Part shown: piece after piece, positions 1 to 64,000 of the stretch
How positions within the stretch are numbered: the stretch's first letter is position 1
How the letters are laid out: each line of letters opens with the position of its first letter
DNA from: Leptobrachium leishanense
Taxonomy: Eukaryota; Chordata; Amphibia; Anura; Megophryidae
Assembly (NCBI GenBank): GCA_009667805.1
Contig: CM019066.1
Coordinates: forward strand, 120,357,690 to 120,421,689
Direction of reading: 5' to 3'
Length of the DNA stretch: 64,000 nt
Position numbers and translations under genes: made by a program
Notes under the pieces: model-generated
Told to the model about the DNA's origin: nothing
Databases searched by the model: none
The model's input: the letters and a program-made list of their open reading frames with translations, nothing else

Positions 1-975
1 TCCAAGCTTCTCCAAGGTATCCAAGTGTCTCCAAGCAATCTTCACCTGCACTGTTCCACGGTCCTTGTTACAGACTTCCATCGCATAGCCCTCTATCCCC
101 AGTGTCTGGAGACCTACCTGTGGATTACAGCCTTTCCTCACCTTCTCTGATCTGTGATTAAGGTACCACTACCAGCCTGATTATTGTTGGTGGATCCTGT
201 CTGCAGTCTGGGACTGCATTGCCCATAATCCTCTGGCTCTCCAGTTGAGACTACTCCCTGGACTTTATTGCATTCCTCTGTTCTTTCCCTTGCCTGCTGC
301 CAAGGCCTATTTATGTTCCATTAAAGTTATTTTGTTGCTTGAGTCCTGTCTGGCCTCCCCTCTGTGTCGCCGCCTGCTGGGCTCACACCCGAACCGCACA
401 CACCACGTGAAAAAAAGTCAAACACCCCAAACCATGTGGGAAAATATGCCGTGATCTGCCAGTTAAACTTTTCCTCAAAATCAGCAGCTATAGATTCCAA
501 AAATGAATATCATTCTTTATTCTTAAAATTATTATTTTTTCCACGTAGAGCAAAAAAAAAATTTACCCACACATCATCGTACAGCTTGTTGTACTTCACC
601 CATGAAATTAGTCAGAAGCACTGACATACTGAGCAATGTAGGACAGAAAGTATCCTGCATCAATAGCATTCTTACTGCCACTCTACCTGTCAAAACTGCA
701 GCCTGAAGTCTTCTTTTTCCCAGTTTAAGACGACCTGTCCTTGCTTTGACTACAGTAAAGAAGTCATACTGTGAGTCACTTACTACACAAGCTGATGATT
801 TTCAGAAACTTGTCTGATTCTTTTGTTGCTTGGAGTCTGTAAGAACTTCCTACCAGGTGGCTTTTTATTGTACAGGAAATTGTGTACATTGGCACCCTGG
901 CCTTCCTTTAAGGTCTTTAGGTTTATAAAGTTTATAACCAAGAATTTTAGGCGATTCACTGGACTTGAACTGCTT
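1..975. other. Left-edge sequence, LTR-like at 1-400
   Basis: No gene is seen. Bases 1-400 are C/T-rich, carry an ATTAAA polyadenylation-like signal at 320-325 and resemble the end of a long terminal repeat of a gypsy-type element, but no second repeat copy, primer site or coding part is present to confirm it. Bases 400-975 show nothing I can assign. Short open frames here have no recognisable protein features. Confidence 0.25.
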
Positions 976-982
976 ACATTAA

Positions 983-1842
983 GGCTAGGGTCAGACGAGC
1001 GCATTCTGTGTGTCCGTGCACAACGGACGTACTTTCTGACTGACGACAAGGTAGTGGCCACACAGTCAGTTTTTATGACTGACATTTTTTTTGACTGATG
1101 TAGAAGGGAAAATAAATGAATATGAAAAACATTTTGTCCGTCAAAAATGCAGTCCATCTGACTATGTTCCATCACTCACACACAAAGCTATGCGGACGTT
1201 GCGGACACAGTGCACTCTGTGCGTCCGTTCTAGCGGATTTACGTTCTTGCCTAACCTGCGCCCGTTTGCCGTCTCCGTTATGCGTCCGCAGTTCCGTGCA
1301 GACGTACTTCGTGTGTGGGGCTCCATTGGTCATAATTATATGCTATAACACAGGGCTCAAAATTTCCACTCACCTACTCGCGTTTGGCGAGTGGAAATTA
1401 AGTGAGGGCGAGTGGAAATGCTTCAACACCTTCCCCAGGCTGCACAGTGGCAGGGATGAGCTGCCTAACCCGACCCAAGCTCATCTCGGTCACTGGCAGG
1501 GGGGGGGGGTGGAGAGGAGCTTCCCAGCCTCCTCGCTCTGCTCACACTGGGGTCTGATGCCTGGGTATACATGTATCTGGGGTCTGATGTCTGGGTATTA
1601 ATGTTATTTTTGTAACTTTATTCTAAATAAAACCTTTAAGTGTAATTTCATAAGATAATTTAAGGGTGTGTGTTTAGGGGCAGAGTTAAGGGCTGGGTAT
1701 GGGGTTAGGTGGAGCAACTGGTGGCAAGTAACTCTTATGGCATGGTTAGTAACTTGGGACTTGAAATTTTGAGCCCTGCTATAACAGATGTACAAATATA
1801 CGGCTACATGGACGTGATCAGTGCGATCGTCTGACACGGGCC
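983..1842. mobile_element. piggyBac-type MITE, split by a hAT MITE
   Basis: The left end reads TTAA followed by GGCTAGGGTCAGACGAGC; the right end is the inverted GATCGTCTGACACGGGCC followed by TTAG, a one-base change from TTAA. TTAA target sites are the hallmark of piggyBac elements. A second copy with the same ends and perfect TTAA on both sides lies at 23956-24381. Open frames inside are short and look non-coding, so this is a non-autonomous element. Confidence 0.7.
1351..1778. mobile_element. hAT MITE nested in the piggyBac MITE
   Basis: Terminal inverted repeats CAGGGCTCAAAATTT and AAATTTTGAGCCCTG (one base different on the left copy) are flanked by a perfect 8-bp duplication CTATAACA at 1343-1350 and 1779-1786. 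An 8-bp duplication with CAG ends is typical of hAT transposons. A related end occurs at about 57956 (CAGGGCTCAAAATT). No transposase is encoded. Confidence 0.85.
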
Positions 1843-1846
1843 TTAG

Positions 1847-2288
1847 CCACTACACTAACAAGATCGGTTATATTCAATCTTCAAAATCATCTGCTGGAGC
1901 CCTGATAAGAGTAACTTTGGAGCGGTGCTGCGGAATTTTCTTTTTTGCAAATGGGCTCCAGAACATGCCCCTGAAATATCAACTCATCGGACGGACATGA
2001 CAGAAAATGTGTTGAAAAGCATTGATAGCTGTTTTTTCTCCACAGAAATAGGAAGCTCAAGCTAAAACATAAGTGTAGTAGCACTTTTTGGCCAGTAGAG
2101 GTAGAACCCAAAGTAATGTTGTCCACTCGGTGTCTCAACACTTGGCCTAAGCATTGAGTGTCAAAGCCAGACTACTACAGGACTACAGACTATGAAATAG
2201 ACCCTTGCTCTTCTTCTGTGGAGCTGGGCTGAGAGAGGCCACCAGCACACTATTCACACTCTCGGCACACCTGAACATCTCTCTGGAA
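1847..2288. other. Unassigned intergenic/intronic sequence
   Basis: I see no exon, repeat end or RNA gene in this stretch. Confidence 0.3.
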
Positions 2289-2529
2289 TGTTGTACACCT
2301 GTTAATGAACATATGGTCCTCCTGTAGTAGATCAGTGTTATACTTATCTACCACTAGAGGGCATAGTTGTTTGTGTTACCGGTTTTCAGTTAATGTAAAA
2401 AGTGTTTCCGGGTCAGGTGTTGTTGTTGTCAGTTTCCTGAATGGGATTGCTGTGGCTATACCAGCGAATAAAGAGAATAAGTAATTCATCCACAACCTGT
2501 CTCTGCATCAGTCATTTGAAGATATTACA
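2289..2529. repeat. Short LTR-like sequence
   Basis: A 241-bp segment starting TGTTGTACACC and ending ATATTACA, with an AATAAA signal in the middle-right part (about 2467), has the shape of a short solo LTR. I find no convincing target duplication and no second copy in the window. Confidence 0.25.
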
Positions 2530-2734
2530 CCTCCTTTTCATCTTCCATGTCCTTATAGACAGTAGTGCAAATATACCCTTTATTTCTCCTGCTGACATAC
2601 CCCACATACCCCAATAATTTGTACATGCATTTCGCTTGTAGTAAATAAAATTCTGAACTCGAAAATGCATTGCTCAAAAACTAAACCAGATATTCTCATA
2701 TACTCGATACTGCTGCTTTTTAAGATAGCATATA

Positions 2735-2790
2735 CAGTTATAAGCATTTATAAGTTCCTTAGCGCTGTGCAATGGCAATATACTCGCTAA
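2735..2790 (-). repeat. Fragment of LINE-B 3' tail
   Basis: The bases ATAAGCATTTATAAGTTCC and the following GCGCTGTGCAATGG match the tail seen at 15118, 17600 and 54540 (CATTTATAAAGCGCC, then TACAATGGG). It is a short diverged remnant directly left of the provirus. Confidence 0.5.
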
Positions 2791-2803
2791 TATGTTGTTG
2801 TTT

Positions 2804-3482
2804 TGAAGTGGAAATAGGCTGGAAGACGGCCGCCATTGTACACAGGCGGCCATCTTGTTCAGAATATTGGTTCACTTGTATATAACTAGACAGGTTTGTA
2901 GCTGAAACTAGAATGAGGTATACGTAGAAATTTAGGAATGCGTTTAGATTAGCAGAAAAGCAATTAAAGCTTTATGAAAGATCTCTGCTGTTCCTGGCAC
3001 GGAGGAGAAAAGCGAAGTAGATCCTCCAAGGTCGTTGGGGCCCGCAGAAAGACAAAGGAGTAGAGATCAGGCCAGGTGCCATCTGTAACAAGTGATTGTA
3101 GGCGCAGGGAGGAGGGCGCAGCCCGGAACAGTAAGAGCAATTAATTTTGATTTACTGAAACTAACACAAAGTTTGCCAATTTACAGCCAATTAATGAAAT
3201 GTCTTTGTATTAGCCAAAGGGAGGTATTAACCCACGTGGGGTGGAATAAAGTGTCATTGGGAGGTGGGCTAACTGGGATGTACCTAATTACGTATTTTTG
3301 GGTATAAGATCCCTTGCACGGGTGAAAGGGGGGGCTCACTCTTTGCGATTCAATCCTGTGTGGGCACTTGTGTGACGACACAATAAAGTTTGCCTTTCCT
3401 GAAGAGACTCGTGTTCTGACAATCCTTACTTGTGCCCGGTCCGGCGCCGTCTTGAAAGTGAATCTGTTTTTGTCCGCCTACA
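2804..3482 (+). repeat. 5' LTR of the provirus
   Basis: Starts TGAAGTGGAAATAGG and ends CCGCCTACA, giving the TG...CA ends of an integrated retrovirus. A TATA-like TATAAG lies at 3303-3308 and an AATAAA polyadenylation signal at 3382-3387, so U3, R and U5 are in the expected order. It differs from the 3' LTR by four small indels (near 2874, near 2883, 2997 and 3108) and by no substitution that I can find. Confidence 0.95.
3303..3387 (+). promoter_or_regulatory. LTR core promoter and polyadenylation signal
   Basis: TATAAG at 3303-3308 and AATAAA at 3382-3387 are about 80 bases apart, which fits transcription start and R-region polyadenylation of a retroviral LTR. The same pair is in the 3' LTR at 11697-11702 and 11776-11781. 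Confidence 0.7.
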
Positions 3483-3486
3483 TTTT

Positions 3487-3504
3487 TGGGGCATCGTGAG
3501 CCGG
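3487..3504 (+). promoter_or_regulatory. Probable primer-binding site, unusual
   Basis: TGGGGCATCGTGAGCCGG begins with TGG four bases after the LTR end, the place where a tRNA 3' end pairs. It shares parts with both the proline-type and the histidine-type sites but matches neither cleanly, so the primer tRNA is undetermined. Confidence 0.5.
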
Positions 3505-4601
3505 GATACGGGCCCTTTCCGGGCACACAGTAACGGGCTGCTGTGAACACAGTGCAGTGCTTGACTGCAGCGGGTGCGAGAATCCCGATGGTTGGGCGTC
3601 CGTTGAAGGTGAGCTGACATCTGCAGGCGCCAAGCAGGATTTCCTGTTCAGTGGACCTCGTCTCGTCCCAAACGGACCCCCGACCAGGGAACTGGGACAC
3701 CGAGTCTGAGGAAACAGCAAGCAGCGCCGGCGATAGGTAACGTGTCTTCTATGTTTTGTATGTCTAAAGGAGATACCGGTATCTAAGGGAAACGTCCGAC
3801 TGAGATAGACGGATAAGAGGATGCGATGGCCACCATCCTATTGGCATATCTAGCCCGCCGCTGATAGCACTGACATTGCTAAGGAGCCAGAGTGGCTAGC
3901 GGGTGTCTGGATTCGGGGGATTGAATGCCAATCAAAGGGTAGTTCTGTAAGAGAGGGAAAAGGTAGCCACGTGGAGTTGCATAAGTCAGTAGTCAGTGTT
4001 TGTAAACAGAGCTTCACCACGTGGGTAAAAGGGAAAGGAGGAGGGATTTTCTGTGACTGGGCTGAGAGCCTGAGTCAGTGCCTAGTGTGTACGTCGTGTA
4101 GTGAAAAGGGCTCATAATGGAGCCAGCGGTAGCTGCAGAGATAGTGGTGCCGGGTGGGTGAGATTACCCATAAGGCAAATTGGAATTGCAGACGGCAGTA
4201 GAGATATAGAACGGGGTGCACATAGTCACAAGCAGTTAAGAGTTAGAGTTCAAATTACGGGGTATAAGGAGCCACAGAGGAGGGAATGACCCCTCGGCTA
4301 GTAGAAAGAGTTGAAGTGTCTATGTTCTGTTATGTGATGAAAGCATCTGATACGGTATGTGTTGTGAATGAATTGACTCGAGTGCTGTGAGTGAACGTGC
4401 GCCTACTCGCTCCGCGAGGAAGCAAATACGAGTTTTGACCCCGAACGTACGTTTCCGGCTCAGGCGACTGCAGACGGCTACTGAAGGGGGAAGCGCCTGC
4501 AGACACGGATGAATTGGTGACTGAAGTATCAGACTGTAGATTTTAACTGTTGTTGAAATAATATATCTGTATTGCAAAGAGTACTGTTTTCAAGAATAAT
4601 A
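3505..4601 (+). other. Retroviral untranslated leader
   Basis: About 1.1 kb between primer site and matrix. A candidate splice donor for the env mRNA is GATAG/GTAACG at 3736/3737. Short open frames (for example 4101-4289) show no known domain. Packaging signals would be expected here but cannot be recognised by eye. Confidence 0.5.
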
Positions 4602-5052
4602 CTGGGTAACGGGTCATCTAAGCCCAAGAAGGTGAAGGAGGGTGAGACGCCCCTAGAATATATGGTGCGGAATTTCGAAGCATTATATAAAACTCATGAC
4701 TATGGTGTAGAATTTAAAAAAAAAAGAGAAGTTAAAAGTAATGTGTACAGTTGTGTGGCCGTTGTTAGTCCCAGGATGGCCAGAGCAGGGGTCAATGGAC
4801 CCGGAGTTGGTACAGAAGGTACATTCCCAAGTCACAGAGCAGTACGGACATCCTGAACAATACCCGTATATAGATATATGGAGATATTGTATTAAAAACA
4901 AGAGTCATTTTATAATGATAGCGGGGAGAAATAAGAAGCAGGACCCCCAAAATAATGGAGAGAGAGAGAGAGTGTTAGTAGAACAACCGGAGAGAGTGAT
5001 GTTTTACCCCCGTCCTATCCATCATGTTATGGGGCAGCTAGGAAAGTTTTGA
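4602..5052 (+). pseudogene. gag: gag matrix (MA) remnant
   Basis: Matrix domain of a gammaretroviral Gag, the part that targets Gag to the membrane. The N-terminus reads LGNGSSKPKK from a CTG at 4602; a Met-Gly start for myristoylation would be expected, so the start codon looks mutated. The first about 41 codons run in one frame, then an A-rich run (about 4715-4725) shifts to a second frame that carries the strongest similarity: a WPxxxPGWP segment, then DPELVQKVHSQV, then GHPEQYPYIDIW, the typical order of MLV-like matrix proteins. The frame ends with TGA at 5050-5052. The homopolymer makes a sequencing or assembly indel possible. Family assignment is strong; function is lost. Confidence 0.85.
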
Positions 5053-5278
5053 GTGCCGCGGTTGCGCGGACGGAGAGGGGGAGCGGGCAGCTGCTGTGTC
5101 TCGGTCAGCTCCCTCTGCTCCGTCCTGTGTGACTGAGGAAGAAGAGCAGGGCGCCGCGAATGGAGGAGATAGAGAGGCTCCACCAGAAAAGATTGAGATG
5201 CCCGATGGGAGCATATATAAATTAATTAATATTTTACGGAGTGAGATGATTGCGGTGCTGTATGGCTTGTGTGTGTGA
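5045..5278 (+). pseudogene. gag: gag p12-like segment with PSAP late motif
   Basis: After another frame change near 5045 the reading continues, rich in Ser, Ala, Glu and Pro, and holds PSAP at 5111-5122. PSAP/PTAP is the budding (late-domain) motif that recruits TSG101. Its position right after matrix fits the p12 region. The reading stops at TGA 5276-5278 and no capsid major homology region or zinc knuckle follows, so Gag is cut short here. Confidence 0.55.
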
Positions 5279-6060
5279 TTCGGACTGATTTTGTCCGATT
5301 GTGTTTATAATTGATCTATTAAACTAAAGTAGGAATGACTGAGAGGTTGTGAGATTGGGCTTCGTACTTGTTTTTTTTCCCTCTCTCCTCTCTTCCCTGG
5401 TGTATAGGCCCCCTCCTTTCTGACAGACTGTTTGAAAGGGCGAAGGGGGAGGGAGTCACTTTGTTTTTCTTTGCTCTCTGATAGCTGGAAAGAATAACCC
5501 TTTGTGTATCTGTGCAGCGAATTCAAAGTAAAGAAGAATAGGAAAAAAAAGGAATTACTATATTTAGCTAATTTTAATGTGTGTTACAATGGAATATTTG
5601 TTTGAAGTCTGTTGAGTGCAAGATATATGTTTATATTTTGTGTTGATATTATTCCAAAAGTTTTAGTTTTGTTCAGAGCTAGAATTAAATAAAAAAAAAA
5701 GGAAGTCCTGGTTTTTATATTGTTACACACAAACAATAATAAGTACGTAATAATATACAATATTGTCTATCAAAATATAAAATTTATTAACAAATTAAAT
5801 TGAAATATATGAAACGGTTAGAAAATTAATATTAAAAGAAAAAAATTCGAGAAATAATTAAAGTAGTTTTTCTTTACTGTTTCTAAAAGGTATGTTTTTG
5901 TTTAATTTTTGATGGAATGGTTATTTTATTGTTATGAGATGTTAGGAGTGGTCTTATGACAATGGAATAATTTATTTTTTTCAGATGTGGTATTAAGAGT
6001 CTGTTTTGGGCTACGGGAAAAGATCTCTGAAAATATTGTTTATACAATGTGTATATGTAT
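5279..6060 (+). other. AT-rich non-coding block replacing capsid, nucleocapsid and protease start
   Basis: About 780 bases that are markedly A/T-richer than the rest of the provirus, with stop codons in all frames. In an intact gammaretrovirus this interval would code for capsid, nucleocapsid and most of protease. It contains tracts that resemble splice acceptors (pyrimidine run then AG at 5985-5986; also near 5431 and 5484). It may be a captured non-coding sequence or deletion scar filled by foreign DNA. Confidence 0.6.
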
Positions 6061-8151
6061 ATGCCCGAATGTCCCATCCGGCTCCTGGGGCGGGATATCT
6101 TTTGCAAATTGCAAGCCCAAATTATGTTTTTTCCCGGGGGTCACGCTCAATTAGACCTGCCGGAGAGTGGCGGCTCTGCTCGGCAGCATATTCCAGCCAG
6201 TCCGCACAATCCACAATCTGTGAAAATCGCAGTAGTTATGTCAAAGGAGGAAGAATGGCGCACGGCACCTACTCTGTCTGCCACGCCGGATCCGCACGCA
6301 CTACTCCTTGGAATTCCTGAGGTGGGGGCGGAGGAAAACCCGCCCAGATGAGTTGAATCACAGCCCGGCGCAACACCGGTGGCTCTAAGACAATATTATA
6401 TCCCACAGAAAGCCAAGCAGAATATACAGATATATTTACAGAGATTTAAAGATCACGGCATATTAAAATTCTGCGTGTCACCATGGAACACACCCCTATT
6501 GCCAGTCTTGAAAGAGAGGACACAAGAGTATCGCCCTGTCCAAGATTTATGAGCTGTCAACGAGGCCACAGTAACACTACACCCTGTGGTTCCTAATCTA
6601 TACAATTTACTGGCGTTAATTCCCGGAGATACACAATATTACACAGTGCTTGATTTAAAAGACGCTTTCTTTTGCATCCGTCTGGCTCCAGCAAGCCAGC
6701 CCCTTTTTGCATTTCAGTGGGAAAAGTCTACCACGGGGGCGCGCTATCAAATGACGTGGACGCGCCTCCCTCAAAGTTTCAAAAAAAATTCGCCCACGAT
6801 TTTCAGGTGCGCGCTTAGCCAAGATCTCCTCGCCTTCAACGCTCAGCCAGACAAAGTAGTGTTACTACAATATGTTGATGATTTATTACTGGCTTCCCCC
6901 ACAGAAAAAGACTGTTTATCCGCCACAAAAGCTTTGCTACATCTGCTAAGCCAAGCAGGTTACAGAGTTTCTAAAAAGAAAGCACAAATATGTAAACGCA
7001 GTGTAAAATATCTGGGCTTCCAGTTAACAGGTACCAAACGTGCACTGGGGGCAGAAAGAAAAGAAGCAGTGTGCCGCATACCCCAACCAAAGACCAGGAG
7101 GCAAGTCCGTGAGTTCCTGGGAGCTGCAGGCTTCTGCCGCCTGTGGATCCCCAACTTCGCAGATATTGCCAAGCCGCTTCATCAGCCACGAAGGGGGGGA
7201 CAAGATCCCTTTCATTGGAAACAAGAGCAAACAGCAACAGGAGTATTGGTTCAGACTTTTGGCTCATGACTGAGGCCTGTGGCCTACCTCTCCAAGCAAC
7301 TCGACCCTGTGGCCTGCGGCCTACCCCCATGCCTGAAAGCAGTGGCTGCCACTGCAATGCTGATAGCAGAAGCAGACAAGCTGACCCTTGGACAGGTTCT
7401 TCATGTCAAGGTGCCCCACGCTGTCAAGGCTCTGCTGAATGTCAAAGGAGGTTACTGGTTCAGCAACAGCCGGATGACGAAGTACCAAGCCATGATGTGT
7501 GAAAATCCACGGGTTCATTTGGACCTCATCGCTACCTTAAACCCTGCTACTTTACTGCCTGACTGTGAAGAGGATCCAGATCATGAATGCCTCCAAGTTA
7601 TGGAAGAAGTGTTCAGTAGCAGGCCAGATTTGCAAGACGTACCCCTAGACAAATACGACCTACAGCTATTCACTGATGGTAGCAGCTATATGGATGATGG
7701 GAAGAAAGTCTCCGGCTATGCAGTAGTCTCAACAGAAGAAGTCATCGAAGCAAAGCCACTGCCAGGCCATACATCTGCACAATTGGCTGAAATAACAGCT
7801 TTAACCAGAGCCCTTGAAATTTCTGAAGGCAAAAGAGTAAATATCTATACAGATTCCAAGTACGCTTTCATGACAGTCCATGCACATGGTGCACTCTATA
7901 AAGAAAGAGGCCTACTCACGTCTTCAGAACAACAAATTAAATATGCGGCTGAAATCGCGGCCCTCCTGGAAGCAGTGTGGAAACCAAGTGCTGTCAGCAT
8001 CATGCACTGTCGTGGCCACCAAAAAGGCCGTGATGAAATTCCAAAAGGTAACAGACGCGCAGACCAAGCCGCAAAAGCAGCTGCAAAACCACCACCGCCA
8101 GCAGAAGACCAAGCTAAAGTATTGATCTGCAAGCAAGAACCGCAATCCTCT
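6061..8151 (+). pseudogene. pol: pol: protease tail, reverse transcriptase, RNase H
   Basis: One continuous frame interrupted by TGA at 6349, 6550 and 7267. It opens with PECPIRLLGRD, the C-terminal LLGRD of retroviral protease. Reverse transcriptase follows with VLDLKDAFF (first catalytic Asp near 6652), SQPLFAFQW, a TWTRLPQ segment and LLQYVDDLLLA (YVDD at 6871-6882), then the connection domain (AGFCRLWIP, RPVAYLSKQLDPVA). RNase H follows with FTDGSS (Asp at 7675), AEITALTRALEIS, IYTDSKYAF and GNRRADQAAK, covering the D-E-D-D set. The motif order and wording are gammaretroviral. The domain ends about 8100, where integrase should begin but the OGFR segment starts instead. The three TGA codons prevent a full product; 7267 is probably an old Trp codon and 6550 an old Arg codon. 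Confidence 0.95.
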
Positions 8152-8732
8152 ATGCCAAATTACGAGTTCTACATGAATTTGAGAAAGTTTGAACCCCACG
8201 GCAAGTTCATTGCAATAATATTGCACAAATGGCAAGATGATTATGAACTATTAGAACTCAATTATGATTACATTCAATGGCTTTTCCAACTCGGACACAA
8301 GGCCGAAATTTCTACTCTACTTCCCTAAATCCGCAGGAGACACGCCTAATGGTTAACACCTCAGAAGTTCAGCAAAGACTGCGCAGAGCCTACAACATGA
8401 TGCTGAAATTCTTCGGCGTAAAAATAGTGGGGGAGGAGGAAGACAAAGAAATAACCGAAGTTGAATGAGCAGAAAATTTCGCGTCACGTTTTGAAAATTT
8501 GACAATCAATCCTCACAATAATCTACGGATCACACGAATACTGCACAGTCTGGGAGAATTGGGAGCAGAAGAATATCAAGTCCCACTGGTGAGGTTCTTC
8601 CTCAAGGAGATCCTTATCAAGAACAGACTGCCAAGAATGAAGAAAAGTGCAATGAACTTTTTCATACCAGCAGTAAGAGATTCACAAGACAGACAAGATT
8701 TGTTATTTTTCGCATGGCGATACTATTTCCCA
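8152..8732 (+). pseudogene. ogfr-like: Captured opioid growth factor receptor (OGFR) conserved domain
   Basis: Host-type domain inside pol. It starts at MPNYEFYMNL (8152) and runs through KWQDDYELLELNYDYIQWLF in the pol frame; near 8300 the frame changes by one base and continues GRNFYSTSLNPQE, LRRAYNMMLKFFGVKI, then the diagnostic HNNLRITRILHSLGELG, then PLVRFFLKEIL and FAWRYY, ending about 8732. This order covers the whole conserved OGFR N-terminal domain (about 190 residues) known from the nuclear/perinuclear receptor for Met-enkephalin and its paralogues. There are no introns, which fits capture from mRNA. It carries one frame change and one TGA at 8466-8468. It replaces the integrase zinc domain and most of the catalytic core. 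The identification is from motif recognition, not a search. Function in the virus is unknown. Confidence 0.9.
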
Positions 8733-8734
8733 AA

Positions 8735-9385
8735 AGTATCCAGAACTGTTTGCAACAACTTGCCCGGCTACTGGGCATCACCTGGAAGCTACATACCGCC
8801 TACAGGCCCCAAAGTTCGGGAAAAGTTGAAAGAATGAACCGTACCCTAAAGACTTTGATGTCCAAACTGTGCCAAGAGACGTTATTGAGCTGGTTGGACT
8901 TGCTGCCGATAGTCCTTTTGCACATTAGGTGCAGACCAACCCAATTGAAGCTAAGTCCGTACGAACTTATGTTTGGACGGCCAACCCCTCTAATTAATGG
9001 ACTAAGGGGGGACCTTCGGGCATTGGGAGAAACTAAACTAAATGATCAGGTAGTAATGCTGGGTAAATCAATGCAGAAATTAAATACTTGGGTGGGGGAT
9101 AATATACCGCATTTTCTGTATCCTTCACTGCATAAGTATTGTCCGGGTGACTCAGTATGGGTAAAAGAGTGGAAAAATGATCCACTAGGTCCAAAATGGA
9201 GAGGTCCTTATCTTGTCCTGTTATCAACCCCCACAGCAGTAAAGGTTGCCGAGGTGGTCCCGTGGATACATCACTCCAGAGTGAAAGCAGCTGCAGCCAG
9301 TCCTGAACCAGCATGGAAGGTCGTTACCAACGAGACCAACCCGCTGAGGCTGAAGCTGACAAAGACCACAGCCATGAGCACCTAA
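8735..9385 (+). pseudogene. pol: Integrase C-terminal half
   Basis: Resumes retroviral homology after the OGFR segment, in a third frame. The reading LLGITWKLHTAYRPQSSGK leads into VERMNRTLK, which holds the third catalytic acid (Glu at 8828-8830) of the DDE core; the two Asp residues and the HHCC zinc domain are missing. Then come LLPIVLLHIR, SPYELMFGRP and the C-terminal GPKWRGPYLVLLS, a GPY/F module typical of gamma- and epsilonretroviruses. It stops with TAA at 9383-9385 and overlaps the start of env by 73 bases, as in gammaretroviruses. As it stands it could not integrate DNA. Confidence 0.92.
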
Positions 9386-10479
9386 ATGATCCTAACCCAG
9401 ATAATACAGAGGATCAACAAGTGGGTGTTTTGATGGGCACAGGTCCTGACCACCCGCCAACGGGGGATACCCACAGGGTGCTTTTTAGGGGCCCGGCCCC
9501 CACCCTTGATTATCCAGAAATGTTTTTTACTTTTGAAATTCCGGTGGGGAGGGATTGGGTTTATGTGACTGTGAAAAGAATTGCCCAAGGAATTCTGACA
9601 TTCGGGGCATTTGTGGTGCTGATTTTATATCTTGCTAATTTGATTTATGGACTCTCGCGTGGAGCAGGCCCTAATTGTACGGGCAATGTGGGGAAAGTGG
9701 ATATTTCCCATATCTGGAATGGTACGCACCCGGTGATGGAGAACCGTACCATGTGGAGACAAAAACGAGAGGCGCTATCTGGAACCAACCCAAGAGGACA
9801 CTTACTTGTGCAATTCAAATATGACTATGCTAAAAAGTCTGGGCAAACCGCATGCTGGGTGTGTAGTAGACTGCACCCAGAGACAATTCATATACCATTT
9901 GCCTCTGTTCCAATGAATTTGAGTATGTTTGTATCAGGGAATGTCACAATACATGCTGTCGATGCACCAAGGGAAAAGACAGAATCAGTCAGTCCCGGGT
10001 ACCCCATAATAGGACCAGTGTATCCACCAGAATGGTGTTTTCAACTAGGACCAGATAAAGAAATAAATAACGAGGGTGGGTTATGTAACTCAAGTCAGTT
10101 CAACTGGACATCATACATTTACATATTCAAAACAGGACAAAAGGCGAATTATTTATACATACGATGCAGGCAATTCACTAGAGACCAAGAGGCGGTGATT
10201 GGGAATGTGACCAATGGGAGGCAGGGTGCAGTGGATATGATGAGACGGCTGAGACACCTTGCGATAGAGATATCAAAGGGAACACTACATTCATCACCAT
10301 TTATAGTGAAAGGAGGGTACCAGGTGTGCTGTGAAAGGGTGTGTTACACATGGGTACCACCAACAATAACGGGAATGTGTTATTTGGCTAAGCTGGTCCC
10401 AATCCAGAGACTAAGGGGAGAAGACACAAACACAGACACAGAACTACAGAACTACACCCTAGGCTCCACTGGTGTTTGA
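9313..10479 (+). pseudogene. env: env, leader and surface (SU) part
   Basis: 388-codon open frame from ATG 9313. Residues 1-92 are hydrophilic, 93-114 are a hydrophobic span (ILTFGAFVVLILYLANLIYGL), so the signal/anchor lies far from the N-terminus, an arrangement seen in viruses with a long envelope leader peptide such as foamy viruses. A furin-type RQKR is at 149-152. CWVC at 181-184 resembles the gammaretroviral SU CXXC motif that bonds to TM. Nine N-glycosylation sequons (for example N121, N136, N144, N202, N210, N259, N264, N298, N380) and many Cys fit an SU glycoprotein. The frame ends at TGA 10477-10479, just before the SU/TM cleavage site, which is in another frame. Confidence 0.88.
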
Positions 10480-11125
10480 AAGACCAAAGAGAGAGTTGTT
10501 CGCGAAGATGGATCGAATATGGACATGGTTGCCAGCATGGACTGGATGGGGAGGAGAGATGATGAGGAGATTGAATAGCTATGTCAATTTGATGGATGAG
10601 ATTCTGAATAGAACCAGTATGGATATCCAGCTGCTGAATCTGGAAATGCGTGAGTTACGAAAGGTGCAGATGATACATGATATGGCGCTTGAGCAGATCA
10701 GTGCGGCCTTGAATGGATTGTGTGAAATGACAATGCACTATGAATGTTGCACCTTCATCAGAAACACTACACATGAAGTCCCAGATTATTACCAGGTAAT
10801 TCAAGATCACCAAGAGAAGGTAGCACAGTTGCAGGGTATAGCCAGGAGGATTGCTGCCGAAGGCTGGAATCCGCTCCGTGGGTTTGGAGCAATGGGAGAA
10901 TGGTTTGGTTCCATCTTGAGATTTATCTCACGGATTGGATCCATGATACTCATGATAGTGGTGATCTTGATCATAGGGATACTGATATACCGCATAGGGC
11001 TATGTTTATGGCCACTGTGCAAAACAGCACTGACACCTACACAAACACAGAAGATACCACTGATAATCCCACAGGGTATGTTCCCAGTGAAAGAAACCCC
11101 CCCAGTACAAGGAGTTTCAGAATAG
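10472..11125 (+). pseudogene. env: env, transmembrane (TM) part
   Basis: Continuation of env one base out of frame with SU; the first reading GTG codon is not a real start. Residues 4-7 are RPKR, a furin site for SU/TM cleavage. A heptad-like region leads to C84-EMTMHYE-C92C93, a CX7CC motif, one residue longer than the usual gammaretroviral CX6CC, which bonds SU to TM. Sequons are at N47 and N98. A second helical region (about 104-130), an aromatic membrane-proximal stretch (GAMGEWFGSILRF) and a membrane anchor (about 158-180) follow, then a cytoplasmic tail of about 35 residues. A clear fusion peptide after RPKR is hard to see. Confidence 0.9.
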
Positions 11126-11180
11126 TGGAGTGTAAGTATACAGTGCCACAAGTCCTGAGAAAAGATCCTGACACTTGAGC

Positions 11181-11191
11181 CAAGGGGGGAA
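11181..11191 (+). promoter_or_regulatory. Polypurine tract
   Basis: CAAGGGGGGAA directly before the 3' LTR; the purine run primes plus-strand DNA synthesis in retroviruses. Confidence 0.85.
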
Positions 11192-11876
11192 TGAAGTGGA
11201 AATAGGCTGGAAGACGGCCGCCATTGTACACAGGCGGCCATCTTGTTCAGAATATTGGTTCATATACTTGTAATAACTAGACAGGTTTGTAGCTGAAACT
11301 AGAATGAGGTATACGTAGAAATTTAGGAATGCGTTTAGATTAGCAGAAAAGCAATTAAAGCTTTATGAAAGATCTCTGCTGTTCCTGCGGCACGGAGGAG
11401 AAAAGCGAAGTAGATCCTCCAAGGTCGTTGGGGCCCGCAGAAAGACAAAGGAGTAGAGATCAGGCCAGGTGCCATCTGTAACAAGTGATTGTAGGCGCAA
11501 GGGAGGAGGGCGCAGCCCGGAACAGTAAGAGCAATTAATTTTGATTTACTGAAACTAACACAAAGTTTGCCAATTTACAGCCAATTAATGAAATGTCTTT
11601 GTATTAGCCAAAGGGAGGTATTAACCCACGTGGGGTGGAATAAAGTGTCATTGGGAGGTGGGCTAACTGGGATGTACCTAATTACGTATTTTTGGGTATA
11701 AGATCCCTTGCACGGGTGAAAGGGGGGGCTCACTCTTTGCGATTCAATCCTGTGTGGGCACTTGTGTGACGACACAATAAAGTTTGCCTTTCCTGAAGAG
11801 ACTCGTGTTCTGACAATCCTTACTTGTGCCCGGTCCGGCGCCGTCTTGAAAGTGAATCTGTTTTTGTCCGCCTACA
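11192..11876 (+). repeat. 3' LTR of the provirus
   Basis: Same sequence as the 5' LTR with a 4-base insertion (TATA near 11263), a 1-base loss, a 2-base insertion near 11397 and a 1-base insertion near 11500, and no substitution seen. TATAAG at 11697-11702 and AATAAA at 11776-11781. It is followed by a T run, so the target duplication (GTTT left, TTTT right) is not decisive. Confidence 0.95.
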
Positions 11877-11881
11877 TTTTT

Positions 11882-12022
11882 TTTAATATCTTGCGTTGTA
11901 TTACTTTGTATTTCTGTAATGACTGTAATATTTCAATGTTCCTGAACCCAGGACATACTTGAAAACGAGAGAAATCTCAATGTATCCTTCCTGGTAAAAA
12001 AACTTTATAAATAAATAAATAA
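11882..12022 (+). repeat. LINE-A 3' end, partial
   Basis: Starts directly after the provirus (AATATCTTGCG...) and ends with TATAAATAAATAAATAA. The block AACCCAGGACATACTTGAAA with ATCTCAATGTATCCTTCCTG is shared with 57415-57560 (same strand) and with 32308-32420 (opposite strand). Confidence 0.8.
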
Positions 12023-14440
12023 TGGTAGTGAACGGATTGAAATATACATAGAAGAATTCAAATTTCATATGCAGTGCTTGTTGATGAAAAAGGAGAAACC
12101 TTATTGTCATTATAAAATCGAGAGGGAACATTTTTTCTTTCCTTTCTGAAACAATTGCACAAAAATGTGTTTAATTAAAAGTTTTTATTTTGAAAGTATG
12201 CCATCAGTACGTCAAAAAGCAAGAAATGTGAAGACATCAAAAACTATATCAGTAATGTGTACAGGGAATAGGGGAAAAACAAAAATCTGAGGTAGTGACG
12301 CAAGCATAGCGGAAAAAAAAAAGTTCCCGAGGGATCAAATAGGCGAGGAAAAGTGAAGGACCGCCAATAAAATAGAGGCGTACCTGGCTCGCCCTACGCG
12401 CCCGTCATTTGCACAGAGGGCATGGAAGAGGCAGTGCGGCTGGGCTACCCAGGGCCGAAAGGGGAGGGCAGAGCCTAGGTAACCTCCCAAGGGGGCTTTT
12501 TTTTGTTATTTTTATTTCTTTTGACCAGAAGCAGCAGAGGGTATATGTGGAAAGATGAAATAGATAGATGGACATTAAAATGAAGCCATGACGACGAGTT
12601 GTTCTAACGTCAAAAACGCAAACGCGGTTTAAAAAAAAAAAAAAAAAAAGGACAATTTCAGGACACTCTAAAGAGAAGAAAATAACAACAGACTGCAGGC
12701 AATGCTGAAAACAAAGAGACTCTGGATTATTCATGAAAAAGCCTATTCTGATTGCCTAACTTGTAAAAACTTGCAGAGTGCAGCCAAAAACATATCACAT
12801 GTAATTTTCTTCAGTTTGTTTAATTTGACATTCATTTTGAAATCCAATTATCTGCCCACTGCTAGTCACTGCTTAGTGAATAACCAATTTGCTGTCAGAA
12901 GGGAGGTCAGACAAAGGCAGGATTGAGGAGGGTAAGGAGTAATGGAAGGGATGGAGGTCATCAAGATAGGCGGCAGGAAGCTGATAAAACTTAAGTGTTA
13001 ATTAAAAATAACATGTGTGGCATACTATGAAGACAACTACTGTATTATCTGCTCATACGAGATAATGAAAAAAATTACTTATACATATAATAACATTACA
13101 AAGTATTAACCACTTCCAAAACTTTCAGTTTACTGTTTGTTCTGACATCAGAGAAGAGATTAATGAAGCGCATGTGATTATTAAATCCATTGGCATTTTA
13201 TGATAAAGGATTGTTAACTTGCAAAAATTTAATTTATCACTTGATGACCCCGTAATTCTAATATGTTGCCACCGTATTAAAGCAAAACACTATTATATGT
13301 GTTTAAATTCTGTAGGGCTCTCAGCCATTGGAGATTGGAGTGACACACCATTTAATATGGTGTCTAAGTGCACACAAAATCCTATATGCCATGGGAATTT
13401 ATATAATGTTTACCATTAGTAAGGTCTCGTTATGCCTGATTTTATTTTTAAACAACATTTACAAAACCCATTCAACTTTACTCATGTTTTGCTAATGTTC
13501 ACGCAGCATTAAACAGACTAGAACATTTCTGAATCTCGTCATGTTCTATTTTCCTAACCAGCTTATTCGGAGTGGTTTCAGAGGGGCAGCACAAGCCTTT
13601 TTCTGCTTGAGCAGATTTACGGCAAGCAGCTGATCAGTCACGGACATACAAAGAATCAATTTTATTCGTGAGGCACCCTGGCAATAAAAAAGATCACTGT
13701 TTGCAAGATCATTCTCATTAGGATGAGTGATATATAGGCAGCCTCCACTCTACATATGCTGGGAAACGCACCTTTGCTGGAATTTGTTGAAGCGTCTGGA
13801 GTATTCAGACCAGAAGAAATAAAGAATGAGGAGGTGTCAATCTTGGAACAGTAGACCTGTTCATAATTGGTTTTCTTTTTGAATAAAACATCTTTCAGAA
13901 ATCAGATTATGAACAAAAAAGACTAAGTAGCCTATTTTAAGTATCTGGCTAGCACCAGCTCGTCGAAATTCCCCTAGCGTCAAATCTACGTTAAGTTAAA
14001 CATGAATCGATCCTGATCTCTTCTGCACCCCCTCCCATTTTAACCCTTGCTTTGTATCCAGCACAGTCCAACATGCTACTGGCTTGCTGGAAGCTGGAGA
14101 ATGTCACATGGCACCAAGGGGGAAGGTCGGACACTCCCACCACCATCCAGCCAATCCAGTGACTAGGAGGGAGGTGAGAACCAAATTAGTTCCATCTTCC
14201 TGGTCCCTGAGCCTGAAACCCAGGTTAGCTCTTGCTGATCTCTTCTGGGAGAAGCTAAGCCCCTGTACTTCGAAGGTTGCTACAGCTCTCCAAGAGCCCA
14301 ATCCCCAGAGGGGAAAGAGACATAAGGGCACTCAGAGCACCGTGACTTGCACTGAGTGGTCACAATGCTTAGAGTAGTTAAAGGTCCTGTATACAGTTCA
14401 GCATTTGTGATTTATTATGTACGTCACTGGATTCTGGGTG
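12023..14440. other. AT-rich intron-like sequence
   Basis: About 2.4 kb without recognisable exon or repeat ends. There is a poly(A) run at 12631-12649. Presumed zbbx intron. Confidence 0.4.
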
Positions 14441-14448
14441 CTCTAAAG

Positions 14449-14630
14449 CAGTAGTTCCCAACCACAGTCCTCAAGTACCCCAACAGGTCAGGTTTTAAGG
14501 ATTGCCTTGGGGAAATGCAGACTGAATCCTGCAATCACTGAGCAGCAAATCATATCACCTGTGCTCTGCTTGAGCTATCTGGAAAACCTGACCTGTTGGG
14601 GGTACATGATGACCGCGGCCGGAACCACTG
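14449..14630. mobile_element. 182-bp hAT MITE, copy 1
   Basis: Near-palindromic element with ends CAGTAGTTCCCAACC and CCGGAACCACTG, flanked by a perfect 8-bp duplication CTCTAAAG (14441-14448, 14631-14638). The core GATTTGCTGCTCAGTGATTG (here on the complementary strand) is common to all seven copies. Confidence 0.88.
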
Positions 14631-14944
14631 CTCTAAAGGATCCCATGGATCCACAGCAGCAAAGAAAGGGAAACCGGCATTTTGTGACCAGGAAAAATGC
14701 ACTTTATTCAAATGAACATTTCAGCTACACAAGCTTTCTTATCAAACTTGACAAAGTCTGCTTGTCCAGCCGAAACATTGTTTGGCTAAATGCCCTTTTT
14801 TTCCCTAGACAAGGAGTGCTTGGCTACCCTTGTTTGCCGCTATATTAGATTGCGTAGAGTGTCTCTTTAGCTACAGGAGAAGCAGAAAATACTGTAGTCT
14901 TGCAAACACCTGAGCCGTAATGCAGGTAACCACTCTACAAGGAG

Positions 14945-15823
14945 GGTTATTCAATAAGTGCTGGTGTTTGATGAAGTTGCAAGCACCGGTGAAAATTGCC
15001 ATTTTGTAAAACCAACATACAAAAAGACAAGTCCACACAGCCACAGGAGAAGCTTCACATTAATGCCTCTCCTAATGCTTGCTGTGTTTCACTTTTGTGA
15101 AATGCTGATGTTACAGTTACTGGTATTTATAAAGCACTAACAAGTTCTATTGCGCTGTACAATGGGAGAGACAGAATAACAAATATACATACAAGTTAAA
15201 CACAGAACAGTAGGAGAGAGGACCCTGCTCGAGAGCAATCTAAGAGGAGAGGGGTGACACACTAGGTGAGGATAAGTGCCAGAGTATGTGAAGTAGTGGG
15301 GTGCAAATAGGAGCAAGAATGTACAGAGGGGATTATATAGTGAGCCGATAGGCTCCACTGAAGTAATGTGTTGTCAGAGACTTCTTGAAGGACTGGAGAG
15401 ATGGGGAGAGTCTAATGATGCAGAGGTTCCATAGAAAGGGGGCACCTCAGGTGAAGTCCTGAAGGTGGGAGTTGGGGGTGCAGGTAAAGGGAGAGGAGAA
15501 CCTCAGATCATTGGCAGAGTGAAGCGGATGGGATGAGATATACCTGCTAATAAGGGAGGAGATGTAGGCAGAGGCACGGTTATGGAGAGCTTTGTACATG
15601 AGAACCGATATTTTGAGTTGGATTCTACAGGAGACAGGAGCCAGTGCAGAGATTGACAGGAGGGGCGAGGTGCGAGAGGTGAGGTGGATGAGCCTGGCAC
15701 AGGCATTCATAAACAGACTGCAGAGGGAGTGTCTGGGATTTCGGTGTATATCGATGTTACAACAACCTCGATTTTTGCTGGAGTTTGCACCTTGACTAGA
15801 CACCGGTGCTTACTGAATAGCCT
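14945..15823. mobile_element. TIR element split by LINE-B
   Basis: Left end GGGTTATTCAATAAGTGCTG and right end CACCGGTGCTTACTGAATAG are inverted repeats. The middle (about 15115-15745) is a LINE-B insertion. A related, uninterrupted element lies at 26852-27072. Confidence 0.6.
15115..15745 (-). mobile_element. LINE-B (L2/CR1-type) 3' part
   Basis: Read on the minus strand, 15447-15803 contains NACARLIHLTS, then SCRIQLKISVLMYKALHNRA and SLISRY...PLHSANDLRFSSP, the C-terminal region after the reverse transcriptase of L2/CR1-type LINEs. The 3' tail (CATTTATAAAGC type) is at the left end, so it is a 5'-truncated minus-strand copy. Related copies are at 54.5-56.8 and 62.4-63.0 kb. Confidence 0.8.
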
Positions 15824-15829
15824 CCTTGG

Positions 15830-17585
15830 TTTGGTATAAGGTGGATCCCTGCACTGGAATATAATGGGAAGATTTCAAACTCTTCAGTTGTTTCTCAGCT
15901 TAAAAAAATATTCACTCTATGCTACAGTTCAGACCCCAAAAAAGTGGAAACTTTTATAGCAACCATCATGCATGGACACTGTAACGCAGAGGTGATCGTT
16001 TTGACTCCCAAGGGCCAGATATACCACAATGCATTGAATAGAATCATGTGAATTGTATTTTGGGACTGAGATGTCAGTGCGTGTGGCATTTATTCTACAC
16101 AGTTCCTGCCCATTTTGCTACCATGAGATTGATTGAACTTGATTACTTACCTCAAGGGGCCCTTATCATCCATGCATAAACTAGTGAATGACAGGCCAAA
16201 CTTAATTTACCTACTCAGACTTGATACGAGGCTGCTGTGAAAAAAAATATCTGACTTTAAAGCACACGTCCTCATCCTTGTGATCCTACCTGAAGCTTTC
16301 CGATACTTGTTAATTGTGCATTACTGATATGTCAAATACCTTACAAACAAAAGAACCCAATGGCGACAACAACGTCATCCAAAGCACATTTAAACGAGCA
16401 CAAATGAGCCTGTGTCCTTTCCCAGCATCTTATAACACTGAAGCATTTAGACGTACATTCAAAAGTCTATTATTTTAAACAGCGAATATTGCTTTGCCCA
16501 CTGCTGCCCCTGATTCTAATCACCTAATTAGTTTCAAAAGAAAGACATCTCGCTCTGAGAATACTTTCAAGATGTCCATCGCCCACAATCTAATTCAATG
16601 TCAGAGAACTGTATTAAACTTTCTTTTGTGTGTGGTTTTTTTTGTGAACGACTTGTCATTGTTCCTCAACCACGTTAAGAAGCATTACGTCCACCAGTCA
16701 GAAAGACAAACAGTTTTTAATGGTGCATTTCCAATGGATATTCTTGATTGATGGTGCACTCATCTCCATAAAGCATTGGAATTAAAAGGTTGCTCACTTA
16801 AGCAGGCGGTGTTAGACAGATTGTCCCATTAACTCGTGTTTTCTGCAAGTCTCCAATTAGGTGTCTGGACGGAAGTAGAAAGCGATTTCTTTTCTGTTAT
16901 AAAAATAACTTGTTCAGCCTCCCCGTAAAGTTTTCTACACACAAGTCTTTTCCAAGTGGGTCACATACCTCCACAAACAACATAAATGAAAAACCGCGAG
17001 CGTGCTTTACCATTATACTAGAATCAGTTTAGGATTTAGCTAATCTGTAAATTAAGCTCGAACGTTAACGGTAAAGCTTCTTTAAGACTGATTTTGGATT
17101 AACTTTTCTTAGTTTAATTAGAGCAATTTGAAAAAGAACGTAATTGACTATTTTTTTTTTGTAAGTCATTCTTTGCGAGAAACATTCTATGCTGGTATAT
17201 ATCACATCATTTGCATTACAACTGATTGGGTCTTATAGCTTTAGATGGAAAGCCAATACGTTTAACTAACGAGGGTATTGTTAGCTGTAATACATTGTCT
17301 CATATATCAACGGAAGGAAAGTGAAAGACGGAAAACAAGAAAACGCAGAAAATGAAGATTCTAAAACCATAAGGATTTGGATGTCAAATTTGTAAATAGA
17401 CGTAGGAAAAAGTCATTAGTTAAAAAGATTAAGGGCGATTTTAGAAAGAAACGAAGGGTGAACATGGCTATATGAATTATATATTTACATGGATATGTCC
17501 AGCTTACGCATAATTCTATTTTTCAATTACGATATTGGAAATATAGGGGTACTACTAGTATTAAAGTGAATCTGGCAAGCCTAAG
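15830..17585. other. Unique AT-rich sequence, possibly conserved non-coding
   Basis: No repeat ends, exon or RNA gene recognised. Several homeodomain-type TAATTAG/TTAATTAG cores occur (for example near 16523 and 17116). I infer only that it could hold regulatory elements of a neighbouring gene. Confidence 0.3.
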
Positions 17586-17589
17586 TGAC

Positions 17590-17720
17590 AGTTACGGTTA
17601 TAGCCATTTATATAGCGCCAGCAAATTCCGTAGCGCTTTACAATGGGGGAGCACAAACATGAGATGTAAATGATACATGAGGAAGAGGCAGCGCTGCCCA
17701 TAGGATAACTGTCCTGTTAA
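17590..17720 (-). repeat. LINE-B 3' tail fragment
   Basis: CATTTATATAGCGCCAGCAA and TACAATGGGG match the tail of LINE-B at 54541 and 15121. Confidence 0.6.
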
Positions 17721-18891
17721 TAATGCACTTTATCCAAGTGCTCAGCCAGGCATCCCGTGCATATATCCATTTGAATTTTACCAATACATTATGTTCACCA
17801 CAGAACAAGTGATTGTCTATAGGTAAATGGCTATGAAACATACTATCTCCCACAGCTGTAAATCATTTCTGGGCAAAGCAGAGCACTTTATGAGCTATTC
17901 AGTTTCTGCTGATGAAAACAAATAAAATCAATCAAACGCTCTACTCCCACTACTCTTGAGAGGCAACATGCATTGTTAGAATGTAGCCCTTCTTCATAAA
18001 CAAAACCTGTAAATAAATTTGTCATCAGGGCTTTGAATTCCAAACACCCACACTATACAGAAAAGCAAAAACAGGTTTTTAGTTTACTTAAGAAGTCCTT
18101 AAAATCTAAGCCCACCTGCCAATGCCAAGGCAAACCCCTTTAGTGTCACATCCCAAGCCAGAGAACATGCTGCAAGAAGGCTCAGGTTGATGCTGCACTT
18201 ACATGAAATTACACTGGGAGCACCTAATTAGTACTCCACTGCTAGCGGCTACAGGTGCAGCCAGTCTCCCCCTGTGTTGCTCTGTTTAAGGGCGGAGCTC
18301 CCATCAGGCCTTGCTTTTTCATTACCCAACAATAGGTGTAAGCTACCTGAGGCCTGCTCTTGCTTCCTGATCCCTTGGACGTCTACCACAGATCTTGCTG
18401 CCACAAACCCTAAAAAAGCCAGACATTAAGTGACCCCGCCGTGATACTAGCCATGCAGGAGTTAACTCAGAAATCATTTCACGAACTGATCAAACACCTG
18501 ATCGACCTGCTGAACAACCTACTGCAGAGGCTTTGAAACCCCTCACCTAAGTCGTGCATTCCCACACCTAAGGTTTCACAGGCCTACTGTCCCCAGCAGA
18601 GTGTACCCAGAGACAAATTAATAACCTATGCCTATATTGTGGACAACCAAGGAATTGGATCCCTCTTTGCCTGGTGAGACACCCCCCCCCCAAAAGACTT
18701 GCTCCTGTCCCTAAATCTACTCCGTGCCCAAGTCTTTGTGTGCAAAAAAAACAAGAGACAGTGTATCAGCCAACTCCGGTGCACAGACCTGCTCCAGTAC
18801 CAAAGGCTGCATCCGTGCTCAAGGTTGCTCTTAGAAGACCCCCGGTTCCCAAACCTACTCACAGAAGATCTCTACCACTTCCAGGGAGGCT

Positions 18892-19302
18892 GTGCTATCT
18901 AATCCCTTAATTACTGGGTCTGAAGCGGTCGATCCTGCACACAACGATCCAGTTGTACCCATCGAAATAGATACGACCTTGCCCATGGAGCCTGATCATA
19001 CTGAACCTATGGAGTCAGAGTCCACTGGACTTATGGAACCAGACCTAGTGACACCTATGGAGATCATGCCATTCCTGGTTGCTGATATGACTCCAACCAG
19101 TCTCAGCCAGCACACCCTTACTTATGCCATGGTCCATGTACTATACTCAACCACCAGTGGTGCTACACAAGCAGTGCCAGTTGCCCAGCTCCCGCAGGAT
19201 TCTCTGGGTCCCGGTGTTGCTGTGACCGATACCCCTTACCCGGCTCCCTCCTTCACTACCCAGGAGGTAGAGCCGGAGACTCTGAGGTACCTGCTGCTGT
19301 AA
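18892..19302 (+). pseudogene. Gag-like low-complexity reading frame
   Basis: 136 codons rich in Pro, Thr, Glu and Met (repeated MEPD/MESE/MEPDL units) downstream of the zinc knuckle. It resembles the spacer between Gag and protease of gypsy elements. It has no catalytic motif. It is broken from the upstream frame, so I treat it as part of a decayed element rather than a host gene. Confidence 0.35.
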
Positions 19303-19672
19303 CCTCTGTACCTGCTGCTGAGGTGCAACCCGCCAAGACGTATGAAAAATCCTCAGTGACTGCCTCTGCTATAGTGGCCCCCGCTACTCAAGTTGGTACT
19401 CCCACCCAAGTGGTTCAGAATCTCCAAATCAAATCAGGCATCCTTACAGTCACAGCTGAAGTATGTCCTTGCTAAGGTCCATATCCAGACACTGAATCCG
19501 GTAGTAACCTCCTATTGTTCCCCCAGTCCTCAGTCCTTAGGGGAAGTGCACCAAGTAGCTGGAACACCTTTAGAGGCTGAATGGGACAGCATTGAGTGGG
19601 ATAATGAACGTCCTCCACAAAATAGATGGTACGGCCAAAGATCACCTGACCGAGAAAGGGCATGCCTTGGCA

Positions 19673-20642
19673 CAGTGGCGTAACTACAAGGGTCACACTT
19701 GCAACCGAGCCCTGGCATTCCACCACTGGAGGGGGGCCCAGGCAGTGGTAGAACCACTGGTAACCCTTTAAAGACCAAGGGTCTTTAAAGTCAATGCATT
19801 TATGACTGAACAGTTCTGTCATTGGTCCTTAAGAGGTTAATTAGGCAGCAGAGGCCTTGTTAATTTTCCTCTGGCTATCCATCATGAGTCTGACACTTCC
19901 TGGTGTCTCATTGCAGGTCTGGTGGTCCCTTGCTTGTGAACGCTCAAGTGTGATGTGTCCCTATCTGTCTCTTGAAAAAAAGAAGTTCTTCTGCACACTG
20001 TTTTCATAAAATAATCACAAAAAGAGTGCTCGTTTGCAAGAAGGACTCACCAAGGTCCTATAAATGTGTAACTAAACCACAATAAATCAAGAGGGCACAA
20101 CCATGAAATAATATATACCAAAAGTATAATAAAAAATATCTTTAAATACAAAAATATATGTCAGTAACAAGGGTAAAATATCACAAATGTTACATATAGT
20201 TACAGTACACAATATGCAGCATATAGTAAGGCGGCCCCACAGGCTCAGCAAAAATAAAACACAAGAAAACCAAATAGCTGAACCATATGAAAAAATGAAA
20301 TATTAGGGAAAGGACAATACAAACAGCAGCCAAAACATAAAGTGGGTCAGTACAAACTCCTGAAAGCCAAGACAAGGCACCTCAACGTTTCGGTGATCTA
20401 TCGCCTAGTATCCGTATTATACATGCACTAGCTATGGAATTAATGCTATGGTAATATTAATATAATAGGTTATTGTATTATTAGGTTTGTACACCAGCAA
20501 TTTTTGGATAGTGCAGGAGACATGTATACAGGTATTTTTGCAAAATGCTTTTAGTAAATATGCAAAACTCTCTCGCTGGGGGGGGGGGGCCTTCATGATG
20601 GATTCTTGCACTGGGGCCCTGAGGTTTCTAGTTATGCCTCTA
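19673..20642. mobile_element. hAT-type element inserted in the gypsy-like fragment
   Basis: Ends CAGTGGCGTAACTA and TAGTTATGCCTCTA are imperfect inverted repeats, flanked by the perfect 8-bp duplication CCTTGGCA (19665-19672, 20643-20650). 970 bp, no transposase recognised. Confidence 0.8.
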
Positions 20643-21060
20643 CCTTGGCACCACTATATCCATGGCTTCTGCCACAGACTCTGCTACCACAATTCCTGCT
20701 ACTGTGCCCTGTTGCTCCAGTCTCATGTTTACCTACTGCTCTGCAACCTGTTTTGTCTACAACCCACCCTGCTACTTGCCTTCGGTACTTCACCAGTCCT
20801 GCCTGTCCATGAGTCTCCTGTTGTGTTGCCCCCATTGTTTCTCTGTTTGTCTTGTTTCTCCTTCCCGCCTCTTCCCACAGTCAGCCCCATTCCTGCCCTG
20901 TCCCTCTCCCTTATTCCAAGTCTTCAGCCATGCCATCCTGTTACTATATATGGATTTATCCCAATAAACCACCTTGTTATCCGAATTTGATCGCCTCTTT
21001 ATATTAATCGCTGCACATTGGGCTCATCCCTTCGCCCTCCCTACACCGAATGTGACATTT

Positions 21061-22150
21061 GGGTGGGAAACTGATGGCAATGCATTAGGTTTCCACTCGC
21101 ACACTATGCATAGTACTGGTAAGCTAAAAACCTTTGTGGTTTTGTTTAGTGTGGGCATATAAAATACAAAGCGCAGGTGACAATTTGGTAAGTTTCTGTT
21201 GAGATGACAAAGGCCAGCACATCAGCATCTCATAAGCACGCAACTGGCAACTCACAAGGAGGGCAGAGGAGGACCAGATAACAGAAAAATGCCCGGGGAC
21301 TAGATTTATGACAGTTCCCAAAGCTGGAGTCAACATATGTTGAGTTGTGCAACAACTCATTAAGAAATGAGAGATTATTGACCTATTTACTCAATAAAAT
21401 CCTTAATCCTTAATGGAGCATTCGGGGATAGAGAACCTGTATGTAGTATAAAAAAGGATTGGAAGCCTCATGTACTTGGTGCTATACAGAAGAATTTCGG
21501 GTTCAAACAGAAAAAGAAACAACAACATTGTATACACAAAAGAGTAAAACATGGTCTGCATAATAACCTGCGTTTTAACCAATACTAACGTACATGAAAT
21601 ACACTGTAAAATCTACCTTCACACCAATGGGTTTCTTAAAAGTTTCCAACCAGTAAACGGTCATTGTACCGTATTTAAACGACATTCTAAGGGTGTGAAA
21701 TTCAGAACTAAGTTCAGAACTATAATGTAAAATACCAAACTCAGAGCTCAGAACTCAGCTCAAACTCAGAACTCAGAACTCATTGAAAGCAGAGGCACAG
21801 TTGGAGGCTTGAAGGGAACAAGACAGAGGCTTGAAGCGAACACGACAGAGGCTTGAGGCTTGGAGGAAACCGGAAGCAGGATAGTCAAGGAGCAGGCTTC
21901 TTGCTGAGCAGTTTACATCAATGTTTGGCAATGCTGAAGTCCTGAGACCCAGGAGTGGCTTCCTTTTCTTTGCTCCCAATTAGGCTGCTGAGAACCACAC
22001 CTGTGGATGGAACAAGCGGGGCAAACCAGGAGTGGAAACTGGGACGTAAGGACCAGGCCACTCCAAAACCTGGAGTGGAACTCACAGGTCATTACAGTAA
22101 AGCTGTTGCCATCTCAGGTGTGGGCACGGATCTGTCTGCGGTTTTCTGGT
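21061..22150. other. Intron-like sequence with short tandem repeats
   Basis: No gene seen. 21738-21782 repeats CTCAGAACTCAG-like units, and 21806-21870 repeats AGAGGCTTGAAGCGAACACG-like units. Confidence 0.4.
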
Positions 22151-22153
22151 GAT

Positions 22154-22495
22154 ATTTAGAAACATAGAAAAATGTCGGCAGATAAGAACCTTTCGGCCCA
22201 TCTAGTCTGCCCAATTACATGGATACTTTACCTGGATTTATCTTTTGTTTAGGATAGCCTTATGCCTATCCCATGCTTGCTTAAATTCAATTACTGTTTT
22301 GGGCTCTACCACTTCAACTGGAAGGCTGTTCCATGTATCCACCACCCTCTCAGTAAAATAATGCTTCCTGATGTTACTTTTAAACCTTTGCCCCTCTAAT
22401 CTAAGACTATGTCCTCTTGTTTTGCTACTTTGTTTCCGTTTAAATATACTCCCTTTACGTATTTAAATGTTTCTATTTGACAGTGGTCGTGACAG
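22154..22495. repeat. Dispersed repeat (GGCAGATAAGAACC type)
   Basis: Contains GGCAGATAAGAACCTTTCGG and CATCTAGTCTGCCC, wording I recognise as a high-copy dispersed repeat of amphibian and other vertebrate genomes. I cannot name the family with certainty. Confidence 0.5.
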
Positions 22496-22499
22496 AACA

Positions 22500-23740
22500 A
22501 TGATTCATTGCACTAAGATCATTGTTGTGATGCACGGTTCTATGTCCAGAGCTATCATTTTCGATTATAAACTCAGAATGATGATTTAGGGCCAGCTCAT
22601 ACTGACTTAATAATGGAGAGCCGCAAATGGGAAAAAGCTGTGCGAGTCTTTTTGTATTTGCAGCCCATCATTACTGGCTCTATTCTGGCCAACCGGCTGT
22701 ATCAGCAGCTTCAGAAGGAATATTTATCCATCCACTGACCCCAAACCTGCAGTGGCGCCATGCGTCAGAGAAGGTATTGGCCTCTGGAGTCCATTGAACT
22801 CCATGGAACACAACGCAACGCAACCCAGCATGAGCGCTGTGCAAGCTCACTTGGGTGGAGATGCACACTCAAGAGCCACAGAAGAACAATGGGAAAAAGT
22901 TGTTCCCAGTCTTCCTCTGCTCACGCCCTCTGCCGTGGGATCTCAGGTAAGTAAGGTACCTTTAGATTGAGGTGTAAACTGGTTTTGCAAAAACTCCAGA
23001 GGGAAAGAACTTGCTACATAGAAATAGTTAATGGTTCTCCTTATAGAGCAAGTAAACAGCTCCAATACAAAGTAGAGGAGTTATTAATTTACACAAAGCA
23101 GTCGCAACATTGGAGTCGCAATCAGACGGTTGTAATGTCAGCAGGGCCTATTATGTCAATCAGGCCCCCACTGTTAGTTGAGATCTAGCCCTCAATGTTC
23201 TAAAATCAGTGCGATGATGCCATAGTATACAGTAAAATCTGATGACGATTTGATAGTCTATTGTGCATTTTGATTCATATTCTAAAACTACATCTGGAGG
23301 ATATATGTTGTTCCTATTCTCACTGGTAATGCAATTCAAGGTGTCTACCAAAACTGCAGCTAAAAAGGTGACGTTTCCATAGCTATAGGCATTGGTTGTA
23401 ATGATTTTAGTATTCAACACTAGGATTTAATATTCTAATTTTAGCAATAAGAATAAACAGAATTCAGTACCAATACACGTTCAATACTAGATGTGTGAAC
23501 CAGAGTGGGTTCAACCTGACCCAGCTAAAATCAATCTCTATGGTTAAATGTTGTAAACTCTGCACTGCATTTCAATGTCAAATGTAATGAGTATGGGTCA
23601 ATGTCTTTCTATAGCAAACATTAGATTTCAATGCTCTTGAAAGTTCAACACTATTATTCAATATATGTGACCCTACCACGTGAATGTCAATCCAATAAAA
23701 CAAGGACTCCAGATACTACCCAACTGCAGGACCTATTGAA
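22500..23740. other. Unassigned intron-like sequence
   Basis: No exon recognised. 22770-22810 shares GGAGTCCATTGAACTCCATGG-like wording with the Harbinger MITEs at 31995 and 51963. Confidence 0.3.
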
Positions 23741-23746
23741 CATAAA

Positions 23747-23927
23747 CGGGTCTATTCACTAAAAGGTGAAACTCATAAGAATTGGCAGGAGAAGAGAACA
23801 ATCTAGATCAAATAGCCGATTTGGAAAGGGATATAAATGGGAGAATTTTTCTGGTTTGGCTATTTTGGCCTAGAATTTTCACTTCTCCAGTCATTTTCCT
23901 GAGTTTCACCTTCAGTGAATAGACCGG
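23747..23927. mobile_element. Palindromic MITE (GGTCTATTCACT ends)
   Basis: The left end CGGGTCTATTCACTAAAAGG and the inverse at the right end (AGTGAATAGACCGG) form about 28-bp inverted repeats, followed by matching GTGAAACTCA arms. Confidence 0.7.
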
Positions 23928-23955
23928 ATAGTAATTTTGTATACATCTTCTTTAA

Positions 23956-24381
23956 GGCTAGGGTCAGACTAACACATTTTTCACGTTGTCCGTGAAAAAG
24001 TGCGTTCGAACGAATGGACTTATTTTTTCACGGAATACGCAATAGCGGTCATACGATGCGCAGTTTCATCCGTGATTTTGTACGGATCATCAATAAAACA
24101 CTTTTTGGGTCTGGACGTTATGTTGGCCGGACATTAGCAGCGTCTGACGTCTCCTAATCACGCACACACGCCGCTAGCGGCCGCAGCGCACTCTGTACGT
24201 CAGTACTAGTGGTTTCACGTTCTCGAAAAAATGCGTTTGTTTGCCGCTTGCGTTGCGCGGCCGCACTTTTGTGCGACCGTACTTCGTATATTGGCCGTCA
24301 TTGCCCGGCATCTGCTGCTAGCACGGCCGTGATTATGTGCGGCTGCACGCGCGTTCGCACTGCCTCAGTCTGACCCTAGCC
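23956..24381. mobile_element. piggyBac-type MITE, copy 2
   Basis: TTAA at 23952-23955 and 24382-24385 flank the inverted repeats GGCTAGGGTCAGACT and AGTCTGACCCTAGCC. It is GC- and CpG-rich inside (many ACG/GCG steps), unlike its AT-rich surroundings. Confidence 0.9.
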
Positions 24382-24569
24382 TTAATGGTTCAAATCATAA
24401 AAGCATATGGTTAAAGCCTTAGAGCTATGAGCAAAGAGACCTTTTAGCTGGCATACAACTAGAAGAGTCAGATCTGAATTAATGACATATGCCCTACTGA
24501 TCGACAAACGTAAAGTTCTAAGAACCACTAGATGGTGCCAATGGCATAGATCCAAATGGGCTTAACCCA

Positions 24570-25472
24570 CCTATGTTAGAACCAAAACAAAAATAAAGCA
24601 CCTGTGCATCCACAATGATGCTCACAGGAGTGAAGAGGAGTCTGGTTAATCAGCAGGTATTGTGAATTGTGACCTATACTATGGGGCCCTTAGACAGTTT
24701 GTTTTATCCTGATATTGTAGGGATACTGAGGATTAGTGATACTGGGCAGAGGATTCTGCAAGGAATATATTGGCAACTGATTGCTTACCCTCTTCAAAAC
24801 ATTGGCTTTATCCCTGGATGGCTGATATGGGATGGTAATGCCTTTTAACCCATTCCCTTAGGCAAATGCATTGCAACTGTTATGGGATATACAGACCCAT
24901 GATGTTGGTTTGAACTCATCCAATTCATACACCCCACAGGTGTGGCATTGTTCTCTCTGCCATGAGGATATGAATCAGGTACTCTGACTACTCATTATTA
25001 GGTATGTGCATGGCTGAAAAATTTGTTTCGTTTAGTTTCGTTTTTAAATAATATCGTTTTCGGAATTTCTTAACTAATTTCGTTTCGTTTTCGATTTCGT
25101 ATCAATTCGATAGTTCATTTCAAATTCAATAGTTGATATCAATTATTCAAATTTTTCTTTTATGATGATGACACAGTGTAAAACGAAATAAATTTGTTAT
25201 ATACAGCTTTGTTTCGAATTCGTATCGATTCGTTATTCGGAAGTACTTCCGAACTACGAATTATCAAATTTCGTTACAAATTCATAATTTTTCCAAAACA
25301 AATGCACATCTCTACTCATTATACATTATTTATGTGGTTTTAGTTGTCTACTTGCCAATTTGTATGCATTAATAAAGGTGTACAATTGTGTATGCACTGG
25401 GGATATAGATCCATCACTCCTGTGAGCATCAATGTGGATGCATAGGTGCTCTATTTGTTTTGGTTATGCCCT
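24570..25472. mobile_element. Inverted-repeat element hosting a hAT MITE
   Basis: GATGCTCACAGGAGTG with GCACCTGTGCATCCAC (about 24597-24635) recurs in inverse form at about 25411-25452. These arms of about 60 bp bound a 0.9-kb element whose centre holds the MITE at 24999-25314. Confidence 0.55.
24999..25314. mobile_element. hAT MITE (ATGTGCAT ends)
   Basis: Ends TAGGTATGTGCAT and ATGCACATCTCTA, flanked by a perfect 8-bp duplication CTCATTAT (24991-24998, 25315-25322). The inside is very AT-rich with TTTCGTTT repeats. Same family as 60154-61231. Confidence 0.88.
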
Positions 25473-25546
25473 ACTGATGCAACTTTTACACATCCATGGT
25501 CCAAGACGATCCATCCGTTACGGTGAGGTTTATAATGCCTAATGAA

Positions 25547-25677
25547 GGGCTGTCAAACTTCGGGCCCCCAGATGTTTCTGAACTATGACTCCCATAATTC
25601 CCACCCATCTATTGCATTCAAAGAATCCTTGGAATTGTAAGCATCAACATCTGGGGGGCCATGAGTTTGACAGCCCC
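25547..25677. mobile_element. Small MITE (GGCTGTCAAACTT ends)
   Basis: GGGCTGTCAAACTTCGGGCC at the left and its inverse (GGCCATGAGTTTGACAGCCC) at the right; CCAGATGTTT and AACATCTGG arms also pair. Confidence 0.6.
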
Positions 25678-25689
25678 AGCTTAATGGTT

Positions 25690-26260
25690 CGTTGAGCACA
25701 CATGATGGGTATAGAAGGCAAGTTTTAGAATTATCACTAAAGAAAGAAACCTTGGGGGCTAAAGAAAAAGTATAGTGGGATATTTAGCCTCAAAAACGTA
25801 GCATCATGGTTTCACCTGGATCTGCAGCACATCTTAGTTGTTAGTCCATTTCTGACTAGAATACAGCTCCTCATGAGCCAAATTCCCCAAAGTAGTGCTG
25901 TCTGAAGGCCTGGCCTGATTGCTATCTCCAGCTGTTTCTAGTTTAGTCCTGCCTATTATTTCAGCCTCACTCCTCCTCCATGCCAGATCATTGTTCCATT
26001 TTCCCATCTGACCCTTGCCAGAGCTGGATCTGGCTCCTTCTCCCAGCTTACCTAGTGTTCCTGTGAACCATGGTCCTGTATCCTAAAGCCTGCATCCCAT
26101 CGTGTATCTTGTTGTGTGCAGCCCATTTCATTAGGGTGTGCACCCAAGGAACAGTTATTCATTAAAAATTTAGGTTTAGACGATTTAGTATAATACACAC
26201 CTTTTTTATTAGAAATAGCAAGCTGTAATCAGAGACAGTCAGTTTTTAGGTTATACGGCA
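25690..26260. other. Unassigned, partly LTR-like sequence
   Basis: Bases 25880-26100 are C/T-rich with wording like gypsy LTRs, but no paired LTR or target duplication is seen. Confidence 0.25.
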
Positions 26261-26377
26261 TAAATCAGATATGGGACATAGAACAAATGTAAATGTAGGA
26301 GGTGAAAAAGGACCTCTTCACCCAACATTAGGGGGTGCCTGGGCAAACCAGGCACACCCCCTTCGCACACATATGCC

Positions 26378-26680
26378 TGGAGCCTGCATCCAGCTTCTTT
26401 GTCCTGAAGCCTGCGTCCAGCTTCTTTGTCCTGAAGCCTGCGTCCAGCTTCTTTGTCCTGAAGCCTGCGTCCAGCTTCTTTGTCCTGAAGCCTGCGTCCA
26501 GCTTCTTTGTCCTGAAGCCGGCGTCCAGCTTCTTTGTCCTGAAGCCGGCGTCCAGCTTCTTTGTCCTGAAGCCTGCGTCCAGCTCTTTGTCCTGAAGCCT
26601 GTGTCCGGTTCTTTCTCCTGGAAACGGTGTCCAGTTCTGTGTTCTGAAGCCTGTAAACAGTCCTGTCTCCAATCTTGGAT
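26378..26680 (+). repeat. 27-bp minisatellite
   Basis: About eight clean tandem copies of a 27-bp unit (TCCTGAAGCCTGCGTCCAGC plus TTCTTTG) and several diverged copies towards the right. Because 27 is a multiple of three, long repetitive frames open on both strands (for example 26271-26756 plus, 26318-26701 minus). I regard them as by-products, not genes. Confidence 0.92.
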
Positions 26681-26851
26681 AGAGTATCTAGCCACCTGCA
26701 TCCAGAGTACTCAGCCTTTTGTGTCCAGATTTCTATTGCCAGTCAATTGCCTTTAAAATGTTCCCAGATATGATCATCACCTAAGATACTAAACTACATT
26801 CTGTTGATAAGATTACAAATAGCTGGGGGAAAAAAAAACAATACATTGGTC

Positions 26852-27072
26852 AATAAGCGCCAGTGTTAGCCAAAGTTGCAAACAGAGGTGAAAATTTCTG
26901 TTGGTGCAATGGTGACAAACAGCGGCAGAAAAATCCAGACAGTACCAGGAGAAACTTCACTGTGAAGCTTTTCCTGCATTTTTTGTGAAATGTAGGTGTT
27001 TGTCAGCATTACAACAATGACGATTTCTGCTAGCATTGGCAAATTGACACTGGTGCTTATTGAATAACTTGA
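26852..27072. mobile_element. TIR MITE (CAATAAG ends)
   Basis: GGTCAATAAGCGCCAGTGTT at the left and its inverse GACACTGGTGCTTATTGAAT at the right. Inner parts resemble the arms of the element at 14945-15823. Confidence 0.65.
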
Positions 27073-27079
27073 TATTTTT

Positions 27080-28380
27080 CCCATCCATGTGTAATCCTAT
27101 TGTTATCTGCGGTTTAATATTTCAGGCGAGATGAAGATTATATCTGGGAACTTTTCTAAAGCAATTCGATGGCAATAACCAGATTTGTCTTTTTGTGGGA
27201 GAAGCTTCTGAACTACTGGCGTTTACGGAATAACACACTAACTATTAATACATGTGGGTGTGGGTCTTTTTAGAATTCCGAGTCAAGTAGTGTTTTTTAC
27301 CATATTTTGAGTATTAATAGAGGTGGGAAATTATTTTTACATCCAGCTGCATGACCAGAATCCAGTGCTTTTATTACACACATCACACATTTAATCGTTT
27401 AATTAGCATGTAAAGTCTAAGCATTTTGGATGCAGAATGGATTTAGACTTTTGCAAACTTTGGTCCGTTAATCTCATCAGCTAAACAATGTAAAACGAAC
27501 TAGCTGCATTAGATCCCCAGGCAGTCTATTGATTCACATTTTGATGCCAACAGTGCTTGGCAAGAAAGAGCCAGAGTACGGTGGGCAGTGATAACTCTAA
27601 ATCACTGTATAGAAATCAACAGACTATTATACAACCAAATTATCTGCTATAACACAGTAGGAGTAAAGCTGCATTTGTGAAATGGTAGGTCATGAAAACG
27701 ACCGGCCAAATTATCAGCGAAATGGTTGAATCTGTTATGACGAAATCTCTCAAATGTGGTCAGTTGAGTGAAATTAGTTTGTTATTTTGCAGACCAAATG
27801 GTGATTCAGATGCTGATCTGGCTGTGCAAAGCACATTCACACTGGCAAAACTGAGCAATCAAAATAATCACATAGGGTTAATATAAAATTGTTAAATAGA
27901 AAAAAAAATCATGTAATAAAAATGCAAATGACATGAAAGAAAGTGATATATAGTAATAAGGCTCAGACAGAAAAGTAACAAATTTAAGAGGAAGAAATAG
28001 GCGTCAGGATTACATGATTATTTATTCTTTTGGTTACAAAGTGAAATGATCACAACAGTACTGATACGCATAAAGAAGAATTCCGTATTGATCTCACACA
28101 GTTCCTGTGGTGGTGCAGCGTTGTTCCTGCAATGTATTTTTTAGGGCTCCTCCACACAAATAAATAAGTGAAAATATCTCGGATATATCTTGACAGAAAG
28201 ACGAGCATTCAGAAGAGGACCCTTCATTTCATGATATGTAGGACTGACGTTTCAGCAACCCGAAACGACTATCCTACAAATAAAAGTGATTAAACGGAAA
28301 AGACCTCTGAGAGCTTGTCTTTCCGTCAAGCTATTATGCTAAGTCGATGGAGCAAAGAGGCTGAAATTCAGCAGCAAGTT
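27080..28380. other. Unassigned intron-like sequence
   Basis: AT-rich, no exon on the zbbx strand recognised. A plus-strand acceptor-like tract at 27779-27792 has no supporting gene. Confidence 0.3.
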
Positions 28381-28562
28381 TGCGAGTGCATGAGAGTCTG
28401 AGCATATTAATATATATTGGAAAAATCAGGAGAGAAAGAGGAGACAGACACTGAGCACCTGATCAATAATCATGGGGGTCTACCACATCAAACAGGGCCC
28501 AAGATGAGGAGACAATTCAGCACATAGTGGCTGATTGCAAGATGATAGCTTGGACAGGGTAC
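28380..28562 (+). pseudogene. LINE-derived zinc-finger tail fragment
   Basis: One plus-strand frame reads QDEETIQHIVADCKMIAWTGY, which fits the ET..HI...C zinc motif after the reverse transcriptase in several LINE groups. It is short and broken. Confidence 0.4.
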
Positions 28563-28567
28563 ACTAA

Positions 28568-29594
28568 AGCCCGAGATACACTGAGCACGTAGCGACGCGC
28601 AGCGCCTGTAGACCGCACCGGCGGCGAGACGCGCTCAGTGTGTACAGATTTCTCCACCTCCCTCGCTCAGGCCACGTCACGATGCGGTACTGAGCGAAGG
28701 GAGTTGGAAAAATCCAACTTTCCCCTCAGAGGAGCGATGCGCTGAGGGGAGGGGCAGGATCTGCAGCACACGTTAGATCCCTCCCACCAGCCCTGCTCCG
28801 CACACATCGCTCTGTCTTCGGCTCTGCCCAGCGGCACTAGGAGAGCCGCCCCCCAGCAAGACCAGGTGCCAGGTGTTGCCGGGATTCCAATCCTGCCCAG
28901 TACACATCATCATTCCCCAATTTCTACCCAAAAAACATGCTCAAGTCCCCACGCAGCCCACATGCCACCCCCCTCTACCTTGATATATATAACAATGAAG
29001 ATGGGGGGCACACTGGGTCTTCTAAAATATAGAGTTTATTTTAAAAAAAACATTAAAAGATGGATGGGCAGCACCTGGGCAAGAGTTATATTTTTCTATC
29101 TTTGGAATTTTTTGTTAGGACTGAGTGTTGTCCCACTTGCCTACAATATGTATATTCAGACTTCTCATAAATGTGAATGTATGTGTCTTGGGTGTGGGTA
29201 CCTATATGTATGGGTTCTGTCTGGTACATTATATATATCTATTACAGGGAGCGCTATGTATATAATTTTATATTACAAAAGTGCTATATGATCAGGGTTA
29301 GCTTTTTTTCCAAAAAAATTCTATACTATTCCTATTAAATTGGTAGTAATTTCGATGTATTTTATTCAATAGAAACTTTTTTGCCTATATGACATGCGCT
29401 TTGGTGAAAATAAAAGGTTTTGGCGTGTACATTTTAATTTAGTTAGTGGATTCCTGTCCCGTGCGGAGAGAAGCAAACATAACGCAGTGTAGACTGTCTG
29501 CGAGGAGGAGCGGAGTGAAGTCAAGCCTGCAAAAGGTTTGCTTCACTTTGCATCGCTACGCTGTGCACCACTACGCGCTCAGTGTATCTCAGGC
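28568..29594. mobile_element. TIR element with TAA flanks
   Basis: AGCCCGAGATACACTGAGCA at the left and its inverse GCGCTCAGTGTATCTCAGGC at the right, each flanked by TAA, which suits a Harbinger-type 3-bp duplication. The left arm is very CpG-rich. The 28866-29291 frame inside has no known domain. Confidence 0.6.
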
Positions 29595-29603
29595 TAAAGA
29601 GGC

Positions 29604-30600
29604 ACAACCAAGTCACTGGGATTGTGTCCTGAAACACCTGTAGAGAGTATGGGTTGCATTTGCATAGGTCCAGATGGGAGGTGACACAAAAGGTAGGAGA
29701 GAATGGTGGGGATAAGATCCTGTGAGAATTTCAGATCCAAATAGAGAAGCAAATGTTGGCCGACCAACCTGATATTGTGATGGAAGACTGCAATGGTGGA
29801 GAATGTGGCAATACCCATCAAGAAGAAGGGACATAAGAAGGTGGCTAAGAGAAGAGTTAGAAAGGATGTGGAAGTGAAGGCAGCAGTAGTACTTGTTGTG
29901 ATAGGAGAACTCGGAGCTAAAAACCTGAAGATGTAAGATGCTTCAGCAGATTAAATGTGGGACATGGAGATCTCTGTCCAGGAGAGTGCGGTGCTAGGAG
30001 CAGCTAAAATACTGCACATAACCCGCAAACTGGTAGAGGACCCGATAATGAGGAATACACAAAAATATAATAAAATACCACCTAGAGAAGTGATTACATA
30101 TTTTTTCCCCCTGAAAAAAAAAAAAATGTATGCTTGCATTTATATTGCTGTATTGGAGTTGGAGATGGATACAATCATGGAGATCAATTCCTCCACTCCA
30201 GTCTTCTCTGCAGATCATGGTTTTCAGGATATTTTGATGAAACATCTGTGATAAAGAGCAACTTTCTGGCATCTGCTCATCTTTCTACATGATCTACCAC
30301 CTATCTGGTCATAATGGCCATTCGTAAAGCACTCATTATGAAGGCTTCCTGTGCAGTATTGAACAACCATAAAGTGATAGGCCCGAAACGCCAGTTATCT
30401 TTATCAAGCTAGAACTTGTTTTCATGTAATAAATCCCACAGTGAGAAGTTTCAGAGCCCCATGCTTGAAATAACAGTTACAAATAAAAAAATATATGTAT
30501 TCTCTAAACCGTTAAATCGGGAAATAATCACAATATAAAACACAGATGCCTTGTAGTTGCTCAAGACTAGAATTATGAATCACAGTAGTAATTTGCTACC
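29604..30600. other. Unassigned intron-like sequence
   Basis: 29640-29950 is G/A-rich and may be a decayed minus-strand LINE. No confident call. Confidence 0.3.
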
Positions 30601-30630
30601 TGCTAATTAAACTGTAGAATTTTATCATAC

Positions 30631-30651
30631 CTGATTAACTTTCAAAACGGC
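30631..30651 (-). CDS. zbbx: Candidate 21-nt microexon of zbbx
   Basis: On the minus strand a strong acceptor (pyrimidine-rich tract ending TTTGCAG) and a donor (CAG/GTATGA) bound 21 bases, phase 0 to 0, coding AVLKVNQ. The preceding exon (31311-31216) ends in phase 0, so it would extend the protein after the B-box. The splice sites are good but seven residues cannot be matched to the family by eye, so this is tentative. Confidence 0.35.
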
Positions 30652-31215
30652 CTGCAAAGCCACAAATGGAGGGGATGGTGTTAACAGTTTTATGGCAATT
30701 ATTAATTCTGAGAATTTAGTGCAATTGTGTAATTTTAGATTAAATAACCGGGCTTTTAATAGCTGCGCGGCGCTGTAAATTTGCTTACGGTGGCTATTTT
30801 CTGTAAGGGATGACAGTTTATAAGTCACCAAATTATTCATCCATGGAAAAAATAAATAATAAAAAAGGAGCAATGCTACGTAAACCATATCAAGGTTACA
30901 TAAATCTGGCTCTCTTGGATATATTTAGCTTACAAGGTGCCTTGAAGAATATTTCAACAGACACAACAGTGTATGTAAAAGTATGCAATTCATCTTTGCA
31001 AATGTTATGTACAACACATTATCATTTTTAAGCAATTTTGATATTTATTTATGGTTTAAGAAATACATTATATATATAACGTATGAGAACGCAAAAGTAA
31101 ATCGCTGCACTGACGTAGCAGCAGTTTCAATAACACAAAAATAAAACGTAGCAAAACCACATTAGTATAATCTGATCGCTTTGAAAAATTGGTTTACAAA
31201 GCTTTAACACAGTAC

Positions 31216-31311
31216 CTGGATCGCCATAGATCTGTGTAACTTTAATGCCCCCTTCTGGTGGATTTTAGCAAAGCAAGCAGGACAGTAATCTTCTCCACAC
31301 TCCAGGCATAT
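31216..31311 (-). CDS. zbbx: zbbx exon: second half of the B-box zinc finger
   Basis: 96 nt, phase 0 to 0, coding [20 protein letters not shown] and [12 protein letters not shown]. With the exon at 42716-42828 it completes a B-box: CGQC, CLEC, YCPAC and the two His of the IHQK/LHR region bind zinc. The acceptor is TCCATGTGCAG and the donor CAG/GTACTG. ZBBX is a B-box protein of ciliated tissues; its exact role is not settled. It is the last confident exon in the window, and the rest of the gene must lie to the left. Confidence 0.9.
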
Positions 31312-31820
31312 CTGCACATGGACAGTAATATATGAAATGAGCAGAGATAAACCAAATCTTAAACACATATCATGATAACATAATAACCAAGTATTGCTTA
31401 ATAACATAGCTGTACAGCTGTGTCATATCAAATGTCAGCGCCAATGCAGAAATCGGAAGAATTTTCAATGCATAACGGAAAGAAGAATAAAAAGAAGATC
31501 TCAATAGAAGCAGATGTAAATCGTAAAGTCATTTAAAAAAAAGAAAAGGATATTGTAACTAAACAGCATTAGGTTGGCTGCACATCTACAGGAGTTTAGG
31601 TATGAGAAATTTATCGTAACAAAAATTTGTCTTGATGGATATATACAGCAGCTGAGTATCCCTTACCCAAAATGATTGGGACAGAAGGGTTTTGAACCTC
31701 TCCATTTTTCAGATTTTGGAATATTTGCATACATTAAAGAGATATCTTGGGGATGGGACCCATGTCTGAACATACCATGAAGATCATTTTATACAATATT
31801 TATAATAATGTTCTCCCCAG
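31312..31820. other. zbbx intron, unassigned part
   Basis: Start of the 11.4-kb intron between the two B-box exons; nothing else recognised here. Confidence 0.5.
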
Positions 31821-31827
31821 TCACTTT

Positions 31828-32307
31828 TAGGGCACCATTACGAAGTAACCGCTAAAACGGGGACGCCAAGGTGGAAAACCTGCGCCTACAGGTTCCCTCT
31901 TATCGTCTGCTCCATAATATGGAGCTAAAACAGGGACGCTGATTCAGCAGCCAGCCCCGTAATGCAGTGCTAACGCGACGCTGCGAGTAACCCCTCCTGG
32001 AGTCCATAGGACTCCATGGAGGCTTCTACTGCCAGGTCAGCTGACCTGCAGGATCTCGCCTCTCGCGAGATCCTGCAGGTCTGCGTAGTGATCGCAGAGG
32101 GAGACTGGGGACTATTTGTCCCCAGTCTCACTCTGCTCCTGGCAGCCAGAAGAGGCAGACTGGGCTGCCGTTCTCGCCACGGGATGAGAGAGGAGTATTT
32201 GATTTTTTGGGGGGTTTACAGCTGCTGCTGCTGACTGATTCCAAAGAAGCAGGATCAGTTAGCACCAGCTTCTACCTGTGGTTAAGTTGTCAGTTAACTG
32301 CAGCAGT
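31828..32307. mobile_element. Harbinger-type MITE, cut by LINE-A
   Basis: Starts GGGCACCATTACGAAGTAAC and shares GTCCATAGGACTCCATGGAG, ACTGGGGACTATT and TTAGCACCAGCTT with 51763-52525 and 38694-39290. It has a strong internal palindrome at 32041-32080 (GGATCTCGCCTCTCGCGAGATCC). The right end is missing where LINE-A starts. Confidence 0.7.
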
Positions 32308-32970
32308 AATTTATTTATTTGCAAAGTATTTTACCAGGAAGGATACATTGAGATTTCTCTTGTTTTGTATGTCCTGGGTTCATGAGCATTGTATTTCTGT
32401 ACCTACTGTAACAATTCAAAGTAATAAAATGCAAAATATAAAAACACAAAATGCAAATATACGGATTAACACAGAAAATAAATATGTAGGAAATATAGTC
32501 ACTATGTTACATGTTTACAGGTGCATTCTGTATTGAGGTATGTGAATAGAGAGCTCTTGAGGGACTTAAGACTGGGGGAAGATTTGATAGCGTCTGGGAG
32601 GTTATTCCATAATTGCCGTGCTTTGTAGGAAAATGAGGATCGAGCCACTTTCGTTTTGTATTATGGTATTGCAAGTAAGGTGCTGGTCCTGAATCGGAGG
32701 TTATAGGATGAGGGAACTGCTAGGGGAAGCAGCCTATACAGGTAGGGTGGTAGCTTCCCAGAAAAGCTCTTAAACACCAGGTTGGAAAGGTGAAGGGTGC
32801 GTCTAGATTCCAGCGACGGCAAGTTTAGCTCTTTTCACATGTCACAATGGTGGGTCATGTAGTTACACTGTAGCACAAACTGGCAGAATGAGTTATACAA
32901 TGCAGTAAGTTTCTGAAGGTGCGTTTGCGGGGCAGCTGCTTTAGTTTGTAATCCTAACGCTTTTGGAATT
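32308..32970 (-). mobile_element. LINE-A 3' part, minus strand
   Basis: Inverse of the LINE-A tail (TTACCAGGAAGGATACATTG at 32331) followed by the inverse of its C-terminal coding part, matching 57060-57550. 5'-truncated copy. Confidence 0.8.
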
Positions 32971-33156
32971 CTGAATATGGGATACTCAACCTGCACGTTA
33001 TTCACAGCTGTGAAGAGAGAAATAAACTTTTAGGCAATAATAAGCATATTTGTATATTTTTTTCCCCAGCTTTTTTTGGTGTGAATTTGCATTTTCACTG
33101 TCAAATTTTCAGCATTTTTTAAAAAAATTATTGTGAACCACACACAGAATGAAGCA

Positions 33157-33332
33157 TTTAGGCTGGTGTCAGACGAGCGTATTTGATGTTCCTTCCACTC
33201 GACGCCCGTCTGGCCACCTCACTGAGCGCACTTAGAGTGCAATATTATCGCTCAATGTCGTGTATATGAAAATAGCGCGGAAAAACGTGATTTTTGACGA
33301 TTTTCATGTCGCTCAGTGTGAATAGGCCCTAA
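33157..33332. mobile_element. Small MITE (GGCTGGTGTCAGACGAGC end)
   Basis: The left end resembles the piggyBac MITEs at 983 and 23956; the right end GAATAGGCCCTAA is the approximate inverse. Flanks TTTA/CTAA are not a perfect TTAA pair. Confidence 0.5.
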
Positions 33333-33482
33333 CAGGCCAGGTTTGCCAGATATCTGAAGCACAGCACAGGTGATATGATTTGCTGCTCAGTGATTGCAGG
33401 ATTCATTCTGCAATTCCTCATGGTGATCTGTAAAATCTGGCCTGTTAGGGGGTCCCAACGACAGGTTTGAGAAACACTGATC
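33333..33482. mobile_element. 182-bp hAT MITE, copy 2 (left end lost)
   Basis: Shares GATATGATTTGCTGCTCAGT with the other copies and ends TTTGAGAAACACTG; the left about 30 bases are missing. Confidence 0.75.
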
Positions 33483-33499
33483 TAGCTTCCCGACACTAT

Positions 33500-34704
33500 G
33501 GGCCACATTACAATCTTGACGCTAAAATCCTAGCGCAAAGTAAAAATCTTTGCGCTAAGCGTTAAAGTTTAGCGTGCGCAAATCACCGTTGGAATTACAA
33601 TCTTCGCGCATCCGCCGATCAATAGCGCATGTGCACGGAACGCTAACAGGACGTGCCAGAATGCACGCGTAGTACCGCCTCGCGCAAAAATCTTTGCGCG
33701 CGCTGTTCCCCCCCCCCAATTCAGCCAAAATGAAAATGTTTTCTATTGATATAAACTGCAGGTTCCACAAATCGCTACGTGGATGCAATCAACAGCCCCC
33801 AGGACATAGGGGAAGCCTCCAAGTGCATAAAAGCACTGTTTCACTCTTTGGAATCCGTCGTGAGTGGTAGGGAATCCTATATAGTAGTTCCAGTTGCGCT
33901 TCAATGCTAGGAGGAAGTGATGGAGCATGATGGAGAAGGTGCACTGGCTGACACCGCCTAATTCAGCTAGAGCCTGCTGGAAGGTGCCAGTGGCAAGGAA
34001 CCTCAGACAGCACAGCAACTTTGTCATTCCTGGGACAGATATCGGTGTCCCTGACCTGGACTCCAGATGGGCACAGATATATATAGGCTCTACCTACAGC
34101 TGCGGTCCCGGGTCAACCGGTAGCGGAGTCGACAATCAGCATCAGTCAGATGTTACAATGTTAAGCGTGTCCTTTGGACACGAGGTGCCTGTGGAACAGC
34201 ACACTCCCTCTCCAACTCCTGCTGCCATCGGAGACGTGTTCTGTGTCTGTGACGCAAAATGGGCACATATGCTGCAGCAATAATACATGCACACACAACG
34301 TCATCCATTGTATTGGTTTGTCATGACTTGAATGGGCCACTGTGCTTTGGTGCGTTCCTTTTTATGGGCTTGTATATATGGGGTTAGCCAGGTTGTTCAG
34401 ATTTGCCATTAGCACCAGCTTTTAGGAGTCGCTACGATTATCCGAATAACGTCCATGCGGTAATTACCGCAAATAGATTGTAATACCTTAATTATCCGAG
34501 CGCACATTTGCGTTTGCGCTCACAATGTTAAGTATAGGACGCTCAAAGTACAGTAGGTTTGCGCAGGTTCACACGCGATACACGATTCCGCGTGGTTGTA
34601 GCACTGAGTATGTAATTCGGAAGTCGTCGCAAATGGTTTTACCCCACGCGTTAAGAATTACTTATGCCGGCGCTAACGTTAGCGTCAAGATTGTAATGTG
34701 GCCC
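33500..34704 (-). mobile_element. Harbinger transposon, decayed
   Basis: Inverted ends GGGCCACATTACAATCTTGA and TCAAGATTGTAATGTGGCCC. It carries part of a HARBI1-type transposase on the minus strand. The right arm includes GTTCAGATTTGCCATTAGC, also found in 45718-46406. Confidence 0.85.
33743..34027 (-). pseudogene. Harbinger transposase fragment
   Basis: Reads LLCCLRFLATGTFQQALAEL, then VSQCTFSIMLHHFL, then YIGFPTTHDG and GGFPYVLGAVDCIHVAI. This is the order of the PIF/Harbinger (HARBI1-like) nuclease: helical part, then the GA(V/I)DC(I/T)H motif with the first catalytic Asp. It is cut off right after that motif, so the second Asp and Glu are absent. Confidence 0.85.
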
Positions 34705-34725
34705 CATAGGTTTTACAACACAATA

Positions 34726-35990
34726 CAGGGTAATTGATGAAGTATACAGTTTCCACGCACTATAAAACAAAAAAATTAAGATATTTTATGTTACCTGTAG
34801 CAGAATTGTAGGGAAAGGTTTCAAGTTTTTTTTGAGACAGACACAGATGTTCAATGTGTGCACCCTTAGTCACACGACACATCAAGCCGGTAATCCATTT
34901 CCGCACAAACGCAAGGTAAAATATCTGAATCAAGTGCAGTGATAGGGTCTGTGATATGCTGTTTCAGCTCCGCTAGATCAACAGGAAGGGGAGAGGCGAA
35001 TACCTTGTCCTTTACGTACCGCCACAGGAAAAAGTCACAAGGTGTTAAGTCAGGACTTTTGGGTGGCCATTGGGTCAATGGCATGTTGTAGTCAGTGACT
35101 CATCCAATCCATCGGTAAGGAAGATGTTCATCGAGATAATCTCGCACCTCGCCTAACCAGTGCAGTGGAGCACCGATTGGAGAATAAAGTTGTCACTGTC
35201 GTCCTGCAAGTGTGGCATCAACCAAAGACTTAACATATATGCAGAAAAGAGCCTCCAGTGACAGTTTTATCGTAAAAAAATAAGGGTCCGAACACTTTCT
35301 TTTTGGACACAGTACAGAACACATTTACCTTAGGGGAATCTTGCACGTGTTGCACTGTAAATCTAGAACTCTCCGTTTCCCAAAAAATGAACATTGTGCT
35401 TGTTTACCTGACCGCTCGCGGGAAATGCAGCTTCAAATCGGTGAAAACTGAGTGATCGGCAAAATTGTCATTTTCAAAAAAGGTGCTACAATTCGGCACT
35501 AAATTCAAAGCGCCTTGTCCAGGTCAGTGAGATTTTGCAACATCTGCACTTTGTATGGCATCATTTTCAACTTCTTTCGCAAAATTCTCCAGATAGTGGG
35601 CTAGGAAATCTGCACTTCATGACTCACCCTCAGTGCTGATTTTCCCAGGCTTCATTGAATGGTCCGTAGTTTCACTTTTATGCCAATCGTAGATAGATTT
35701 TCTGATTGGAGGTTCTTTTCCGAATTGTGATCGAAAATGCCATTGCACAACAGTTACAGATTCCATTTTGCTCAGTTCAAGAACACAAAACGCCTTCTCC
35801 ACTCCAGACGCTGCCATTTTGACTGACTAGTCACGTGACACATGCGCTATTGCCTACGTTTCTTCCCTCAGTAGCGGGACAGAAACTTTATGAGTACATC
35901 TACCTAACAGTTCGCAGTAGTGGTCTGTGTCTTCAACGGTCACGGTTTTACAGCATCTGGAAACTGTATACTCCTTTATGAAACACCCTG
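34726..35990 (-). mobile_element. Mariner-family transposon
   Basis: TA target duplications at 34724-34725 and 35991-35992. Ends CAGGGTAATTGATGAAGTAT and, inverted, CAGGGTGTTTCATAAAGGAG, followed by matching GTATACAGTTTCC arms. It codes for a broken transposase on the minus strand. The protein wording is of a mariner type that I know mainly from arthropod genomes. Confidence 0.88.
34866..35817 (-). pseudogene. Mariner transposase, degenerate
   Basis: The N-terminal part (35817-35617) reads KAFCVLELSKMESVTVVQWH then PPIRKSIYDWHKSE, the paired helix-turn-helix DNA-binding region. Near 35400-35340 a frame gives FPASGQVNKHNVHFLG. The C-terminal part (35084-34866) reads WPPKSPDLTPCDFFLWRYVK, the region around the last catalytic acid of the DDD/DDE family, then KDKVFASPLP. 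Several frame breaks separate the parts. Confidence 0.85.
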
Positions 35991-36096
35991 TATCACTGAC
36001 GGCTGGGGTGCAATGAAAGATGAATATTAGAATTAACAGCTTCCCCATGTAACAACTGAATGCACAACTTTTGCAAATGTAGGTGTCACTCTAGAG

Positions 36097-36278
36097 AAGT
36101 GGTTCTCAACCCTGTCCTCAAGTTCCCCTAACAGGCCAAATTTTCAAGATCAAGTTGAGGAAATGCAGACTGAATCCTGCAATCACTGAGCAGCAAATCA
36201 TATCACCTGTGCTGTGCTTCAGATATCTGGCAAACCTGACCTGTTAGGGATACTTGGGGACAGGGTTGAGAACCACTG
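36097..36278. mobile_element. 182-bp hAT MITE, copy 3
   Basis: Perfect 8-bp duplication CTCTAGAG (36089-36096, 36279-36286). Ends AAGTGGTTCTCAACC and GGTTGAGAACCACTG. Confidence 0.9.
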
Positions 36279-36367
36279 CTCTAGAGCCATGGTTGACCAG
36301 TGCTTGGGAAGATAGTCAATGAAGGGGACTGATGTCAGTTAGTAATAGATGCACATACACCAAAGAC

Positions 36368-36549
36368 CAGTGTTTCCCAAACCAGTCCTCGGGACCCACT
36401 GATACACCTGGTTTGCCAGATATCTGAAGCACAGCACAGGTGATATGATTTGCTTCTCATTGATTGCAGGATTCAGTCTGCTTTTCCCCAATGCGATCTG
36501 CAAAATCTGGTCTGGTTGAGGGTCTTGAGGACAGGTTTGGGAAACACTG
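36368..36549. mobile_element. 182-bp hAT MITE, copy 4
   Basis: Ends CAGTGTTTCCCAAACC and GGTTTGGGAAACACTG, flanks CCAAAGAC/CCATACAC (6 of 8 bases equal). It lies in opposite orientation to copy 3, only 90 bp away. Confidence 0.85.
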
Positions 36550-36667
36550 CCATACACCGTAATCCCTACAAATCGATGTTGTTTAATCAAGTTTACTATG
36601 GATCGGTTAAAATAAAGATAACCTTGGCTTTAGGAGCAAAATACAGTTCCTGCTAATGAGTGTAGAC

Positions 36668-36792
36668 CATGGGTCAGCAATCTTGGCCCTCCAGATGTTG
36701 TGTTGCTATATTTCCATCAACCTAACTACTGATGGAACTACATCTCCCATGATGCTCAAAAACATCTGGAGGACCAAAGTTGCTGCACCCTG
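36668..36792. mobile_element. hAT MITE (GGGTCAGCAA ends)
   Basis: CATGGGTCAGCAATCTTGGC and the inverse CCAAAGTTGCTGCACCCTG, with flanks GTGTAGAC/GTATAAAC (6 of 8 equal). CTCCAGATGTT/AACATCTGGAG inner arms. Confidence 0.7.
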
Positions 36793-36799
36793 GTATAAA

Positions 36800-38690
36800 C
36801 ATCAACAAAAATCGCCTGTAGTTTAATAAAACATACATTTTTATGGATTTAGAATTGGAGGTTTCACAAACCCAAAGGCCTAGCATCGGATGTAAGCACA
36901 AATGTCACAGGATGTAATTCCACTCGTGGATACATGTATGACTAAAAAGATCCTGTTTGTCCTTCCTCGATTGCTCAGCATAAACATATTTTCATTAACT
37001 ACTGCACTAATCATAGAGCGGATATAAATCCCGTGTCAAAATCTCCGGCACAGCCTTGGCGATCAAGCAGAGAAACTATGTGAGAGTGACATTAAAAGAT
37101 GTGAGAGGAGATTGAGGCAGCACAAACAATCCACTGAGATGTGTGTCTTCTGAACTACATCACAACCCTGCTCTGCCTAAAATAGCAAAAATCTGTCAGG
37201 CCAACTGATGTGCATTAAATTATATTAAAAAAAAGTGTGTGATGCCACCGCGGAAAGGACAGAATATATAAATAGTCATGAACTCAATTATAAGAAAGAC
37301 CACGCTTTAAATAAATAAACTTCAGAAATCTGGAAGGTCACCAAATGTAAACACCGTCATTTCCAAACTCAAGGTCCCTCCGACCTAAACAGTTCATTAA
37401 ATTCTTAAATGATTTTTCGAGTGTGACAGAAATAGAAGAGGATTTCTGTGACACCGAGGTAGGAAATCTAAATGCTTCCTAATTCTGGAAATTGGCGTCA
37501 GGGACCTGATACTCATTACAACGTTAACTGTGCAAAAGCAAACTAATTTCTTTCCTGGTATTTGTTACCTGGTTATTCTGCAGGTCACAACAATTAGATA
37601 GGGATTATTGTATATTTAACCTGTTTTTATCGTTAGTACCAAGTTCAAAACCCATTCGTTTTATGTGAATGGACTTTAATAAGTCAACGAGCAACTATGT
37701 ATTCTCTGGAATTGACATTTTCTGATTTCCTCACCCCAACAAAAATGCCAATCAAATATGTATTGGGTGCAGTAAAAGGGAAAAAAGCCTCATCTCCAGT
37801 TGTTCTCTTACATGGAATGCTTGAAGCTTTTGTGCTCAACGCGCTATGGAAGAAATGCCCAGGCGTGCAGGCACTCGTACAGCATTTTTTGATTGATGTA
37901 AGAGCGAACATCAGCACACCTGATGCAATATAGGTGCAAGCCCCAGCTGGGATGTGAAGTATGTTTTATTTTTACTGCAACTGCTCTAATCATACGGAAA
38001 AAGGTTTGTTGCGATGAGATCCCCACATACAATGTATCTATGTGCACAGCACAAAAAATGAGTTTTGTCAGAATTGTTTCACATGAAAACATTTTCAGTT
38101 TGGGTGAACTGGATTCTCTTTGCCGTACTTTTCTTAAAGTTTGGTATGGATGAATTGGATCACAGAATGAAGTGCATTTACCCGCAGTCATCACTAACCT
38201 CCAGCAGGCAAAACTATTGTAACACAATGGAGTTTAAATTAGCGGTGGGTAACCAGCGGACCCTGTAAAAATGAATGAATACACACATACATAAATATGG
38301 AGTTGCAATAACCCCCATAGCTCCCTGACGTAGCATGGATAGGGGCATATCATCTAAGCAACAAGCAGTCATCGGTCGCTCACTGCTACCTACCTAGCAC
38401 TGCTGGGATTAAATTTTAGCGACTAGACAACTACTGCTACCCAGTGACCAATATTCTGGGAGGTCGGTAAACATAGGGAGCATGGCAGCATCTCTCCCTG
38501 AATGAGTGGGAACAGGAAGATGGACACGTCCATTACACAAGTAGTTCAATAAGCCCCCTCCCACACAATATGGGTAAGAGCAAGGTGCAATGTAATGTAT
38601 TTTCCCTGTTTTAATACAGCCAATATCCACTACACATCCTCAAACCCCACCCCAAAATTTGGCAACTGCGGGTTAGTAGCTGCTTAGACA
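36800..38690. other. zbbx intron sequence, no gene seen
   Basis: No repeat ends recognised. The minus-strand reading at 37684-37917 has no recognisable domain or supporting splice sites. Confidence 0.35.
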
Positions 38691-38693
38691 TTA

Positions 38694-39290
38694 GGGGCTA
38701 AATTACAAGGTTAATGCTAGAATGGGGATGCTAACAGGGAAAAGTGTTAGCAGTGTTAGTGTTAGATTTCGGGGCAGTCGCTGTCTCAGCACCTTACCCC
38801 AAAACACAGCGATAACCTCAGTGATACTTGTGGTAGCGCTTCCATAGGACTCCACAGAGTGTTGCGCTATTGGATGTGTGCCCTGCACGATCACGCGAGA
38901 TCTTGCAGCGCCACGGAGTAATCACTATTTGTTCCCAGTCTCACTCTGCCCCTGGGGGCAAGAAGCGGCGGATAGGGCCACTGTTGCGCTGCGGGAAAGA
39001 GGCGAGTATTGGATTTATGAGGGGGGTAGGGGTGCTAAAAGGACTTCACAAAAGCGAAATCATTTAGCACCAGCTATTAGGAGTAGCTAAAATTTTGTTT
39101 ATCCCAATCGCTGCGGTAATTAGCGCTAGGATTTTGTAATACTTTACTTATCCTAACATTATTACTGATTTTGCATCCTATACTTAACATTAGGAGTGCA
39201 AAGTACAGTAAGCTTGCGCAAACTGGCGCAATCACAGATTCGTTACTGTATTTCTCACAGGTTTAGCATCAGGAATGTAATCCTCTCTGG
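38694..39290. mobile_element. Harbinger-type MITE, diverged
   Basis: Shares CATAGGACTCCA, CAGTCTCACTCTGCCCCTGG and TTTAGCACCAGCTATTAGGA with 31828 and 51763. The left end is GGGGCTAAATTACAAGG and the right end ends near GGAATGTAATCC. Confidence 0.6.
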
Positions 39291-39295
39291 GTCAC

Positions 39296-39600
39296 CTCTC
39301 CGCCGTCTTCTGTCCCTGTCCTCTCTTCTTCCTTCTTCTCCCGGGCCCTCCGTCTTCTCTGCTCTTCTCCCGGACCCTCCTCTGTCGAAGGCAGCTGCTC
39401 TCGAGACTGGAGGGGGCAGGGCCAAAGCAGCATGCTTGAGAGGCCCACGCACGCTGCTTAGCCCCACCCAGCCAGTCAGGAGGAGGGACACAGTACAACT
39501 CCGGATTCGGAGAGTCCGATACCGGAGTTGTAAAAGGGCACCGCCGCTGCCATCGGGGCCCAGGGCCCCTTAAGGCAGCATGGGGCGTAATGCCCTGATG
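39296..39600. repeat. GC-rich C/T tract and palindrome
   Basis: Long CT-rich tract (39298-39380) followed by CAACTCCGGATTCGGAGAGT with the inverse ACCGGAGTTG nearby. Probably a repeat fragment; not identified. Confidence 0.3.
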
Positions 39601-40455
39601 GCGGCTCTGTCCCACCTATCACAACATCACACCAACAAATTATTGAATAACAAACCCAATTCGTTAGTAGCACATTTCAATCCAATGGCAATCCTTTGCT
39701 TCGGAATTCAGACAAATCACCACAAGTTCAGAAGAATCAAGATTTGGCAAAAAATTTATTTGCAAATCTAGTATACATTATGCTAAATGCAAAACTGATA
39801 AGACTGCGTTACAGTTTTTACCCAGCAAAATAAATATTTATTCATGCTTTGTAATTATTGGCTAGAAAATTCTGCAATATAGAACAAAGGGTATGCGAAT
39901 AAAGTTTTGTTTAAATCACAAGAGCAAAGAAATACAGTAGATTCGTATCCATGTAACCTCTTGTCATATTCCAAGCCAAGAAATTGGAAAGGGGGAAGGT
40001 TAATTTGCACAAAAAGCCATTTGTTGTTTACAATCTTCAGCACCTAATAATTTCAAAACAGGCAGACGTTTGGGGCTTACTTTTAGCATGACCTACTCAT
40101 TATTAAATTTCTATAACATTCTGTATAAAGGGGGTCACTGCAGGTGTTACAGTGAATTATATATAAGATGGTATCAATTAAAACCACATGAAAGGATGTC
40201 CAATGTGAGCATTATTATTGACCTTGCTCTCCATGGGTCCACAGTGAATTTATAAATGTATAACACAGATTGATCATGTCAGAGTTCTTCGTAACACCTA
40301 TTCATATAATATCTAGAAGAATCCGAGTAGCAGAGCTGACTTAAGATCTTTAAGTGCTCTCCGTGAAACGCCTGCAGAGCCCAATGCTTATGTTGTTTAT
40401 TTGACATTAAAATATGGCAAGAGAAATCCATACTTTTATTTATAGGAAAAAAAAA
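39601..40455. other. Unassigned AT-rich intron sequence
   Basis: No gene or repeat ends seen. Confidence 0.3.
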
Positions 40456-40459
40456 CTAA

Positions 40460-40858
40460 TCTATACATATAAACGCGAAAGTCCTGACTGATTGATTGAC
40501 TGATCAACGCCCAGCTGAAACCGTTTAACCTAGGAACGTGAAATTTTGAAGGTGCATTGTTTTTATGATGTAGGCACCCACTAAGGAAGGATTTTTGGAA
40601 ACTCCGCCCCTAAGAGGGTGAAAAAGGGGGTTGAATATTTTAAACAGGATACCTATATCTCATAAACAGAAGATGTTACAAACGTGAAAAATGGTATTTA
40701 GTTTAATCTTGAGAAATATAAAAACACGTGTTTTACCATTTTCCAAAAATCCAATTGTGGGGGGCAAAAAGGGGGGGGGGGGTTGAATACTTTTATCACT
40801 ACACCTATATTTCAAAACCCAAAGATGTTACACGTGTGAAGTCGCGGGCAAAAGCTAG
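40460..40858 (+). mobile_element. Non-autonomous Helitron
   Basis: Starts TCTATACATATAAACGCGAA directly after an A and ends CGCGGGCAAAAGCTAG directly before a T: insertion between A and T without duplication, 5' TC and 3' CTAG, as in Helitrons. 399 bp, no Rep/helicase. A 3' hairpin is not obvious. Confidence 0.65.
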
Positions 40859-41485
40859 TAAAATTTTCTCACAGTCAGGTCCAGGCAGTCTTACAAATGT
40901 TCACCAAGAACCTTTACAGACGCGTTCACGGTTACAGCTGTACTCTCCAATAATGTTCTGTTCTACTGATTAGGGTTTCTCTATCTCTAGTGGAATTATA
41001 TAACAGAAGGGATTAAAGTCCACCTGTCACACCCTAAATAAACTAGGCTCATTTGAAAGGGAATTGCTCCCTTTGTCGATGTCAGCATTTTTTTGGTGAC
41101 ATTAATATTTGAAAAAAGTTATTCCTTGTCAATGTTTTCCTTTCCCTTATGTGACCGCAGCATGGCGCACAGCTGTGAGTGGAGAGTCGCCCGCTAAATC
41201 AGTGGGAGCCATTGGCTGTCGGTGAACTGACTAATATGTCATTGTGCTGACAACACTGCTGAAGTCCAATCCCGCATCACTGCGTAACGGCCCCCCAGTT
41301 AGCTCCGTCCACTAAGGGTGAAACATAGCAGTGGCTGTCACTTGAGCGAGAGGAGTACAAAATGATATGATATCTTAGCAAGGAATGTGATATGGCATTG
41401 CTCTTTAAGGCTAATGTGATCTCCATCTCCTGAAGTGCACGATAAGATGGTATTCACTCAATGTCTCTGAGCTCTTGCTACATAA

Positions 41486-42140
41486 GGGGTTATTCAAAGA
41501 GCACCGAAATTGCGGCGCACTTTTATTCAGCGCATGTCAGTGTGATTCGGCGAGTTCAATTTGCCAATCCTGCGGTGAATTAAGCACTCACCGCAGGGTC
41601 TCCAAAGTGCGCCGAATGGATCAGTCGAACGCCAAAGTCAATGTTCTGATGAAAAAAAGTCGACCAGCAGTCATACAGGGGTAAAAACAAAAACAAAAAA
41701 AAAACCTGCAATTTGTAAAAGGCATTTTAAACAAAAATAATGCATAGAAATATATAAGGTCCTACGAATGAAAATAAAAAGGTCTGTTACATAATACAAA
41801 ATAAAAAAAGAATCAAAAATGGCGCCGAAAAAAATCCAGAAAAATGCCTAAAAAAATTCTAAAAAATTAATTTAAAAGACTTGTTTGCTGCAAATGAAAA
41901 GAATAAACGGTTGAATAAAAACAAAAACAGGGATTATTGTTTACATTGAAAACTATGAGATTGGCCTGTTCAAACATATCGAACGTAAGTACCGAAAATC
42001 ATTGCCGCCAAATTGCACTGTATTTCACTGGCAATTCGCCAATATTTGAATATCTGAATTGCCACGAAATTGCACCGTATGGTGAAATTCACCATTCAGT
42101 GCAATTCGGTGGCATATTTGGCAGTCTTTGGATAATCCCC
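41486..42140. mobile_element. TIR element (GGGGTTATTCAAAGA ends)
   Basis: GGGGTTATTCAAAGAGCACC and the inverse GCAGTCTTTGGATAATCCCC. Inside are A-rich runs and CACCGCAGGGTC, shared with 46448-47348 and 62030-62411. Confidence 0.65.
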
Positions 42141-42715
42141 ATAGTGTCAGTTTGAAGAAGGTAGAGTGTAGATTATGACATGCCATTCCAGCTAGCATTC
42201 TCCATCCCAAAGCCTTGACTCATGATGGCAAAGTTGGAAATGTGTCAGAAGCATAGAACTACATTTCCATCTAAGAATTACATGTCCCTTGATGCTCCAA
42301 GGGATGCATTAGGCATCATTACCACTACAGCCGAATTAAGTGGATATGTTCCCAGGAACGTGTCTCCTTTGAGATACTTTTCAATTTTTTGTTCATACAG
42401 GGGTGCTAAGTGAAGACTGCATCTCCTCCCTGAAAACCTGTCAGTCAGAGAACTGGTAGACCTACTTCCTGGCTCTCTGATCAAAAATATTCATGTCGGT
42501 GCAGATTCTAACAAGTCCAGAATTGAGGGAAAAGGAGGGAGATATTGCCCAATTCTAACTCACTGCTCAGTGCATTTTAGGATTAAAATAAATCAGTTAA
42601 ATGTGATAATATAATACAGTGTAATATATAGGCCATAAGCCGCCACTTGCTCTTTTGGTAGTTTGCATTTAAAACTATGGTAAAAATCAGATAAACAGAA
42701 ATTTTACACACATAC

Positions 42716-42828
42716 CAGTAAAGCACTTTTCATTTCACACTGTCCGCAAGCCTTTCCTTTTATTTTAGTTTTTTCAATTGGGATAACGGTATTAGCAGAT
42801 TTGGTAACAGTTGACAGCTTCATTGGCT
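42716..42828 (-). CDS. zbbx: zbbx exon: linker and first half of the B-box
   Basis: 113 nt, enters with two bases of a codon and ends in phase 0. It codes PMKLSTVTKSANTVIPIEKT then KIKGKACGQCEMKSALL. CGQC supplies the first zinc ligands of the B-box, which continues in the exon at 31216-31311 ([10 protein letters not shown]). The acceptor is TTTTATTTCCAG and the donor CTG/GTATGT. The intron of 11.4 kb that follows cuts the zinc finger in two and holds most of the DNA transposons of the window. Confidence 0.92.
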
Positions 42829-43365
42829 CTGGAAATAAAAGCACAATAATGCTGGAATCAGATATAAATCGACATCAGCACACACACAAAGCAAGTACAT
42901 CATTATGCTTCTTTGGTTCTAGAAAAAAAAAGAGCAATAATACTGAAATCAGATATAATCAGCATCAGAACTTACAAGGCAAGCACATCACTAAGTTAAG
43001 TTGAAAACACCAAGTGGGCTTAAAGCTGCATAGAAGCACAGCGCTTACTGCAAGATCGCAAGATCAAAGATACCATCCAATTTATGTTTACGATTACTGA
43101 GATAAAGTTTGTTCCGCAACTCAATGGTCAACATATCCAGCGAAGCATTCATTTAATTTTACAGAGCTGATCACTGGAAAGTGGACAGGGCATACATGGC
43201 TTATGAGAATAAATGTGACCACTGGTAGCAGCAAGTTATATCTGTAACGGAAATATTCTGGCAATTTAATCAAAGGCCGGTGAAATTCATCCACATCACC
43301 TCCAGCTCCCTAGATCAAATCAACAGAGTTTTTCTGCTGCAATGAGACAATTATATTGGGTTTCA

Positions 43366-43852
43366 GTTAATAACCTCTTCACTACCAATATCGAGATGAT
43401 GGTGCTTCTGAAGCAGCATCTGGTGCCCCGAAGATTGAGATATCTTGATCTGCTGATCTGCAGCCCAAAAGCAAATGAAAATCGTTTGCTGCAAACGAAT
43501 TTCATTTGCTTTTGGGCTGCAGAAGATGCCCCCAAAGTTTTAGCCTTGTGGGCATATAGCCCAAAGAGCTAAAACTGTAAAATCAGCTGCTCAAAGCTCT
43601 GAAATATCGGGCTTTCAGCAGCCGATGCAGGATGAAAAAGAACAAAATAGACCAGCCGCTCAAACCTCTAACTCAATTTGGCAGCAGATGACGTCATCTA
43701 CTGGCCAAAAATAGGTTATTTACAGTAAGACATAGAATGGGTATAAGCTCAAATATTTTTCTTACTTTATAATGAATTAAAAATGATTTTACAAAAAAAC
43801 ACTGGTTTCTGACAATGGCTTTTTGGAAAATCACTTTGTAGTGAAGGGGTTA
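43366..43852. mobile_element. TIR element with a large central hairpin
   Basis: Ends TAACCTCTTCACTAC and GTAGTGAAGGGGTTA. Inside, 43461-43522 is an almost perfect inverted repeat (CTGCAGCCCAAAAGCAAATG and its inverse CATTTGCTTTTGGGCTGCAG). Confidence 0.6.
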
Positions 43853-44009
43853 AAGGGAAATATTCATAAAAAAAATGTATTAAACTGTTTCCCTACTACA
43901 AACCAAGTACTTTAATTCTGGAATTCTATTTATAAAAACACTGCTCCTATGCTTTCTTTCCCTCCTCTTGTTTCAATAACCATAAAGGGTAACTTACCTT
44001 CCCCTAGAA

Positions 44010-44186
44010 CAGTGGTTCCCAACCACAGTCCTAAAGTGCCACAAACAGGCCAGGTTTTCCAGAAGCACAGCACAGATGATATGATTTGCTGCTCAGTGAC
44101 TGCAGGATTCAGTCTGCATTTCCTCAAGGTAATCCTTAAAACCTGGCCTGTTCAGGGTACTTGAGGACCACGGTTGGGAACCACTG
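44010..44186. mobile_element. 182-bp hAT MITE, copy 5
   Basis: Perfect 8-bp duplication CCCTAGAA (44002-44009, 44187-44194); ends CAGTGGTTCCCAACC and GGTTGGGAACCACTG. 177 bp. Confidence 0.92.
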
Positions 44187-44732
44187 CCCTAGAAACTTGA
44201 TGACATATGAAAAATGTACGGCTGTGAGCATTCAGAGACAGGATGATGTTATCATGCAGAGAGTGCCGACATTACCAGTGACCCATTTAGTGGCCTACAG
44301 GTGGGGTATTAATTTCCCATCTGCCTGATGACGCTTGTGTGGGTGGAGGAAACTCCTCTGCTTCACGCAAGTATATCGGGCGAACAGAATTGCAGGAAGG
44401 AGTGGGAAGAAGGGAGGCACTCCACACAGTCTGACCACTTTAAAAAGCTAAAGTGATAAAGGGACATCCTACACTCCTTGAAGGATTTTTCTGTAGTAAA
44501 CCTACTATATAAAAATACAGGTAGTTATTCAATATATGATGAGGAAATGCACAAAGGGAAAATGCAAATATCTGATTCTGAAAATTATATTTAAATCCAG
44601 TATTCTTTCTGTTGAACTGTTTTAACACAACATTTTAATTCCCCCCCCCAATAATCAGTTTGCATGTAACCTGCTATAACCAGACCCTGTGCCTATCTAC
44701 ATGCATGAATGAATTTATTGTAAATATGCTTT

Positions 44733-44813
44733 AACCCCTAAAAGAAGCAATCATGTAACGGTTACGTCATAAATGCATAGACTTTAAAGACCCTTGTCCC
44801 TTAAGGGGTTAAA
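44733..44813. mobile_element. Tiny piggyBac-type MITE
   Basis: TTTAACCCCTAAAAG at the left and CCCTTAAGGGGTTAAAG at the right, with TTAA on both sides; about 80 bp. Confidence 0.5.
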
Positions 44814-45387
44814 GATGGACATGCGATTACTTTTATTTAACTGATGGGAGACTGAGATGTTTTTTCACATATATTTTTGTATTTCACTGTGAATTGGGTG
44901 ACATCACGGTACATTGATTTTGTGACATCAGACCGTAATAAATGAAGTGGCTGGACTCACTCTCGGAACACAGTCGGTCACCACACAGCAATTCAAGGTC
45001 AGTGATTGTAATAGCTGCATAGTGCTTCCAAGCACATAACGCATTGTTTCGGCAGATAGAGCAGAAGCACTTACTGCGAAAGACTCTCATGCAATAAATA
45101 ATGTTGTTACTCTGTGCAGGTCGTAAATAGCATAGTGCGTGGTATGTTTTCAGATCAATTTATTGAAATAAATCAGTGACTTTATGCATGCACACCTCTC
45201 GTCATACTCCAGTCCTTTTAAGAAACGGTGTCTGGCCTTTGGGAAAATATTTCATAAAAAAAAAAAAAAAAGCAGATACAATCTTTAAATTGTTCCCACA
45301 GCTTGCAATCTGATTTTGTTGCATATTTTCACCAGGCACGAGCATCCTCAGCTCTGCAGCTTGTAAATGAATATTTTACACACCCAC

Positions 45388-45436
45388 CTGGCAGTGGATT
45401 TTTGAGGACTTTGAATTTTATTCTCCCGGAGGAAAT
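45388..45436 (-). CDS. zbbx: zbbx exon: 49-nt linker
   Basis: 49 nt, phase 0 in and one base out, coding ISSGRIKFKVLKNPLP. The acceptor is CTATATTCCAG and the donor CAG/GTGGGT. Without it the preceding exon (ending in phase 0) would read into a stop in the next exon; with it all phases close, which supports it strongly. The basic ISSGRIKFKVLK stretch matches my memory of the segment before the B-box in ZBBX of other vertebrates. Confidence 0.88.
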
Positions 45437-45717
45437 CTGGAATATAGAAACAAACATTCTCTCGGGTATATAATGCTTACAGATTTATTGGCATTACTAG
45501 GAATAGTTGCAAAGCTAAAATGTAGTCTAAAAATGAATGTGCTGGTATCCTGCTTACTTCCGTGTGTGAGCAGCTATAAGAAAAAATATAACAGTGACAA
45601 ATCTATAAAAGATTGGCAGGCAAGTAGTTTAACAACTTGCAGCATAAAACCTTTCACTCTTTGGGACCCAGAATATTGTATTGAGCATCTTCTTTGGTCC
45701 TGTCTAGCAGATATATT

Positions 45718-46406
45718 GGGCTCTATTACATTCTTCACGTAAAAATGCACGCAGAACGCATGAATTTTTGCGCGCAGTGTTAAACGTTAACGCGCGTAAA
45801 ACGGCGCTGGTATTACAATCCTCGCAGATTTTTTCATCCGTCAAAAAATAACGCCCGTAAAATGGACGCGCAAAAACGCGCGCGCAGACTGTTTTTTCAC
45901 GCGATTCAGTCAATCAGAATTAAGAACCACAGTTGTCTCCCGTTTGACTTTGACAGGCGCAAAAACCTATCTGCGCAGATAATAAAAACACGCACAAGTT
46001 CTCAATTTTATTGTTTGGGTATGTGTAGAATGTGTAACAATACTGTGCTGTATTTTTTTTTCGGGCTGGTGTATTTGGGTTCGGCCAGGATGTTCAGATT
46101 TGCAGTTACCACCAGCTTTTCAAAGACGTTAAAATTATGTGTGCAAATGTTGCCTGTTAAAATTTGCGCATAGATTGTAATACCATCCGCATACCAGCGC
46201 ACAAACGCATCTGCGCTCACAATGTTAAGTATAGGACGCACGCAGTACAGTGTGTTCACGCAGGTTCACCCGCAGTAGACGTTAACGCACATTTTTTGCG
46301 CACACATTGTAATACGACGTTCAGTGCAAAGGGTTTTACCCCACCCCTCGCATTAATGCGTTTTTGCGCACGCGTTAACTTTTGCACGAAGAATGTAATA
46401 GAGCCC
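45718..46406. mobile_element. Harbinger-type MITE
   Basis: GGGCTCTATTACATTCTTCA and the inverse GAAGAATGTAATAGAGCCC, flanked by ATT on both sides (3-bp duplication). CpG-rich arms with GCGCGC/ACGCG runs. The core CAGGATGTTCAGATTTGC is shared with 33500-34704. Confidence 0.8.
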
Positions 46407-46447
46407 ATTGTATTTCCACTTTAGATTATCCTATGACCAAAGTCATA

Positions 46448-47348
46448 CAGGGTTATTCAAAGAGATCCGAATTGCTTGAGAAAGGTAACCGAACGCTGAA
46501 AATCTGTGTTCGGTTACCTTTCCTAACCATTCGGCTATCCAGAGAGCAGACAATTCGCCAAATCCTGGCGAATTGCCTGAACATACGGTGCCTGTTCGGT
46601 GCCTGTTCGAGGGCAGTGAAATCCCCATGAAAAAGCACTGCTTCGGCTATTCAGAGAACACAAACCAGCAGTGAAAGGTTCCCGAAATGCCCTGCCATTC
46701 GGTGGTTTAATTCGGCAAATTTATTCAGGAGAATCCCATAGACTTCAATGTTAAAAATATTCCCGTTTTAATTCAATATCTAATAAACCGTTCATTAAAA
46801 AATTCTGCAGCAAAAAGTCTCTTTATTTATAGATTTTTTAGGATACTTCAAGCATTTTTCTGATTTTTTTTTTTTCTTTTTAAAAGTCCGATTTTTTTTT
46901 AGATTTTTTTTCAGCTTACTTATTTTTTTTGTAACAGCCCTCTTTATTATCATTCCCTGGACCTCCTGTGAAAATTTCAGACTTTTTCGCTCAGTAGTTT
47001 CTTTGCAAACAGCTTTTCATTTTCCCAGATTCATACAAATGGTTTTGCTAATTTATTCACTGCCTCCTCTACGTCACAGCTGCTTCGGCTTTGTGTGATT
47101 CGGCTCATGTTCGGCTCCTGTTCGGCTTTTTCGAAGGTTAATCCAGATGTTTTTGCTTGTTTTCAGCGTGCATTCGGTTGGTTGTCGTCAGGTTTTCGGC
47201 AGCCTTTCCCTGCAATTCGGGGACCCTGTGGTGTTTGCTGAATACACCGCAGGGTCACCGAAATGCAATCGGCAAAAGGAACCGAATTGAAGAGAACGAA
47301 AAGTCACCGAACGTGCGGTGACTTTTCGAATCTCTTTGGATAACCCTG
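46448..47348. mobile_element. TIR element (CAGGGTTATTCAAAGAGAT ends)
   Basis: The ends CAGGGTTATTCAAAGAGAT and ATCTCTTTGGATAACCCTG are inverted, flanked by ATA on both sides. About 900 bp; the 46443-46638 frames follow internal palindromes and are not genes. Confidence 0.8.
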
Positions 47349-47723
47349 ATAGGTTAAGTTACTGCTAAATATGAACACTTACTAATTTTAAAATATGGGT
47401 CAATAAGTAGCAGAATATAAATAATAATTATATTATTACTCTATTTAAATATAGCCCATGACAAAAATTAGTAGTCTGGCCAAAACACCACTTAAATGCA
47501 AAATAAATCTCAAGAATTACAACCATGTGTCTTATTCTGTCATATTCAGTGAAATAACCTACAGTGACACTCTAGTAGGGATACACCAAAATGTTGGCCG
47601 CCGAAATGTATTGGCTGAAATTGGTGTTTTTGGCCGAAAGGCAAAAAGTCATGATACTATCCTTTACATCCTCAAAATAAAACAAACTCTGAATCCACCT
47701 CACATCATTTACAGAAAAAAATG

Positions 47724-47960
47724 CTAAAGAGACACTCTACACAGTGTGGTCAAAAAGTCTTATATAAGAGGTTACACAGCATGTCACATGACAGGCTGAG
47801 CAGGAAGCATGTAATATCCTGCAGAGATCAGAGGGAGACCAGCACTGAATTTTAACTAAAAAGTTAAAATGGGAGTGCGGGGGGGGGGGATGTTAATGTT
47901 TAACCCCAGCTTCCAACCCCTCATTCCTTTTTACATTTTGGCCCTACAGCATCTCTTTAA
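47724..47960. mobile_element. Small MITE (TAAAGAGACACTC ends)
   Basis: CTAAAGAGACACTCTACAC at the left and the approximate inverse CTACAGCATCTCTTTAA at the right. Another copy of the end is at 14857-14873. Confidence 0.5.
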
Positions 47961-48323
47961 TGAAAGAAATGCCACATTTTCTAATTTAATACTGTGTACT
48001 TTGCCTGTACACAGGAAGCCGGACATGCTTGACAGGTCGGTACACCTTTTTGTGTATACTGATATGTTCACAGACTATTTTCTTTAATAGGAAGACATGG
48101 TTAAAGTGGACATGTCATGAGATATTGCATTGACCTTCAAGACCAATGTGATATTCATTCCTGGATGGGGTATTACACCTCAGGTTGTCTGTACATGTGC
48201 ACTTATAACATCATATTTCTAAAATATACCCGAAATTGCCATGGGGAACATCAAAAGCAAACAAAAAACATTTTCCCAGCTCTACTACACTAATATTCAT
48301 TGGTATTAAAAAAGCGACCATAC

Positions 48324-48402
48324 CTTCCCAATATTTTCTTTATCTGGAGTTTGGCTTGGATTTCCAACTTGACCAGACTTCCAGAAGAACCCATTTGATC
48401 TC
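48324..48402 (-). CDS. zbbx: zbbx exon: after the coiled coil
   Basis: 79 nt. Its first base completes a Glu codon with the exon at 49687-49800, then it codes RSNGFFWKSGQVGNPSQTPD and KENIGK. The acceptor is TATTATTGCAG and the donor AAG/GTATGG. The RSxGxxWKSGQ wording is the conserved stretch that follows the coiled coil in ZBBX. Another frame of this exon is also open, but only this one keeps phase with both neighbours. Confidence 0.9.
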
Positions 48403-49160
48403 CTGCAATAATATGATAGAATAAAAATGTAATAATAAGGACAAAAATATCAATGGGTTTTCTGCCCAAAATAGAAAAGTGCTGCTTATAATTCCAGAAC
48501 ATTAAATGATAATCGATACGGTTTGACGATACAGTTTATCGCACTGGGATGTGATAAAGTTTCTGGCTGCTGACTACAACTATAAAAAACTCTGAAGAAG
48601 GTTCCTTGTCTGGCAGTTAGTAGCCGGAATGTAAGGTTACAGCGAGGATGTGATCACTGACATTAGAGATTGACACATGTTTGAAAAAGACTCTCATTAG
48701 AACCTGTTTTTACTTTCTGACAGTCCGTGTATTGCTACTTTAAAGCTTCATTTGAATGCAATATCATACCTTATTGTTACTGACAAAGTGCACTCCTTTA
48801 TGGTCACAGTCCATGACACAATCAGCAGGGTAATCTGTCACCTCACAAAGCATGTATGAACAAATGACAATTTTACAGATCTTGCAGTGAAGTCAGTTTA
48901 ACTGAAGTCTGCGTAATCCTCAGATCTCACCCGCTCACTGTGAAATTTGGCCTTGTATTATTGGAGGTAGCCGAGCCTCTATATCTGGAGGTAGCAGATA
49001 GATGGAGAGACAGATGCAAGGAAGCGTATGAGATAAAGTGAAACTCGATGAAGAGCCCGTGGCACACTTTGAAGGAAAGGTTTGGTACTTGCCTGTTTGG
49101 ACAACACCTTCCTCTGACGCTGAGCTATTGTATTATCATGGCACTGAAATGTTTGAAACT
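48403..49160. other. zbbx intron
   Basis: Intron between two zbbx exons. 48955-49025 shares wording (GGAGGTAGC...CAGATGCAAGGAAG) with 58000-58060, a small unnamed repeat. Confidence 0.4.
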
Positions 49161-49161
49161 T

Positions 49162-49262
49162 AGGGGGTTATTCAAAGACCGCCGAACTTGCCACCGAATT
49201 GCATTGAATGGTGAATTTCACCGTACGGTGCAATTTCGTGGCAATTCGGCTATTAGGAAAGC
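49162..49262. repeat. Isolated end of a GGGGTTATTCAAAGA element
   Basis: GGGGGTTATTCAAAGACCGCC with GGCAATTCGG, matching one arm of 41486-42140. The other end is missing. Confidence 0.5.
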
Positions 49263-49686
49263 TGGTAAGTCGCCAAATAATGTTTTTTGGACAGAATCCT
49301 CTGTAATTCACTAAACCAATTTTGGTGATTATGGGATTTGGGACAAGACACCACTACCCCCTTAATTAATAACTTGCAGATAACCAAGACTAATGCGCTA
49401 AATGCTAATGGAGCTCAGCTACACACAAGAAGTGCGGAAAGGCTTGATGCGACGGACAGCTCCATTGGTTTAACGAAAAATATTGCGCGTCACATTTTCA
49501 TTTTTTCTTATTAAAACGTTGAACTATCTCTGAGCTGTTAAGCTGCACTTTATACTTTGGAAGAAAAAATAAATAAAAATTTCCTGCAGTGAATACCTCC
49601 AGCTGAGTTTGTAAGTTGTAAAGGCCAGGACCTTCTAAACCTGGGGAATAAATGCCTAGGATCAGAAAATGAACTAATTGACTTAC

Positions 49687-49800
49687 TCTCGCTCTTCTTT
49701 CTCTTTAGTCATAACCAGGCGCAGCTGGTTCAGTTTGTCTTCCATCTCCTGGTTTTGTATCTCAAGTTGTATGTTTTCCACACGAAGCTCTCGTACGTTC
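49687..49800 (-). CDS. zbbx: zbbx exon: N-terminal coiled coil
   Basis: 114 nt, enters after two bases of a codon and leaves two bases. It codes NVRELRVENIQLEIQNQEME then DKLNQLRLVMTKEKEERE. Heptad spacing of Leu/Ile/Val and the high Glu/Lys content mark a coiled coil. The acceptor is ATTTGTGCAG and the donor GA/GTAAGT. This is the best match to the ZBBX N-terminal region as I know it. Confidence 0.92.
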
Positions 49801-50038
49801 CTGCACAAATATTGCATTGTTTTCAAGTACAAGAAAATGTAAAAATCAGTTCCACTGATGAGTTCACATCAACACAGAACTCATTACAGATGAGCTTCAA
49901 AGAAATCATCCCCCCTCAGTATTTTTTCTGTCTCTCCTTATCTCTTAACAAGGTATTGCTTAACCCCTTCACTACTGAAACATGTTCTCTGCATTGAAAC
50001 CCATTAAAAACTAAATGTAGCCATTCTAACTCCATTTA

Positions 50039-51448
50039 CAGTTGTGTTCAAAATTATTCAACCCCCAATGCTGTAAAGGGTTTTAGGGAATTTAGTGTAC
50101 ATTTGTAATTGTATTCAGAATGAAATCCTACAAGGACTTTTTAAAGAACCATATGCAACTAAAATGACATCAATTGGTTTTGTAATACAGTAGTAAATGT
50201 TTCTTTTGTGAATTCTTCATTGACACAATTATTCAACCCCTTAAAGACTACCACTCTGAAGAACAGAGGTTCATTCAAGTGTTTTCAATCAGGTATTGAA
50301 AACACCTGTGGATGTCACGGAGCAGCAATAAAGCATAATAAGCACCAATTAGGCAGCTTTAAAATGACTGTGATACTCAGCTCCTTCTAGACATTTACTG
50401 GTGTGGTTACAAACATGGTGAAGTCAAGAGAATGGTCCAGGAAGACAAGAGACGAGGTGATTACTCTTCACAGGAAGGGCAATGGCTATAAGAAGATTGC
50501 AAAGATGTTAAACATACCAAGAGAGACCATAGGAAGCATCATTCGCAAATTCAAGGCAAAGGGCACTGTTGAAACGCTACCTGGTCGTGGCAGAAAGAAG
50601 ATGCTGACTTCGACTGCTGTGCACTACCTGAAGCGTAGAGTGGAGAAACGTCCCCGTGTGACTGCTGAGGAACTGAGAAAAGATTTGTCAGATGTGGGTA
50701 CTGAAGTTTCAGCTCAGACAATACGGTGCACACTGCGTAATGAAGGCCTCTATGCCAGAACTCCCAGGCGCACCCACTTGCTGTCTCCAAAGAATAAGAA
50801 GAGTCGACTGCAGTATGCCAAAAGTCATGTGGACAAACCTACCATGAATTCTCTTCAGTACCAGGAGATATTGGATGACAATGTGATGCAGTCCGTCACA
50901 AACCTGAGGCTTGGGAGACGTTGGACCTTTCAACAGGACAATGATCCCAAGCATACCTCCAAGTCCACTAGAGCATGGTTGCAGATTAAAGGCTGGAACA
51001 TTTTGGAGTGGCCATCGCAGTCACCTGGCTTAAATCCGATTGAGAACCTCTGGTGGGACTTAAAGAAAGCAGTTGCAGTGCGCAAGCCTAAGAATGTGAC
51101 TGAACTGGAGACTTTTGCCCATGACGAATGGGCGAAGATACCCATAGATCGCTGCAAGACACTTGTGTCAAGCTATGCTTCACGTTTAAAAGCTGTTATA
51201 ACTGTAAAAGGATGTTGTTCTAAGTACTAAGATTGAATGTCACTTGGGGGTTGAATAAAACTGATAATGATGTGAGCACAGAAAAGACATTTGTGGTTAT
51301 TTCATTATAAATGTTATGTTATATTTGTCTGACCTACACGTGCCTCTTTGATTTAATTGTAAGCAAGATGACTGAATGATCAAAATCAATGTCAAACTGG
51401 CCAAAACACTCAATTTCAGTGGGGGTTGAATAATTTTGAACACAACTG
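50039..51448 (+). mobile_element. Tc1-type transposon with a deleted transposase
   Basis: TA at 50037-50038 and 51449-51450. Ends CAGTTGTGTTCAAAATTATT and, inverted, the same 20 bases. It lies in the 10.3-kb first zbbx intron, antisense to the gene. It looks young: the inverted ends are identical over more than 25 bases and the transposase frame is open. Confidence 0.95.
50415..51230 (+). CDS. Tc1 transposase, internally deleted
   Basis: 271 codons from ATG 50415. N-terminal helix-turn-helix (EVITLHRKGNGYKKIAKMLN then GSIIRKFKAKGTVETLPGRG), a second DNA-binding part (RVTAEELRKDLSDVG), RTHLLSPKNKKSRLQYAKSH, then after VDKP a jump to TMNSLQYQEIL. The skipped part, about 60-70 residues, normally has the WSDE motif with the first catalytic Asp. 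The second Asp (QQDNDPKHTSK) and the Glu (SPGLNPIENLWWDLKK) are present. The usual length is about 340. The frame stays open across the deletion, so it may be a selected or simply recent deletion; catalysis is not expected. Confidence 0.92.
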   Translation: MVKSREWSRKTRDEVITLHRKGNGYKKIAKMLNIPRETIGSIIRKFKAKGTVETLPGRGRKKMLTSTAVHYLKRRVEKRPRVTAEELRKDLSDVGTEVSAQTIRCTLRNEGLYARTPRRTHLLSPKNKKSRLQYAKSHVDKPTMNSLQYQEILDDNVMQSVTNLRLGRRWTFQQDNDPKHTSKSTRAWLQIKGWNILEWPSQSPGLNPIENLWWDLKKAVAVRKPKNVTELETFAHDEWAKIPIDRCKTLVSSYASRLKAVITVKGCCSKY

Positions 51449-51762
51449 TACATACTTTTTATATATCTTTAGGCAGATTTGACGTTTTCCCTGTGGAGCA
51501 AGTAAATTCTGCGAAATAGCTGGAAGAGAAGACCCTACCCTCCGTGTGCAGTCATTACGCCTACAAACATAATATTTTATATTCTGTTGGTATTTTCAAA
51601 GCCGCACGGCTAATCATCCCCCATAAGGAGGATATCTGACCATTTTTATTATTTATCTTTATTATATTTATTGTATTTGATATGAAGGCCATGTTCCTGT
51701 ATGCTAATCATGCAGATCCTGATTTTACTTGCTTAAGGAACAGGACACCATCAAAGGTCTAC

Positions 51763-52525
51763 GGGCACTATCCCTTGGTGTACTGTAAGCTAAAACGGTG
51801 ACGAACGGGGATAATGTGCGCCTGCAGGTTTCCCCTCAACATCCCTCGTTTTAACACCAAATTCCCGAGCAGACGCTGATTCAGCAGCGTGCCTCGGAAC
51901 GCAGCGCTATCCTCCGGTATACTCGCGGCAATGCAAACGCGCCACCGCAAGTATCACCTCCTGGAGTCCATTGGACTCCATGGAGGCTTGTGCTGCCAGC
52001 CATGAGACCTTCCCGATCAAGCTCTTGCGAGATCGTGCAGAGTCGCGGATTGATTCGCGAAGGGAGACTGGGGACTATTGGATCCCAGTCTCACTCTGTT
52101 CCCAGTGGCCAGAAGCAGCGGATCGGACCACCGTTTGTGCCGCAGGACAAGAGGTGACTATCTAATTTTTGGGGGGTTTCAGCTGGTGATAACTGATTCT
52201 GCAGAAGAAGAATCAGTTCGCACCAGCTTAGAGATGTGGCTAACTTTTTAGTTACCGCAGTGGTACAGTAATTAGTAATACCTTACTTATCCGAACGCTA
52301 ATTCCTAACACTAGTTACTGATTGCGCTCCCCATGTTAAGCATAGGGAGCACAAAATACAGTAAGCTTGCGGTAGAAAACACAATCACAGATGCGCTAAT
52401 GGATTTTTTAGCACGTTAGTGTTCGGGGTGTAATATGGGGGGGCATGTGTTAAGAGTCACTTCTCCTACCGCTAACGCTTACATATCTGAGCGCTAGCAC
52501 TAGCGTTAACAAGGTAATAGAGCCC
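51763..52525. mobile_element. Harbinger-type MITE with a TAC duplication
   Basis: TAC at 51760-51762 and 52526-52528. The ends GGGCACTATCCCTTGG and GGTAATAGAGCCC are inverted. Shares GGAGTCCATTGGACTCCATG and CCCAGTCTCACTCTGTTCCC with 31828 and 38694. Confidence 0.8.
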
Positions 52526-52636
52526 TACAACTTTTAATCCCAACAATAGGACTGTAATTGATAAACTACATTATTATCTTTTTAAACATTCTCAGGAAAG
52601 CAATCAATAAATAAAAATCGCTATTCTGTTGTACAT

Positions 52637-52925
52637 ATAGGCCGGGCGCACCTAGTGCGCCCGTACTTACCAGCGGCCATCGCAGCCGTGTGATGCTGCG
52701 GCGGGGCCAGTCTCACGGTTGTGCGCCCGCAGCAAGTATCCGCCCAGAAAGCCTCCCAGTCGAAGCGCTAGGATGCACATCGACAAGGCTGCAAAGCGCG
52801 ATCCTCCATAGGAGGATTGCGCTTTGCAGCGCTGAGGGGGGGCAGGCGGGGGTCGAGTGGAAGGAACGTCCACTCTCACGGACGTTCCTTCCACTCTGAA
52901 GTGCGCTCGTGTGCCCCCGGCCTTA
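52637..52925. mobile_element. GC-rich palindromic MITE
   Basis: The ends AGGCCGGGCGCAC and GTGCCCCCGGCCT are inverted. Inside are two strong hairpins: GCTGCAAAGCGCGATCCTCC with its inverse (52789-52833), and GTGGAAGGAACGTCC with its inverse (52857-52895). Confidence 0.6.
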
Positions 52926-52993
52926 AACGTTAATGAACGACACTTTGAAAAAGCCTATAAAGGAGGTGAAACAGTTACAGTTACAAGCATTTA

Positions 52994-54536
52994 TTTTTGA
53001 ATGTAAAAGTTTTTTATTGGAGTTCACACATATAATGATACAGCATTGCAGAAATGATGAAACTTCGGAGATCAAAAACATAGATTCCTATCATTGACAA
53101 TAGGCAATGCAAATGAAGCATCAGTGTTATCTGATATAAGGTCATTAGTGCGGTCTCCATTTTCCACAAACAGATATAATCCTAAACTAACATAAAACAC
53201 TAAACACGGCAGCACTACAGTCGTACACAGTGAAATATCTTATATCAAGGTTCCTGACTCGACAAACACCCTCCACCCCTCCCATGTATCATCAAACTGG
53301 CACATTGAGTTATTCGCGCTGTGGAACATTTCTTCATATTTACAAACACTTTCAAGGGTCATCATAACTTCTTTCATAGATGGGCAGAATGAGGAACGCC
53401 AATGTCTTGCAATGACCGTTTTTGCTGTCCCCAGTACCATAGAGATAAACCTCCTATGACGGATCTGAATAGTAATGGGTATGATATGTAGGAGATACAT
53501 TTTCGGGCATAGTGGGAGTCTAAGTAAAGTGCAGTGAGAAATTAGTCTACTGATTTTAACCCAATAACCCCCCAACGCGGGGCATAACCAAAAGGTATGT
53601 AGTAGGGAACCGAGGCCGGTAAGGCATCTCCAACAGAAGCCGGTAGTCCCCGAGATATGGGCCAAACGGGTTGGTGTTAGATACCATCTACACAGTAATT
53701 TAATATGGGCCTCACGTAGATTGGTGCTTCTAGAATATTTGTATATTGTGTCCATGGCATATGACCAGTCATCTACGGAGAGCGTGAAAGCTAAATCTTT
53801 TTCCCATTTAACCATATAGGGTAATTTTTTAGGTGGGTTCGGGGTTAAGAGGCTATTGTAACAGAGAGATAGCGGTTTCCTTTGACATTTCTTCCCCATA
53901 CACAGTTTGTGAAAAGCTGAAAGGTTCGTAGGTGTAAAAGAGGTCAGGCCCTTCTGGTGTAGAGCGTGCTTCACACGTAGGTAAGAAAAACAGTCACTCA
54001 ATGGGATGGCAAACTCCTGTACCAAGTCTGGAAAGGGTTTCAGGGAGTGGGGTGTAAAGAGCTGCCACACATGCGTCAAGCCGCGCAAAAACCAAGAATC
54101 TAAGTTTAAGTCTGGAATATAGCGGCACAGAACTCTGAGCGGGGCGAGATATAATAAGTCATAAGGCCGTACCAACGGGCGACCCCACTGACGCCAGGAC
54201 GTGAGGGAAAGCATCGAGGCGGGTAGTAAACCCATGGTGCTATTTCTAGGAAGGAGTGGAAGCCACAACAGGTCATGAAGTTTGTATGGGAAAATCATGG
54301 CGTTCTCCAACTGTAACCATAGAGGTGTTTCTTTGAGATGCATCGACGACAACAATTGGGCTAGCAAGGCTGCTTTATAATACGATTGTAAATCCAAAAA
54401 ACCCAACCCTCCGGTACGTCGCGGCGCGATGACTGTAGAGGCCGATACTCGAGGGGGCTTCCCTTTCCAAATGTGCGCATGCAGCAGTTTTTGCAGCCGG
54501 AGCAATAAATGCGCCGGTATGAAAACTGGAATGTTT
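52994..54536 (-). mobile_element. 5'-truncated L1 LINE
   Basis: Perfect 15-bp target duplication AGTTACAAGCATTTA at 52979-52993 and 54537-54551. 3' end at the left (short T run on the plus strand). Confidence 0.9.
53240..54505 (-). CDS. L1 ORF2 C-terminal region
   Basis: 421-codon open frame, the part after the reverse transcriptase of L1-clade ORF2. It reads FIWKGKPPR-like HAHIWKGKPPRVSASTVIAP, GGLGFLDLQSYYKAALLAQL, MVKWEKDLAFTLSVDDW, then LLCRWYLTPTRLAHISG and CWRCLTGLGSLLHTFWLCP, which is the CX2C...HX4C zinc-knuckle-like motif of L1 ORF2. The endonuclease and reverse transcriptase are missing through 5' truncation, as is usual. The intact frame and the clean duplication point to a recent insertion. 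Confidence 0.93.
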   Translation of the reverse strand: MLRLQKLLHAHIWKGKPPRVSASTVIAPRRTGGLGFLDLQSYYKAALLAQLLSSMHLKETPLWLQLENAMIFPYKLHDLLWLPLLPRNSTMGLLPASMLSLTSWRQWGRPLVRPYDLLYLAPLRVLCRYIPDLNLDSWFLRGLTHVWQLFTPHSLKPFPDLVQEFAIPLSDCFSYLRVKHALHQKGLTSFTPTNLSAFHKLCMGKKCQRKPLSLCYNSLLTPNPPKKLPYMVKWEKDLAFTLSVDDWSYAMDTIYKYSRSTNLREAHIKLLCRWYLTPTRLAHISGTTGFCWRCLTGLGSLLHTFWLCPALGGYWVKISRLISHCTLLRLPLCPKMYLLHIIPITIQIRHRRFISMVLGTAKTVIARHWRSSFCPSMKEVMMTLESVCKYEEMFHSANNSMCQFDDTWEGWRVFVESGTLI

Positions 54537-54609
54537 AGTTACAAGCATTTATAAAGCGCCAACAGGTTCCGTAGCACTATACAATGGGAAAGACATAATA
54601 ATAAATATA

Positions 54610-56083
54610 TAGTCAGGTCCAGAAATATTGGGACAGCGACACAATTCTAACATCTTTGGCTCTATACACCACCACAATGGAGTTGGAATGAAACAAACAC
54701 AATGTGCTTTAACTGCAGACGGTCAGCTTTAATTTGAGGGTATGTACATCACCAGACGCTGGGTTTCATCCCTGGTGATGCTCTGCCAGGCCTCTACTGC
54801 AATGGTCTTCAGTTCCTGCTTGTTCTTGGGGCATTTTCCCTTCAGTTTTGTCTTCAGCAAGTGAAATGCATCCTCAATGGGATCCAGGTCAGGTGATTGA
54901 CTTGGCCATTGCATAACATTCCACTTCGGTCCCTTCACAAACTCTTTGGTTGCTTTTGCAGCATGCTTTGGGTCATTGTCCATCTCCACTGTGAAGAGCC
55001 GTCCAATGAGTTCTGCAGCATTTGGCTGAATGTGAGCAGATAATATTGCCCGAAACACTTCAGAATTCATCCTGCTGCTTTTGTCAGCAGTCACATCATC
55101 AATAAATACAAGAGAACCAGTTCCATTGGCAGCCATACATGCCCACGCCATGACTCTACCTCCACCATGCTTCACTGATGAGGTGGTATGCTTAGGATCA
55201 TGAGCAGTTCCTTTCCTTCTCCATACTCTTCTCTTCCCATCTCTCTGGTACAAGTTGATCTTGGTCTCATCTGTCCATAGGATCTTGTTCCAGAACTGAA
55301 GGCTTTCTTAGGTGTTGTTTGGCAAACTCTAATCTGGCCTTCCTGTTTTTGAGGCTCACCAATGGTTTACAGCTTGTGTTGAACCCTCTGTATTCACTCT
55401 ACTGAAGTCTTCTCTTGATTGTTGACTTTGACACACATACACCTACCTCCTGGAGAGTGTTCTTGATCTGGCCAACTGTTGTGAAGGGTGTTTTCTTCAC
55501 CAGGGAAAGAATTCTTCGGTCATCCACCACAGTTGTTTACCGTGGTCTCCCGGGTCTTTTGGTGTTGCTGAGCTCACCGGTGCGTTCCTTCTTTTTGAGA
55601 ATGTTCCAAACAGTTGTTTTGGTCACAGCTAATGTTCTTGCTATCTCTCTGATGGGTTTGTTTTTTTCTTTCTTCAGCCTAATGATGGCTTGCTTCACTG
55701 ATAGTGACAGCTCTTTGGATCTCATCTTGAGAGTTGACAGCAACAGATTCCAAATGCAAATAGCACACTTGAAATGAACTCTGGGCCTTTTATCTGCACA
55801 TTGTAATTGGGGTAATGAGGGAATATCACACACCTGGCCATGGAACAGCTGAGAAGCCAATTGTCCCATTACTTTTGGTCCCTTAACAAGTGGGAGGCAC
55901 ATCTGCAAACTGCTGTAAGTCCTACACCGTTCACCTGAGTTGGATGTACATACCCTCAAATTAAAGCTGACAGTCTGCAGTTAAAGCACATTGTGTTTGT
56001 TTCATTCCAACTCCATTGAGGTGGTGTATAGAGCCAAAGATGTTAGAATTGTGTCGATGTCCCAATATTTCTGGACCTGACTG
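54610..56083 (-). mobile_element. Tc1-type transposon with long inverted repeats
   Basis: TA at 54608-54609 and 56084-56085. Inverted repeats of more than 100 bp (AGTCAGGTCCAGAAATATTG at the left, inverse at the right, continuing past TTTAACTGCAGAC). The transposase is on the minus strand, broken. Confidence 0.93.
54729..55725 (-). pseudogene. Tc1 transposase, frameshifted
   Basis: The N-terminal part (from ATG at 55725) reads SLSVKQAIIRLKKEKNKPIR then IARTLAVTKTTVWNILKKKE and RPGRPR, a helix-turn-helix with a GRPR AT-hook-like box. Near 55290-55250 a frame gives WTDETKINLYQRDG with the first catalytic Asp. The C-terminal part (55253-54729) has GGGRVMAWACMAANGTG, then VEMDNDPKHAAKA (second Asp) and WPSQSPDLDPIE (Glu). 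All three acids are thus visible, but one or more frame breaks lie in the middle. Confidence 0.9.
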
Positions 56084-56382
56084 TACATACACATTACACG
56101 CAAACAGTAGGAGAGTACCCTGCTCGAGAGCTCACAATCTAAAAGGAGAGGGGTGACACGCTAGGTGAGGGAGAATAGAGTACAAGAAGTAACGGGGTGC
56201 GTGTGGGGAGTGTGGGAAGAAGGAGCAAGAGATGAACAATGGGGGATCATGGAGTGAGCCGATGGGTTTTCAGTGACGTCTTTAAGGACTGGAGAGACGG
56301 GGAGAGCCTGATGTTGCGTGGGAAGGGAGTTCCATAGAAAGGGGGCAGCTCGCGAGAAGTCCTGAAGGCGGGAGTTGGGGGT

Positions 56383-56718
56383 TCAGGTACGAGGAGCAGA
56401 TAACATCAGATCATTGGCAGAGTGGAGTGGTCGGGACGGGATGTACCTGCTAATAAGGGAGGAGATGTAGGCAGGGGCTCCATTATGGAGAGCTTTGTAT
56501 GTGAGCACCAATATTTTGAAATGAATTCTAAAGGATACAGGGAGCCAGTGTAGAGATTGACAAAGGGGTGAGGTGTGATAGGTGCGGAATGTGCGGTGTA
56601 TGAGTCGGGCACAGGCATTCATAACAGACTGCAGTTGGAAAATCTTGGATCTTTTAAGGCCAGAGAGAAGGAGGTTACAGTAGTCCAGATGGGAGATAAT
56701 AAGAGCTTGGATGAGCAT
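56383..56718 (-). pseudogene. LINE-B reverse transcriptase C-terminal region
   Basis: Reads LIISHLDYCNLLLSGLKRS, then NACARLIHRTF, SLHWLPVSFRIHFKILVLTY and ISSLISRYIPSRPLHSAN. The HLDYCN and LHWLPV..RI.FKI wording is typical of the thumb region of L2/CR1-type LINEs. Confidence 0.85.
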
Positions 56719-57054
56719 TTTAGCAGAGTCATGAGTAAGAAAGGGACGGGTGCGTGCAATGTTTTTCAGGTGGAAGTAGCAGTATTTGGTTAATGAAACA
56801 AGTCGGTGATGTCATCTCATATGGGACAGACCTCAGATTTCTCTGGGTGAGTATCAAATCTGTGTAGTATATATGTGTATTATACTTAAATGTTAGGCAC
56901 ACATCCCATTTTTCATTAAATATTAAAATATTTTGATTTGACAAAGAGCAATAGTGAAAGACTTAATTAAAAAATAATAATGCTTCCTATGTTTTCAATA
57001 TTCCAGCTATGAGGAGGTTTTATCAAGGTAATAGTCCAAAGGTTTTATTTTTAT

Positions 57055-57560
57055 AATCTGTTTTGAAGGAAATACTCTAGACGCACCCTTCACCTTTCCA
57101 ACCTGGTGTTTAAGAGCTTTTCTGGGAAGCTACCACCCTACCTGAATATGCTGCTTCCCCCAGCAGTTCCCTCATCCTATAACCTCAGATCCAGGACCAG
57201 CACCTTACTTGCAATACAAAAAGAAAATGGCTCGATCCGCATTTTCCTACAGAGCACCGCAAATATGGAATAACCTCCCAGACGCCGTCAAATCTTCCCC
57301 CAGTCTAAAGTCCCTTAAGAGCTCCCTATTAGCATACCTCAATACAAAATGCACCTGTAAACATGTAACATAATGACTACATTTCCTCCATATTTATTTT
57401 TCTGTTAATCTGTATATTTGGTCCTGTGTTAATATCTTGCATTTTACTATTTTGTATTTCTGTAACCACTCAATGTTCTCGAACCCAGGACATACTTGAA
57501 AACGAGAGAAATCTCAATGTATCCTTCCTGGTAAAATCCTTTATAAATAAAAAAATAAAT
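57055..57560 (+). mobile_element. LINE-A 3' part, plus strand
   Basis: Codes a C-terminal tail in frames with stops (FKSFSGKLPPYL, YNLRSRTSTLL, SLKSLKSSLL) and ends with AACCCAGGACATACTTGAAA, CTTCCTGGTAAAATC and an AAATAAATAAATAAA tail. Best intact copy of the family in the window. Confidence 0.82.
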
Positions 57561-58320
57561 AAATAAATATGCCTTAGGCAAACTCAGTGAAAAGGTAGAA
57601 CTACAATTCTAATGATGTTATTCCATACTAAAGTTTAGTAACGTGATCTACTTTAGAAGATTTACATTCGAGTCAGCCGTGCAACAGTCCTTATATACTC
57701 TATCCCAAACACCCATAGATTTAAGCTATTGAAGTATTTAAAATGATGCAGACATGTGGGCTAATTGAAACTAAATGACTCCAAATAACCACTGTAGTTA
57801 TAGTATTTTATCACACTTTTCTTTCTTGAATGGGACTCATGTTCGACTTATTCCTTTAATGAAGAGGAGCTCAGCCCTTGAAACATGGACCACTTGTCAC
57901 CTGCCAGACCATTCCACGTGGCCTGCAGTGCAAACACATTCAAATATATAGTCAGGGCTCAAAATTAATGCTTGCAAGGAAATTTGGCCTTTCCTTTTAG
58001 GAGGTAGCAGAGTCTCTGTTTGTGGAGGAAGCGGAGAGGTTGAGCATCAGATGCAAGGAAGTACCAATCAGAACAAAAACAACCCCACCAAGGGCTGGCT
58101 AGGTGAACATAATTAAAACATCACTTTTATTAGAATATATCTAAAACCCTAGAATAGAAAAATCATACACCACACTTATTAAAATCAGTTCTGAGTACAG
58201 CAAGACACCAAAACTTAGTTCCCTGTAAGTCTAACTAAATACATGAATTGGTAACTCAGTCACAATATTTCTTGCCCCCAAAGTGAACTTGCATAAAATA
58301 TAGCAAAAACATAAATAAAT
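57561..58320. other. Unassigned sequence with a hAT-like end
   Basis: CAGGGCTCAAAATTAATG at 57954 matches the end of the hAT MITE at 1351. No matching right end was found. No gene. Confidence 0.35.
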
Positions 58321-58324
58321 AAAT

Positions 58325-59495
58325 ATATTTCTATCAGTTGGCATACCTCAAGGCTCTGTCCTAGGTCCTCTTCTCTTCTCTATCTATACCTCTTCCTTGG
58401 GCAAAATCATTAACAGCTTTGCCTTTAGTTACCATCTCTCTATGCTGATGATACTCGGATCTACCTCTCCACCCCTGATCTCTCTCCTCCTGTCCTTTCC
58501 AAAGTCAGCGACTGTTTATCTGGCATTTCCTCCTGGATGGCCTCTCACCACCTAAAGATTGACATGTCGAAGACTGAGCTCCTACCAATTCCGCCCTCTA
58601 ATGCCTCCCCACCTCCTGACTTCTCCATCATGGTCAATGGGATCATTATCTCCCCATCAAACCAGGTTCGCTGTCTCAGAGTTACACTTCTCTGCTCTTT
58701 CCTTCATCCCCCACATCGTCTCTTTCCTCCTCCTGCCGCTAGCAATTATGTAATATTTCCAGAATTCGGCCATTTCTTACCACTGTCACCACAAAGCAAC
58801 TCCTCCACGCCCTTGTAATGTCCTGACTTGACTACTGTAATAATCTTCTTGCTGGCCTCCCTCTCTCCTGTCTCCCCCCCCCCTACAATCCATTCTGAAT
58901 GCCTCTGCCAGGCTCATCCACCGCTCTGTCTCTGCCGCTCCCCTCTGTGAATCTCTTCACTGGCTCCCCATCCACTGCAGAATTAAATTCTAAATCCTTA
59001 TCCTGACCTACAAAGCTCTCAATCACACAACTCCCCACTACCTGTCCTCACTAATCACTAAATACACCCCAGCCCGCTCCCCAAGACCAAACAGTGACCT
59101 GCGCCTAGCTTCTCCCCCATCACCTCCTCCCATGATAGACTACAGGATTTCTCACGTGCAGCTCCCATCCTCTGGAATGCTCTCGCTCGTACTGTCAGAC
59201 TTTCCCCTAGTTTCCCTTCCTTCAAACGCTCCCTTAAGTCTTTCCTATTTAGGGAAGCCTACCACCCAACTCACTGACGCAACCAATCCATCACTCTCAC
59301 CTTGCAGTCCTCTCCTCCTGTTTCTGCCCCCAACCCTTCTAGATTGGGAGTTCAAACAGGACTAGGGCCATAGTTTCCTCCTGTGTTGGTTTGTGAAAAT
59401 ATTGTTCAGTCTCAATGTATTGCAACCCTGTCTATATCGTGCCCATTGTTCTGCGCTGCAGAATATACCGGCGCTGTAGAAATAAAGAACAATAA
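58325..59495 (+). mobile_element. L2-type LINE, 5'-truncated
   Basis: From the middle of the reverse transcriptase to a tail ending GCGCTGTAGAAATAAAGAAC. The coding part is described separately. Confidence 0.88.
58330..59380 (+). pseudogene. L2-type reverse transcriptase fragment
   Basis: Plus-strand frames read [20 protein letters not shown] (palm motif B), then [13 protein letters not shown] with the catalytic [22 protein letters not shown], then near the end RLQDFSRAAPILWNALA and SFKRSLKSFLFREAYHP. Stops and frame changes interrupt it from about 58690 on. These motifs are typical of the L2/CR1 group. Confidence 0.9.
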
Positions 59496-59499
59496 AATG

Positions 59500-60088
59500 G
59501 GCATAAAATAAAACAGGGGTCATGAAATGGAGGGGGACATAATGAAGCCTGTACTAATGACAAAATAAATTTCCAGAATAAAGCAGTATGAAGTGAAAAT
59601 TGAAGACAAAAATTTCTGCTTGTCGTTAGGAGCACTGTCTCTGATTAGCTACCCCAGGAATAGTCCCTAACATTGCATTATTAATAAAAAATAAGCAGAG
59701 TAAGTGTACTCATTAGCTGAACCTTTCATTCCTTTTATGGATATTGTATTTTATATAAGAGTTCCTGTTGTGTGGTCCCTGGTGTGTACCAACATTTTCA
59801 AAGTGGTCCTTGATTCCCTCAAAGGTTCCTTGTTCTAAAAGGTGATAAAAAAATGAAGAACTTGTCCTTTTTAAATAACTAAAGAACCAGAATAGCTTCT
59901 GCTTCAGCCTTAGCAAATAATCCACAATCCACTAGCAAACTTGGCTCACACAGCGTGGATATTCATATTTTATTTAAAGGTCCAGGGGCTTTCTTTCCTA
60001 GGCTTTTCATGAATTGAGTCATTCTGTTTAGCGGTGCTGTAATCCAAGAGCATAATTACCAATTTCCCAACAGAATCATTGTACTTAC
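59500..60088. other. zbbx intron 1, unassigned part
   Basis: No repeat ends or exons seen in this part of the first intron. Confidence 0.4.
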
Positions 60089-60153
60089 TTTGCTTTTAAT
60101 TTGACGGAGTTTCCACCCTTTGTAGCAGGGAACACTGAAAAGTCACTGCTCAT
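60089..60153 (-). CDS. zbbx: zbbx first coding exon
   Basis: 65 nt from ATG (60153-60151) to the donor AA/GTAAGT. It codes MSSDFSVFPATKGGNSVKLK then AK and two bases. Adding the first base of the exon at 49800 gives Lys-Asn, and the frame runs on into the coiled coil. The DF.V.P..K.GNSVKLK wording fits my memory of the ZBBX N-terminus, so the ATG is placed with fair confidence. Directly upstream, with no gap, sits a hAT MITE; the start codon is part of its 8-bp target duplication. An alternative would be an acceptor TTTTCAG inside this exon (60138-60132) with the start further away, which I think less likely. Confidence 0.82.
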
Positions 60154-60394
60154 TAGACATGTGCATTCGTTTTAGTACTAAAACGATTTAGTACGAATTT
60201 TGGGATAATTTAGTTTTAGTATGACTCAAGAGAAACGAAACTGCTCAGTACAAAAAACGAAAGAAACTAAAATAAAATGCACTACATTTTAGTTTCAGTC
60301 CTTTTTGTGATATTACATTGATGAGTGAAGGAGACCAGCAATGAAGAGCGCAACATCCGAAGTTCTGCACCCTCCACATGCCAATGCAGTAGGA

Positions 60395-60640
60395 TTTCTA
60401 TACAGATAGGGGCATTAATTAATGCAGGAGGATGTTCTATACATTATACAGAGAGGGGTATTAATGCAGGAGAATGTTATATACATTATAAAGAGAAAGG
60501 TATAAATTGAGGAGGATGTTCTATATATTATACAGAGAGGGGTATTAATTAATGCAGGTGGATGTTGTATACATTATACAGACAGGGGTATAATTAATGT
60601 AGGAGGATGTTCTAAACATTATACGGAGAGGATCCTTTTT
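60395..60640 (+). repeat. Minisatellite of about 60-bp units
   Basis: About four to five diverged copies of a unit with TTAATGCAGGAGGATGTTCT followed by ATACATTATACAGAGAGGGG; the spacing varies because of small indels. Confidence 0.8.
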
Positions 60641-60888
60641 TTCAGCCCTTTAAATCCTGTGGCTGTGAGCGCTGAGATCGGCTGCTTGTTACATTATCTC
60701 TCAGTACAATGTATCAGGCTCAGTTGTTACAGTAACTGACTGTAACAGCGCTCAGAGTTTCAGTAAAACAAGGAAATAATATTGTTCTAACCTCTTATAC
60801 ATAAAAATATTATTTACTAGCTTACTGAAACTCTGAGCGCTGTGATGAGCAGCGAACAGTCAGTAACTGTAACAGCTTTGCCTGACAT

Positions 60889-61019
60889 GGGGCAGTATTA
60901 CAATGTTGGTGCTAACTTAACCAGAGCTGTTGTAAACTGAAAACCTCCATAGGCTATAATGGCTCTGGGAAGTTTACAACAGCTCTGGTTATGTTGGCAC
61001 CAACTATGTAATATGGCCC
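60889..61019. mobile_element. Small nested MITE (Harbinger-like ends)
   Basis: GGGGCAGTATTACAATGTTG and the inverse end GTAATATGGCCC, flanked by ACAT on both sides. The inner arms TTAACCAGAGCTGTTGTAAAC and its inverse also pair. 131 bp. Confidence 0.75.
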
Positions 61020-61408
61020 ACATTGTGCTGAGTGAGAGATACTGTAACAAGCAGCGATCTCAGCCCTCTGAGGAGCCACTACAATAGTAATTGTATCCAC
61101 TGGTTTTCGGATGAATGAAATTAGTTTTCATACTAAATAACTGAAAACGAATTTCTTTAGTAACTAAATAAATTGCATTTTAGGACTAATCCATTAGTTC
61201 AAAACGAAATTTTGTGCTGTGCACATGTCTACTGCTCATTGCTATAACAGAAATTTCTTCTTTACCGCTGAAACAACGGGGCGACAGGCCTGACTAAAAA
61301 GAGGAAACACAGCAAAATGTTATTTCTTAGAAGACAAATGATCTGAAAATAAACATTTTAAAAGAGCAAAAATTTAATGAGATGCCAAGGACTGACAACA
61401 GTTTAGAC

Positions 61409-61588
61409 AAGTTCTTCCCAAAGCTATCCTCAGGACCCTATAACAGGCCAGGTTTGCCAGATATCTGAAGCACAGCACAGGTGATATGATTTGCTGCTCA
61501 GTGATTGCAGGATTCAGTCTGTATTTCCCCAAGGTGATCCTTAAAACCTGGCCTGTTAGTGTCCTAAGGGAAGGTTTGGGAAACACTG
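61409..61588. mobile_element. 182-bp hAT MITE, copy 6
   Basis: Ends AAGTTCTTCCCAAAG and TTTGGGAAACACTG, flanks GTTTAGAC/GTTTGCAG (6 of 8 bases equal). The GATATGATTTGCTGCTCAGT core is present. Confidence 0.85.
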
Positions 61589-61589
61589 G

Positions 61590-62029
61590 TTTGCAGGAAC
61601 TCCGTATGCAGTTTTTTGTTGGTTCCACCACAGTTTTCGTAGAAGATTTTACTTTGAGTCATTACAAAGGAAACCTAGAACATGTAAACATATATAGCAT
61701 AAGCAATAAGCACTGAAGCACTTGACTTGTATATAGGATCACCTCTCTGCGAAGTCCTGGAACACTCGTGGTATATGGATAGCACAAGTAGAGGGGTTAG
61801 AGAGAGATCCTAAAAATCAATCAAAAAGCTTAGGTAGTATGTAACCATAAATAAAAATACAGCGAAAGCCTGATCACGCTCATTTCAGACAGAAGCAAAT
61901 ATCAGCACTCCAGAAGATCTTCGGCTCTGGGATCATACTCCTCCTCTCCCCGCATACACTATAGTATCGGACGAGGTGTTCACCAGATGAAATGAAACTC
62001 CAGTATTCATTTCGTATTTTCTTTTTTCT
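61590..62029. other. Unassigned sequence
   Basis: No gene or repeat ends recognised. Confidence 0.3.
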
Positions 62030-62411
62030 ATAACGAATAATTTTATTATCATTCATTGGATCTTATATGTAAATTCCAGACATTTTCGTTCAGTAGTTTT
62101 TTTTGCAAACAGCGTTTCAATTTTGAAACTTTCAAGCGTACAGTTTTGTTTTGTACCACGTTCATCTGCTTGTCGGGTTTTTCCCGGCGGCTGCTCTGCG
62201 CTGTGATCGGCGGCTCGTTGGGTTTTTCCGGCGAGGTTTTTGCGGGCTTTCAGTGAGTGTTTGGAGGGTTTGCGGCAGGTTTTCCCTGCACTACTGGGGG
62301 CCCTGCGGTGCTTGCTGAATACACCGCAGGGTCAGCAAACTAGAATCACTCCCAAGTGCGGGGAACGAAAAGTCACCAAACGTGCAGTGACTTTGATTCT
62401 CTCTGAATAAC
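62030..62411. repeat. Partial TIR element related to 46448-47348
   Basis: Shares TTATTATCATTC, CGTTCAGTAGTTT, ACACCGCAGGGTCAG and the end GATTCTCTCTGAATAACCC with the full element. The left part is missing or replaced. Confidence 0.6.
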
Positions 62412-63000
62412 CCAGTAGGTGTAGAGGGCCCTGCTCATAGGGATTTACAGTCTAGAGCAGTGTTTCCCAAACCTGTCCTCGGGACCCTCAACCAGGCCAG
62501 ATTTTACAGATCACCTCGGGCAAAATACAGACTGAATCCTGCAATCACTGAGCGCCAAATCATATCACCTGTGCTGTGCTTCAGATATCCTGCAAACCTG
62601 GTGAGGCAGAGGGTCCTGAGGACAGGTTTGGGAAATGCTGGTTTAGAGGGATTGGGGTTGAGGAAGAAAGGGGAATTTTACTGGACGGCAGGATCATTAG
62701 TGCCAGTGGTTTGGGAACGGTGGGGCCATAGAAACAGCTTCAATCATGCGTGAGTAGGTGAGCAGAGGGAGGAGTTGCATCAGTGATGTGGTACACTAAT
62801 CTGAAGAGATGGGCTTTGAGGGATTTCTTGAAGGCCTGAAGGTCAGGGGAGAGTTTGATATGACTTTCCTTGTCCTTCCACAGGACCGGATCTGCCCTTG
62901 AGAAGTCCTGGAGGCGAGAGTTGGCCGTGTGGGTGTAGACAGATGACAGGTGGAGATCACCCACCGACCGGAGTTGTCTAGACCTACTGTTGTAAGCTTA
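62412..63000 (-). mobile_element. LINE-B fragment, split by a hAT MITE
   Basis: Left of the MITE, GAGGGCCCTGCTC and ACAGTCTAGAG match the LINE-B tail (CCCTGCTCGAGAGC). Right of it, the minus-strand reading 62964-62740 gives NSRLQDFSRADPVLWKDKE and FKKSLKAHLFRLVYH, the LINE C-terminus. Confidence 0.75.
62458..62640. mobile_element. 182-bp hAT MITE, copy 7
   Basis: Ends CAGTGTTTCCCAAACC and GGTTTGGGAAATGCTG, flanks GTCTAGAG/GTTTAGAG (7 of 8 equal). Inserted in the LINE-B fragment. Confidence 0.9.
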
Positions 63001-63230
63001 AATAATGAGGGGTTAGGTGTCTCGATGGTATCACCACATATTTAAATTATATTGCGCTGTAAATGCAAAAGTATTCAATATATTTTTAATAATTTGGCTT
63101 AAGTAAAAAAAAAAAAAAAAAATCCAGTAATAAATTAATAAAGATAGAAAAATAAGCCAAATATGGCACAATTATTCAGTTAGCAGGAATAGCCAGCAGG
63201 CAGAAATCATACGCTTAGCGGGAGAGTCCT
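63001..63230. other. AT-rich sequence with a poly(A) run
   Basis: An A run of about 17 bases at 63106-63122. No gene seen. Confidence 0.4.
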
Positions 63231-63429
63231 TTTTGACTTTATTGCAAAGTTTCAAAGACATTGCAACATTGTTTTAGTTTGTTTTTTTTCTCCTCTTCAG
63301 TCTCAAGCTGATGCACACAAGCCTGAATGAACTGAACAGGTGGTTTAGTGCAGGCAGAAACACTCGTTTTCAACGTGCTGCTCATTACAAATTGCATTTG
63401 TTTTTGTGCAAAACAACTAATCAATCTGA

Positions 63430-63490
63430 GATATGCGATGGTAACGGTAGCGCTCTGCTTTTTAAAAGCCCGATCATGGCAACATGACAC
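63430..63490. promoter_or_regulatory. Candidate X-box (RFX) sites, possible zbbx promoter
   Basis: GATGGTAACGG at 63437-63447 and ATCATGGCAAC at 63473-63483 resemble half or imperfect forms of the RFX site (GTTGCCATGGYAAC), which drives ciliary genes. They lie about 3.3 kb upstream of the first zbbx coding exon in sequence that is not an obvious repeat. ZBBX belongs to ciliated tissues. By eye only; transcription start unknown. Confidence 0.3.
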
Positions 63491-63499
63491 TTTTTAACA

Positions 63500-64000
63500 C
63501 CTCGGCTGTTCACAGCATTGAAACAGATATTGAATTCTAATTCACACCTCCACTTCACCACGCAGCGAACACAACCCCACTCTAAGAGGGGACTTGTCAG
63601 CTAGCAAAGAACGCTTTACATTAGGAGTTTGATCGCAAAACTATATTTACTGTGGCACGTGACATGTAAATAGTTATGCCACTTGTATGATGTTTTTAAA
63701 GAACTTCGATGTATAATTACAATCCCTGTCACTTGTGCAAGAGGATATCACCTGTTCTGCTATAGCAGGGGAACATATTTATAATGAGCTAAAAAAAGAA
63801 AGAAATAAAAGTGTGAGATAAATAAATTATTTTGATGTGTGACTGGCATGCATAGCATTGTAATTTTTATGTATTTTGATGGGATGAAGAGGAAAGAAAG
63901 CATACAGAAGGGGTTGTGGAGGCACACATGTGTTGAGGAGGTATACATGGACATGGAGGAAATTGACACAATGGGAGCAATAATGAAATAGAGAAAATGG
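63500..64000. other. Right-edge sequence, nothing assigned
   Basis: No exon, RNA gene or repeat ends recognised. G/A-rich from about 63880. Confidence 0.3.

What the first reader, a model, noticed from the sequence alone, without database searches (positions are those of the whole stretch)
8152..8732. Retroviral capture of an OGFR (opioid growth factor receptor) domain inside pol
Seen: between RNase H and the C-terminal half of integrase lies a 190-residue foreign domain without introns, with HNNLRITRILHSLGELG, YELLELNYDYIQWLF, LRRAYNMMLKFFG and FAWRYY in the order of the conserved OGFR domain. Known: host mRNA capture by retroviruses typically replaces viral genes and makes the virus defective; OGFR is a host protein that binds Met-enkephalin and restrains growth. 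Inferred: two template switches with an OGFR-type mRNA replaced the integrase zinc domain and most of its core. I know of no description of an OGFR-transducing retrovirus.
Basis: partly seen in the sequence, partly recalled or inferred. Interest (0 to 1): 0.93.

Follow-up and report, generated by a model that had tools for sequence, protein, structure and literature searches.

The report
Frog retrovirus carrying a host OGFR domain
A family of frog endogenous retroviruses carries, inside its polymerase gene, a domain copied from the host's opioid growth factor receptor; selection has kept that domain intact as in a working viral part, and the copy in this window is a broken, recently spread relative.

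Summary
The OGFR domain is really there. Pfam OGFr_N covers profile positions 3-198 in three pieces at about 8143-8741 (E 8.5e-12, 2e-11, 1.2e-31), inside an LTR-flanked provirus.

The capture story needs correcting. Related proteins of the frog Leptobrachium leishanense have RNase H, OGFr and a complete integrase in one chain (P0020, P0122). OGFR was inserted at the RNase H/integrase boundary. The missing integrase part is a later deletion, shared by 40 of 40 copies compared, the window's included.

The source is a spliced host mRNA: the host gene splits this domain over five exons, the viral copies are continuous. Trees favour one capture from a Leptobrachium-lineage OGFR. Decayed copies hold a longer OGFR insert.

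It is not a dead passenger in the whole lineage. Among 24 open copies median dN/dS of OGFr is 0.14-0.26, near but mostly above RNase H, against 0.85 in the stop-bearing amplified subfamily. Lentiviral dUTPase occupies the same Pol slot (PMC4531489, passages).

What the domain does for the virus is inferred only. The listings show no description of it.

The parts
2804..3482 (+). 5' LTR (TG...CA); flank GTTT on the left
   Evidence: boundaries agree with the LTR pairs of about 679 bp and 4-bp target duplications of other copies
4557..5052 (+). matrix-like gag remnant in two overlapping frames; no capsid or nucleocapsid recognised
   Evidence: ORFs; read by eye, no Pfam match for the ORF 4557-4853; the ORF at 4711-5052 was not scanned
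6040..7269 (+). protease tail and reverse transcriptase (RVT_1), frame 1, with in-frame stops at 6349, 6550 and 7267
7270..8142 (+). RT connection and RNase H, same open frame as the first OGFr piece
   Evidence: RNase_H E 3.6e-27
8143..8292 (+). OGFr_N piece 1 (profile 3-52), in frame with RNase H
   Evidence: E 8.5e-12
8283..8441 (+). OGFr_N piece 2 (profile 50-102), other frame; 28 of 40 copies compared have OGFr in one frame
   Evidence: E 2e-11
8469..8741 (+). OGFr_N piece 3 (profile 108-198), after an in-frame stop at 8466; 39 of 40 copies compared carry at least one stop inside OGFr
   Evidence: E 1.2e-31
8729..8741 (+). deletion junction: OGFr is joined directly to the late integrase core; about 200 residues present in relatives (end of OGFr, integrase zinc domain, most of the core) are missing
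   Evidence: match to P0122 jumps from residue 460 to 665; shared by 40 of 40 copies compared, the window's included
8742..9382 (+). late integrase core and MLV-type integrase C-terminal domain, frame 2
   Evidence: MLVIN_C E 2.2e-18
9307..11125 (+). env, in two ORFs with a frame change near 10450
   Evidence: matches to P0125, P0011
11182..11191 (+). polypurine tract
   Evidence: sequence; by eye
11192..11876 (+). 3' LTR, 0 substitutions against the 5' LTR, 4 small indels inside

Best explanation
A gammaretrovirus-like lineage of a Leptobrachium-lineage frog picked up, most likely once, a spliced OGFR mRNA at the boundary between RNase H and integrase. The insert first held nearly the N-terminal 275 residues; later the first 60-odd residues were trimmed (order inferred from decayed, less diverged copies), and the globular OGFr domain was kept in frame as a Pol module under purifying selection (shown). 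The lineage kept a complete integrase, and the segment that normally precedes integrase still follows OGFr (shown). So after processing the domain should travel as a C-terminal extension of RT-RNase H, or be released if a hydrophobic-Cys motif just upstream is a protease site (inferred). Packaged with RT and integrase, it most likely acts early after entry by engaging or competing for the partners of host OGFR, a growth-restraining protein of the nuclear periphery (recalled), to favour nuclear access or cycling of the infected cell (inferred; about 0.35 for this role). The window copy belongs to a young amplified subfamily that lost part of integrase and OGFr coding and was probably mobilised in trans by less broken relatives (inferred). 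The confidence given is for capture, place and selection, not for the role.
For: P0020 holds RNase H - OGFr_N - H2C2 - rve - MLVIN_C in one chain and P0013 the same up to rve; P0122, with 49 cluster members, is listed with all these domains. At DNA level 5 of 28 loci examined have RNase H, OGFr and the start of integrase in one frame without stops. Eight OGFr-lacking relatives have 0-5 aligned residues where nine OGFr-bearing ones have roughly 190-300. The 27 viral rows lie on one side of a 100/100 branch, and with three Leptobrachium OGFR rows on one side of a 99/91 branch (unrooted); uniting the main or the P0033-type viral clade with host OGFR is rejected, p 1.5e-5 and 0.031. In the integrase tree the OGFr-bearing rows and P0125, whose boundary cannot be read, make one clade (100/99). 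Host exons inside the domain end after aa 84, 111, 133 and 183. Decayed copies L064 and L066 hold OGFR aa 3/4 to about 258-275 between RNase H and integrase. dN/dS 0.14-0.26 in open copies against 0.85 in the stop-bearing subfamily. Changes avoid host-conserved sites: rho 0.47, 0 of 5000 stratified permutations; internal branches 0.32 against 1.87 changes per column, terminal 0.92 against 1.86. 13 of 150 scored places have an open frame of at least 1000 aa through OGFr. LTR mismatches 0, 0, 3, 0 in four complete pairs of the window's subfamily. AlphaFold2 of P0004: 18 of 20 ten-residue blocks of the OGFr part at pLDDT 87-97.
Against: OGFr evolves faster than integrase (about 52% against 75% identity for P0033, each against a single main-clade protein), and the P0033 lineage has lost the C-terminal end. 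Within the five P0033-type rows the site test is not significant (rho 0.12, p 0.087). Two integrase bins show dN/dS 0.42-0.5 (8 pairs), so that control is noisy. The contrast value 0.85 rests on 60 differences. The AU test does not reject a viral clade nearest to Pelobates (p 0.078). UniRef proteins are gene models and may splice around breaks. No experiment or structure ties the domain to any activity; Foldseek finds no solved structure with E <= 0.001. The window copy itself cannot make the protein, and the dated young LTR pairs are of its defective subfamily, not of open copies.
Confidence: 0.85

Rival explanations
1. Passenger: OGFr was captured by chance and has no use; it spread because the provirus spread.
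For: True of the amplified subfamily to which the window copy belongs: 39 of 40 copies compared have a stop in OGFr and dN/dS is 0.85.
Against: Open-frame lineages show dN/dS 0.14-0.26 and avoidance of host-conserved sites, strongest on internal branches; the three viral clades all keep it.
Confidence: 0.08
2. One reading: two template switches with OGFR mRNA replaced the integrase zinc domain and core in this provirus, giving a transducing defective virus.
For: The window copy has exactly that layout.
Against: Relatives with OGFr and integrase zinc domain and core; the deletion junction is one shared derived state; OGFr stops at the junction while relatives continue to a host-homologous end.
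Confidence: 0.03
3. The host co-opted OGFr-bearing pol ORFs (for example as a defence against the virus), and selection on the host explains the low dN/dS.
For: Many open frames persist in the genome.
Against: The signal is spread over dispersed copies and subfamilies and over internal branches, as expected for selection during replication, not at one locus; RNase H of relatives shows a similar level.
Confidence: 0.06
4. About the role only: the viral domain keeps an ancient nucleotide- or ADP-ribose-linked activity of OGFr_N rather than acting on growth control.
For: An IMG/VR contig encodes a NADAR-OGFr_N fusion (L001) and another has OGFr_N next to a macro domain (L003).
Against: Only two contexts, distant proteins (31-37% identity); no catalytic signature tested.
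Confidence: 0.12

Closest known systems
dUTPase of non-primate lentiviruses (PMC4531489, passages read)
   Same: An extra domain in Pol exactly between RNase H and integrase, made as part of the Gag-Pol polyprotein
   Different: dUTPase is an enzyme of about 130 residues; OGFr is a host regulatory domain with no known enzyme activity (recalled) and a clear host donor, in a gamma-type virus
Oncogene-transducing retroviruses such as those with v-Src or v-sis (PMC13297096, passages read)
   Same: Host sequence carried in a provirus
   Different: In the passages v-sis comes with a disrupted env and a need for helper virus; here the insert is in frame inside Pol next to a complete integrase, has diverse descendants, and comes from a growth inhibitor (recalled)
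Gamma-type endogenous retroviruses of Pelobates, Podarcis, Anolis and caecilians (P0136, P0124, P0131, P0134, P0126, P0129, P0135, P0138)
   Same: Pol domain order; 44-60% identity in integrase or in the pol stretches aligned
   Different: Seven of these with a readable RNase H/integrase boundary, and P0123 of unknown source, have no insert; P0136 is cut there and cannot be read
OGFr_N proteins of Marseillevirus LCMAC202 and of IMG/VR contigs
   Same: OGFr_N in viruses
   Different: Separate genes of DNA viruses, distant from vertebrate OGFR

Membership tests
OGFr_N domain (PF04664) | Score above the curated cut-off of 22 bits over the conserved region | tested here: met
   45.5, 44.2 and 110.3 bits for three pieces, profile 3-198 of 208
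OGFR (vertebrate gene) descent | Groups with OGFR of a frog in a tree | tested here: met
   With Leptobrachium OGFR 99/91; Pelobates as nearest not rejected, p 0.078
Processed (mRNA-derived) capture | Continuous across positions where the host gene has introns | tested here: met
   Host exon ends after aa 84, 111, 133, 183, inferred from exon matches, lie inside the viral segment
Gamma-type endogenous retrovirus | LTRs with 4-bp target duplication, RT, RNase H, MLV-type integrase C-terminus, env | tested here: met
   window duplication imperfect (GTTT/TTTT); env recognised by likeness to P0125, not by Pfam
Gamma-type endogenous retrovirus | Complete gag | tested here: inconclusive
   One gag-region ORF (4557-4853) scanned, no Pfam match; capsid and nucleocapsid not recognised by eye; other copies not examined
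Transducing defective retrovirus | Host insert replaces viral genes needed for replication | tested here: not met
   Relatives keep RNase H and integrase around OGFr; the window subfamily's deletion is later
Pol accessory module like lentiviral dUTPase | Located between RNase H and integrase in one frame | tested here: met
Pol accessory module like lentiviral dUTPase | Released as a separate mature protein | not testable with these tools
   Cleavage sites inferred only from alignment
Opioid growth factor receptor in function | Binds Met-enkephalin, restrains cell growth | not testable with these tools
   recalled function; no assay

The most novel reading that the evidence does not exclude
A retrovirus lineage has made a host growth-control domain a permanent, selected part of its Pol polyprotein: captured once from spliced OGFR mRNA, trimmed to the globular domain, inherited through three deep clades (in one of them, P0027/P0086, little viral context can be read), with relatives that moved recently in a living frog genome, so that the virus delivers an OGFR competitor with its core.
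Probability: 0.6. Interest if true: 0.92.

Novelty: new variant of a known kind. Interest (0 to 1): 0.87.

Why it matters
Captured host genes in retroviruses are best known as oncogenes that often cost the virus its own genes (recalled; PMC13297096 passages for v-sis). Here a growth inhibitor's domain has lived inside Pol through much viral evolution under selection not far from that on RNase H. It shows the RNase H/integrase boundary as a slot that accepts new modules, in a second virus group beside lentiviral dUTPase. It also offers a handle on what the poorly understood OGFr domain does, since a virus has kept only the globular part.

Tried and rejected

Dropped before counts: dN/dS used 24 of 40 fetched loci (16 had a frame change, stop or short match); of 276 possible pairs 241 gave values and 193 fell in the bins shown (dS 0.02-2). 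I had chosen 39 of those 40 places from rows listed without stops, which favours open copies. RNase H used 17 and integrase 9 of 28 loci. One search used 28 of 40 copies (one frame, stops allowed). LTR dating: 10 copies fetched, 4 complete pairs, 4 partial without mismatch, 2 with one LTR not found in the fetched stretch. The trees used 26 viral proteins, 31 host proteins and one window piece, chosen by me from the 120 proteins listed of 485 found plus P0122; several viral proteins with partial OGFr were left out. The site test used 24 viral and 24 host rows. The 365 unlisted proteins were not seen.

Full report
What is in the window. A provirus lies at 2804-11876 between two LTRs with no substitution between them and four small indels. 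Its pol has in-frame stops at 6349, 6550 and 7267. After RNase H the same frame runs straight into an OGFr_N domain. The domain continues after a frame change near 8286 and a stop at 8466, and ends at about 8741, where it is joined to the last part of the integrase core. Together the three pieces cover profile positions 3-198 of 208.

What it is part of. The window lies in a 3.54-Gb genome. A UniRef host protein, P0034, whose species name is cut in the listing after 'Leptobrachiu', matches exons of this genome at 100%, so the genome is probably of Leptobrachium leishanense; the genome itself is unnamed. A protein search with the stretch around the first OGFr piece found eight proteins, all Leptobrachium (L. 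leishanense where the name is not cut); six of the eight have a Pfam RNase H or integrase domain beside OGFr_N. Two further searches listed more, and every listed protein with OGFr_N and a viral domain is again Leptobrachium (120 of 485 listed, 52 of 52). P0020 has RNase H, OGFr_N, H2C2, integrase core and MLVIN_C in one chain, P0013 the same up to the core; P0122 has 49 cluster members. Aligned with eight relatives that lack OGFr, nine OGFr-bearing proteins show one extra block at the RNase H/integrase boundary; the segment that leads into integrase follows it. At DNA level 5 of 28 loci examined have RNase H, OGFr and the start of integrase in one frame without stops. So OGFR was inserted, in frame, and integrase was kept. 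The window copy's loss of about 200 residues (end of OGFr, zinc domain, most of the core) is secondary: 40 of 40 copies compared share it, the window's own included.

Where it came from. In the OGFr tree the 27 viral rows are one side of a 100/100 branch, and together with three Leptobrachium OGFR rows one side of a 99/91 branch (the tree is not rooted, and I take the other vertebrates as outside). Nearest kinship to Pelobates OGFR instead is disfavoured but not rejected (p 0.078), while uniting either large viral group alone with host OGFR is rejected (p 1.5e-5 and 0.031). The integrase tree has the same two viral groups; one row without a readable boundary, P0125, lies among the OGFr-bearing rows. 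The host OGFR gene sits on contig C12, with a 92% tandem relative 15 kb away. Matches of its exons end after residues 31, 62, 84, 111, 133 and 183; the first exon lies beyond the tandem relative, so the gene models may mix the two. The viral domain is continuous over the last four of these, that is over five exons, so the donor was a spliced mRNA. Decayed copies hold a longer OGFR insert: in L064 and L066 host residues 3 or 4 to about 258-275 lie between RNase H and integrase at 57-69% identity, with stops or frame changes. I read this as the state soon after capture, though these copies are not dated. The younger lineages kept only the globular domain.

Does it do anything. Three tests agree. 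First, replacements in viral OGFr avoid sites conserved in host OGFRs: Spearman 0.47, 0 of 5000 permutations within residue type. The bias is stronger on internal branches (0.32 against 1.87 changes per column in the conserved and variable thirds) than on terminal ones (0.92 against 1.86), as expected if selection acts while the virus replicates and ends after insertion. Within the five P0033-type rows alone the correlation is not significant (rho 0.12, p 0.087). Second, among 24 open copies the median dN/dS of OGFr is 0.22, 0.20, 0.26, 0.18 and 0.14 over dS bins 0.02-0.1, 0.1-0.2, 0.2-0.4, 0.4-0.8 and 0.8-2 (18, 15, 10, 13 and 137 pairs). For RNase H it is 0.28, 0.11, 0.10 and 0.10 (24, 25, 2 and 23 pairs; none in 0.4-0.8), for integrase 0.13, 0.12, 0.5, 0.42 and 0.06 (9, 6, 1, 7 and 5 pairs). 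These pairs are not independent, dS is near saturation in the last bin, and open copies were favoured in the choice. Third, the contrast: in the amplified subfamily of the window copy, where 39 of 40 copies compared carry a stop in OGFr, dN/dS is 0.85 (46 replacements, 14 silent changes in 14 disjoint pairs; 0.84 over all pairs). I conclude that OGFr is a selected part of Pol in the replicating lineages and a dead passenger in the window's own subfamily.

How active. Four complete LTR pairs of sister copies differ at 0, 0, 3 and 0 of about 679 sites, with perfect 4-bp target duplications; four partial pairs show no mismatch. All are of the defective subfamily; open copies were not dated. First-look candidates number 2719, 4241 and 3640 in three searches; these are not confirmed copies. 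13 of 150 scored places have an open frame of at least 1000 residues through OGFr. A survey of vertebrate genomes lists L. leishanense among threatened species with invading retroviruses and does not use the word OGFR in its main text (PMC10435555, passages only). Whether its elements are these I cannot tell.

How it most likely works. Shown: position, frame, retained integrase leader, retained globular domain, selection. The predicted fold is a compact helical domain (18 of 20 ten-residue blocks at pLDDT 87-97). Inferred: because the leader of integrase lies after OGFr, the domain should stay on RT-RNase H or be freed by a second cut upstream, where a short K-[VI]-L-[LIV]-C motif stands in 6 of 9 viral sequences aligned. 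Either way it would enter the cell with the core. Host OGFR is known as a growth-restraining protein that moves between nuclear periphery and nucleus (recalled, not tested). I therefore think most likely that the viral domain competes for or borrows OGFR partners to help nuclear access or keep the cell cycling; I give this role about 0.35. A nucleotide- or ADP-ribose-linked role is a rival, from a NADAR-OGFr fusion and a macro-domain neighbour in IMG/VR contigs.

What is known. Lentiviral dUTPase lies in the same place in Pol (PMC4531489, passages), so the slot is known; oncogene capture is known (PMC13297096, passages). No paper listed (15 of 43 listed; 15 of 41 listed), 61 and 108 appears by title or abstract start to describe OGFR in a retrovirus; that library lacks most subscription journals and preprints. 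Among predicted viral structures the only match at E <= 0.001 was a Marseillevirus OGFR protein.

Noticed in passing
L001:7350-8420; L003:2246-3727; L002:7899-8411: OGFr_N occurs in IMG/VR contigs (probably phages): fused to a NADAR domain (L001), next to a macro domain (L003), alone (L002). This hints at an old link of OGFr_N with ADP-ribose or NAD chemistry.
   Followed up: partly
L064, L066 (own genome, contigs C3 and C6): Decayed proviral copies carry OGFR from near its start codon, closer to the host gene (57-69%) than the young copies compared: perhaps a fossil of the capture.
   Followed up: partly
own genome C12:9481000-9520600: Two OGFR genes in tandem about 15 kb apart, 92% alike in the last exon; UniRef models may mix their exons.
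   Followed up: partly
window 50391-51230 (+) and 54729-55307 (-): ORFs that read like Tc1/mariner transposases (by eye).
   Followed up: no
window 53240-54538 (-): 432-residue ORF that reads like the end of a LINE ORF2 (by eye).
   Followed up: no
P0136 (Pelobates fuscus), P0141 (Microcaecilia): Gene models of related pol jump from RNase H into the integrase core without the zinc domain: annotation splicing or a real deletion.
   Followed up: no
window 2800-2803 and 11877-11880: Target duplication of the window provirus is imperfect (GTTT/TTTT), while four sister copies have perfect 4-bp ones.
   Followed up: no
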